Source: Anaerolineales bacterium (lineage in GTDB: Bacteria; Chloroflexota; Anaerolineae; Anaerolineales; UBA11858). From it: DNA of 38,346 nt. The notes under the pieces are model-generated. The model did no database searches. It saw only the letters and a program-made list of their open reading frames with translations, and was not told the origin of the DNA. The stretch is from assembly GCA_021108255.1 (NCBI GenBank), contig JAIORG010000254.1, positions 1-38,346 of the forward strand, read 5' to 3'. The translations under genes were made by a program, and so were the position numbers. The first letter of the stretch is position 1. Each line of letters opens with the position of its first letter. Of the stretch, positions 1 to 38,346 are shown piece after piece.

Positions 1-43
1 CATTCACATGCGGTTTCGTTCGTTCAAATTTCGCTTTCGCCAT
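1..43 (-). CDS. tuf: Elongation factor Tu, N-terminal fragment (cut by window edge)
   Basis: Only the first 14 codons are present. They read MAKAKFERTKPHVN, the canonical EF-Tu N-terminus just before the first GTP-binding motif. The ATG is at 43-41, with an AGGAG ribosome binding site (plus-strand 51-55) seven bases upstream. The gene lies 64 bases downstream of fusA on the same strand, the classic str-operon order rpsL-rpsG-fusA-tuf. EF-Tu delivers aminoacyl-tRNA to the ribosome as a GTPase. The rest of the gene lies outside the window. Confidence 0.93.
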   Translation of the reverse strand, partial: MAKAKFERTKPHVN

Positions 44-100
44 AAGTCTTCTCCTGACCTAAAACAATTACCGTTTCTTAATTAATTCCAATTCTTGTCT

Positions 101-116
101 GGTGAGCTTACTCACC
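101..116 (-). other. Small hairpin around the fusA stop codon
   Basis: GGTGAG and CTCACC form a perfect 6-bp stem with a four-base loop, and the fusA TAA (110-108) begins in that loop. No T-tract follows on the minus strand, so it does not look like a terminator. It could tune fusA/tuf processing or translational coupling, or it could be chance. The hairpin is seen; any function is a guess. Confidence 0.35.
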
Positions 117-2183
117 CACTATAATTTTTTGTGATAATTCCATAGATACTTTTGAATAGTGATCAAATTCCATCGTAAAAGCACCCCGGCCTTTGGTTGC
201 GGACCGTAGTTCAGTCGCATAACCAAACATCTCAGCCAGGGGAACCATTGCCCGCACACCTTGAGAACCTCCGGGATGAGCATCCATTCCCTGGACATCT
301 CCTCGGCGGGAATTAACCTGTCCAATTATATCACCCAGAAACTGTTCGGGAATAACAACTTCCACTTTCATGATCGGTTCCTGCAAGACGGGGGATCCTT
401 TTTGAATACCCTGGCGGAAAGCCATCGAGCCGGCCATTTTGAACGCCAGATCGCTGGAATCCACATCGTGGGATGATCCATCTATAAGGGTAACTTTCAC
501 ATCTGTCACCGGATATCCGGCTAATACTCCAGATTCCGCGGCAGCCCGAACACCTTTTTCAACGGCAGAGATATATTCCCTGGGAATAACTCCACCTCTA
601 ATCTCTTCCTCAAATACAATACCGCTTCCATCAACACCGGGCTCTAAATTCAGCACAACATGTCCGTATTGACCGTGTCCGCCAGTTTGCTTCACATGAC
701 GGTAATTCACTTTATCTACTGTACGGGTTATGGATTCTTTATAAGCTACACGCGGCCGGCCGACTCTCGCCTGAACCTTAAATTCACGCAGCATTCGGTC
801 TACCAATACTTCCAGATGTAATTCACCCATGCCGGAAATCAAGGTTTGCCCGGTATCTCCATCAACACGGACCTGGAAAGTTGGATCTTCCTCAGATAGT
901 TTTTTCAAGGCAGTTGCTAATTTATCCTGATCGGCAGTTGTTTTGGGTTCAATCGCGACCATAATTACCGGATCTGGGAAAGATATGGTTTCCAGAAGAA
1001 CTGGAGATCCAATCTCACATAGCGTATCCCCGGTGAAACTGTTCTTTAATCCCAGCACCGCCGCGATATCACCCGCACCGGCTTTTTCAATATCCTCTCG
1101 CCGATCAGCATACATTCTAATTAATCGACCAATTCGTTCGCGTTTCTGTTTACCTGGATTTAATACCGTAGTACCCTGTTCAATCATTCCAGAGTAAATC
1201 CGGATATACGCCAACCTGCCCACATAAGGATCTGTAACGATCTTAAACACCAATCCGCTGAGCGGTTCGTCATCATCTGGTTTTCTAGTTAGCGTTTCAT
1301 TAGTTTTAGGGTCAATGCCTTCCACCGGTGGTATATCTAGCGGGGATGGCAAATAATCAATGACCGCGTCCAATAATGGCTGTACACCTGTGCTAATAAG
1401 TGAACTACCGCAGAGAACCGGAGTAATTTGATTATTGATTACCGCTGCCCGAAGGGCTATCTTTAATTCATCCTCTCCAATCTCGGTTTCTTCCAAAAAT
1501 TTCACAGTCAATTCTTCATCCGTTTCAGCTATTGCTTCAATCAGTTGGTTCCGGGAAGAATCTACTTGCTCTTTCAATTCAGCTGGTATGTCAATCTCTA
1601 CTGGTGCGCTTCCAGATTGGTCTTCCCAGATAAATGCCTTTTGGGAAATCAAGTCAATCACACCGCGGAACTGATCCTCCACTCCGATCGGGACCTGAAT
1701 TGTTACTACGTTTGCACCCAGCCTGTCGCGGATCATATCTGTTGTGCGTTCATAAGCTGCGCCTACCCGGTCCATTTTGTTGACAAAACAAATCCTGGGA
1801 ACCCGATAAAGATCTGCCTGGCGCCAGACAGTTTCACTCTGGGGCTCAACGCCCTGAACTGCATCAAAAACAACAACCCCTCCGTCTAATACTCGAAGGG
1901 ATCGCTGAACTTCTGCCGTAAAATCAATATGGCCTGGGGTATCAATAACATTAATAAGATGACGCTTCCAAACAGCAGATACTGCAGCAGAAACGATCGT
2001 GATACCCCGTTCACGTTCCTGCTCCATCCAATCGGTAACAGTTGTCCCATCATCGACGGAACCAATTTTGTGCGTTTTTCCTGTGTAATACAGAATCCGC
2101 TCAGTCGTGGTTGTTTTTCCCGCATCGATGTGGGCGATGATACCAATATTTCGAAATTGCTCTAAAGCGTATTTTCTTGCCAT
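108..2183 (-). CDS. fusA: Elongation factor G
   Basis: EF-G is the translocase GTPase that moves tRNA and mRNA through the ribosome and, with RRF, recycles ribosomes. The 691-residue length is standard. GTPase motifs are all present: AHIDAGKT at 17-24, RGIT at 59-62, DTPGH at 81-85 and NKMD at 135-138. The C-terminal part carries the expected EF-G domains IV and V (for example GGHGQYGHV and the GGVIPREYI segment). The ATG at 2183-2181 is preceded by a weak TAGG-type ribosome binding site. It lies 29 bases after rpsG in the str operon and is followed by tuf. Nothing suggests the duplicated EF-G2 type; it is the housekeeping copy by context. Confidence 0.97.
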
Positions 2184-2212
2184 ACAAACCTAAATCAAAT
2201 ACCTTGGGTTAT

Positions 2213-2680
2213 CTAAACCCTGAAATGTGAAAATGCCCGGTTAGCTTTTGCCATCCGGTGGGCTTCTTCCCTCTTACGAATTGCAAGGCCCTCATTATTG
2301 TATGCGCTCAGAAGTTCATCGGCCAAGCATTCATCAAAAGGCTGACCTTTCCGGGATCGGGCGGCTTCCAGAAGCCATCGAGTCGCTAATGCAAATTGGC
2401 GGTGAGTCGGTACTTCCATCGGAATCTGGTATGTAGCACCACCGATCCGCCGGGGGCGAACTTCCATACGGGGAGAAGCATTCTGAATGGCCTGTTCAAA
2501 TAATTCAACCGGGTCTTTTCCAGTCTTCTCAGCCATAATTTCCAACGCATCATACACCAGACTCGCCGCTACACGCTTTTTGCCTTTTTTCAGGACATGA
2601 TTAATGAACGTCTGTATCTTTACATTGTTGTAGCGTACATCCGGCTCAATCTTTCTCCTGTCAGCTTTTCTCCGTCTCAT
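2213..2680 (-). CDS. rpsG: 30S ribosomal protein S7 (uS7)
   Basis: uS7 is a primary binder of the 3' major domain of 16S rRNA and contacts the E/P-site tRNA region. The 155-residue protein starts MRRRKADRRKI and contains the conserved segments KIQTFINHVLKKGKK and RPRRIGGATYQIP, with the family's typical length. The ATG at 2680-2678 has a GGAG ribosome binding site about seven bases upstream. It sits between rpsL (51-base gap) and fusA (29-base gap). In E. coli this protein represses the str operon by binding the rpsL-rpsG spacer; the spacer here holds a small palindrome at 2727-2740 but no obvious copy of that site. Confidence 0.97.
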   Translation of the reverse strand: MRRRKADRRKIEPDVRYNNVKIQTFINHVLKKGKKRVAASLVYDALEIMAEKTGKDPVELFEQAIQNASPRMEVRPRRIGGATYQIPMEVPTHRQFALATRWLLEAARSRKGQPFDECLADELLSAYNNEGLAIRKREEAHRMAKANRAFSHFRV

Positions 2681-2726
2681 CAGTTATCTCCATCGATCTA
2701 ATGATCAACTTATAGTTCGAAAAATC

Positions 2727-2740
2727 CAGTCTTAAGACTG
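2727..2740 (-). other. Palindrome at the end of rpsL, followed by a short T-run
   Basis: CAGTCTTAAGACTG is a perfect 14-base palindrome overlapping the rpsL stop codon. On the minus strand it is followed by GATTTTTC. It could act as a weak attenuator or pause site between rpsL and rpsG, but the stem is short and it is too weak to call a terminator. Confidence 0.3.
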
Positions 2741-3145
2741 TTTTGTTCCGTATTTTGAACGTGACTGTTTGCGGTCATCGACACCAGTGGAATCCAAAAC
2801 ACCGCGGACAATATGGTAACGGACGCCAGGGAGATCCTTCACACGTCCACCGCGGATCAGGACTACAGAGTGCTCCTGAAGACCATGGCCTTCACCTGGA
2901 ATATAGGCTGTAACCTCAATGCCGTTTGTCAGCCGAACACGGGCAATTTTCCGTAGAGCTGAATTCGGTTTTTTAGGGGTCATTGTTCGCACTATTGTGC
3001 ACACACCCCGTTTTTGAGGAGCACCTTTATCCTGGCGAATTCTTCGCTGCTTCATTGTGTTAAATGTATAACGAAGTGCAGGAGCTTTGCTCTTGGTTTT
3101 CTTATCTGTGCGTCCTTTACGGACTAATTGATTAATTGTTGGCAC
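2732..3145 (-). CDS. rpsL: 30S ribosomal protein S12 (uS12)
   Basis: uS12 lines the decoding centre and helps set translation accuracy; it is the streptomycin-resistance protein. The 137-residue protein has [12 protein letters not shown] at the start, PQKRGVC at 43-49, [11 protein letters not shown] at 56-66 (containing the classical streptomycin lysine) and a C-terminal RSKYG. Compared with E. coli (124 residues), about 15 extra residues lie between PAL and PQKRG, roughly residues 25-42. The ATG follows a GGAGG ribosome binding site at short spacing. It is the first gene of the str operon and has its own promoter at 3284-3312, because rpoC does not precede it. Confidence 0.97.
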
Positions 3146-3185
3146 ATTTTCCTCCGTACCTAATCCAAATCACTCTTCAAATTTT

Positions 3186-3213
3186 AAGGCCATCGATTTT
3201 GCTTGATGGCCTT
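3186..3213 (-). other. Leader stem-loop upstream of rpsL
   Basis: AAGGCCATC and GATGGCCTT form a perfect 9-bp inverted repeat with a 10-base loop, about 40-70 bases before the rpsL start codon. No T-run follows on the minus strand, so it is not a canonical terminator. It lies inside the predicted leader of the rpsL-rpsG-fusA-tuf transcript and could be a site for autogenous control or RNA stability. Structure seen; function inferred. Confidence 0.5.
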
Positions 3214-3242
3214 GGATCGCTCGTAAACCGTTATTCAATCAA

Positions 3243-3277
3243 TCGTTACTGCCCATCTATATTATTTTGGGCAACGA
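3243..3277 (-). other. 5'-terminal stem-loop of the rpsL leader
   Basis: On the minus strand, TCGTT-GCCC pairs with GGGC-(AGT bulge)-AACGA around a 14-base loop. It begins at or next to the start site predicted from the promoter at 3284-3312, so the str-operon mRNA would start with a hairpin. Such 5' hairpins commonly protect mRNA ends. The bulged stem makes this moderate evidence only. Confidence 0.4.
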
Positions 3278-3283
3278 CTAAGA

Positions 3284-3312
3284 ATTTTAGCACGCCCCTT
3301 TCCGAGCGTCAA
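3284..3312 (-). promoter_or_regulatory. Sigma70-type promoter for rpsL-rpsG-fusA-tuf
   Basis: On the minus strand TTGACG (plus 3307-3312) is followed after exactly 17 bases by TAAAAT (plus 3284-3289). Each hexamer matches the consensus at five of six positions. The predicted start is near 3278, leaving a leader of about 130 bases to the rpsL ATG. It lies just upstream of the rpoB stop codon in transcription sense of the next operon, so the str genes do not depend on read-through from rpoB. Confidence 0.75.
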
Positions 3313-3359
3313 GCCAGTCTATCCATCAATATATTTTACTTCGTACTGAAAATCGCTTA

Positions 3360-6300
3360 TTAGCGGTTTCCCAGCCCCAGCAATCCTGTACTCATGCGCG
3401 GAATTTGCGCCCGGCTGTCTTCCTTCCCAAAACTAATTATTTCTCCATCATCTGTGACCGCTTCAATTAACAATCCAAGACTTTGCATTTCCTTCACTAA
3501 AACCCTGAATGAAGCCGGGATACCCACATCTTCGATAGGCTCCCCTTTTACGATTGCCTCATAGGCCTGAACACGGCCGACAACATCGTCTGATTTAATA
3601 GTTAGCATTTCCTGCAGCGTATGAGCCGCACCATAAGCTTCTAAAGCCCAAACTTCCATTTCTCCGAAGCGTTGACCACCGAATTGTGCTTTACCACCCA
3701 AAGGCTGTTGTGACACCAGACTGTAAGGACCAGTGGACCGGGCATGGACCTTGTCCTCTACCAGGTGATGTAATTTAAGGATATTCATTACACCTACTGT
3801 AACTGGATTGTGATAAGGTTTTCCGGTTTTTCCATCAAAGACTGTTTGCTTTCCAAACAGCGGCAAGGGAACCCCTGTCGTGGCCACCAGTTTATTTGCA
3901 TGTTTTCTTAGGCCTTCCAGATCTAATTTGTCAATTTTTTTCGATTCAGACCCAGAAACGTGTTTTATCCACAATCTCAGGCAAGCCTCTACTGCCCGTT
4001 CATCCTGGGCATCGCGCTCATGGTAAGGAATATCCTTATCTTCAAAGAAAAGAATTTGGTCAGGGTCATACCCTTTATCTTGAAGCCATTCCTGCAGAAC
4101 TGACCGTCTTGCATAGATCTCATCTGATACTAGTTTATAGATATCGTAACCGCGATCGCCGAGCCAGTTTTCCAGGAAGAGGCGTCGTGCCTCATCATTA
4201 TCCAGGATATCATTTGGTTCATAATCAAACCCGTCCAACCACTCCCAGGCTTTTTGTTCAGCTTCTGTCCAGGCCTGTTCAACCATCCAGGTTCGTGCCA
4301 GTTCAGCTTCAATTTCGCTTTCCCGCGCGCCATCAAATACAGGGGTGATTGCCCGGAATCCTAATTTCATTGAAGCCCATCCCAGATGGGCTTCCAAAAC
4401 CTGGCCAACATTCATCCTGCCAGGAACACCGGTTGGGCTCAAGAGCATATCTAATGGCGTACCATCCTCAAGGTAAGGCATATCCTCAACCGGAACAACA
4501 GTTGAGACAACACCTTTATTTCCATGACGGCCAGCAATTTTATCACCTGCTGTAATGCGTCGTTTCTGGGCGACAAAAACACGTACCATTTTTTCGACAC
4601 CGGCAGATAGATCAGCATTATCTTCCCGGGTGAATACATTTACCTCAATAACTTTTCCGCGCTCTCCATGCGGCATGCGAAGCGATGTGTCTTTTACATC
4701 TCGTGATTTTTCACCGAAAATCGCCCGCAGCAGTCGTTCTTCAGGAGATAATTCTTTTTCGCCTTTTGGTGAGATCTTACCAACCAGGATATCATTGGGA
4801 CCAACTTCCGCACCGATGCGAACCACGCCTGTTTCATCCAGATCCTTCAGAGCTTCTTCGCCAACATTGGGTATATCCCGGGTAATTTCTTCCGGACCCA
4901 GTCGGGTGTCCCTGGATTCAACTTCATGCTCTTCAATATGAACGGAGGTATAAATATCACCCTGGGGGAGGTGTTCAGAAATCACAACTGAATCCTCAAA
5001 GTTTGCCCCTTCCCAGGACAGAAAAGCAACGGTGATATTCTGGCCTAAGGCCAGTTTCCCATCAACTGTCGAAGAGGAATCAGCAATGACATCACCTTTC
5101 TTCACCAACTGGCTTTTACGCACGATCGGCCGCTGGTCAATACAGGTGCTCTGGTTTGAGCGCTCGTATTTCCAGAGTTTGTATTCCTTGTTTTCCTTAC
5201 TTGAATTCCGGATAATTACCTTGTCCCCTACCACGGAAATAACTTCCCCATCTTCAGCTGCGAGAAGCACCTGTCCGGAATCCATTGCGGCTGGCTTTTC
5301 CATACCGGTTGATACGCGGGGAATTTCAGGGCGTAACAGCGGCACACCTTGTGCCTGCATGTTGGAGCCCATCAAGGCTCGGTTAGCATCGTCATGGGAT
5401 AAGAAAGGAATCAATGCAGCACTGATGCCAACAATCTGGTTCGGCGCTACATCAATATATTCAATATCAGTTGGCTTTACAAACAAAAAGTCAGAGTGAT
5501 GCCGGGCAGATACCCGTTCTTTAACGAATTCAAAGTGGTCATTTATTTCAGCATTGGCTTGAGCGATGACAAATCTGTCCTCTGCGTCTGCTGCCAGATA
5601 CTCAACCTCTTCTGATATGAATGGAATAACCAACACATGCTCAATTTTTGCTTTCGCCATAGCGGAAGCCATCTTCTTCGTAACTCGTTCACCAGCGGCT
5701 GCTATGACCTTCTTGGAGGTGGGGTGAATAACATCCTCTCTGAGCTGGGCGTCAACAATCTCTGGGTCCTTTGGAGATACAGCCTGGCGGACCTTACGGT
5801 AAGGCGTTTCAATAAAACCGTAATCATTAACCTGTGCGTAAGAAGCAAACCTGCCGATTAACCCAATGTTCGGACCTTCGGGTGTTTCAATCGGACAGAT
5901 GCGGCCATAGTGGGATTGATGCACATCGCGCACATCAAACCCTGCCCGTTGGCGATGAAGGCCACCTGGGCCCAGGGCTGATAATGTCCGTTTATGGCGT
6001 AATTCTGAGAGCGGATTCGTTTGGTCCATAAACTGTGACAGCTGGCTGGAACCGAAAAACTCACGCAATGACGCAACTACAGGACGAATATTCACCAGAG
6101 TAACCGGTGACATTTTTTTCTTCCCGCGGATGGACATCCGTTCGCGGATCACACGCTCCATCCGACGAATACCCACTCTTAATTTATTTTGAATTAGCTC
6201 ATCAACTGTTTTAATTCGGCGATTGCCCAGATGATCAATATCATCAGGATCCACCATATTGTTGTTGATCTCGATCATCCTGCGGATCAAATAGTAAATA

Positions 6301-7277
6301 TCCCATTTTGTAATTGTGAGATGATCAATAGGAACTTTACCTTCCAGGTCGTATTTTTGATTCAACTTATAGCGGCCGACGCGTTCCAAATTGTAGCGGC
6401 GATCATTAAATAGCTGATCCTCCAGGAATTCGCGGGCGTTTTCTACTGTTGCCGGATCACCGGGACGCATACGTTTGAAGAAATCAATGAGCGCCATCTC
6501 AGCGATGGTCATGCCCTTGGGAACTTCCCAATCCGGTTCCTGTGCAAAACAGGCAGGAATGAACATCCTGTCCGGGTTGGTATCAATATCCTCAAAGAGA
6601 GCGATGAGTTCTTCGTTTGTTCCTTCTTTAATAGGAGAGTCCTTCAGCCCATCATCCACAGCTGCCAGGGCCCTCAAGAAAATTGTCACCGGAATCGTTC
6701 GCTGACGGTTAAACCGGATAGTTAAATAACCGGTTTTCCTGGTTTCAAATTCCATCCAGGCGCCCCGATCAGGAATCAATTTTGAAACCGCCAGACGGCG
6801 GCCGGTTGTCCGGTCAACATCTGCCTCAAAATATACACCAGGGGAGCGGATCAATTGGGAAACGACAACCCTTTCTGTACCGTTGATGATGAAAGTTCCC
6901 TTGTCAGTCATCTCCGGGAATTCACCCATAAAGATTTCCTGCTTGATCGGTTCCGGCACCTTTGCGCCAGCCAGAAGCACGGAAACGTACAGAGCCGAAC
7001 CGTAGGTTAAATCACGTTCGACACATTCCTGAACAGAATATTCCGGATCTTCAAACCGGTATTCAAGTTCCCATTGTTTTGCTTCAGGGGTTTCACTTGG
7101 AAAATACAATTTCATCTTCCCGTTATAGGACTCAATGGGAGAGATCTCATGAAACAGTTCTTTGACTCCTGTTTCTTTCAATCGTTTAAACGACTCCAGT
7201 TGAACCTCAATAAGGGGTGGTAATGGATACCGATAACTAATTCGAGCGTAATTCTTGGCTTTTTCTACTTGAGCCAT
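3360..7277 (-). CDS. rpoB: DNA-directed RNA polymerase beta subunit, with lineage insertion
   Basis: RpoB forms the catalytic core of RNA polymerase with beta prime. Conserved segments are in order: the rifampicin region (FFGSSQLSQFMDQTNPL then ALGPGG, about residues 410-440), CPIETPEGPNIGLI, SWEGANFEDSVVISE, RHGNKGVVS, and near the C-terminus GGKAQFGGQRFGEMEVWALEA. At 1305 residues it is longer than the Bacillus protein (about 1190); the excess is one insertion of about 140 residues between VFDGA (Asp982) and FDGKTG (Asp1148), holding three degenerate repeats of about 25 residues. In the rifampicin pocket the position of E. coli Arg529 is Thr431, while the equivalents of His526 and Ser531 are kept. 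The ATG has an AGGAG site. rpoC does not follow; rpsL does. rplJ/rplL do not precede it either; era diverges instead. Confidence 0.97.
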   Translation of the reverse strand: MAQVEKAKNYARISYRYPLPPLIEVQLESFKRLKETGVKELFHEISPIESYNGKMKLYFPSETPEAKQWELEYRFEDPEYSVQECVERDLTYGSALYVSVLLAGAKVPEPIKQEIFMGEFPEMTDKGTFIINGTERVVVSQLIRSPGVYFEADVDRTTGRRLAVSKLIPDRGAWMEFETRKTGYLTIRFNRQRTIPVTIFLRALAAVDDGLKDSPIKEGTNEELIALFEDIDTNPDRMFIPACFAQEPDWEVPKGMTIAEMALIDFFKRMRPGDPATVENAREFLEDQLFNDRRYNLERVGRYKLNQKYDLEGKVPIDHLTITKWDIYYLIRRMIEINNNMVDPDDIDHLGNRRIKTVDELIQNKLRVGIRRMERVIRERMSIRGKKKMSPVTLVNIRPVVASLREFFGSSQLSQFMDQTNPLSELRHKRTLSALGPGGLHRQRAGFDVRDVHQSHYGRICPIETPEGPNIGLIGRFASYAQVNDYGFIETPYRKVRQAVSPKDPEIVDAQLREDVIHPTSKKVIAAAGERVTKKMASAMAKAKIEHVLVIPFISEEVEYLAADAEDRFVIAQANAEINDHFEFVKERVSARHHSDFLFVKPTDIEYIDVAPNQIVGISAALIPFLSHDDANRALMGSNMQAQGVPLLRPEIPRVSTGMEKPAAMDSGQVLLAAEDGEVISVVGDKVIIRNSSKENKEYKLWKYERSNQSTCIDQRPIVRKSQLVKKGDVIADSSSTVDGKLALGQNITVAFLSWEGANFEDSVVISEHLPQGDIYTSVHIEEHEVESRDTRLGPEEITRDIPNVGEEALKDLDETGVVRIGAEVGPNDILVGKISPKGEKELSPEERLLRAIFGEKSRDVKDTSLRMPHGERGKVIEVNVFTREDNADLSAGVEKMVRVFVAQKRRITAGDKIAGRHGNKGVVSTVVPVEDMPYLEDGTPLDMLLSPTGVPGRMNVGQVLEAHLGWASMKLGFRAITPVFDGARESEIEAELARTWMVEQAWTEAEQKAWEWLDGFDYEPNDILDNDEARRLFLENWLGDRGYDIYKLVSDEIYARRSVLQEWLQDKGYDPDQILFFEDKDIPYHERDAQDERAVEACLRLWIKHVSGSESKKIDKLDLEGLRKHANKLVATTGVPLPLFGKQTVFDGKTGKPYHNPVTVGVMNILKLHHLVEDKVHARSTGPYSLVSQQPLGGKAQFGGQRFGEMEVWALEAYGAAHTLQEMLTIKSDDVVGRVQAYEAIVKGEPIEDVGIPASFRVLVKEMQSLGLLIEAVTDDGEIISFGKEDSRAQIPRMSTGLLGLGNR

Positions 7278-7344
7278 ATAATCTCCTGATTACCTTTTCT
7301 ACTTGACCAAACTACCCACCAAAGGTTACCATACGCGTTAAGAT

Positions 7345-7364
7345 GCCCCGGTCTCCACCAGGGC
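7345..7364 (-). other. Hairpin in the rpoB leader
   Basis: GCCC-C-GGT / ACC-A-GGGC forms a stem of seven pairs with one mismatch and a four-base CTCC loop (plus-strand reading). It lies in the predicted 170-base rpoB leader. A second inverted repeat, GGATACT/AGTATCC with a 14-base loop, is at 7393-7420. Neither is followed by a T-run in the direction of rpoB. They may fold the leader; no known leader family is recognised. Confidence 0.3.
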
Positions 7365-7430
7365 AAGCAATTGTGTTATTGAATCTAAACCCGGATACTG
7401 TTTTATTCCAACTAGTATCCCTGAATTTTT

Positions 7431-7460
7431 TTGTCATTAACCCAGACACGTAATTATAAT
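7431..7460 (+). promoter_or_regulatory. Sigma70-type promoter for era
   Basis: TTGTCA at 7431-7436 and a perfect TATAAT at 7455-7460 are spaced by 18 bases. The predicted start is near 7467, about 80 bases before the era ATG. Its -10 box shares four bases with the oppositely oriented rpoB -10 box (7453-7458). Confidence 0.65.
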
Positions 7461-7481
7461 AATTATGCCGTGATCGGTCAA
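7453..7481 (-). promoter_or_regulatory. Sigma70-type promoter for rpoB
   Basis: On the minus strand TTGACC (plus 7476-7481) is followed after 17 bases by a perfect TATAAT (plus 7453-7458). The predicted start is near 7446, giving a leader of about 170 bases. The -10 element overlaps that of the divergent era promoter, so polymerase should not be able to open both at once. Confidence 0.75.
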
Positions 7482-7548
7482 GGCATGCCAAGTTTGAACC
7501 GTATATCCAAACAGGATTAAAAAACACCAAAATAAGGGTCTTTTAAGT

Positions 7549-8454
7549 ATGAATTCAAAGCAGGAGTACAGATCAGGTTTTATCGCTGTGATGGGAAGAC
7601 CCAACGTAGGGAAATCCACCTTACTCAACAGGTTATTGAATCAAAAAATTGCGGCTGTTTCTCCCAAACCCCAAACGACCAGGCTGCAGCAATTTGGTAT
7701 CTTATCCCTGCCAGACGCACAATTAATCTTCATTGATACTCCCGGGCTGCATCACCCTCAGCACAAATTGGGCGAATTCATGAATCAAGATGCCCGGCTT
7801 GCGCTCAAAGATGCTGATTCAGCGCTGGTAGTATTTGACAGCAGCTTCCCACCTTCTGAAGAAGATCATCTCTTTGGAAAAATCATCAAGGAAGTGAAGA
7901 ATCCACCTGCGGTATTTCTTGCGCTTAATAAAATCGATAAAGTTATATCCACTGAACTTAAGGAACGAAAAGACCGCTATCAGGCATTATTGCCGGAGGC
8001 GGAACTTATCCCGGTATCTGCCATAACTGGTGAAAACGTTGACTTGCTGCTTGCAGCTTTAAAGGATTCCTTACCTGAAGGACCTCAACTGTACCCTGAA
8101 GATCAGGTTACTGATCTATACGAGCGAGATATCGCCGCCGATATGATCCGTGCCGCATCCATGCTGCATCTTCAGCGTGAACTTCCCCATGTCATCGCTG
8201 TAAGAATTGATGAATATAAGGAAAGGAAGGCTCACGGCGCCTACATTGAAGCCACAATATTTGTTGAGCGGGACTCTCAAAAAGGCATCATTATTGGAGA
8301 GGGGGGAAAAATGATTAAACGGATAGGCTCCACAGCACGGAAAGAGATAGAAGCCATGAGCGGACGAAAGGTATTTTTAAAACTGCGGGTGAAGGTGAAG
8401 AAAAACTGGCGGAATGATATCAACGCTCTCCGCTTATTTGGTTTTAAGAAATAA
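7549..8454 (+). CDS. era: GTPase Era
   Basis: Era is a small GTPase that binds near the 3' end of 16S rRNA and acts late in 30S subunit assembly. The protein has 301 residues, the family length. GTPase motifs are GRPNVGKS at 16-23, DTPGLH (G3) and NKID (G4). The C-terminal KH RNA-binding domain is marked by IIGEGGKMIKRIG, followed by a typical basic KVKKNWRND tail. The ATG has an AAGGG site about ten bases upstream. It is transcribed alone from the promoter shared back-to-back with rpoB and converges on the PBP-like gene; no clear terminator is visible in the 68 bases between them. Confidence 0.96.
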   Translation: MNSKQEYRSGFIAVMGRPNVGKSTLLNRLLNQKIAAVSPKPQTTRLQQFGILSLPDAQLIFIDTPGLHHPQHKLGEFMNQDARLALKDADSALVVFDSSFPPSEEDHLFGKIIKEVKNPPAVFLALNKIDKVISTELKERKDRYQALLPEAELIPVSAITGENVDLLLAALKDSLPEGPQLYPEDQVTDLYERDIAADMIRAASMLHLQRELPHVIAVRIDEYKERKAHGAYIEATIFVERDSQKGIIIGEGGKMIKRIGSTARKEIEAMSGRKVFLKLRVKVKKNWRNDINALRLFGFKK

Positions 8455-8522
8455 TATCCTGTCCAATAAAATCGTCATCCTTTTTTGGAGCTGGAAACAA
8501 TTCCGGAATAACTTTATCTAAT

Positions 8523-11408
8523 CTAATCCCTTGCAACCTCAAAGATATATATTAATTCGCTCTGATTGTTCGCATGATCCTCGGCCACAATCCGTAATTC
8601 AATATCTCCCGGAGTCATCTCCCAAAGTAAAACAAAGGGTGGCGCTTCTCTGCTCGAAACCTTGTAAGAATTAATGTAGAAAACAACCTCTTGGATTTCA
8701 TTGTTATTCTCAAAAACTGCCTCAAAGAGCAGTTCCTTTCCTTCTTCAAAAAGAATTGTCTCTCCATCCAGGTCGGATATTAAACCTATCTCCGGAGGAG
8801 TATTGTCCACTGAAACTACCAGGGAGACCTTTTCAATTTGCTGCTGCTCCCCCACCAGAACCAGCTGCAGGGCATAAAGTCCATCCTCAAGATTATCTGT
8901 CTCCCAGATCCCTAATCTTTTCCCTGTGGATGGAGAGAGGATATCTTCTCCAATCTGGAGCCAGGAAGTGGGGTTCATACCTTTTCCGTACTGAAGCCTG
9001 GCAGAATAAAAACCATCTTCCGGGATCGCTCCGATGATCCGCACATCTCCATGAACAAAAGAAAAATTATCCGGATATGAGATCAAAAATCCTTCCCGAG
9101 CCTCCGGAATTTCCAGATCGTATACAACAGGAGGTATTAGTACTCCAGTTTGTTCCGCCCAACCTTCCGCTCCCAGGGGGATGGCGAGGTAAACTTTCTT
9201 TTCTATCTGCTCAGCAGGAGTAAATACTGAGGCGAGTAAACCTGTCTCACGATTAACTTCCAAAACTCTATAGAGTGTGTCTGCTTGTTGGGGTTCATTT
9301 CCTTGCAAAAATATTTCTCTGAGAACTTTTGGACAAAATTCAGTGGGCAGCAGACCCGAAGGATAACACACATCAAGTGTAGCCAACCCGTCCGGTCTCT
9401 GCCAATCCTCAACAGCGAGATCTCTTGCAGTATACTGCGTGATCGCCCTCCATAAACCGGAAGTAATCTGTTGAAAATCGGATTGGGAAAGGATTCCTTC
9501 CTCTTCAAAACTGCCAGCCCAGACGGTTGTTACTACCTGGGGAGTATAACCAACAACCCAACCTGATAAGGAATTATTAACATTCCCAACCTTTATTCCT
9601 GCAGGCCGTCCGATAAGAAACGCGTCATTTTCTTTGGTGTTGGATCGGGCATTCTCATCACTGAGGATATGATTTATCAGAAAAGTCAGTTGTTCACTGA
9701 TAACCATTTTCTCAATTTGTGATTTTTGATCCATCCACACCACGCCAAAAGAATCTTCGATCCTCACTACTGCGGCGGGACGAACCCTGAGACTAGAGTT
9801 CCCCTCAGGCTTACCCCGCAACACACCCTGATTCGCAAATACACCATAACCCTGGGCAATGTCAATCATCTCTAGCCTGGTACTACCTGGGAAATAAGTA
9901 CACTCCTGGCAGCTCTCAACAGGAATAGAAAACCCAAATAAAGTCATCGTATTTTCTACTTGAAGATATCCATGAGAATCCCACAACTGCTTTGCGGGTG
10001 ATAAGTAATCATTCACTAAGGCGGACCGCATACTTGCCGGACCAAGATAATCAACTTGCCCTTCAACTCCCGGGTGCAATTCTTCACTAGAGAAGACTTC
10101 TTCAGAGAGAGGAATGTCCCAAACTAAGGAAGCGGGGTTGAAACCTTGCCTGAACGAATTTAAGTAAACAAAAGGGGTAATAAGAGATCCTGGAAGTTTG
10201 GGTTCAAACATTCTACCGTAACCAATCTGATTCGATGTCTCCGCCATGGCCAGAATTTGTCCCCCCCGGGGATCCAGAAGTACAAGGTCGATTTCAAACT
10301 CATCATCAGTTTCTAATACCGGCCCTGAATACTTTGGCAGCAGCCGGGATGCTTGACAATTTTCATCCAGTTGGGGGTCTTCTCCATAAACCCTTTTCAG
10401 CATGATATTAGATGTACATTCCAGTTCACTTTGAAGATCGCTATCAAGGGAGGATATAATTTTGAATCCTCCCCTTAACAACCGCTCAAGGGGTATGATT
10501 CCACCGGCTTCCTCCAGGATATATTCTACGTAAGCCGGTATTGGGGGGTTTATCGCCAAACCCTGGTCGGCATAAATAAGCTCTTTTCGTTCAGCCCTGT
10601 CTGCATCTTGCTTAGAAATTTGTTCTCCAGATACCATCTCCTCCAACACAATTTCCTGATTTTCTTTGGCGGCAGTTGGCGCATCATATGGATTTAAGGA
10701 GGGATATTTTGCCACGGCGGCAAGCAAGGCAGACTCTGCCAGATCCAAGTTTTCAACTGATTTTCCGAAATAAAACAAGGCAGACTGATTAACGCCATAT
10801 ATTTGATTTCCATAATAGGCGCTGTTTAAATACCATTCCAATACTTTTTCCCGCCCATACATGGCAACGATCTGGTCTGCCAACAAATTGATTCGGACCT
10901 GCCGGTAAGGATGATCGATTTCATCCCATAATAAAAGGTCTCTGACGAGTTTTTGCGGAATTGGATCCGGCCGGTTATTGAATAAATTGCTCAGGAAATT
11001 GTCAGGGTTTAGAAAATAATCCGGATCCGTGGCTGCCAGGGTAGCTGCCACCATGACTTCGGGGATATCCGAGTAAAAAATAGTGTTGCCGTCAGTTAGC
11101 CTAATATTCTGCCGGTAGTCAATTGCAGGGTTCTCAAAACGCCATAAAACAGTTTCCCCGTTTTGATCATAGATTCTTGTGGGTTCCAGGAGAGATCCTC
11201 TTGGAGCGTCCAGCAAACTTGCCAGCATATCAGGAGACGGCAAGTCCTCCGTAACAACAGAATAGCGAGATACTAATACAAAAACCAGTGTAGTTGATGC
11301 CAAACTGAGGAAAACAGTTATCAATAAACCGATCGTTCCCAGTGGATTGGATCGATCTTCTCTGCGCTTATTATTCCTGAACCGCACGATATGCGATTGA
11401 ATATCCAT
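8523..11408 (-). CDS. Class A penicillin-binding-protein-like membrane protein, both active sites degenerate
   Basis: Overall architecture is that of a bifunctional class A PBP: one N-terminal TM helix (about residues 25-50), a GT51-like domain (about 60-300), a transpeptidase-like domain (about 370-660) and C-terminal Ig-like extracytoplasmic parts to 961. The fold is recognisable (LEWYLNSAYYGNQIYGV, LAESALLAA, GQILAMAE, GYGVFANQG, GYTP...VWAG), but the catalytic residues are not there. The GT motif EDxxF reads TDPDY (Thr127), GGSTITQQ is lost, and RKxxE reads RQVRI (Ile173). The transpeptidase SxxK reads SLIT (Ser408, Thr411), SxN reads DYL (467-469) and KTG reads KVG (606-608). It is probably a structural or regulatory pseudoenzyme. 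An upstream TTG at 11435 would add nine residues; the ATG at 11408 was preferred, though neither has a good ribosome binding site. Confidence 0.85.
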   Translation of the reverse strand: MDIQSHIVRFRNNKRREDRSNPLGTIGLLITVFLSLASTTLVFVLVSRYSVVTEDLPSPDMLASLLDAPRGSLLEPTRIYDQNGETVLWRFENPAIDYRQNIRLTDGNTIFYSDIPEVMVAATLAATDPDYFLNPDNFLSNLFNNRPDPIPQKLVRDLLLWDEIDHPYRQVRINLLADQIVAMYGREKVLEWYLNSAYYGNQIYGVNQSALFYFGKSVENLDLAESALLAAVAKYPSLNPYDAPTAAKENQEIVLEEMVSGEQISKQDADRAERKELIYADQGLAINPPIPAYVEYILEEAGGIIPLERLLRGGFKIISSLDSDLQSELECTSNIMLKRVYGEDPQLDENCQASRLLPKYSGPVLETDDEFEIDLVLLDPRGGQILAMAETSNQIGYGRMFEPKLPGSLITPFVYLNSFRQGFNPASLVWDIPLSEEVFSSEELHPGVEGQVDYLGPASMRSALVNDYLSPAKQLWDSHGYLQVENTMTLFGFSIPVESCQECTYFPGSTRLEMIDIAQGYGVFANQGVLRGKPEGNSSLRVRPAAVVRIEDSFGVVWMDQKSQIEKMVISEQLTFLINHILSDENARSNTKENDAFLIGRPAGIKVGNVNNSLSGWVVGYTPQVVTTVWAGSFEEEGILSQSDFQQITSGLWRAITQYTARDLAVEDWQRPDGLATLDVCYPSGLLPTEFCPKVLREIFLQGNEPQQADTLYRVLEVNRETGLLASVFTPAEQIEKKVYLAIPLGAEGWAEQTGVLIPPVVYDLEIPEAREGFLISYPDNFSFVHGDVRIIGAIPEDGFYSARLQYGKGMNPTSWLQIGEDILSPSTGKRLGIWETDNLEDGLYALQLVLVGEQQQIEKVSLVVSVDNTPPEIGLISDLDGETILFEEGKELLFEAVFENNNEIQEVVFYINSYKVSSREAPPFVLLWEMTPGDIELRIVAEDHANNQSELIYIFEVARD

Positions 11409-11557
11409 AGGGTTAATTAATCCCTGAATTCTCAAATTCCATTTTCAGAGACTTCTCCAAAGGACCTTATCCTCAATAATCAGGACTGCCTCTCATGACC
11501 AGGCGAGGATCTCAAGGATTGTGAAAGTGGTTTTAATAATCAGGAATGATTCCAGGC

Positions 11558-13288
11558 TCAATTTCGACCAATCACCTTTGAGACATAATCCAGCAGCTCT
11601 CGGGCCGATTCTAGATTCTTTTCGCTGGGTCCTCCTAACATCGTTGCCAATTCCCTTATCCGTTCTTCTCCAGAAATTTCCTGGACCTGGATATATGAAC
11701 GGCCGCCATCAACATCTTTTGATACCTGATAATGCTGTTGTCCAAATCCGGCTAATTGAGGCAGATGGGTAATGCAAAACACCTGGTGCTTGGCGGTTAA
11801 CCGGTAGAGCTTTTCTCCCACAACTGCGCCAATCCGTCCCCCTATTCCCTGGTCGATTTCGTCAAATACCAACGTGGAGATATGATCTGCCTGGGCAAGA
11901 ACATTCTTAATAGCCAGCATCAACCGGGCTGTTTCCCCACCAGAGGCTGTTTTCGCCAGGGGTTTAAATCCTTCTCCCGGATTTGTCTCGATCAGGAATT
12001 CCACTTTCTCCAATCCATCTGAATAATATGCAATCCGCTGCCCTTCTTCTATGAGGACTCCCCTGGGATCTTCTCTGAACTTAAAATCAACTTCAAACCG
12101 GGACCCAGCCATCTTTAAATCATTTAGCTGCGTTTCCAGTTCAGATGCCAAAACCAGCGCCCCTTGTTTTCTGCCGCGGGAAAGCTCATTACCCCGGCGG
12201 CTTAGTTCCTCAAGAAGCCGGCTTTCCAGTCCCTCCAACTCTTTTATCCTGTCACCACGGCCCGTGATTTCTGATAGCTCCTTCTGAGACCGATTCTGAT
12301 AAGCGATGATCTCAGGAATAGTGTCTCCGTATTTCCGCTGTAAGTCGCGTATCAATTCCAATCGACCCTGTACATTTTCCAGCTCATCGGGATCAAACTC
12401 AAGGCTCTCAAGGTAAGATCGCAAATCTTTTCCGACCTCAAATAAACCTTCACTTAACTCCCCTGTTTTATCATTGAGTGCAGCCAGCCCGGGATCCGTT
12501 TTTGACAAATCTTCCACTGAACTCACTATTTGACCTAATAGATCCATAACAGTGGGTTGATGCCCTGGAGCATCATCAAGCAAAATCAGGATATTCTGAC
12601 TCAGATCAGCTAATTTTTCTGCGTTCGCCAACCTGGTTCTGCGATCTACTAAATTCTGTTCTTCCCCTTCTTCCAGTCCAGCCTGTTCAATTTCATCAAC
12701 CTGGAATACCAGCAGTTCCTTCTTTTTCTCCCCTTCCAGGTCGGACTGCCTCAGCCGGTTCAGCTCAGCTTGGATAACTTTTAGTTTTGAGTAAACCCCC
12801 TGGTATTTTGATAACAAATCGGTTGTGTCAGAAAACCGATCCAGTAATCCCAGGTGCTGATTTACTCTCATCAATGATAGGTGTTCCGACTGCCCATGAA
12901 TATCAACCAGATATTCACCAAGTTCAACCAGTACACCAACATTGGTTCTGTGTCCATTCACTCTGGCCGTATTCCTTTTATCCTTTCGTAGTTCTCGGGT
13001 CAGCGTGACATAATCGGAACCCTCGAGGATCTCCTCTTTTTCCAGAAGCTGAATGATGGGGGCCTTTACGCTTTGAGGAATTTTAAACACTGCTTCCACA
13101 CTGGCAAATTCACTACCTTTCCTTAATGTAGTCATATCGACCCGCTGCCCTAATAACATGTCCAACGCCCCCATGATGATCGATTTCCCGGCTCCGGTTT
13201 CCCCGGTTAAAATAATCAATCCTGGTTTAAATTCCAGGTTTAGCGCTTCAATAATTGCGAAGTTTTTTATGCGAAGTTCAAGAAGCAT
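11558..13288 (-). CDS. recN: DNA repair protein RecN
   Basis: RecN is an SMC-like ATPase that acts early in double-strand break repair and recombination. The 576-residue protein has Walker A GETGAGKS at 29-36, a central coiled-coil region rich in Glu, Leu and Arg, then the ABC signature ASGGETARLML and Walker B LVFDEIDQGIGG near the C-terminus. The length fits the family. The ATG is one base after the stop of the zinc-finger membrane protein gene, so translation is probably coupled. It belongs to the leftward run ssb-DUF3467-nadK-zinc finger-recN. The 149 bases before the PBP-like start downstream hold only a weak promoter candidate. Confidence 0.96.
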   Translation of the reverse strand: MLLELRIKNFAIIEALNLEFKPGLIILTGETGAGKSIIMGALDMLLGQRVDMTTLRKGSEFASVEAVFKIPQSVKAPIIQLLEKEEILEGSDYVTLTRELRKDKRNTARVNGHRTNVGVLVELGEYLVDIHGQSEHLSLMRVNQHLGLLDRFSDTTDLLSKYQGVYSKLKVIQAELNRLRQSDLEGEKKKELLVFQVDEIEQAGLEEGEEQNLVDRRTRLANAEKLADLSQNILILLDDAPGHQPTVMDLLGQIVSSVEDLSKTDPGLAALNDKTGELSEGLFEVGKDLRSYLESLEFDPDELENVQGRLELIRDLQRKYGDTIPEIIAYQNRSQKELSEITGRGDRIKELEGLESRLLEELSRRGNELSRGRKQGALVLASELETQLNDLKMAGSRFEVDFKFREDPRGVLIEEGQRIAYYSDGLEKVEFLIETNPGEGFKPLAKTASGGETARLMLAIKNVLAQADHISTLVFDEIDQGIGGRIGAVVGEKLYRLTAKHQVFCITHLPQLAGFGQQHYQVSKDVDGGRSYIQVQEISGEERIRELATMLGGPSEKNLESARELLDYVSKVIGRN

Positions 13289-13289
13289 C

Positions 13290-13817
13290 TTATTTTCTTA
13301 GCTGATAGAACACATATGAAGTGATGATAATAGAGTAAAAAAGATACCAGATCAGTGAATAAAATCCCCCACTGGCTGCAAAACCCACCTCTCGTATGTA
13401 GGGAACGGTCCGAATAAACCAGGTAATTATCGGGGGAAGGCTGAAAACAAAAGCGGTGATAATCATTACATTTTTCAACAGGGGAGATCGACGATTATTG
13501 ATGGCTTTCTTGACCACCCAAATAGCTAAGAACCCGGCTCCCATGGCAATTAAAAACGAATAAAAACCCAGGAAAAGAGACAGCTGGCTGCCTAAAAAGG
13601 AAATCACTCCTGTAATGGCAAAGGCAATAATATAGTCAAACACCTTGGCTGTGATAAATATCTTCTGCTGAGAGCGAATGCATTCCGGACAGCGGTATCC
13701 TGTCGGTGTACGCTTGGCGCATTTTATGCAGATTGGACGGTTACATTTATTACACCGCAACTGAGTTTCGCGTTTTGGATGAAACGTACAAGTAAGAGGA
13801 GCATTTAAATCAGACAT
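13290..13817 (-). CDS. B-box-type zinc-finger membrane protein, unknown function
   Basis: A 175-residue protein with an N-terminal cytoplasmic zinc-binding region followed by four likely TM helices. The metal ligands are visible as Cys10-x2-His13, Cys22-x2-Cys25, Cys30-x2-Cys33 and Cys43-x2-Cys46, a B-box-like pattern able to bind two zinc ions. Hydrophobic segments lie around 60-80, 83-105, 117-138 and 150-172. The start ATG overlaps the end of nadK by eight bases and the stop is one base from recN, so it is embedded in a tightly coupled nadK-recN unit. Bacterial B-box proteins joined to membrane domains (often rhomboid proteases) are known, but no catalytic Ser/His pair is evident here. Function not known. 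Confidence 0.8.
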   Translation of the reverse strand: MSDLNAPLTCTFHPKRETQLRCNKCNRPICIKCAKRTPTGYRCPECIRSQQKIFITAKVFDYIIAFAITGVISFLGSQLSLFLGFYSFLIAMGAGFLAIWVVKKAINNRRSPLLKNVMIITAFVFSLPPIITWFIRTVPYIREVGFAASGGFYSLIWYLFYSIIITSYVFYQLRK

Positions 13818-14685
13818 TTTTTTTCTTTATTGATGGATTTTGATCCATATAGGGAATTAGATTCCGGTAGAAATAACCCGGGTCCTGAAAACGAATAAAC
13901 TGAACTTCATGATCGCTTGCCTGGATTTCTACTCGATCACCAGTTTTCATCTTGACAGGAAGCTGCCCGTCTATACTGATCACTGCCTGGTGGGAGGTAT
14001 GAACAGTAACTGAAACTAATACTTTTTCAGACAAAACCAGCGCCTGCTCAATGGAAAGATGGGGAGCAATGGGAACGAGGACAATATTCCTCAAATCAGG
14101 AGAAAGAATTGGACCCCCGGCTGCCAGCGCATAAGCTGTCGATCCTGTGGCCGTTGAGGCAATAACACCGTCTGCAACAGTCGTGCTGAGATACCTGCTA
14201 TTAATGAAGATCTCAAACTGAACAGGACGGATGATTTCCCCCCGGCTGATCACGGCATCGTTAAGGGCATTCCATTCTCCCTGTTTCTGATCACCCCGGT
14301 ATAAAGTTACCAGCAGCATCATGCGCTTTTCTAACCAGTAATCTCCTTTTAATACCCGCTGAAGAGCATTCTGCCATTCATCCTCCTGGATCTCGGTTAA
14401 AAAACCATAATGACCTAGATTGATACCCAGGATCGGAAGATTGAAGGGAGCGCTGATGTGCCCTGCCCGAAGCATGGTTCCATCACCTCCCAGAGCGATC
14501 AATAAATCTTGACAGCCTTCGCTAATTCCTTCCTGGAATTTAGTTTCATCCATGCGTCCCAGGAGAACCTGCTTTCCATCCTTCTCCAGGGAAGTAGAAA
14601 TTTTTTCAGCGAGTGTAAACGCCTGATGGTTTTTTGGATGGACAGCAATCGCTATCTTACTGAAATCAGTCAGTTCATTTTCCAT
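13810..14685 (-). CDS. nadK: NAD kinase
   Basis: NadK phosphorylates NAD to NADP. The 291-residue protein shows the family motifs: GGDGT at 66-70, NDAVISRG, the TGSTAYALAAGGPI loop and SIDGQ. The length is typical. The only plausible start is the ATG at 14685. It has no recognisable ribosome binding site, and a TATAAT lies only eight bases upstream (14694-14699), suggesting a leaderless or nearly leaderless message. It overlaps the zinc-finger membrane gene by eight bases (stop TGA just inside the next ATG). nadK next to recN is a common arrangement in bacteria. Confidence 0.96.
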   Translation of the reverse strand: MENELTDFSKIAIAVHPKNHQAFTLAEKISTSLEKDGKQVLLGRMDETKFQEGISEGCQDLLIALGGDGTMLRAGHISAPFNLPILGINLGHYGFLTEIQEDEWQNALQRVLKGDYWLEKRMMLLVTLYRGDQKQGEWNALNDAVISRGEIIRPVQFEIFINSRYLSTTVADGVIASTATGSTAYALAAGGPILSPDLRNIVLVPIAPHLSIEQALVLSEKVLVSVTVHTSHQAVISIDGQLPVKMKTGDRVEIQASDHEVQFIRFQDPGYFYRNLIPYMDQNPSIKKKNV

Positions 14686-14693
14686 AGCTCTGT

Positions 14694-14721
14694 ATTATAT
14701 CTATCCAGCCCTTGAAGACAA
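14694..14721 (-). promoter_or_regulatory. Promoter immediately in front of nadK (leaderless)
   Basis: On the minus strand TTGTCT (plus 14716-14721) and a perfect TATAAT (plus 14694-14699) are spaced by 16 bases. Only eight bases separate the -10 box from the nadK ATG, so the predicted start falls within about two bases of the start codon. Confidence 0.6.
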
Positions 14722-14750
14722 GGTTTCCGGGTTACCCGGAATAAATTTGA

Positions 14751-15059
14751 TTATTCTTCTGGCGGTGTGAATAAATTATCCGCCAGTGAGGATGCGCCGG
14801 GGATTGAAATTTCACCAAAGTTAGTCTCATACTTGGCAAGATTATCTCCCAGAGCTTTATAGATCAACTTTGCACTCATTGGACTCAATAAAACTCGGGA
14901 TTTAAATGTCGGTCCTTTTAATCCAGGAAGCATCTGCGCAAAATCAAAAATAAACTCTGAAGGCGAATGTGTAATCCTGACCAGGTTTGCGTACACCGCG
15001 TCTAAATCATCCGGAATGGTGATTATTGGTCCTTTTTTCTCAGGTTCTGCTTTTGTCAT
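14751..15059 (-). CDS. DUF3467 family protein
   Basis: A 102-residue soluble protein with the DUF3467 pattern: YANLVRITHSPSEFIFDF near residues 23-40, a proline, then a LLSPMSAKLIYKALGDNL helix and YETNFGEI. The family is widespread and its function is not established. The ATG has an AGG site eight bases upstream and lies 12 bases after the ssb stop, so the two are almost surely co-transcribed. nadK follows after 65 bases from its own promoter. The tight link to ssb hints at, but does not prove, a role connected with DNA metabolism. Confidence 0.85.
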   Translation of the reverse strand: MTKAEPEKKGPIITIPDDLDAVYANLVRITHSPSEFIFDFAQMLPGLKGPTFKSRVLLSPMSAKLIYKALGDNLAKYETNFGEISIPGASSLADNLFTPPEE

Positions 15060-15071
15060 ATGTTCAACCTT

Positions 15072-15494
15072 TTAGAACGGGATATCATCCTCGTCCACTG
15101 GATCTGACGTTCCTCCTGGCTCACTAGCCTGGAAGGCCTGGTCTTCTGACCGGCTCGATAAAAAGAGGACATTTTGAGCTGTAATTTCAAAATTGGACCC
15201 AGGGGTTCCGTCATTGCGTGTCCAAATATTTGGTCCGCCAGTTTCCGGGTCTGGACGCAGTCGGCCTTCAACCAAAACCTTGCTTCCTTGTTTAAGGTAC
15301 TGGTTGACAGATTCTGCCTGGGCTCCCCACACTGATACTCTGAACCAGGTGGTCTCATCAACTTTCTGTCCGTTGGAATCGTTATACTTGCGGTTCGTTG
15401 CGACAGAGATATTAGTCACTGCTTGCCCACTTGGCAAATACCTCATTTCCGGATCCCGTCCTAAATTACCAATGATAGTTATCTTTTGATACAC
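15072..15494 (-). CDS. ssb: Single-stranded DNA-binding protein
   Basis: SSB coats single-stranded DNA and recruits repair and replication enzymes through its acidic tail. The 140-residue protein has the OB-fold start MYQKITIIGNLGRDPEMRY, the ETTWFRVSVWG and YLKQGSKVLVEGRL segments, a short linker and the tail DEDDIPF. The start is GTG at 15494, supported by a strong GGAGG ribosome binding site seven bases upstream. It is the first gene of the ssb-DUF3467 pair. A TATAAT box for it lies at 15565-15570, and a 7-bp bulged hairpin (15524-15545) sits in the leader. Confidence 0.95.
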   Translation of the reverse strand: MYQKITIIGNLGRDPEMRYLPSGQAVTNISVATNRKYNDSNGQKVDETTWFRVSVWGAQAESVNQYLKQGSKVLVEGRLRPDPETGGPNIWTRNDGTPGSNFEITAQNVLFLSSRSEDQAFQASEPGGTSDPVDEDDIPF

Positions 15495-15564
15495 TTTCTT
15501 TCCTCCTTCATTGTTAGAAATGAAACTCTCCCTATACCGGGAGTTAATAATCCCCTCAACAGGT

Positions 15565-15570
15565 ATTATA
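15565..15570 (-). promoter_or_regulatory. Candidate -10 box for ssb
   Basis: A perfect TATAAT on the minus strand, about 70 bases before the ssb GTG. No good -35 hexamer is seen 16-18 bases upstream, so this is a partial promoter call. The predicted leader contains the inverted repeat AACTC-(T)-CC / GG-GAGTT at 15524-15545. Confidence 0.4.
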
Positions 15571-15690
15571 CATCCTCTTCAAATTTATAAAAGCAGTATG
15601 GCAGTCAAAGAAAATCAGGTCTTTCACATTTGAACTTCTCTTTCAGCTGGAAATTACAGGCTTTGCTTTTCCTCCCTGATTACCTGAACA

Positions 15691-16455
15691 CTATTTCGGT
15701 ATTACCTCCCGAACGATCAAATCTGAAAAACTGATTGTGACCGCTGTCTCCCCTGCTGACCGGGCATACACACCAAAAGAACCCAGACTCAATCCCTGAT
15801 CGATAATTGTAAACTGGGGATCCCCGTTAATAAAAACCCGGATTTCATCCCGGAGAGCAAGAACCTCGAGTTTCGAAACGCTTGGAGCACCTGGAGGAAC
15901 CGATGCACTTCTGGTCCAGGGATAAAGAACGAATGTTCCCGCACCTACAATCTTGTCCATCTTCACCTCTCCGTCACAGGAAAGGGCAAAGCGGTAATAT
16001 TGATTCCTGCCAAAAACCCGGAAAAGAAAGCCGTATTCATCCCTGCCAGTACACAAAACAGGATTGGCTGTGATCTCAGCATAAAAATCCTGCAAATCCG
16101 GTCTCTCAAGAGTCCCAAGCAAGAGCGATTTTGGTTCATTAATAATGATAACTATCTCGCCATTGGTGATATTAATTTGTCCCCGGTCTGTTTGAGGAAC
16201 CGTCCACCCATCCGAAGAAAGGAATTCATCTTGAAATATGATTTCCCCAATCTCTGACATAAATTCCTGGGTCGGGGTGACGGCAATAGTTGGCAATTGC
16301 TCCGGTGTAGGCGAGGAAGGAAACCACTCAATCGTGGAAGTTGGCGAAGGTAAAGCAGTCAGGGTCGAAGTCGGAGTCGGAAGCAGTTCCGGGGTAGATA
16401 CCGACAGACAAGCGCTTAATAAAATAATTGGCAGAATGATCCAGCTCTTTTTCAT
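15691..16455 (-). CDS. Putative lipoprotein with a C-terminal beta-sandwich-like domain
   Basis: A 254-residue secreted lipoprotein. The start KKSWIILPIILLSAC gives a clear lipobox (LSAC), so the mature protein should be anchored by a diacylglyceryl cysteine. A Ser/Thr/Pro-rich linker follows (about residues 20-65), then a domain of about 185 residues with alternating hydrophobic strands that resembles the carbohydrate-binding, laminin-G or 3-keto-disaccharide-hydrolase-like jelly rolls (IIFQDEFLSSDGW, GFLFRVFGRNQYYRFAL, VFINGDPQFTI). No catalytic site is recognised. ATG at 16455 was chosen over the upstream TTG at 16461; it lies seven bases after the purA stop, implying co-transcription. Substrate unknown. 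Confidence 0.75.
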   Translation of the reverse strand: MKKSWIILPIILLSACLSVSTPELLPTPTSTLTALPSPTSTIEWFPSSPTPEQLPTIAVTPTQEFMSEIGEIIFQDEFLSSDGWTVPQTDRGQINITNGEIVIIINEPKSLLLGTLERPDLQDFYAEITANPVLCTGRDEYGFLFRVFGRNQYYRFALSCDGEVKMDKIVGAGTFVLYPWTRSASVPPGAPSVSKLEVLALRDEIRVFINGDPQFTIIDQGLSLGSFGVYARSAGETAVTISFSDLIVREVIPK

Positions 16456-16462
16456 AAACAAC

Positions 16463-17752
16463 TTACCGAATAATTACCTGGGACCGCTCTGGTCCAACTG
16501 AAATAATATTGACCGGCAAACCCGTCAATTCTTCAACCCGGGTGATATATGCCTGAGCCTGGTCCGGGAGTTCGTTCCAGGAACGGATGGAACTGACGTC
16601 TTCTTCCCACCCTGGAATGTCTTCATAAACGGGTTGATATTGTGAGAGGTCTGCAGGTCCCCAGGGCAAGTTGTCATAGACTTCATCCCCTGTCTGGTAG
16701 TTGGTGCAAATTTTCAGGGAGTCTAATCCGGACAAAATATCAAGTTTTGTGATTGCTAATTCAGATATTCCGTTCACGCGGACTGCATAACGAAGCAGTA
16801 CAGCATCTAACCAGCCAACTCTGCGCGGTCTCCCGGTAGTGGTTCCAAATTCGTCCCAATCATTTTCTCCGGTTCCCCTCAACCTTACTGCCGCATCCCC
16901 GGACAATTCCGTTGGGAACGGTCCCTCTCCTACCCGGGTCTGAAACGCCTTAACCACACCAATTACTCGATTTGCTGTTCCAATTCCCAATCCCAAACCC
17001 ACCAGGGCACCAGGTGCAGTTGGAGTTGAGCTTGTCACATAAGGATAAGTTCCATGATCTAGATCAAGCAAAGTTCCCTGAGCGCCTTCCGCCAAGATGA
17101 ATTTGCCCTGTTCCAGCGCTTGATAGGCAAATAAGCCCACTTCAGCAATATAAGGCGCTAAAACATCTGCATAACCGCGATAGTCCTGGGCGATCTTTTC
17201 AGCATCCAGGGACATCTGCTCCTCAAATCCACCAAGCTGGGAATTTACCTGGTTGATGTGATTCTTTACAACTGCTTCAAACTTTTCTGGGATTAACATT
17301 TGTTCCACTCTCAAACCAGAGCGGGTAACTTTTGCCGTATAAGCAGGACCTATACCCCGTTTTGTGGTACCAATCTTCTGTCTCCCCCTGGCTTGCTCCA
17401 GGGCGGTGTCGAGGGCAATATGACCGGGTGTAATCAGGTGAGCGGCATGAGAAATTTTAATTCTATCGGTAGTTAATGAGACCCCGGACTGGCGAACTTG
17501 ATCCATTTCATTCAGGAGAATCGCCGGGTTTATTACCATGCCATTCCCCAACAATCCAATTGTATGGGGATGCACTACTCCTGAAGGCAGCAAGTGCAGT
17601 TTAAATGTCTTATCCCCCACTGTGACAGTATGACCAGCATTATCCCCGCCATAATAGCGGGCAACTATATCAGCCTCAGCTGCCAGCAAATCTACAACTC
17701 TTCCTTTGCCTTCATCTCCCCATTGAGCTCCGACAACGATTGAAAACGGCAT
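16463..17752 (-). CDS. purA: Adenylosuccinate synthetase
   Basis: PurA joins IMP and aspartate using GTP to make adenylosuccinate, the first committed step to AMP. The 429-residue protein has the N-terminal GAQWGDEGKGR P-loop-like motif, the GGDNAGHTV segment, KRGIGPAY, TTGRPRRVGWLDAV and the guanine-specifying TKLD. The ATG at 17752 is chosen because a GGGAG site lies six bases upstream; an in-frame GTG at 17788 would add 12 unconserved residues and falls in the loop of a strong leader hairpin (17776-17798). It is followed at seven bases by a lipoprotein gene with no obvious purine link. Confidence 0.96.
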   Translation of the reverse strand: MPFSIVVGAQWGDEGKGRVVDLLAAEADIVARYYGGDNAGHTVTVGDKTFKLHLLPSGVVHPHTIGLLGNGMVINPAILLNEMDQVRQSGVSLTTDRIKISHAAHLITPGHIALDTALEQARGRQKIGTTKRGIGPAYTAKVTRSGLRVEQMLIPEKFEAVVKNHINQVNSQLGGFEEQMSLDAEKIAQDYRGYADVLAPYIAEVGLFAYQALEQGKFILAEGAQGTLLDLDHGTYPYVTSSTPTAPGALVGLGLGIGTANRVIGVVKAFQTRVGEGPFPTELSGDAAVRLRGTGENDWDEFGTTTGRPRRVGWLDAVLLRYAVRVNGISELAITKLDILSGLDSLKICTNYQTGDEVYDNLPWGPADLSQYQPVYEDIPGWEEDVSSIRSWNELPDQAQAYITRVEELTGLPVNIISVGPERSQVIIR

Positions 17753-17775
17753 AATTCTCTCCCGCGGAAATAATG

Positions 17776-17798
17776 TGATTTCCCTCACTGGGAAATCA
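17776..17798 (-). promoter_or_regulatory. Perfect 9-bp hairpin in the purA leader
   Basis: TGATTTCCC and GGGAAATCA flank a five-base loop, ending about 24 bases before the purA ATG. There is no T-run, so it is not a simple terminator. Its position just upstream of the ribosome binding site, or its symmetry as a DNA operator, suggests control of purA. No known purine riboswitch core is recognised. Confidence 0.45.
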
Positions 17799-17919
17799 TT
17801 AAATATTCCCGTGTGGTAAAGTATGATTAAACGTTAAAATCATTCTAGCACAACAAATCAAACTCAGAGAATCACAACAAGGTAAACATTTCTTCAGCCA
17901 CAACTAAAAGGAGTGGTAT

Positions 17920-18933
17920 ATGCGAGAGAGGACGGTATTAATTACAGGGGCAAGTGGTGAAATCGGTCAAGCTTTAATTAAATCCCTGTCTGATGATGAA
18001 CTCACGACCCTGGTAACGGTTGATCTCAAACCACTTCCAGGTGAGTTAAAAGGAAAATCGACCCATATCATAGGTGATTTGCTCGACAAGGAATTACTTT
18101 CTCTGCTGGAAAAAGAATATTCTTTTAACCTGATTTTCCATCTTGCTGCTGTTTTATCTACAACTGCTGAACATAATCCTCTTCTGGCTCATAAAATCAA
18201 CACCTGCAGTACCATTGATTTACTGGAGATGGCTACCCGACAATCACAGAACCAAGCCAATCCTGTTAAGTTCCTCTTTCCCAGTTCGATTGCCGTTTAT
18301 GGATTACCTGACCTGGAAACTAAAAACCAGTTCCCGGCTTTAAAAGAATGTGATTGGACCGAACCAACCACCATGTATGGTTGTTCAAAACTTTATTGTG
18401 AAAAGGTGGGAATTTATTACAGCGAGTATTATCAGCAGCTGGCTGACCTGGAACCTGTCCGGCTTGATTTTCGAGCGCTGCGGTTTCCCGGAATAATCAG
18501 CGCCTTCACGATTCCAAGCGGCGGAACAAGTGATTTTGGCCCGGAAATGATACATTTTGCCGCTCAAGGCAAGCCTTATGATTGTTTTGTCCGAGCTGAT
18601 GTCCGGATTCCATTTATGGTCATGCCTGATGCTGTGCAGTCATTGTTGATGCTGGCTGATGCACCAAAAGATAAACTTCAGACACGGATATACAATGTAA
18701 CCAGTTTCAGCTTTTCTGCCCAGGATTTTAAAGATCTGGCTCAGAAACATTTTCCGGGATCCAAGATCAATTTTATTCCCGATCCGAAAAGGCAGGCGAT
18801 CGTCGATTCCTGGCCGGCGGATATAGACGACAGCGCTGCCCGGAATGATTGGAATTGGAAACCTGAATATGATGCCCAGACCGCCAGCCAGGAATATTTG
18901 TTGAAAAACATATCTAAACTGTACAAACTCTAA
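17920..18933 (+). CDS. L-threonine 3-dehydrogenase, SDR (epimerase-like) type
   Basis: An extended short-chain dehydrogenase of 337 residues with NAD-binding TGASGEIG at 9-16, a PSS motif near 121-123 and catalytic YxxxK at Tyr153/Lys157. Beyond the generic epimerase fold it carries blocks characteristic of the UDP-galactose-epimerase-like threonine dehydrogenases: FRALRFPGIIS, a GGTSDFGPEMIHFA segment, RIPFMVMPDAV, and the C-terminal RQAIVDSWPADIDDS...DWNWKPEYD. Such enzymes oxidise threonine to 2-amino-3-ketobutyrate with NAD. The partner ligase gene kbl is not adjacent. The ATG has a GGAG site. It diverges from purA and ends at a hairpin (18959-18987). A general NAD-dependent epimerase is the fallback. 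Confidence 0.85.
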   Translation: MRERTVLITGASGEIGQALIKSLSDDELTTLVTVDLKPLPGELKGKSTHIIGDLLDKELLSLLEKEYSFNLIFHLAAVLSTTAEHNPLLAHKINTCSTIDLLEMATRQSQNQANPVKFLFPSSIAVYGLPDLETKNQFPALKECDWTEPTTMYGCSKLYCEKVGIYYSEYYQQLADLEPVRLDFRALRFPGIISAFTIPSGGTSDFGPEMIHFAAQGKPYDCFVRADVRIPFMVMPDAVQSLLMLADAPKDKLQTRIYNVTSFSFSAQDFKDLAQKHFPGSKINFIPDPKRQAIVDSWPADIDDSAARNDWNWKPEYDAQTASQEYLLKNISKLYKL

Positions 18934-18958
18934 AAAAATGTCCAATTTAAAATCAGGT

Positions 18959-18987
18959 GATCCGTAATCCACTCAGGCTTACGGATC
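18959..18987 (+). terminator. Hairpin terminator after the threonine dehydrogenase gene
   Basis: GATCCGTAA and TTACGGATC form a perfect 9-bp stem with an 11-base loop, 26 bases after the stop codon. The tail GTTATTTAAAGTT is only weakly T-rich, so termination may be partial. Confidence 0.55.
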
Positions 18988-19068
18988 GTTATTTAAAGTT
19001 ATCTTGTAGTATTATGGTAAAAGATTCGTTTCGAAAAAGACACACATTTACAGGTAGAAATTTCAGAT

Positions 19069-20133
19069 ATGGCTAATCAAACATATCACCCAACTCCCGG
19101 ACCTATCGCCCTTTTTGGATCCGGCGAAACATCCCCCAGCGGTCAAAGAATTTTTGAATTCCTGTTTAAAACACTCTCTGCTTCACCCCTTGTGAGAATA
19201 TTAGAAACTCCTGCCGGTTTTGAATTAAATTCTGAAAAAGTGGCTGGGAATGTAGCTGAATTTATCCAGGATCATCTACAGAACTATAAACCGCGGATAA
19301 AGTTGATTCCAGCCAGAAAAAAAGGAACCGATTTCAGCCCTGATGATCCAGATATTGCGCGGCCCATCCTGGAATCAGATCTTATTTTCATGGGACCAGG
19401 CAGTCCTACCTATGCTGTCCGGCAGCTGGAGAAGTCACTTGCCTGGGAATACCTAATTACCCGTCACCGGATGGGAGCGGCATTGGCATTGTCAAGCGCT
19501 ACCGCCATTGCTGTCAGTTCTTACGCTCTTCCGGTATACGAAATCTACAAGGTTGGTCAAGATATTCACTGGCAGCCGGGACTCGATTTATTTTCACCAT
19601 TCCAGCTTTCTCTGGTTTTTATCCCCCATTGGAACAATACCGATGGAGGAATTGATCTTGATACCAGCCGCTGTTTCATGGGACGAATCAGATTTGACGC
19701 ACTATTAAGTTTACTTCCTTCAAATCAGGTTGTGATAGGAATCGATGAGCATACCGGGCTGATCATAGATTTTCAGACTGCCTGCACCCATGTGATTGGT
19801 TCAGGGAAAGTAACCATCCTCTCAGAAGGATCTGAACGGATTTTCCCCTCCGGCAGCACGGTTAATCTTTCAGAACTCGGGGATTATAAACTCCCTGATC
19901 CTCGCACTGGAATATCGCCAGACAGTTGGAATACAGCTCTTAAGATTCAGCAAGAGGCAATCGACAGGAAGATTCCTCCTAAAGAGATCGTTGAGTTGGC
20001 AGAAGAGAGAGAACAAGCCAGGAAAGAAAAAGCCTGGCAGGCCGCGGATAATCTCCGCATAAGAATCGAGGAGAAAGGCTGGACTGTCCAGGATTCAGTG
20101 GATGGTTTTATTCTAGAAAAAATACTAAATTAG
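19069..20133 (+). CDS. Peptidase S51/cyanophycinase-like protein with CysS/YqeB-type C-terminal domain
   Basis: A 354-residue two-part protein. Residues about 10-270 resemble the class I glutamine-amidotransferase-like fold of S51 peptidases: LFGSGETS near the start, FMGPGSPTYAVRQL (107-120) where cyanophycinases have their GGNQ loop, an elbow LALSSATAIAVSS with Ser142/Ser143 as candidate nucleophile, IPHW (His187), DTSRCFMGRIRFDAL and GIDEHTGLIID (Glu227). A Ser-His-Glu hydrolase is thus plausible. Residues about 309-351 match the small helical C-terminal domain of cysteinyl-tRNA synthetase (EEREQARKEKAWQAADNLR, then a GWTVQDSVDG end). The fusion suggests nucleic-acid or tRNA recognition tied to hydrolysis, but no substrate can be assigned. 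Confidence 0.75.
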   Translation: MANQTYHPTPGPIALFGSGETSPSGQRIFEFLFKTLSASPLVRILETPAGFELNSEKVAGNVAEFIQDHLQNYKPRIKLIPARKKGTDFSPDDPDIARPILESDLIFMGPGSPTYAVRQLEKSLAWEYLITRHRMGAALALSSATAIAVSSYALPVYEIYKVGQDIHWQPGLDLFSPFQLSLVFIPHWNNTDGGIDLDTSRCFMGRIRFDALLSLLPSNQVVIGIDEHTGLIIDFQTACTHVIGSGKVTILSEGSERIFPSGSTVNLSELGDYKLPDPRTGISPDSWNTALKIQQEAIDRKIPPKEIVELAEEREQARKEKAWQAADNLRIRIEEKGWTVQDSVDGFILEKILN

Positions 20134-20204
20134 AACATTAATCGAAGTTAATAACCGATTATTTAGCAGTATAGAACTCGAATACAGGAAAGGAGAATTA
20201 CCAG

Positions 20205-21101
20205 ATGCAGAAAAAACCAACACTCGGATATATCGGGTTGGGCTTGATGGGAAAACCCATGGCCTTAAACCTCCTCAAGGCTGGCTACCCGCTGGTTGTC
20301 CATAATCGCAGCCGTGAAGTAGTAAAATCCCTGGTCAAAGAAGGTGCGAAGGAAGCTTTTTCCCCACGGGAAGTCGCCTCCCTGGTGGATATTGTATTCA
20401 CAAACCTTCCAGACTCCCCTGATGTGGAATTGGTAACCCTGGGAGAGGATGGAATTCTTGAAGGTGCAAAGGAAGGGTTAATCTATGTTGATCATTCCAC
20501 GATTAAACCTTCATTAGCCAGAATAATCGCTCAGAAATTCGAATCAGTGGGCGCTTTCTCCCTGGATGCGCCAGTTAGCGGTGGAGATGTCGGAGCCCAA
20601 AAAGGAACTCTAGCAATAATGGTTGGCGGCCCAGAACAAGCATTGGAAAAAGTGCGTCCCGTTTTTGAAGTGGTTGGAAAATCCATCACCCATGTCGGTG
20701 ATGCTGGATCAGGCCAGATTGCAAAAGCGGCCAACCAGATTATGGTTGCAGCTCAAATGGTCGCAATGGGAGAGCTGCTAATCCTGGCGAAAAAATCAGG
20801 GGCTGATCCTGTAAAAGTAGTTCAGGCAATTCAGGGCGGAGCTGCCCAGTGTTGGACACTGGACGTTAAACCTGGGAGGCTATTTTCTGGTAATCGAGAG
20901 CCTGGCTTTAAAGCTTACATGCAGGAAAAAGACCTGAGGATCGTCATGGATACTGCCCGTGAGTACGGTGCCCCCCTCCCCTCTGCCGGGATCCATACCC
21001 AACTGTATTCAGCCATGCTCCAAATGGGTATGAGGGACCTGGATAACTCTGCGGTAATCGGCGTATTGGAAAACCTGGCTTCAACCACCTTGCTGGAGTA
21101 A
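20205..21101 (+). CDS. Beta-hydroxyacid dehydrogenase (2-hydroxy-3-oxopropionate reductase-like)
   Basis: A 298-residue member of the 3-hydroxyisobutyrate/6-phosphogluconate dehydrogenase family, acting on small beta-hydroxyacids with NAD(P). Seen: Rossmann GLGLMGKP at 11-18, substrate-binding DAPVSGGDVGA, catalytic lysine in GSGQIAKAANQI, and a late KDL segment. The nearest-sounding relatives are tartronate semialdehyde reductases (GarR/GlxR), but specificity within this family is hard to read. The ATG has a GGAG site nine bases upstream. It is followed by a 13-bp hairpin at 21145-21180 before the YitT gene. Confidence 0.88.
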   Translation: MQKKPTLGYIGLGLMGKPMALNLLKAGYPLVVHNRSREVVKSLVKEGAKEAFSPREVASLVDIVFTNLPDSPDVELVTLGEDGILEGAKEGLIYVDHSTIKPSLARIIAQKFESVGAFSLDAPVSGGDVGAQKGTLAIMVGGPEQALEKVRPVFEVVGKSITHVGDAGSGQIAKAANQIMVAAQMVAMGELLILAKKSGADPVKVVQAIQGGAAQCWTLDVKPGRLFSGNREPGFKAYMQEKDLRIVMDTAREYGAPLPSAGIHTQLYSAMLQMGMRDLDNSAVIGVLENLASTTLLE

Positions 21102-21144
21102 CCAGCAAAGATTCCGGAATTTACAAGGTCCAATTTTGAATATT

Positions 21145-21180
21145 GAAACCCAGCAAAGTACCACCCTTTTGCTGGGTTTC
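21145..21180 (+). terminator. Strong hairpin between the dehydrogenase and YitT genes
   Basis: GAAACCCAGCAAA and TTTGCTGGGTTTC form a perfect 13-bp stem with a 10-base loop. The 3' side is not followed by a clear T-run (CTGCC), so it is terminator-like but not canonical. Its 3' arm also supplies the weak -35 (TTGCTG) of the candidate promoter at 21169-21198. Confidence 0.6.
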
Positions 21181-21198
21181 CTGCCAAAAAGGTATAAT
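21169..21198 (+). promoter_or_regulatory. Candidate promoter for the YitT-family gene
   Basis: A perfect TATAAT at 21193-21198 lies 18 bases after TTGCTG (21169-21174). The -35 is poor. The predicted start is about 25 bases before the ATG at 21231. Confidence 0.45.
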
Positions 21199-21230
21199 GC
21201 AGGCAAAACTAAATACAACAAAGAGTAATT

Positions 21231-22121
21231 ATGAAAAAGACTCGAGGGTTTATCAAGAATCTATCATTGGATAAAAGGACTCTAAAAGATTATTTACTCA
21301 TCCTTCTTGGGTCTACTTTGCAAGCAATTTCGCTGCGGGTTTTTCTAATACCCGCCAAACTGGCCAGCGGCGGAGTCAGCGGGCTGTCCCAGATTGTCAA
21401 TAATTTTACTGGCTGGCCGATAGGGCTGATGGTTCTAATCGGGAATATTCCTTTGTTCATTATGGGGTGGCGATTTCTTGGAGGCCCCCGATTTGCAGCC
21501 AGAACTGCTTTCTCAATCCTCACCTTCTCAATTCTGATTGATGTCCCCCTGTTCTTTTTGCCCACAAATGGAATAACAGGGGATATCGTGCTAAATGCCC
21601 TTTATGGCGGAGTTACCAGCGGCATTGGATTTGGCCTGGTTTATCGGGGCAGAGGGACAAGCGGCGGCTCGGATATCCTGGCCCGAATATTAAGCAGCTG
21701 GCGGGGGATCCCGGTCACACAAAGTTATTTAATCACTGATGCGGTAATTATCTTTCTGGCCGGCATCTCTTTCAGCTGGGAAAATGCTTTATACGCCCTG
21801 GTAATGCTTTACGTCAGCGGGATAGCCGCGGAATCAATCAGCCAGGGTTCAAATATACTCCGAACAGGAATGATCATCACGGCTCTGCCTGATCCTATTA
21901 AAGACGGAATCTTCACCCGCCTGGGCAGGGGAGTCACAATTATGGATGGAAGGGGTGGTTATTCAGATGAAGAAAAATCCATTCTTTTATGTGTGGTCAC
22001 CAGGGCGGAAATCCCCCACTTGAAGGCACTGACCAGGGAATTGGATCCCAAAGCGTTTTTAATCATAGGGCAGGCGCATGAAGTCCGGGGAGAGGGTTTT
22101 TTGCCCATAGGGGAAGATTAA
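21231..22121 (+). CDS. YitT family membrane protein (DUF161 plus DUF2179)
   Basis: A 296-residue protein with about five or six TM segments in the first 210 residues (YLLILLGSTLQAISLRVFLI, the GGVSGLSQI motif, and a GRGTSGGSDILARIL motif typical of the family), then a soluble C-terminal DUF2179 domain (GRGVTIMDGRGGYSD...EIPHLKAL...DPKAFLIIGQAHEVRGEGF). The family is widespread and its transport or sensing role is not settled. Only a weak GAG ribosome binding site precedes the ATG. It appears to be a single-gene unit: a hairpin lies upstream and an ECF operon with its own promoter starts downstream. Confidence 0.9.
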   Translation: MKKTRGFIKNLSLDKRTLKDYLLILLGSTLQAISLRVFLIPAKLASGGVSGLSQIVNNFTGWPIGLMVLIGNIPLFIMGWRFLGGPRFAARTAFSILTFSILIDVPLFFLPTNGITGDIVLNALYGGVTSGIGFGLVYRGRGTSGGSDILARILSSWRGIPVTQSYLITDAVIIFLAGISFSWENALYALVMLYVSGIAAESISQGSNILRTGMIITALPDPIKDGIFTRLGRGVTIMDGRGGYSDEEKSILLCVVTRAEIPHLKALTRELDPKAFLIIGQAHEVRGEGFLPIGED

Positions 22122-22138
22122 ATTCTCTCAAAATATTA

Positions 22139-22164
22139 TGCAACTTTATTTAAATAACTCCGTA
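22139..22164 (+). promoter_or_regulatory. ECF-type autoregulatory promoter of the first sigma operon
   Basis: TGCAAC at 22139-22144 is followed after exactly 16 bases by CGTA at 22161-22164, close to the TGAAAC-N16-CGTA pattern known for Bacillus sigma-W-type promoters. It lies 35 bases before the GTG of an ECF sigma gene, as expected for self-activation. Confidence 0.55.
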
Positions 22165-22198
22165 TATTGGTACAGGGAAAAACGCGAGGAGAAGTTTA

Positions 22199-22813
22199 GT
22201 GTGTAACACCGAACAGCAATGGATTGCTGCAGCAAAAACCGGCGACAAAGATGCGTTTGCAAAATTAGTCGAAAAGTATCAGAGACCGGTCTATAGTGTT
22301 TGTTATCGAATGCTGGGTACACCTACCGCAGCAGAAGATGCAGCCCAGGAAGCATTTATCCGGGCTTATCAAGCTCTTGACCAATACGATATTTCCCGAT
22401 CCTTTGCTACCTGGGTCTTATCAATTGCCTCAAACTACAGCATCGATCAGCTGAGGAAAAAGAAAGTAACAATTTTATCAATGGACAACGAAAAACATGC
22501 CTGGCTTGCACCGCCCGACCCGGGACCCAGTCCGGAAAAAGCTGCCCTGCAGAGAGAAAAACTTGGGCAAATCCAATCTCTCCTGACTGATCTTAATGAA
22601 GTAGACCGGGCTGCCATAATTCTTCAATACTGGCATGATTATTCCTACGAGGAAATCGCAGATACTTTGGATCTAAGCAGCAGTGCGGTAAAAAGCCGAT
22701 TATTCCGTGCCAGACGTTTAATGGCAGAAAAATGGCAAAAAATGCAGTTGCCTTCAACGGCGCCAGTCAATTCAACTGCAAAAAGGATTGCACATGAAAC
22801 ATCAACAATATGA
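22199..22813 (+). CDS. ECF-family RNA polymerase sigma factor
   Basis: A 204-residue group IV sigma factor. Region 2 includes YQRPVYSVCYRMLG and EDAAQEAFIRAYQAL followed by the FATWVLSIASNYSIDQLRKKK segment; region 4 has the helix-turn-helix YEEIADTLDLSSSAVKSRLFRARR. Start is GTG at 22199 with a GAGGAG site seven bases upstream. The zinc-binding anti-sigma gene overlaps its end by 20 bases, and a membrane polymer-forming protein overlaps that by four, so the three form one translationally coupled operon. A self-type ECF promoter sits upstream. The inducing signal is unknown but is likely sensed at the envelope. Confidence 0.93.
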   Translation: MCNTEQQWIAAAKTGDKDAFAKLVEKYQRPVYSVCYRMLGTPTAAEDAAQEAFIRAYQALDQYDISRSFATWVLSIASNYSIDQLRKKKVTILSMDNEKHAWLAPPDPGPSPEKAALQREKLGQIQSLLTDLNEVDRAAIILQYWHDYSYEEIADTLDLSSSAVKSRLFRARRLMAEKWQKMQLPSTAPVNSTAKRIAHETSTI

Positions 22814-23336
22814 AACCTGGATTCTGCTGGGTACTGAACTCGATCTAGAACAGCATCGTGAGCTTCAAGTTCATCTGAAGCAGTGCTCTCAATGTCAATC
22901 CCTGTACCAGGCAACCCATCAAATCGCGCATCTTTTCAAGACAAGCCCGGTTCCTGAACCCAGCCCTGGATTCAGTACGCGCTGTATGACCAGGATCGAA
23001 AAGGTTGAGACCAGAAAAAGCCAGTTTATATTAGGAATGACTCTCAGTGTTATTTCTCTAGCAACCCTGCTGCTGCTCTCAAGCGTTGGCTTACAAATCA
23101 GGGCAGGCATGGCACAATTTCCGCAATTAATGCTGGAAATGATTACTTTAGTCGCTAAATGGATAGTTTTCCTGAATCAATTAAGTCATATCGTCTCGCC
23201 CTTAATCAGGGTTAGCCTGAAATTAATTTCACCGATCTGGTTGATTACTCTTGGTTTCAGCCTGAGCGGGATTACCATTGCCTGGATGATTCCATTTTTC
23301 AAATCAAGGACAATTCAGAGGGAGCTGCACTCATGA
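22794..23336 (+). CDS. Zinc-binding anti-sigma factor, membrane-bound
   Basis: A 180-residue anti-sigma factor with an N-terminal zinc-binding domain carrying the ZAS-type ligands His27-x3-Cys31-x2-Cys34. A TM segment follows at about 79-102 and further hydrophobic stretches at about 112-175, so it is likely multi-spanning. It would hold the upstream sigma factor inactive at the membrane. The ATG at 22794 has an AAAGGA site and is preferred over the in-frame TTG at 22788. The gene overlaps the sigma gene and its TGA stop overlaps the next ATG (ATGA), indicating coupling. Confidence 0.85.
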   Translation: MKHQQYETWILLGTELDLEQHRELQVHLKQCSQCQSLYQATHQIAHLFKTSPVPEPSPGFSTRCMTRIEKVETRKSQFILGMTLSVISLATLLLLSSVGLQIRAGMAQFPQLMLEMITLVAKWIVFLNQLSHIVSPLIRVSLKLISPIWLITLGFSLSGITIAWMIPFFKSRTIQRELHS

Positions 23337-24496
23337 AAAACATTACCCGATTCGTCTTATTAATACTGCTCATTGCTGCAGTGATTATCCCCACAACAGT
23401 TTCTGCTTCCGGATTCTCGGATGATAAAGTCGTTTTTGGGGGGAATTTTACCCTGGGATCAGGCGAGGTATTAAACGGAGACCTGGTTGTACTTGGGGGC
23501 AACATTGTCTTAGAAACATCCTCAACGATCAATGGAGATACGGTTGTCCTGGGTGGCAATGTATCATCAGATGGGACTATTAATGGCAATCTGGTTGCCA
23601 TGGGCGGAATCGTTGAATTCCTGGATCAGGCTCAAGTCAATGGCGATCTCATTGTACTCGGCAGCAGTTATGAACAGGCAGAAGGTGCTGTCATCAGCGG
23701 GAACATCATAACAGAAGAAAATATTCCCTTTGAATTCAATCTTCCAGACAGGCTTTCCTTATTTGAGGGGAATTTCCCTGCTTCCCAACTCCAGCAGCTG
23801 CTGTTAGTCTCTGCCCCCTGGTTCTTATTCCGGATTTTAATCTGGACCGGATTGGCCATTCTGATGACTCTGTTTGTCAAGGATCAGGCAGCTGTTATTA
23901 ACCGGGCTGCATTTGGTCAACCTTTCATGTCATTCGTGGTTGGCTTAGGCGTGATCATAGTTACCCCCTTGGTCCTGATCGCATTGATCATAACTATCTT
24001 ACTCAGTCCAGTCAGTTTGCTCGGCATCATAGCCTTATTTGCGGCTTGGGTAGTCGGATTGGTTGCCCTGAGCCTTGAAATCGGAAGGAAATTGGCAGAA
24101 GCATCAAATCAATCCTGGCCTGCCCCTGTTATGGCTGGACTGGGAATGTTCATCCTCACTCTTATCCTTAATGGGTTCAACCAGATTGTGCCTTGTTTCG
24201 GATTGGTTCCAAAATTTGTACTGGGCTTGTGGGTGATGGGCGCTGTATTCCTTACTCGATTCGGCACGCGGGAATATCCAGAGACTGACACTATTGAACA
24301 TGCTGAACCTGTCCCCACTCAGCTTCCGCCAGCATTTGCTCCTGAAGAAAAACCTGAACCGGTTGTAGTTAATGCCACCAAAGCGGCAAGGGAACTTGCC
24401 GAAACAGAAAATCTTGACCTGGGTAAAATCAAAGGCACAGGAGCTGAAGGGAAAATCATTTTGAATGATGTAAGAAAGGCTCTGAAAGATCAATAG
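23333..24496 (+). CDS. Membrane polymer-forming (bactofilin-like) protein with C-terminal E3-binding domain
   Basis: A 387-residue protein in three parts. A signal peptide (1-25) leads to a repeated beta segment (about 33-125) where the unit NGDLVVLGGNV recurs about four times, typical of polymer-forming/bactofilin-like helices. Next come about five TM segments (158-308). The cytoplasmic C-terminus (347-384) matches the peripheral-subunit-binding (E3-binding) domain of 2-oxoacid dehydrogenase E2 proteins: ATKAARELAE, then IKGTGAEGKI and DVRKAL. No lipoyl or acyltransferase domain is present. The start overlaps the anti-sigma stop by four bases, so it is the third gene of the ECF operon and may be the sensor or effector at the envelope. 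Role unproven. Confidence 0.8.
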   Translation: MKNITRFVLLILLIAAVIIPTTVSASGFSDDKVVFGGNFTLGSGEVLNGDLVVLGGNIVLETSSTINGDTVVLGGNVSSDGTINGNLVAMGGIVEFLDQAQVNGDLIVLGSSYEQAEGAVISGNIITEENIPFEFNLPDRLSLFEGNFPASQLQQLLLVSAPWFLFRILIWTGLAILMTLFVKDQAAVINRAAFGQPFMSFVVGLGVIIVTPLVLIALIITILLSPVSLLGIIALFAAWVVGLVALSLEIGRKLAEASNQSWPAPVMAGLGMFILTLILNGFNQIVPCFGLVPKFVLGLWVMGAVFLTRFGTREYPETDTIEHAEPVPTQLPPAFAPEEKPEPVVVNATKAARELAETENLDLGKIKGTGAEGKIILNDVRKALKDQ

Positions 24497-24537
24497 AGCG
24501 AAAAATAAAAATATTCCCGAGTCTACCGTCTACCAAT

Positions 24538-24571
24538 AATCAAGCTCCGATCTACAGATCGGAGCTTGATT
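24538..24571. terminator. Bidirectional terminator between two convergent ECF operons
   Basis: AATCAAGCTCCGATC and its complement form a perfect 15-bp stem around a TACA loop, followed on the plus strand by TATTTCTT. Genes converge on it from both sides (ending at 24496 on plus and 24609 on minus), so it can serve both operons. The minus-strand tail AATTATTGG is less T-rich. Confidence 0.8.
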
Positions 24572-24608
24572 TATTTCTTAGTCATCCTTTGAGTAAAACT
24601 TGCTCCTG

Positions 24609-25427
24609 CTAATGGGATTTTCTCCGTTTGGTCCAGGCAGCAGCGCTGAATCCGATCACCCCTAAACCAAAAAGGATCTCCAAAATCCGCAATATTGAAA
24701 TTCCGTCACTTCCTTCTGGTTCATGAATTTCATCATCCGGGTAATATTCAATAACAGCCGGCAGCGGTTCCGGGGTTTGGGAAGCCCAAGCCTGCACCGT
24801 GGGTTCAAGATCATCTCCACCCTGAGCTCGATTTGTTTCTGTCGCAGCATCTGTATCCTGGGGCTCTTCTTCCTGTCCCTTTTCTGCTACTCCTTCTGCA
24901 AGAACCTCTTCCACTGCTTCCGCTTCGACTGCTGGAGCTCCTGCGTTAGCGAAATCCTCTGTATATTCAGCCACTACCTGCTCTTCAGCAACCTCCCCCA
25001 CAGCCTCCAGAAGAGCTGGTTCCTGCACCGCATCCGCAGCAATTTCTGGTATGGATTCTAGCTGGGCCTCAATTGACTTTGGAGAGAATTCTGCTGACAT
25101 CGCACCCAGGGAAAGGGTTCCCCCAAAATCAAGGATCATTACTCCGATCAATAAAAAAGACATGAGAGCAGCCGCTAGACGGAATCTCGAAAAGGATGGA
25201 TTTTTGGATTTCATCCCGATCATTTCCGGGGTGAGTGTGAAATTCCTCGGCGCTGGTATTCGGGGGGCTGATTGCAAGATTTGTTTGGTTGTTTTCAGCT
25301 GTTCCAAGGCAGCTTGAAACAGAGGATCAGTTTGAATCTTTTTCCTCACTTTAATCAATTCCCGTCCGGACAGCTCGCCATCTAAATAAGCAGAGAGCTG
25401 CGCCCAATCTCTGTCGGTGATTTGCAT
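24609..25427 (-). CDS. Anti-sigma factor, two-TM type with long acidic loop
   Basis: A 272-residue protein starting just after an ECF sigma gene (five-base gap). The N-terminal 55 residues (WAQLSAYLDGELSGRE...) resemble anti-sigma domains but lack the His-Cys-Cys zinc ligands. TM1 is at about 84-102 and TM2 at about 244-265, ending in a short basic tail. Between them lie about 140 extracytoplasmic residues unusually rich in Glu, Ala, Val and Asp (for example 130-200). Two TMs with both ends inside would leave the acidic loop as the likely sensing part. The ATG has a GAGG site at about ten bases. Function inferred from position and topology. Confidence 0.75.
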   Translation of the reverse strand: MQITDRDWAQLSAYLDGELSGRELIKVRKKIQTDPLFQAALEQLKTTKQILQSAPRIPAPRNFTLTPEMIGMKSKNPSFSRFRLAAALMSFLLIGVMILDFGGTLSLGAMSAEFSPKSIEAQLESIPEIAADAVQEPALLEAVGEVAEEQVVAEYTEDFANAGAPAVEAEAVEEVLAEGVAEKGQEEEPQDTDAATETNRAQGGDDLEPTVQAWASQTPEPLPAVIEYYPDDEIHEPEGSDGISILRILEILFGLGVIGFSAAAWTKRRKSH

Positions 25428-25432
25428 TTATT

Positions 25433-26035
25433 TCATACCTCACCTAAATGACGAAATTCAACCGGCAAAAGTTCCCTGAAACCCTGTAAACAATCCTTTA
25501 AATTTCTCCTTGCCCTTGCCAAACGGCTCTTTACTGTACCCAGAGGACAATCAATCACTTTTGCAGCTGAAGCATAATCCATGCCCTGCAGGTCCACCAG
25601 AACCACAATGGTCCGGAACTCAAATTCCAATCGATCCAAACAGATTTGAATGGCTTCAGATAGCTCATTCCGGAGCACAAACTCCTCCGGCTTTTCCTCG
25701 GTATCTTCCAACCAGGAAACCGATTCGGTTTCATCTCCATTTTGATTTTCCGGGTACAGGGGAGCTACAGGCTGACGCTTGCGGCGGCGGAACTCATCAT
25801 AACAAGCATTGCTGACAATGCGGAGCAGCCAGCTCTTAAACGAGCCGCCCCTATAAGTATGGAGCTTTTTATAGGCTGATATGAACGCCTCCTGAACTGC
25901 GTCTTCAGCAGCATCAGGTTCACCGATAATCCGGTACGCCTGGTTATAAACCAGATTCTGATATTCAAGAACAATCTGATTAAAAGAATCTAGATCACCT
26001 TTCAGTGCGTTCTTAATCTGTTCCTTAAGGTCCAT
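25433..26035 (-). CDS. ECF-family RNA polymerase sigma factor
   Basis: A 200-residue group IV sigma factor. Region 2 shows YQNLVYNQAYRIIGEPDAAEDAVQEAF and FKSWLLRIVSNACYDEFRRRK; region 4 shows MDYASAAKVIDCPLGTVKSRLARARRNL. An acidic linker (about 95-120) separates them. It is followed five bases later by its two-TM anti-sigma gene. No ribosome binding site is visible before the ATG at 26035, which is preceded by an A/T-rich stretch. Unlike the first module, no convincing ECF-type self-promoter was found in the 86 bases before it. The TPR gene upstream is on the same strand, so read-through is possible. Confidence 0.93.
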   Translation of the reverse strand: MDLKEQIKNALKGDLDSFNQIVLEYQNLVYNQAYRIIGEPDAAEDAVQEAFISAYKKLHTYRGGSFKSWLLRIVSNACYDEFRRRKRQPVAPLYPENQNGDETESVSWLEDTEEKPEEFVLRNELSEAIQICLDRLEFEFRTIVVLVDLQGMDYASAAKVIDCPLGTVKSRLARARRNLKDCLQGFRELLPVEFRHLGEV

Positions 26036-26121
26036 AGTAAAAAAATAATCCGGTTTTCACTCAGGAACTATTAGAAATCACAACCCGGGCTTCAACTTAT
26101 CATTGTCCAGTAAAATGAAGT

Positions 26122-28437
26122 TCAGTTATGAAGCTGTTCCAAAAGCTTCTGATAATCTTCTATATTTGATGGAGAAAAGGATATAATTTCCTGGATTACC
26201 TGGACAGCATCTTGTTTTCTCCCCGCTTCAAGCAGCATATCACCGAGGTTATCCAATTCAGAAATTGCCTGATCCATCAAACCCAAGTGTTTATAGAGGG
26301 AGACTAATTGTCTGGCTATATAAGCTTCATCAGGTTTCTCTTCTTTTAGGTGCACCAGGTATTCCTTAATGGAATCCATTTGGCTTTCCGGATCAAATTG
26401 TTTAGTAAAACGGTCAATTTCTTTCTCCGCGGCAGGATCATTACCCAAACGGTAATTCAAATCAACGATCGTGATGCTGGTCTTTTGATTTTGAGGTAAT
26501 AACTCACCGATCTCCACATAGGTCTGTAAAGCAGATTCCCAATCTAACCGCTGGATATCAATGTCTGCCAGGCGTTGATGAAGTTTGATTCTCCAACTGG
26601 TATCACCAGGGATAGTTTTTGCCAAAACAAGAGCTTTGGAATACGCTGATCTAGCGCTATCAAGTTCTGCCAGGGGATAAAACACATCCGCGATATTGAT
26701 ATATTCGATTATCGCCTCTTCTTTCTTTCCGTACTCTTCCAGTAAATCAATATAACGCTGGCGAATTTCGATATTCATCGGCTGCAGCTCAATCACCTTT
26801 TCAAGCATCGCTAATGCCCGCTCAGTTTTACCCTGGACAGTATACACATCTGCCACAGCCAGGTACTTTGTAACTGCACCTGAAATTTTATTCTGTTCCA
26901 TTAATATATCCCCTATTGTGACATGGAGAGGGAGGAAAGTCGGCGAATTTCGAAGAGCAAAAAATGCCTTTTCCATAGCCGCTTCATAATGTCCTTCTTC
27001 TGCCAGATCCAGGATATTTCTATGGACATTAATCATTTGAGATCGGCGATCATCTAACAACCCATCCATTTTGGGGAGCAGGGTTCCACCTTCTCCGGCA
27101 TCTTTCCCCCGCATATCGGTCAGGATTTCTTTCCAATCAGATCTGAGCAGCATCCCCTCAATATGCTTACTCATTTTTATAAATGCTTCATCTTCTTCCT
27201 GCGACTCCAGATCATCCATCATCACTTCATAGAGCTGGATCAGATCCTCTACATCTTCGTTCTCAACCAGGGATATATCAGCTATTCTTAATGCTTCAAG
27301 GTATTCCTTACTCGCTTCCATCCAACTCTCTATGCTGTTATAGTAGCTTGCCAATAATAACCTGGATCCCAAAGCAAATTCTGAATGAGATACTGATTTA
27401 ATGAGAGAGCGGGAAGCGCTTTCCATGCGACCCAATTGAATATATAAATAACCCAAGAGGAAATATGCCGCAGGATTGTTATATCCGTCATCAATCGCTG
27501 ATTTTAAGTTGTCCGAGGCTTCTGTTTCATTACCGGAAGAATAGTATTCAATCGCCTGGCTAACATGAAGTTTCTGCAAACTGTCATCCGTGAGGTCCGT
27601 TTCTCCATCGATGTTCCAGCTTAATGCAGAATCTAAATCCCGTTCCTGATCTGGTTTGGACTCTTTATCAAAAATTGCTTCCTCGAAAAGTGCTCCAGCG
27701 AGAACAATCAAGGCATGATCGACTGCTTCTGCGATAGGATTATCGAATTCTTTTTGTTCTACAAGTTTTGGCGGTTCAAGTTGAGCGATATCCACTACCA
27801 GGTCTTCTTCCGGCTCTTTAATAATCGGTTCCGGCAAGGGAAGCTGGCGGCCCTGGTGAAGGATCTCTTTTGCACGAAGAACGATGATATTCTCAGGTGA
27901 AAATTGCAGCGCCCGTTCAATCGCTTCTGCTGCTTTTTTTGTATTTCCTGTAAATTGCAGCAAGCTGGCCGAATGGATATATTCACTGATTGCCAATTTG
28001 TTCTTTCCCAAACGCTGGTATACCATCGCCAAACGAACATGAGCTTTAACGTTTTGAATATCGATCTCTACTACTCTCTTCCAGTTTTCAATGGCTTTTT
28101 GGATATCCTCGTTCTTCAAATGGGATTCAGCAGCATAGAGAGCGGCTTTTACAGCCTCAGCTGGTTTACCAATCTCCTTGTAAATCAGATACATTTTTTC
28201 GTAGGGAGCTGGATCATCCGAGTTTATCCCAATCGCTTTGGAATAGGATTCAAGGGATGCTGCATAATCATGCATTTCGAAATAGGCCAAACCCAAGTTC
28301 AAAATTGCTTTAAAATTTTCAGGGTCAATTTCGAGAGCTTGCTGGTAGTAAGAAGCGGCATCTCCCCAAGTTTGGTCCCAGGCGGCCGAGTTGCCTTTCG
28401 ATAATAAATTTTTCAGCTCTTGATTTTGTTCAATCAT
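26122..28437 (-). CDS. Large tetratricopeptide-repeat protein
   Basis: A 771-residue soluble protein made mostly of TPR units. Clear units include WGDAASYYQQALEIDPENF near residue 24 and KAILNLGLAYFEMHDYAASL near 43, then arrays to about 190, at 295-390 and from about 475 to the C-terminus. A Pro/Glu-rich spacer (about 195-235) and an acidic linker separate the arrays. There is no signal peptide, TM segment or enzymatic motif. TPR proteins act as scaffolds; the partners here are unknown. It begins 26 bases after the polA stop with a GAGAG site, so it is probably co-transcribed with polA. Confidence 0.85.
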   Translation of the reverse strand: MIEQNQELKNLLSKGNSAAWDQTWGDAASYYQQALEIDPENFKAILNLGLAYFEMHDYAASLESYSKAIGINSDDPAPYEKMYLIYKEIGKPAEAVKAALYAAESHLKNEDIQKAIENWKRVVEIDIQNVKAHVRLAMVYQRLGKNKLAISEYIHSASLLQFTGNTKKAAEAIERALQFSPENIIVLRAKEILHQGRQLPLPEPIIKEPEEDLVVDIAQLEPPKLVEQKEFDNPIAEAVDHALIVLAGALFEEAIFDKESKPDQERDLDSALSWNIDGETDLTDDSLQKLHVSQAIEYYSSGNETEASDNLKSAIDDGYNNPAAYFLLGYLYIQLGRMESASRSLIKSVSHSEFALGSRLLLASYYNSIESWMEASKEYLEALRIADISLVENEDVEDLIQLYEVMMDDLESQEEDEAFIKMSKHIEGMLLRSDWKEILTDMRGKDAGEGGTLLPKMDGLLDDRRSQMINVHRNILDLAEEGHYEAAMEKAFFALRNSPTFLPLHVTIGDILMEQNKISGAVTKYLAVADVYTVQGKTERALAMLEKVIELQPMNIEIRQRYIDLLEEYGKKEEAIIEYINIADVFYPLAELDSARSAYSKALVLAKTIPGDTSWRIKLHQRLADIDIQRLDWESALQTYVEIGELLPQNQKTSITIVDLNYRLGNDPAAEKEIDRFTKQFDPESQMDSIKEYLVHLKEEKPDEAYIARQLVSLYKHLGLMDQAISELDNLGDMLLEAGRKQDAVQVIQEIISFSPSNIEDYQKLLEQLHN

Positions 28438-28463
28438 ATAATGCTCTCTTCATCAATTTGCAT

Positions 28464-31265
28464 TCATCCAGTTCCGCTTAGTGTACCCCAATTCTCACCA
28501 TATTTTGCCTCAGTTGTCAGAGGAATGTCAAGTGAATATGCATTCTCCATGGAGGATTGTACAAGTTCAATAGTCTGATCTACTTCACCCTCAGGGGCTT
28601 CCAGGACTAATTCATCATGAACCTGAAGCAGCATTCGCGCAGATAACCCAGATTTTTCCAGTTTCTCTGCCACTGCGATCATTGCCAGCTTCATTATATC
28701 TGCTGCTGTGCCCTGAATGGGCGCATTAATTGCTTCCCGCTCTTCACGGCGGCGAAGATTGTAATTTGAAGTGGAAGCCAACCGCGGGAAATACCTCTTT
28801 CTTCCCAGCAGGGTTTCTACATAACCCTTATCTTTGGCTTGTTCCTTAATTTTATCCAGGTAGTCCCTGATTCCGGGGAACCGCTTAAAATATGTCTCCA
28901 CAAAGGTTTCAGCTTCAGCCAGGGTCAGATTTGTTGACTGGGTTAATCCATAAGCACTCATTCCATAGATCAATCCAAAATTAGTCGCCTTGGCATCTCT
29001 TCTTTGTTGCTCGGTCACTTCGTTCAATGAAATGTTATTAATTGCAGCAGCTGTAGCAGAATGGATATCCTGTCCCTCTCGAAACGCCTTCAGCATCGCC
29101 TGATCACCCGCCATATGTGCGGCTACCCTTAATTCGATTTGGGAGTAATCAACTGCAATCAACGACCAACCCGGCGTTGCCACAAAGGCCTTTCTGACCT
29201 GACGGCCAAGTTCAGTCCGGATAGGAATATTTTGCAAATTCGGATTGGAAGAGGCTATCCTGCCTGTGACCGATCCCGTTTGATTGTAAGAAGTGTGCAC
29301 CCGCTGGGTATCCGGATTAACCTGGCCCTGCAAGGCGTCCACATAGGTTGATTTCAACTTCGCGTACTCCCTGTACTTAAGCACCCAGACTGGAACCACA
29401 TGTTCATCCTTAAGCGTCTCCAGCACATCTGCAGCTGTAGAATAATAACCACTGGCAGTTTTACTTCCCCGGTTTGGGGGAGGAAGATTAAGAGTTGAGA
29501 AAAGCGCTTGAGAAAGCTGTTTGGGGGAATTAAGATTAAACTCATATCCGACTGCCTGTTGAATTTCCCCTTCCAGTTTATTTAATTCCTTTTCAAGCCG
29601 GAGAGACATATCCTGAAGAAATTGTGTGTCCAGCCCAATTCCCTCCATCTCCATAGAAGCGATTACAGAGACCAGGGGCATTTCAATCTGGTTATACAGA
29701 TCCAGGCTCCCTACCCGGATTAATTCCTTTTCAAGGATCGGCTGCAGAAAAAGCACCATTACCGCATCTTCTACTGCGTATCTGGCGGTATCCTGTATAG
29801 CTACTTCAGCCATTGTGATCTGGGATTTACCTTTCCCGATCAGGGACTCAATTTCATTCATTGACTGATTCAATCTAACCCAGGATAATTTTTTTAATCC
29901 CAGGTTCCGTGAAGACGGGTTGATCACCCATTCAGCAATCATGCTGTCAAAACTAAGTGGATGAGTTTTTAGTCCGGCCCGAGCCAGAAGAATATAATCG
30001 TATTTAAGATTGTGACCCATTTTCTGGATAGACGGATCAGTCATCGATTCTTTAATCGCAGCCAGAACCTGTTCCAGCGGTAGTTGCTTTCCTTCTTTAT
30101 GCCCCACAGGTATGTAATAACCGCCTTCTCCTGACACTGCCAGAGAGATTCCCACCAGTTCTGCCTGCATTTGATCAGTGGATGTCGTTTCTGTATCAAA
30201 AGCGATTACCGAAGCATTACTGAGGGTTTTTTCAAGGGCATTCAGTTGTTTTTCAGTGTTAATAATTTCTACTTCAATCCCTCCATTACTTTCCTGTTCG
30301 ATCAAGAAATCCGACTTTTTTTCATCCTCTGCACCTGATAAAAAAGACATTTGTTGTCCAGGAACTGTTTTTCCATATATTTCTTCTATGGTGGATAATC
30401 TGCCAAGCAGGGATCCAAATTCCAGGTTCCGGAATAAATCGCGAACTTTTAGCGGATCGAATTGGTCCGGACGGGCTTGTTCCAGGTCGATTTCTATTCC
30501 CAGGTCACTGACAATGGTTGCCAATTTTTTACTTAAGTATGCGCTTTCCCGCCCTTCAGCGAGTTTGGTCTGAAAACGGGATGGTACAGCTTCCAGATTA
30601 TTGTAGATCTGATCGAGGGTTTTATATTCTTCCAATAATTTCACGGCGGTTTTTTTTCCCACTCCATAAACCCCGGGGATGTTATCTGACCTATCACCGA
30701 TTATCGCTTTAAAATCCACCACTTGTTCAGGCCAGACACCCATAGATTCTTTAACGTCATCCCGGAAATAATCTCTGGCATCACTGAGAGTTTTTCCCGG
30801 TAAACTGACTGAGATTCGATCATTCACGAGCTGGAGCAGATCCTTGTCTCCAGTAATAATTTTTACTGCCAATCCCTTATCCACTGCCCAATTTGCCAAA
30901 CTGCCGAGGACATCATCCGCTTCGTATCCTTCCATCTCCGCCCTGGGAATATTAAATGTATCTACCAGATTTCTGATCCGTTCAATTTGCACTCGCAGGT
31001 CATCCGGCATTTTTTCCCGGGTAGCTTTGTAGTCAGGGAACAGTTCATCCCGAAAAGTTTTCCCGGTATCAAAAACAACTGCCAGATAATCAGGCCGTTC
31101 CTGCTCCAGCAAACGGAGCAGAACACTGGTAAATCCGTAAACACCGGCAGTTGGTTCTCCATCGCTGGTTAACCAGCGATCTGAAGCTGTACCTCCGCTG
31201 GTCAGCGCAAAGTAAGTTCTATACGCCAGAGCGTGTCCATCGATTAGATAAAGGGTAGAAGGCAT
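28464..31265 (-). CDS. polA: DNA polymerase I with active 5' nuclease and proofreading domains
   Basis: PolA fills repair gaps and removes RNA primers. The 933-residue protein has all three domains. The 5' nuclease (about 1-295) shows EGYEADDVLG, TGDKDLLQLV and a helix-hairpin-helix IPGVYGVGKKTA. The 3'-5' exonuclease (about 340-510) retains its metal ligands: Asp357 and Glu359 in FDTET, Asp423 in NLKYD, and Tyr496/Asp500 in YAVED, so proofreading should be active, unlike in Taq or Bacillus-type enzymes. The polymerase has motif A DYSQIELR, motif B RRDAKATNFGLIYG and motif C VHDEL. The start ATG has only a weak GGA-type site. It diverges from glpK across a 438-base spacer and is followed by a TPR gene. 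Confidence 0.97.
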   Translation of the reverse strand: MPSTLYLIDGHALAYRTYFALTSGGTASDRWLTSDGEPTAGVYGFTSVLLRLLEQERPDYLAVVFDTGKTFRDELFPDYKATREKMPDDLRVQIERIRNLVDTFNIPRAEMEGYEADDVLGSLANWAVDKGLAVKIITGDKDLLQLVNDRISVSLPGKTLSDARDYFRDDVKESMGVWPEQVVDFKAIIGDRSDNIPGVYGVGKKTAVKLLEEYKTLDQIYNNLEAVPSRFQTKLAEGRESAYLSKKLATIVSDLGIEIDLEQARPDQFDPLKVRDLFRNLEFGSLLGRLSTIEEIYGKTVPGQQMSFLSGAEDEKKSDFLIEQESNGGIEVEIINTEKQLNALEKTLSNASVIAFDTETTSTDQMQAELVGISLAVSGEGGYYIPVGHKEGKQLPLEQVLAAIKESMTDPSIQKMGHNLKYDYILLARAGLKTHPLSFDSMIAEWVINPSSRNLGLKKLSWVRLNQSMNEIESLIGKGKSQITMAEVAIQDTARYAVEDAVMVLFLQPILEKELIRVGSLDLYNQIEMPLVSVIASMEMEGIGLDTQFLQDMSLRLEKELNKLEGEIQQAVGYEFNLNSPKQLSQALFSTLNLPPPNRGSKTASGYYSTAADVLETLKDEHVVPVWVLKYREYAKLKSTYVDALQGQVNPDTQRVHTSYNQTGSVTGRIASSNPNLQNIPIRTELGRQVRKAFVATPGWSLIAVDYSQIELRVAAHMAGDQAMLKAFREGQDIHSATAAAINNISLNEVTEQQRRDAKATNFGLIYGMSAYGLTQSTNLTLAEAETFVETYFKRFPGIRDYLDKIKEQAKDKGYVETLLGRKRYFPRLASTSNYNLRRREEREAINAPIQGTAADIMKLAMIAVAEKLEKSGLSARMLLQVHDELVLEAPEGEVDQTIELVQSSMENAYSLDIPLTTEAKYGENWGTLSGTG

Positions 31266-31459
31266 ATCATATCCAGATAACTGGTCTGAAAGGACGAAAT
31301 CGGTTCCTAAATAATTATTATATCTTTAACAAAGGGAACCCGTAAGTTCCTCGTCGGGTTTCATTATATCCTTTCCACAGATCCCCTTCCTGATAAAAAC
31401 GCAAGGGTCAAAATACCTGGATAAAAATGAGCCGCTGTGATTTCTTGTGGTGATGTAAG

Positions 31460-31474
31460 TTTAACATGGTTAAA
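31460..31474. promoter_or_regulatory. Operator-like palindrome TTTAAC-ATG-GTTAAA
   Basis: A perfect 6-bp inverted repeat with a three-base centre, the size and symmetry of a repressor site. It overlaps one arm of a wider inverted repeat TGTGATTT (31436-31443) / AAATCACA (31472-31479). It sits midway between the divergent polA and glpK genes. The cognate regulator is unknown. Confidence 0.4.
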
Positions 31475-31608
31475 TCACACATACAAGGTGAGGAGATTTA
31501 CCTTACCGTTTTCTTCATAAACCTGGTTGAAATATGAAAAATTCCCCTGCCTGTATCTATCTTACACTGTGCAAATTTTAAGGGATGTTGATCTCAATTT
31601 GATCAGCA

Positions 31609-31638
31609 CTGACAATCAAGGTTCATTTTGGATATAAT
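31609..31638 (+). promoter_or_regulatory. Sigma70-type promoter for glpK
   Basis: CTGACA (31609-31614) and a perfect TATAAT (31633-31638) are separated by 18 bases. The predicted start near 31645 leaves a leader of about 60 bases. An AAGGA ribosome binding site precedes the glpK ATG. Confidence 0.7.
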
Positions 31639-31703
31639 TGACTCGAGGGTGAAGGGTCATCATCAAGAAAAGAAGGAAATACCAAAATCATCAAGGAAAA
31701 TTT

Positions 31704-33203
31704 ATGGCTAAAATGATTGCTGCGCTGGATCAAGGAACAACCAGCACCCGGTGCATCCTTTTTAATCAATCTGGTGAGATTGTCGCCAGCAGTCAAAAAG
31801 AACACAGGCAAATCTATCCCCAGCCGGGTTGGGTTGAACATGATCCACTAGAAATCTGGCAGAATTCAGTTAAGGTAATTGAAGATGCGCTCGTTAAAGC
31901 AGATCTAAAAGTTACTGATCTTGCCGCACTCGGAATCACAAATCAGCGGGAAACAACTGTTGCCTGGTCAAAATCAACCGGTGAACCAGTATCTAACGCC
32001 ATCGTCTGGCAGGATACCCGGACGGATGCCATCTGCCGGGATTTAAGTCGTGACGGGGGACAGGATCGTTTTCGAGCGACAACTGGACTGCCGCTATCGA
32101 CCTATTTTTCAGGTCCAAAAATTAAGTGGATTCTCCAGAATATTCCGGGGGCAAAAACTCTCTCGGATCAAGGAGATTTGCTGTTTGGGAATATTGACAC
32201 CTGGATTATCTGGAATCTAACCGGAGGAGTGAATGGCGGGCAGCATGTCACAGATGTCACCAACGCATCAAGGACTATGCTGATGGACCTAAAAACACTC
32301 AACTGGTCTCCGGATATATTAAAAACGATGGGGATTCCCCCTCAGATGCTGCCTCGAATCTGCTCGTCCAGCGAATTGTTTGGTGAAGCAGTCAGCCCAC
32401 TTGAGGGATTACCCATATCCGGTATCCTGGGAGACCAGCAAGCTGCGCTGTTCGGACAGACCTGTTTTGATCCGGGCGACGCGAAAAACACCTATGGAAC
32501 TGGCTGCTTCTTACTGCTGAATAGCGGCTCTAACCCTACAATCAGCAAACACGGATTATTAACCACACTTGCCTACAAGATCGGGGCCCAGGAGCCAGTA
32601 TATGCGCTGGAGGGTTCTATAGCAATTGCTGGCGCCTTGATTCAATGGCTTCGGGATAATTTAGGATTAATCCAGGACTCATCCGAGGTTGAAAAATTGG
32701 CGCGGGAGGTTGACAATAACGGGGGAATTTATTTTGTGCCAGCATTTTCGGGTTTATACGCGCCATATTGGCAATCTGATGCCCGGGGAGTAATTGCCGG
32801 GTTAACCAGCTACATTAACAAAGCTCATATTGCCCGGGCAGCTCTTGAGGCAACAGCTTTCCAAACCAAAGAAATATTGGAAGCAATGGAGAAGGACACC
32901 GGGATTAATCTCAAATCCTTGAAAGTAGACGGCGGCATGGTCGGTAATGAATTATTAATGCAATTCCAGGCTGATCTGCTTAACGTACCGGTAATCCGCC
33001 CTACGATCACAGAAACCACCGCCCTGGGCGCTGCCTATGCCGCAGGCCTGGCGGTAGGATTCTGGAAAGATTTGGATAGTTTGAGGACATATTGGAAGGA
33101 AGATCATACCTGGGTTCCAGATATGTCTGACCAGGATCGATTGACCCAATACAATCTGTGGAAAAAGGCTGTCAGCAAGTCATTCAACTGGTTGAGTGAC
33201 TAA
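31704..33203 (+). CDS. glpK: Glycerol kinase
   Basis: GlpK phosphorylates glycerol with ATP to glycerol 3-phosphate, feeding glycolysis or lipid synthesis. The 499-residue FGGY-family protein has [10 protein letters not shown] at 7-16, [12 protein letters not shown], the substrate-region segments WQDTR and [21 protein letters not shown]-like ATP-site sequence, and [14 protein letters not shown]. Length is typical. It stands alone: no glpF, glpD or regulator is adjacent, and a bidirectional terminator follows at 33229-33262. An AAGGA site lies six bases before the ATG. Confidence 0.96.
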
Positions 33204-33228
33204 TCTAAAGAGACCGGTCTAAAAAAAG

Positions 33229-33262
33229 AGGATCCCGGAGTTTTCAAAAACTCCGGGATCCT
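33229..33262. terminator. Bidirectional terminator between glpK and the rho cluster
   Basis: A 16-bp perfect stem (AGGATCCCGGAGTTTT and its complement) with a two-base loop as drawn. On the minus strand it is followed by CTTTTTTT, and on the plus strand by TTACTTTT. It lies between glpK (ends 33203) and the convergent 66-residue gene (ends 33277), so it can stop transcription from both sides. Confidence 0.9.
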
Positions 33263-33276
33263 TTACTTTTAATGAT

Positions 33277-33477
33277 CTACCCCCGCCCTTCCAGTAATAA
33301 TTCAGTCAGCTGCAGGAATTCTTCCCATTCTTCAGCAAAGAAATGGACAGTCAGATTATTCAATTCAAGATGGTATGTACTCTCTCCATCCGGTTCGTCC
33401 GCCCGCCAGGCTAGATAGCTTTCGGTTTCAGCGATGACTTCAGTTTCTAAATCCTGATCCTCATATTCTTTATTCAT
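33277..33477 (-). CDS. Small acidic protein of unknown function
   Basis: A 66-residue acidic protein with many Glu and Asp residues (start MNKEYEDQDLETEV) and a C-terminal part with alternating aromatic and hydrophobic residues (LTVHFFAEEWEEFLQLTELLL) that may be a helix. The ATG at 33477 has an AGGAG site five to six bases upstream. The frame is open further upstream to 33606, but that extension overlaps the M23 peptidase gene and lacks such a site, so the short form is chosen. It follows the peptidase gene by 31 bases and ends just before a strong terminator. No family recognised. Confidence 0.65.
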   Translation of the reverse strand: MNKEYEDQDLETEVIAETESYLAWRADEPDGESTYHLELNNLTVHFFAEEWEEFLQLTELLLEGRG

Positions 33478-33508
33478 ATCTTCTCCTTCTATATTTGAAT
33501 GATTGCGG

Positions 33509-34579
33509 CTAGGGCGGCGGCAGTACAAACCAGGGATTGACAAATCCACCCTGGTACCGCACCTCAAAGTGTAAGTGCGCTCCAGTAGAATTACCGGTGC
33601 TCCCACCCAAACCGATCGTTTGGCCCTGAACTACGCTCCGCCCGCAAGATGAGGTTGCAGCGTTGAGGTGAGCATAAAGGGTTTGGTATCCATTCCCGTG
33701 ATCAATTATTATCACATTCCCATATCCACCGGTTGACCAACCCGAGAACACTACCACTCCGGAATCGGATGCCGAAACCGGTTCTCCCACTACTAATCCA
33801 ATATCAATTGCCAGGTGGCCAGACCAGTAATCATTGCCCGAAAGCGTATGACCAAGAGTAGGCCAGATGAAACCACCAGTTCCATACAGTCCCTCAAAAG
33901 GTCCACTGCAGGCACCTTCTCCATACACACCAGCGGATACTCCGGCTGCCCCTCTGGCAATCGTGGGAAGAATCCACTGTTGAAATTTCCGCTGTCCTCC
34001 TGGTATCATCACCAAATTACCAGGTTTAAACTCCGGGTTCACCAAATCCAGTTCGTTCCCTATCCAATTTAAAATTAATTCTGGATCGGTTTTAAATTTT
34101 ATTGCCACTGTTTCAACATCATCCCCTTCCTGCCACTCATAAATAATTCCATCCATTGGCGGTATCACCAGCTCCATACCCGGTGCTAAAGAATGGGGAT
34201 TATCCTGGAGTACATCATAATTTGACCAGAGGATTGTTTCCGGTTCCAGGCTATACCGCGCCGCAATCCCAAATACAGAATCATTAAACTCAACCAGGTA
34301 GTTGAGAGGCTTGATATTTTCTCTCGTCGGAATCTCGGTATTCACCAATGCTGCTCGCCGAATCGATGTCTTCTGGTTAAACCGCACAAAATCAGGAATC
34401 CTGATTGACGCCGGATCCTGATTTGTATCGGTGGAAGCAAGGGAAACTTGGGGCTGGTCTCCAGAGACAAATTGTGCCGGGCTGAAGTTATGCCAGGCAA
34501 GATAAGCTGCTCCAGAGAGAAGGCTGATGGCAATTATCCAGAGAGACCAGGAAAGAAGCAGTTCTCTTTTACTATTCAC
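33509..34579 (-). CDS. LysM and M23 peptidase domain protein
   Basis: A 356-residue envelope protein: N-terminal TM or signal anchor (about 10-30), LysM-like modules at about 92-140 and 144-193, and a LytM/M23 metallopeptidase domain from about 240. The zinc ligands are intact: His255 and Asp259 in GHLAID, His304 in YAHL, and His335/His337 in HLHFE. It should cleave peptidoglycan cross-bridges or act in their remodelling. The start is GTG at 34579 with a weak site, 11 bases after the rho stop, so it is probably co-transcribed with rho. The intact hydrolase contrasts with the degenerate PBP-like protein elsewhere in the window. Confidence 0.9.
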   Translation of the reverse strand: MNSKRELLLSWSLWIIAISLLSGAAYLAWHNFSPAQFVSGDQPQVSLASTDTNQDPASIRIPDFVRFNQKTSIRRAALVNTEIPTRENIKPLNYLVEFNDSVFGIAARYSLEPETILWSNYDVLQDNPHSLAPGMELVIPPMDGIIYEWQEGDDVETVAIKFKTDPELILNWIGNELDLVNPEFKPGNLVMIPGGQRKFQQWILPTIARGAAGVSAGVYGEGACSGPFEGLYGTGGFIWPTLGHTLSGNDYWSGHLAIDIGLVVGEPVSASDSGVVVFSGWSTGGYGNVIIIDHGNGYQTLYAHLNAATSSCGRSVVQGQTIGLGGSTGNSTGAHLHFEVRYQGGFVNPWFVLPPP

Positions 34580-34590
34580 GGATTTCTTTA

Positions 34591-35862
34591 TTATTCGTTC
34601 AAAGTAGCCAGGAATTCTTCGTTGTCGTTAGTTTCACTGATTCTTTTTAATATCGTTTCCGTAGCAGAGGCTTGATCCATTCCTGCGCCATGCGGAGGAT
34701 CAGAAACCATTTGATCATACATCCTTCTCATCAGCCAAACTCGGGGAGTGAGATCAGGGCCAAGCAAAAGTTCTTCCCTTCTGGTTGAGGAACGTGAAAT
34801 CTCAATTGCCGGGAATACCCGCCGTTCCTGCAAAGTCCGGGATAAATGCAGCTCCATGTTGCCAGTACCCTTAAATTCCTCATAAACTACATCATCCATG
34901 CGGGAGCCAGTGTCAACCAAGCAAGTAGCGATAATTGTTAATGATCCGCCATCTTCAATATTCCTGGCAGCGCCAAAAAATCTTTTTGGTGGATAGAGGG
35001 CGGAGGGATCAATACCGCCGGAAAGAGTCCGTCCGGATGGTTGAACCACAAGGTTGTATGCCCTGGCAATACGGGTAATGGAATCAAGCATTACTACTAC
35101 ATCCATTCCAGATTCCACCAGACGTTTTGAGCGTTCCAAAACCATCTCTGCCACCCGAACGTGGGAGGAGACCGGCTCATCAAATGTTGATGAAATCACT
35201 TCCGCATCCACAGAACGATCCATGTCTGTCACTTCTTCCGGCCGTTCACCTATCAAAGCCACAATCAAATGAACTTCAGGAAATTTGGATGAAATTGCGT
35301 TAGTAATTTCCTTCAGAATGGTGGTTTTTCCGGCTTTCGGCGGAGACACGATTAATCCACGCTGACCCTTGCCAACAGGAGTGATGAGGTTAATCAACCG
35401 GGTAGACGTAATATGAGGGGATGTCTCAAGATCAAACCGCTCATTAGGGAAAATTGGAACTAGCGAATGGAAATCTGGTCTGCGTTTCGCCTGGGCAGGC
35501 TCCAATCCATTAACACTCTCTGCTTTCAGCAAGCCGTAATGCCTTTCAGAATTACGTGGAGGGCGAACATGACCAATAATCAGGTCCCCGCTCCTTAAAT
35601 CAAAACGTCTGATCTGGGATTGGGACACATAGATATCATCCGGCCCAGATTGATAATTTGCGGACCGCAAAAATCCAATCCCTTCACTCATAATCTCCAG
35701 GATTCCACCCCGGACCTCACGTCCCTTTAACTCTGCGTCAGCCCGTTGAATTTCTAGCACCAGGGCTTCTCTCTTCAGTCTGTTGGCTCGATCAACATTT
35801 AATCCTTCGGCGATTTGACGCAAATCGGCTAAAGGTGTCTTGAATAGATCTTTAGTTTCCAT
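34591..35862 (-). CDS. rho: Transcription termination factor Rho
   Basis: Rho is a hexameric RNA helicase that terminates untranslated transcripts. The 423-residue protein has an N-terminal helical domain (LADLRQIAEGLNV), the cold-shock-like primary RNA-binding domain (GILEIMSEGIGFLRSA, about 53-80), P-loop PPKAGKTT at 174-181, Walker B VVVMLDSITR, and the Q/R-loop regions (GGIDPSALYPPKRFFGAARN, KGTGNMEL). No long lineage insertion is present. The ATG at 35862 has only a weak GAG-type site. It heads a leftward unit with the M23 peptidase and the 66-residue gene. A 14-bp palindrome lies about 50 bases upstream. Confidence 0.97.
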   Translation of the reverse strand: METKDLFKTPLADLRQIAEGLNVDRANRLKREALVLEIQRADAELKGREVRGGILEIMSEGIGFLRSANYQSGPDDIYVSQSQIRRFDLRSGDLIIGHVRPPRNSERHYGLLKAESVNGLEPAQAKRRPDFHSLVPIFPNERFDLETSPHITSTRLINLITPVGKGQRGLIVSPPKAGKTTILKEITNAISSKFPEVHLIVALIGERPEEVTDMDRSVDAEVISSTFDEPVSSHVRVAEMVLERSKRLVESGMDVVVMLDSITRIARAYNLVVQPSGRTLSGGIDPSALYPPKRFFGAARNIEDGGSLTIIATCLVDTGSRMDDVVYEEFKGTGNMELHLSRTLQERRVFPAIEISRSSTRREELLLGPDLTPRVWLMRRMYDQMVSDPPHGAGMDQASATETILKRISETNDNEEFLATLNE

Positions 35863-35909
35863 AATTTTTCTCGTTTGGGATGACCTTATTTACTAGATAA
35901 TACAAGATA

Positions 35910-35923
35910 AATCCAATTGGATT
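35910..35923. promoter_or_regulatory. Perfect 14-bp palindrome upstream of rho
   Basis: AATCCAATTGGATT reads identically on both strands and lies 48-61 bases before the rho ATG, within a weak candidate promoter. It could be an operator, but A/T-rich palindromes of this size can occur by chance. Confidence 0.3.
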
Positions 35924-36095
35924 AATTTCCAATAATACGCATCAACTTATATTCGCCTAAGCGGGGAATGAGGATAAACAAAGTTTAATCTGACCTTAAC
36001 GTGGGGTTTGAACGACCACATTATAGCATTAACCCCTACCCTGTGCAAGCAATTTTAAGATTTTGTGACTGTGGGACAAGGAAATCACCGTTTTA

Positions 36096-36176
36096 CTGTC
36101 ATTGCGAGACAGCCAACGGCTGTCGTGGCAATCTCCACATTAACAGGAGATTGCTTCGCTACGCTCGCAATGACAG
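36096..36176. repeat. Palindromic intergenic repeat element (ATTGCGAG...CTCGCAAT type)
   Basis: An 81-base element bounded by perfect 13-bp inverted repeats, CTGTCATTGCGAG (36096-36108) and CTCGCAATGACAG (36164-36176). Inside are two further hairpins: ACAGCC-AAC-GGCTGT (36109-36123) and GCAATCTCC/GGAGATTGC (36128-36154). The whole can fold as a branched cruciform. Sequences of this kind are familiar as dispersed non-coding repeats in Chloroflexota and other bacteria. Only one copy lies in the window, so dispersal here is inferred. It carries no transposase and may be a mobilised (MITE/REP-like) unit. Confidence 0.75.
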
Positions 36177-36208
36177 ATTTATGCACATACCCACGTCACT
36201 AAGTCACC

Positions 36209-36250
36209 TGTCCTGAGTAGCGCGAACGAAGTAAGCGCGTATCGAAGGGC
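36209..36250. repeat. Second repeat-like segment (CCTGAGTAGCG...GTATCGAAGGG)
   Basis: A GC-rich stretch with an imperfect palindromic layout, running from CTGTCCTGAGTAGCG to GTATCGAAGGGC. It resembles another dispersed intergenic repeat seen in bacterial genomes, recalled from memory rather than searched. It ends 14 bases before the extended -10 promoter of prfA. Confidence 0.45.
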
Positions 36251-36264
36251 CTCCGCACTCAAGA

Positions 36265-36273
36265 TGGTATAAT
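36265..36273 (+). promoter_or_regulatory. Extended -10 promoter of the prfA operon
   Basis: TGGTATAAT matches the extended -10 consensus TGnTATAAT perfectly. No -35 is seen, as is usual for this class. The predicted start is about 34 bases before the prfA ATG. The second repeat-like segment lies directly upstream. Confidence 0.65.
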
Positions 36274-36313
36274 TTCCCAGCGTAAAATAATTTGATCCTT
36301 TAGGAAAAAAACA

Positions 36314-37396
36314 ATGTCCATGCTTATAGAAAAATTAGCCGGAATTGAATCCCGGTTTGAAGAAATCAACAAGAAGTTACTCACCGTTGGCGATAATTAC
36401 CATCTGGCAGCTGAACTGGGAAAAGAGAAATCTGACCTGGACCCCTTCATTGAGGCCATCCAGGACTACCGGGAATCCCTGGAGCAGCTTGAGGGTGCAA
36501 AGTCATTGGCCGAATCCGCTGATAACGAAATGCGGGAACTGGCGGAACTGGAAATTGATGAACTAAAATCCAGGATCGAAGATTTAGAAACCCAGTTAAA
36601 ACGAATGCTGGTTCCTAAAGACCCCCGCGATGAACGCAACGTTATCCTTGAAATCCGGGCCGGGGCCGGAGGAGATGAAGCGGGATTATTTGCCGGCGAT
36701 TTATTCAGGATGTACAGCAGGTATTCCGAGAGGAAACGCTGGAAATTAGAACTGCTTTCTCTTAGAGAAACCGGCGTGGGGGGAATAAAAGAAGTTTCCG
36801 CCTTGATTAAAGGAAAAGGAGCATTTTCCAAATTAAAATTTGAGTCAGGTGTCCACCGTGTGCAGCGCGTCCCGGATACTGAATCCCAAGGCAGAATCCA
36901 CACCTCAACAGCCACAGTAGCTGTTCTGGCGGAAGTAGATGATGTTGACGAAATAGAAATTTCTCCCAGCGATATTCAGATGGACGTTTACAAAGCCGGC
37001 GGTCCAGGCGGGCAAAGTGTCCAGAAAAACTCAACCGCAATCCGCTTAACCCACAAACCCACCGGAATTGTTGTGCAGTGCCAGGATGAGAGATCCCAGG
37101 GGCAAAATCGAGCCCGGGCTCTGAGCATTCTTAAAGCCCGCTTATTTGAAATCGAGGAAAATAAAAGGAGCCAGGAACAAGCTGCTGACCGGAAGTCCCA
37201 GATAGGTTCCGGCGACCGGTCGGAAAAAATCCGCACCTATAATTTCCCCCAATCCCGGATCACCGATCACCGGATCAATTATTCATCTCACCAGCTGGCG
37301 TCGGTACTTGATGGAGAGATTGATGATTTCATTGAAGAATTATCCATTGAGGATGAAGCAAAACGTCTGGCAGAAGCAGGATTTGAAGACAAATAA
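36314..37396 (+). CDS. prfA: Peptide chain release factor 1
   Basis: RF1 reads UAA and UAG and triggers peptide release. The 360-residue protein has an N-terminal helical domain, GAGGDEA at 117-123, the stop-codon-reading loop PDT at 187-189 (the PxT signature of RF1, not SPF of RF2) followed by ESQGRIHTS, and the catalytic GGQ at 232-234 with SVQKNSTAIRLTH after it. The ATG has an AGGA site eight bases upstream. It is first in a plus-strand unit with prmC, which methylates the GGQ glutamine, and tsaC. Confidence 0.97.
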   Translation: MSMLIEKLAGIESRFEEINKKLLTVGDNYHLAAELGKEKSDLDPFIEAIQDYRESLEQLEGAKSLAESADNEMRELAELEIDELKSRIEDLETQLKRMLVPKDPRDERNVILEIRAGAGGDEAGLFAGDLFRMYSRYSERKRWKLELLSLRETGVGGIKEVSALIKGKGAFSKLKFESGVHRVQRVPDTESQGRIHTSTATVAVLAEVDDVDEIEISPSDIQMDVYKAGGPGGQSVQKNSTAIRLTHKPTGIVVQCQDERSQGQNRARALSILKARLFEIEENKRSQEQAADRKSQIGSGDRSEKIRTYNFPQSRITDHRINYSSHQLASVLDGEIDDFIEELSIEDEAKRLAEAGFEDK

Positions 37397-38237
37397 AAAG
37401 CCCCCGGACTCGTTGCTGCTGCAAATTCGGAAAAATTTCGAACCTCACAGTACGTCCCCTTATCTGGATGCCCTGGTATTACTAAGTCATATCTCAGCAC
37501 AACCAAAATCCCGGGTCCTGGCAAACCCTTCTCCAAATCTCACTCCAGAACAGCAAACTGAACTGAGCCTTGCCCTTAATCAAGTCAAGGGTGGAATTCC
37601 CCTGCCCTATATCCTGGGTGCCTGGGAGTTTTATCAGCTGTCGTTTCACCTCACAGCGGATGTGCTCATTCCTCGGCCGGAAACAGAAGGCCTGATTGAA
37701 AAAGCTCTCAAATGGCTGCAGGATCACCCCGGTCGACGGACATGCCTGGACCTGGGTACTGGATCAGGCTGCATTGCTGTGACCCTGGCAGCAAAAATAC
37801 CCGATCTTAAACTGCTTGCTACCGACCGCTCCTATCCTGCGACCCTCGTGGCCAGGAAAAATGCTCAAAATCACAAAATTGATGAGCGGATAAATTTTCT
37901 GACGTGTGATTTATTAACCGGATTCCGGACCACTGTGGATCTGCTTATCGCCAATCTTCCCTATATTCCTACAGAAAAACTAAAATCACTAAGAGTATAC
38001 AATACCGAACCTCGCCTGGCTCTGGACGGGGGAGCGGACGGTTTAGCATCTATCAGGGATGTGTTGGAAAAAGCGCCCGGTATAATGAACCCAGGAGGGC
38101 TGATCCTTTTGGAAATCGATGAATCCAAAGGGGATGAGGCTCAAAAACTCACTCAATCAATATTCCCCCGGGCAGAGATCAAGCTGGAAAAGGATTTATC
38201 GGGGATGGATCGTTATCTCTCAATACATATCAAATGA
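37353..38237 (+). CDS. prmC: Release factor glutamine methyltransferase PrmC
   Basis: PrmC uses S-adenosylmethionine to methylate the glutamine of the GGQ motif in release factors. Seen: substrate-binding helical N-terminus (LDALVLLSHI), GGIPLPYILG, LIPRPETEGLI, SAM-binding LDLGTGSGCIAVTLA, catalytic NLPY in ANLPYIPTE (where most family members have NPPY), and the family block EPRLALDGGADGL. The start is uncertain because the frame is open back into prfA: ATG at 37353 (44-base overlap) is given here, but ATG 37323 has the better ribosome binding site and TTG 37383 gives the smallest overlap. Directly behind prfA, as in many bacteria. Confidence 0.93.
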   Translation: MKQNVWQKQDLKTNKKPPDSLLLQIRKNFEPHSTSPYLDALVLLSHISAQPKSRVLANPSPNLTPEQQTELSLALNQVKGGIPLPYILGAWEFYQLSFHLTADVLIPRPETEGLIEKALKWLQDHPGRRTCLDLGTGSGCIAVTLAAKIPDLKLLATDRSYPATLVARKNAQNHKIDERINFLTCDLLTGFRTTVDLLIANLPYIPTEKLKSLRVYNTEPRLALDGGADGLASIRDVLEKAPGIMNPGGLILLEIDESKGDEAQKLTQSIFPRAEIKLEKDLSGMDRYLSIHIK

Positions 38238-38346
38238 AAAAAGAAACCCAAATCCTCCCTTTAGACCAACCGCAATCCCTTACCCTGGCTACTGATATCA
38301 TCAAATCTGGCGGCGTTATTGCCTTTCCTACCGATACCGTATACGG
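38234..38346 (+). CDS. tsaC: L-threonylcarbamoyladenylate synthase, N-terminal fragment (cut by window edge)
   Basis: The first 37 codons are present and end in KSGGVIAFPTDTVYG, the signature of the Sua5/YrdC/YwlC family that makes threonylcarbamoyl-AMP for the t6A37 modification of tRNA. The ATG overlaps the prmC stop by four bases (ATGA), so translation is coupled. The order prfA-prmC-tsaC is common. Whether it is the short TsaC or the longer Sua5 type cannot be seen. Confidence 0.92.
   Translation, partial: MKKETQILPLDQPQSLTLATDIIKSGGVIAFPTDTVY

Follow-up and report, generated by a model that had tools for sequence, protein, structure and literature searches.

An order-wide class A penicillin-binding protein homologue of Anaerolineales that has lost both active sites

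The window analyzed here, a stretch of 38,346 nucleotides from an Anaerolineales bacterium, carries on its minus strand a gene at positions 8523 to 11408 for a protein of 961 amino acids. The Met codon lies at 11408 and the stop codon at 8523-8525. Translation of the minus strand gave no internal stop, and the frame of 961 residues that had been called intact in a first-pass annotation, where no strand was given, is indeed one uninterrupted open reading frame. All parts of the protein are likewise encoded on the minus strand. A short cytoplasmic N-terminus precedes a hydrophobic stretch that forms the N-terminal membrane helix (residues 31-53; 11250-11318). Next comes a degenerate GT51 domain (residues ~116-262; 10623-11063), assigned by Pfam PF00912 at residues 150-258 and by Foldseek matches to class A penicillin-binding proteins (PBPs). 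A degenerate transpeptidase domain follows (residues ~371-660; 9429-10298), which is recognized by Foldseek matches and lies below the PF00905 cut-off. The C-terminal part consists of a post-transpeptidase segment with the invariant cysteines C681 and C692 (residues 661-770; 9099-9428) and two Ig-like domains (residues 771-870; 8799-9098 and residues 871-961; 8526-8798). The second of these has a weak Big_7 match of 13.4 bits, below the Pfam cut-off, and is missing from several orthologues of one family, where the match stops near residue 867. A domain related to the first Ig-like domain (residues 772-868) was also seen in a 229-residue membrane protein (L120:2779-3468, G000:C8), and short proteins resembling it are present in most genomes of the source family.

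Family profiles recognized the protein in part. Transgly (PF00912) scored 79.4 bits against a cut-off of 27, with only model positions 69-177 matched. Transpeptidase (PF00905) reached 13.5 bits, under its cut-off of 22.1, and the protein was missing from the PF00905 match list in a profile search of its own genome. The NCBIfam model TIGR02074 (PBP_1a_fam) gave 227.6 bits over residues 151-660 and its cut-off is 508.75.

The catalytic motifs were located by alignment to the intact class A PBP of the source genome (L001), which served as the motif reference. In the GT51 domain the ED..F site reads TDPDY (residues 127-131; 11016-11030; clade consensus xDPxF(W)), with Thr127 in place of the catalytic Glu. 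The GGSTITQQ site has become RPDPIPQK (residues 146-153; 10950-10973) and the segment before it is shorter by about 11 residues than in intact orthologues. A new conserved segment, WDE(P), was found by column conservation among orthologues (residues 161-164; 10917-10928), and the RKxxE site reads RQVRI (residues 169-173; 10890-10904), Ile standing in place of Glu. In the transpeptidase domain, SxxK is replaced by SLIT (residues 408-411; 10176-10187), which loses the Lys and keeps the Ser/Thr. SxN is replaced by DYL (residues 467-469; 10002-10010), the Ser having become Asp467. KTG is replaced by KVG (residues 606-608; 9585-9593) with Lys606 kept. Thus all six motif changes listed at first pass do lie at aligned positions. 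The aligned sites hold no intact catalytic Glu or Lys, and some 11 residues are missing from the GT domain. Misalignment of the motifs was ruled out by the invariant neighbours G407, P412, W617, N195 and G200 and by the DSSP positions in a structural model.

This model was an AlphaFold prediction run with 60 orthologues (mean pLDDT 88.6, pTM 0.76). It contains an N-terminal helix at residues 22-53, GT-like and transpeptidase-like domains and a C-terminal beta region, and the degenerate transpeptidase domain shows a transpeptidase-like order of helices and strands. Foldseek against the PDB returned class A PBPs throughout, the best being S. aureus PBP2 (3dwk, E 2.8e-29). Modelling, which had been suggested as a check, therefore gave a class A PBP fold. 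As in active PBPs, the old SxxK sits at the start of a helix (407-420) and KVG on a strand (604-609). As a guess, Asp467 and Lys606 might form a salt bridge.

The Anaerolineales are a large group whose members live in soil, sediment and hot springs. Orthologues of the protein, termed pseudo-PBP in the following, are spread through much of this order of the Chloroflexota. In the source family they occur in 21 of 21 genomes with matching length and without internal stops, three being cut by contig ends. The named relatives come from Anaerolineales or Anaerolineae metagenome-assembled genomes and from cultured Anaerolineaceae (Longilinea arvoryzae, Anaerolinea thermolimosa, Levilinea saccharolytica, Ornatilinea apprima and Bellilinea caldifistulae), and the catalytic set is absent from all 80 named loci. 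By these relatives, the window very likely belongs to an Anaerolineales member that has not been cultured. Residues were counted in 100 distinct core orthologues and, for comparison, in 31 intact orthologues outside the clade. The SxxK Lys is lost in every core orthologue. The GT51 Glu of ED..F is lost in 99 of 100, and the SxN Ser is replaced by Asp (Asp467) in the same number, whereas all catalytic motifs, including this Glu, are intact in 31 of 31 orthologues outside the dead clade. Position 408 is Ser or Thr and the Asn of YLN is kept in all 100 core orthologues; the KTG Lys (Lys606) is kept in 98. Glu163 is present in 97, at a position where most intact orthologues have a gap, so that Asp467 and Glu163 are both new relative to the intact proteins. 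Further motifs fixed in the core clade are DPxFW, T(L/I)AQ(R/K)LV, (W/Y)(D/N)EP, RRALRER, PG(S/T)LLTP, ALANDYL and KxG, and the segment from ED to TITQQ measures 24-25 residues in the dead clade versus 35-36 in intact orthologues.

The alignment of homologues that had been proposed as a check thus found the altered residues fixed across the order, the RKxxE site excepted. Here the Glu is kept in 59 of 100 core orthologues, so its reported loss is correct for the source lineage and does not extend to the family as a whole. Similarly, the first-pass statement that every catalytic motif is changed holds for the changes themselves. Total erasure is slightly too strong, because Ser/Thr408, the KTG Lys and the YLN Asn are retained in the clade. 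A recent damaged allele was ruled out by the orthologues in all genomes of the family and by the fixed changes. Some near-complete genomes of the order possess only the intact L001-type PBP (for example genera g27 and g49 of family f13), hence the pseudo-PBP can be dispensed with over long periods of evolution. Families f8 (L208-L210, genus g12) and f13 (L207, g33) include very divergent pseudo-PBPs in which almost no cleft residues are left; these retain the post-transpeptidase cysteines and the C-terminal domain.

An orthologue with every motif intact occurs in five other families of the order (f3, f4, f9, f10 and f15), and many families of other orders likewise carry a fully intact one. We removed the catalytic columns, built a tree and rooted it with two paralogous PBP types. 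The dead clade (SH-aLRT 99) nests among intact orthologues and adjoins those of the same order. It lies on long branches and has evolved faster than the intact proteins. Judged from this tree, the pseudo-PBP descends from a catalytically intact PBP, which other families of the order and class still carry in intact form. Within the 21 genomes of the source family, no genome holds an intact orthologue and the pseudo-PBP together, which would be expected had the one given way to the other by descent.

Full-length PBPs with dead sites were also found outside the order: L074, L104-L106 and L262 in family f49, L257-L261 in f34 and L270 in f62. Family f49 has both intact and dead copies, and the intact L108 and L263 form a supported group with the dead L074 and L262. 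In L262 SYN is still present, and the SxxK Lys and the GT Glu are lost. A tree in which all f49 copies were held together had a likelihood above that of the free search. A single origin of all dead copies was not rejected (AU p 0.148). Since the dead f49 copies sit with intact copies of the same family, at least two losses of catalysis would be the better reading, although long branches obscure the exact number.

The whole frame of the pseudo-PBP is under purifying selection. By the Nei-Gojobori method, dN/dS was 0.09-0.15 for pseudo-PBP pairs compared to 0.03-0.12 for pairs of intact orthologues, with saturated dS in the widest pairs. Neutral decay is ruled out by these ratios. Together with the substitutions fixed across orthologues, they uphold the first-pass view that this is not simple decay, and a conserved pseudo-PBP is likewise supported, as the catalytic losses are common to the orthologues and the frame is under purifying selection. 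Constraint differs along the protein. From intact to dead sequences, the mean column entropy rose from 1.05 to 1.67 bits in the GT domain and from 1.03 to 1.85 bits in the transpeptidase domain, whereas it went from 1.50 to 1.47 bits in the post-transpeptidase segment and from 1.58 to 1.65 bits in the first Ig-like domain, a comparison that is only indicative because the intact and dead sets are unequal in size and were sampled differently. Constraint is thus, on this indication, relaxed in the GT and transpeptidase domains and not in the post-transpeptidase segment or the first Ig-like domain. This pattern points to the C-terminal half as what may now be the most important part of the protein.

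The source genome is a 2.98-Mb draft in 298 contigs with an estimated completeness of 94%. A second, intact class A PBP had been named as something to look for, and it was found at G000:C4 (L001), with EDSNF, GASTITQQ, RKLRE, SSIK, SYN and KTG. It is the genome's only intact class A PBP. Three class B PBPs with SxxK, SxN and KTG are encoded on C7, C36 and C41, and two SEDS proteins lie near the class B PBPs on C7 and C41. Across the order, nearly all genomes gave a strong Transgly match from an intact paralogue. Within the window, the M23 hydrolase described as intact at first pass was confirmed at 33509-34579, with a PF01551 match of 104.8 bits and LysM. With intact synthases and an M23/LysM hydrolase, peptidoglycan is made.

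In the source family and in family f14, recN precedes the pseudo-PBP gene, and nadK and ssb are also upstream; in the source family era lies on the other side. The gene of the cultured Anaerolineaceae comes after that for a TPR protein; another group has it behind a folP-like gene and a zinc-ribbon protein. No cell-wall gene was a steady neighbour in the three contexts compared across families, so the context does not name a partner, and an operon partner was rejected on these grounds. Other genes of the window were also inspected. A small protein between recN and nadK (13290-13817, minus strand) weakly matches a B-box zinc finger, seems to have membrane helices and stays beside recN in most syntenic loci. 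An unusual combination was seen in a 387-residue membrane protein (23333-24496, plus strand), whose N-terminal part is weakly bactofilin-like (PF04519, 19.9 bits, below the cut-off of 27.9) and whose C-terminal part is an E3-binding domain (PF02817, 29 bits).

As judged from its residues, the pseudo-PBP is unable to carry out either of the reactions in the way known for GT51 enzymes and serine transpeptidases. A scaffold, a regulator or a beta-lactam-blind wall component had been offered at first pass. Of these, a non-catalytic scaffold or regulator would fit best. We consider that the protein is probably a membrane-anchored, full-length pseudoenzyme with a class A PBP fold that serves peptidoglycan synthesis without catalysis, as a scaffold or as a regulator. 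Both active sites would have been lost in the ancestor of a large part of the Anaerolineales, and the gene kept. Anchored by its membrane helix, the protein would act outside the cell membrane, where the PBP-shaped body may dock onto partners in peptidoglycan synthesis. Such a partner might be the genome's one intact class A PBP, or the RodA/FtsW-class B PBP pairs might play this part. The contact under selection may be made by the strongly constrained part formed by the post-transpeptidase segment and the first Ig-like domain. Against such a role stand the gene neighbourhoods, which differ between families and hold no cell-wall gene, and the lack of the protein in some near-complete genomes of the order. 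Moreover, the joint retention of Ser/Thr408, Asp467 and Lys606 could point to a remodelled activity instead of pure scaffolding.

The main rival is a substrate sensor, which we hold to be possible and distinctly less probable. The old donor or acceptor clefts would then bind wall polymer, a lipid-linked precursor or a muropeptide, and report or buffer it without turnover. Conserved cleft residues agree with such a role, namely Asp128 (83 of 100), Phe131 and Asn195 (100 of 100) on the GT side and, on the transpeptidase side, Ser/Thr408, Asp467, Lys606 and Trp617 (100 of 100). However, the glycines, the second Gln and the following Lys of the GGSTITQQ region are replaced and about 11 GT residues are deleted. 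In active PBPs, the Asn of SxN and the Thr of KTG hold the peptide or beta-lactam carbonyl, and both are lost here.

More speculatively, and with little probability in our view, the core clade may have been rebuilt. New ligand-binding or catalytic sites would be formed by Ser/Thr408, Asp467 and Lys606 in the former transpeptidase cleft and, in the GT domain with its deletion, by the Glu163 segment, and an ancient wall synthase would have turned into a different envelope protein at least once in the Anaerolineae. In its strictly enzymatic form, with the three residues as a new catalytic set or Glu163 replacing the GT base, this idea appears improbable. The near-invariance of all four positions speaks for it, but Ser and Thr interchange freely at position 408, where either could cap a helix, and an adjacent general base is lacking, position 411 being Thr, Ser, Asp or Ala. 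Dead lineages of greater divergence (f2, f5, f12, f34 and f49) also lack the residue set.

Decay of a redundant PBP under relaxed selection, heading for loss, is very improbable. The long branches and faster evolution would suit it, as would the absence from some genera and the very divergent copies in f2, f12 and f8, but for the core clade it is refuted by the low dN/dS and by newly fixed residues, Asp467 among them, and the frame is full-length in almost all of the more than 100 orthologues. That the protein is still an active PBP, with catalytic residues elsewhere and misplaced by the alignment, is scarcely credible despite the kept overall fold and the RKxxE Glu in 59% of core orthologues, since the alignment is anchored by invariant neighbours and DSSP motif positions and the SxxK Lys is missing throughout the core clade.

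The preferred reading, a non-catalytic scaffold or regulator, can be set beside known proteins. Class A PBPs such as S. aureus PBP2 (3dwk) share the membrane anchor, the fold, and the GT51-like and transpeptidase-like domains in the same order; the pseudo-PBP differs in having lost both active sites and about 11 GT residues and in having two C-terminal Ig-like domains. Intact Anaerolineae orthologues (e.g. L083-L089 and L059-L073) align over the full length, including the post-transpeptidase and Ig-like parts, at 33-35% identity, and differ in keeping all catalytic motifs. Two precedents may serve as analogies of function. The degenerate LytM proteins EnvC, NlpD and ActS activate amidases without catalysis (PMC8360153). 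These are peptidoglycan pseudoenzymes kept for regulation, a likeness in the way of working only, as they have the M23 fold, are not homologous and act on known partner amidases. In B. subtilis, PBP2B has an essential structural role independent of catalysis (PMC5656894). A PBP can thus be needed for structure, although PBP2B belongs to class B, its natural enzyme is intact and its inactivity was engineered.

The pseudo-PBP family combines a known fold and a known ancestry with lost chemistry. Neither a conserved family of inactive class A PBPs nor PBPs of Anaerolineae were described in the open-access literature that we searched. Discussion of class A PBPs, which are targets of antibiotics, treats them as enzymes. 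Here, an order-wide lineage and at least one separate lineage keep the PBP body with dead sites, which indicates that this body has a job apart from catalysis. Since intact orthologues survive in sister families, comparison of dead and live proteins can locate the surfaces for such a non-catalytic job. For the Chloroflexota, annotation of PBPs by family name alone overstates the enzymatic repertoire.
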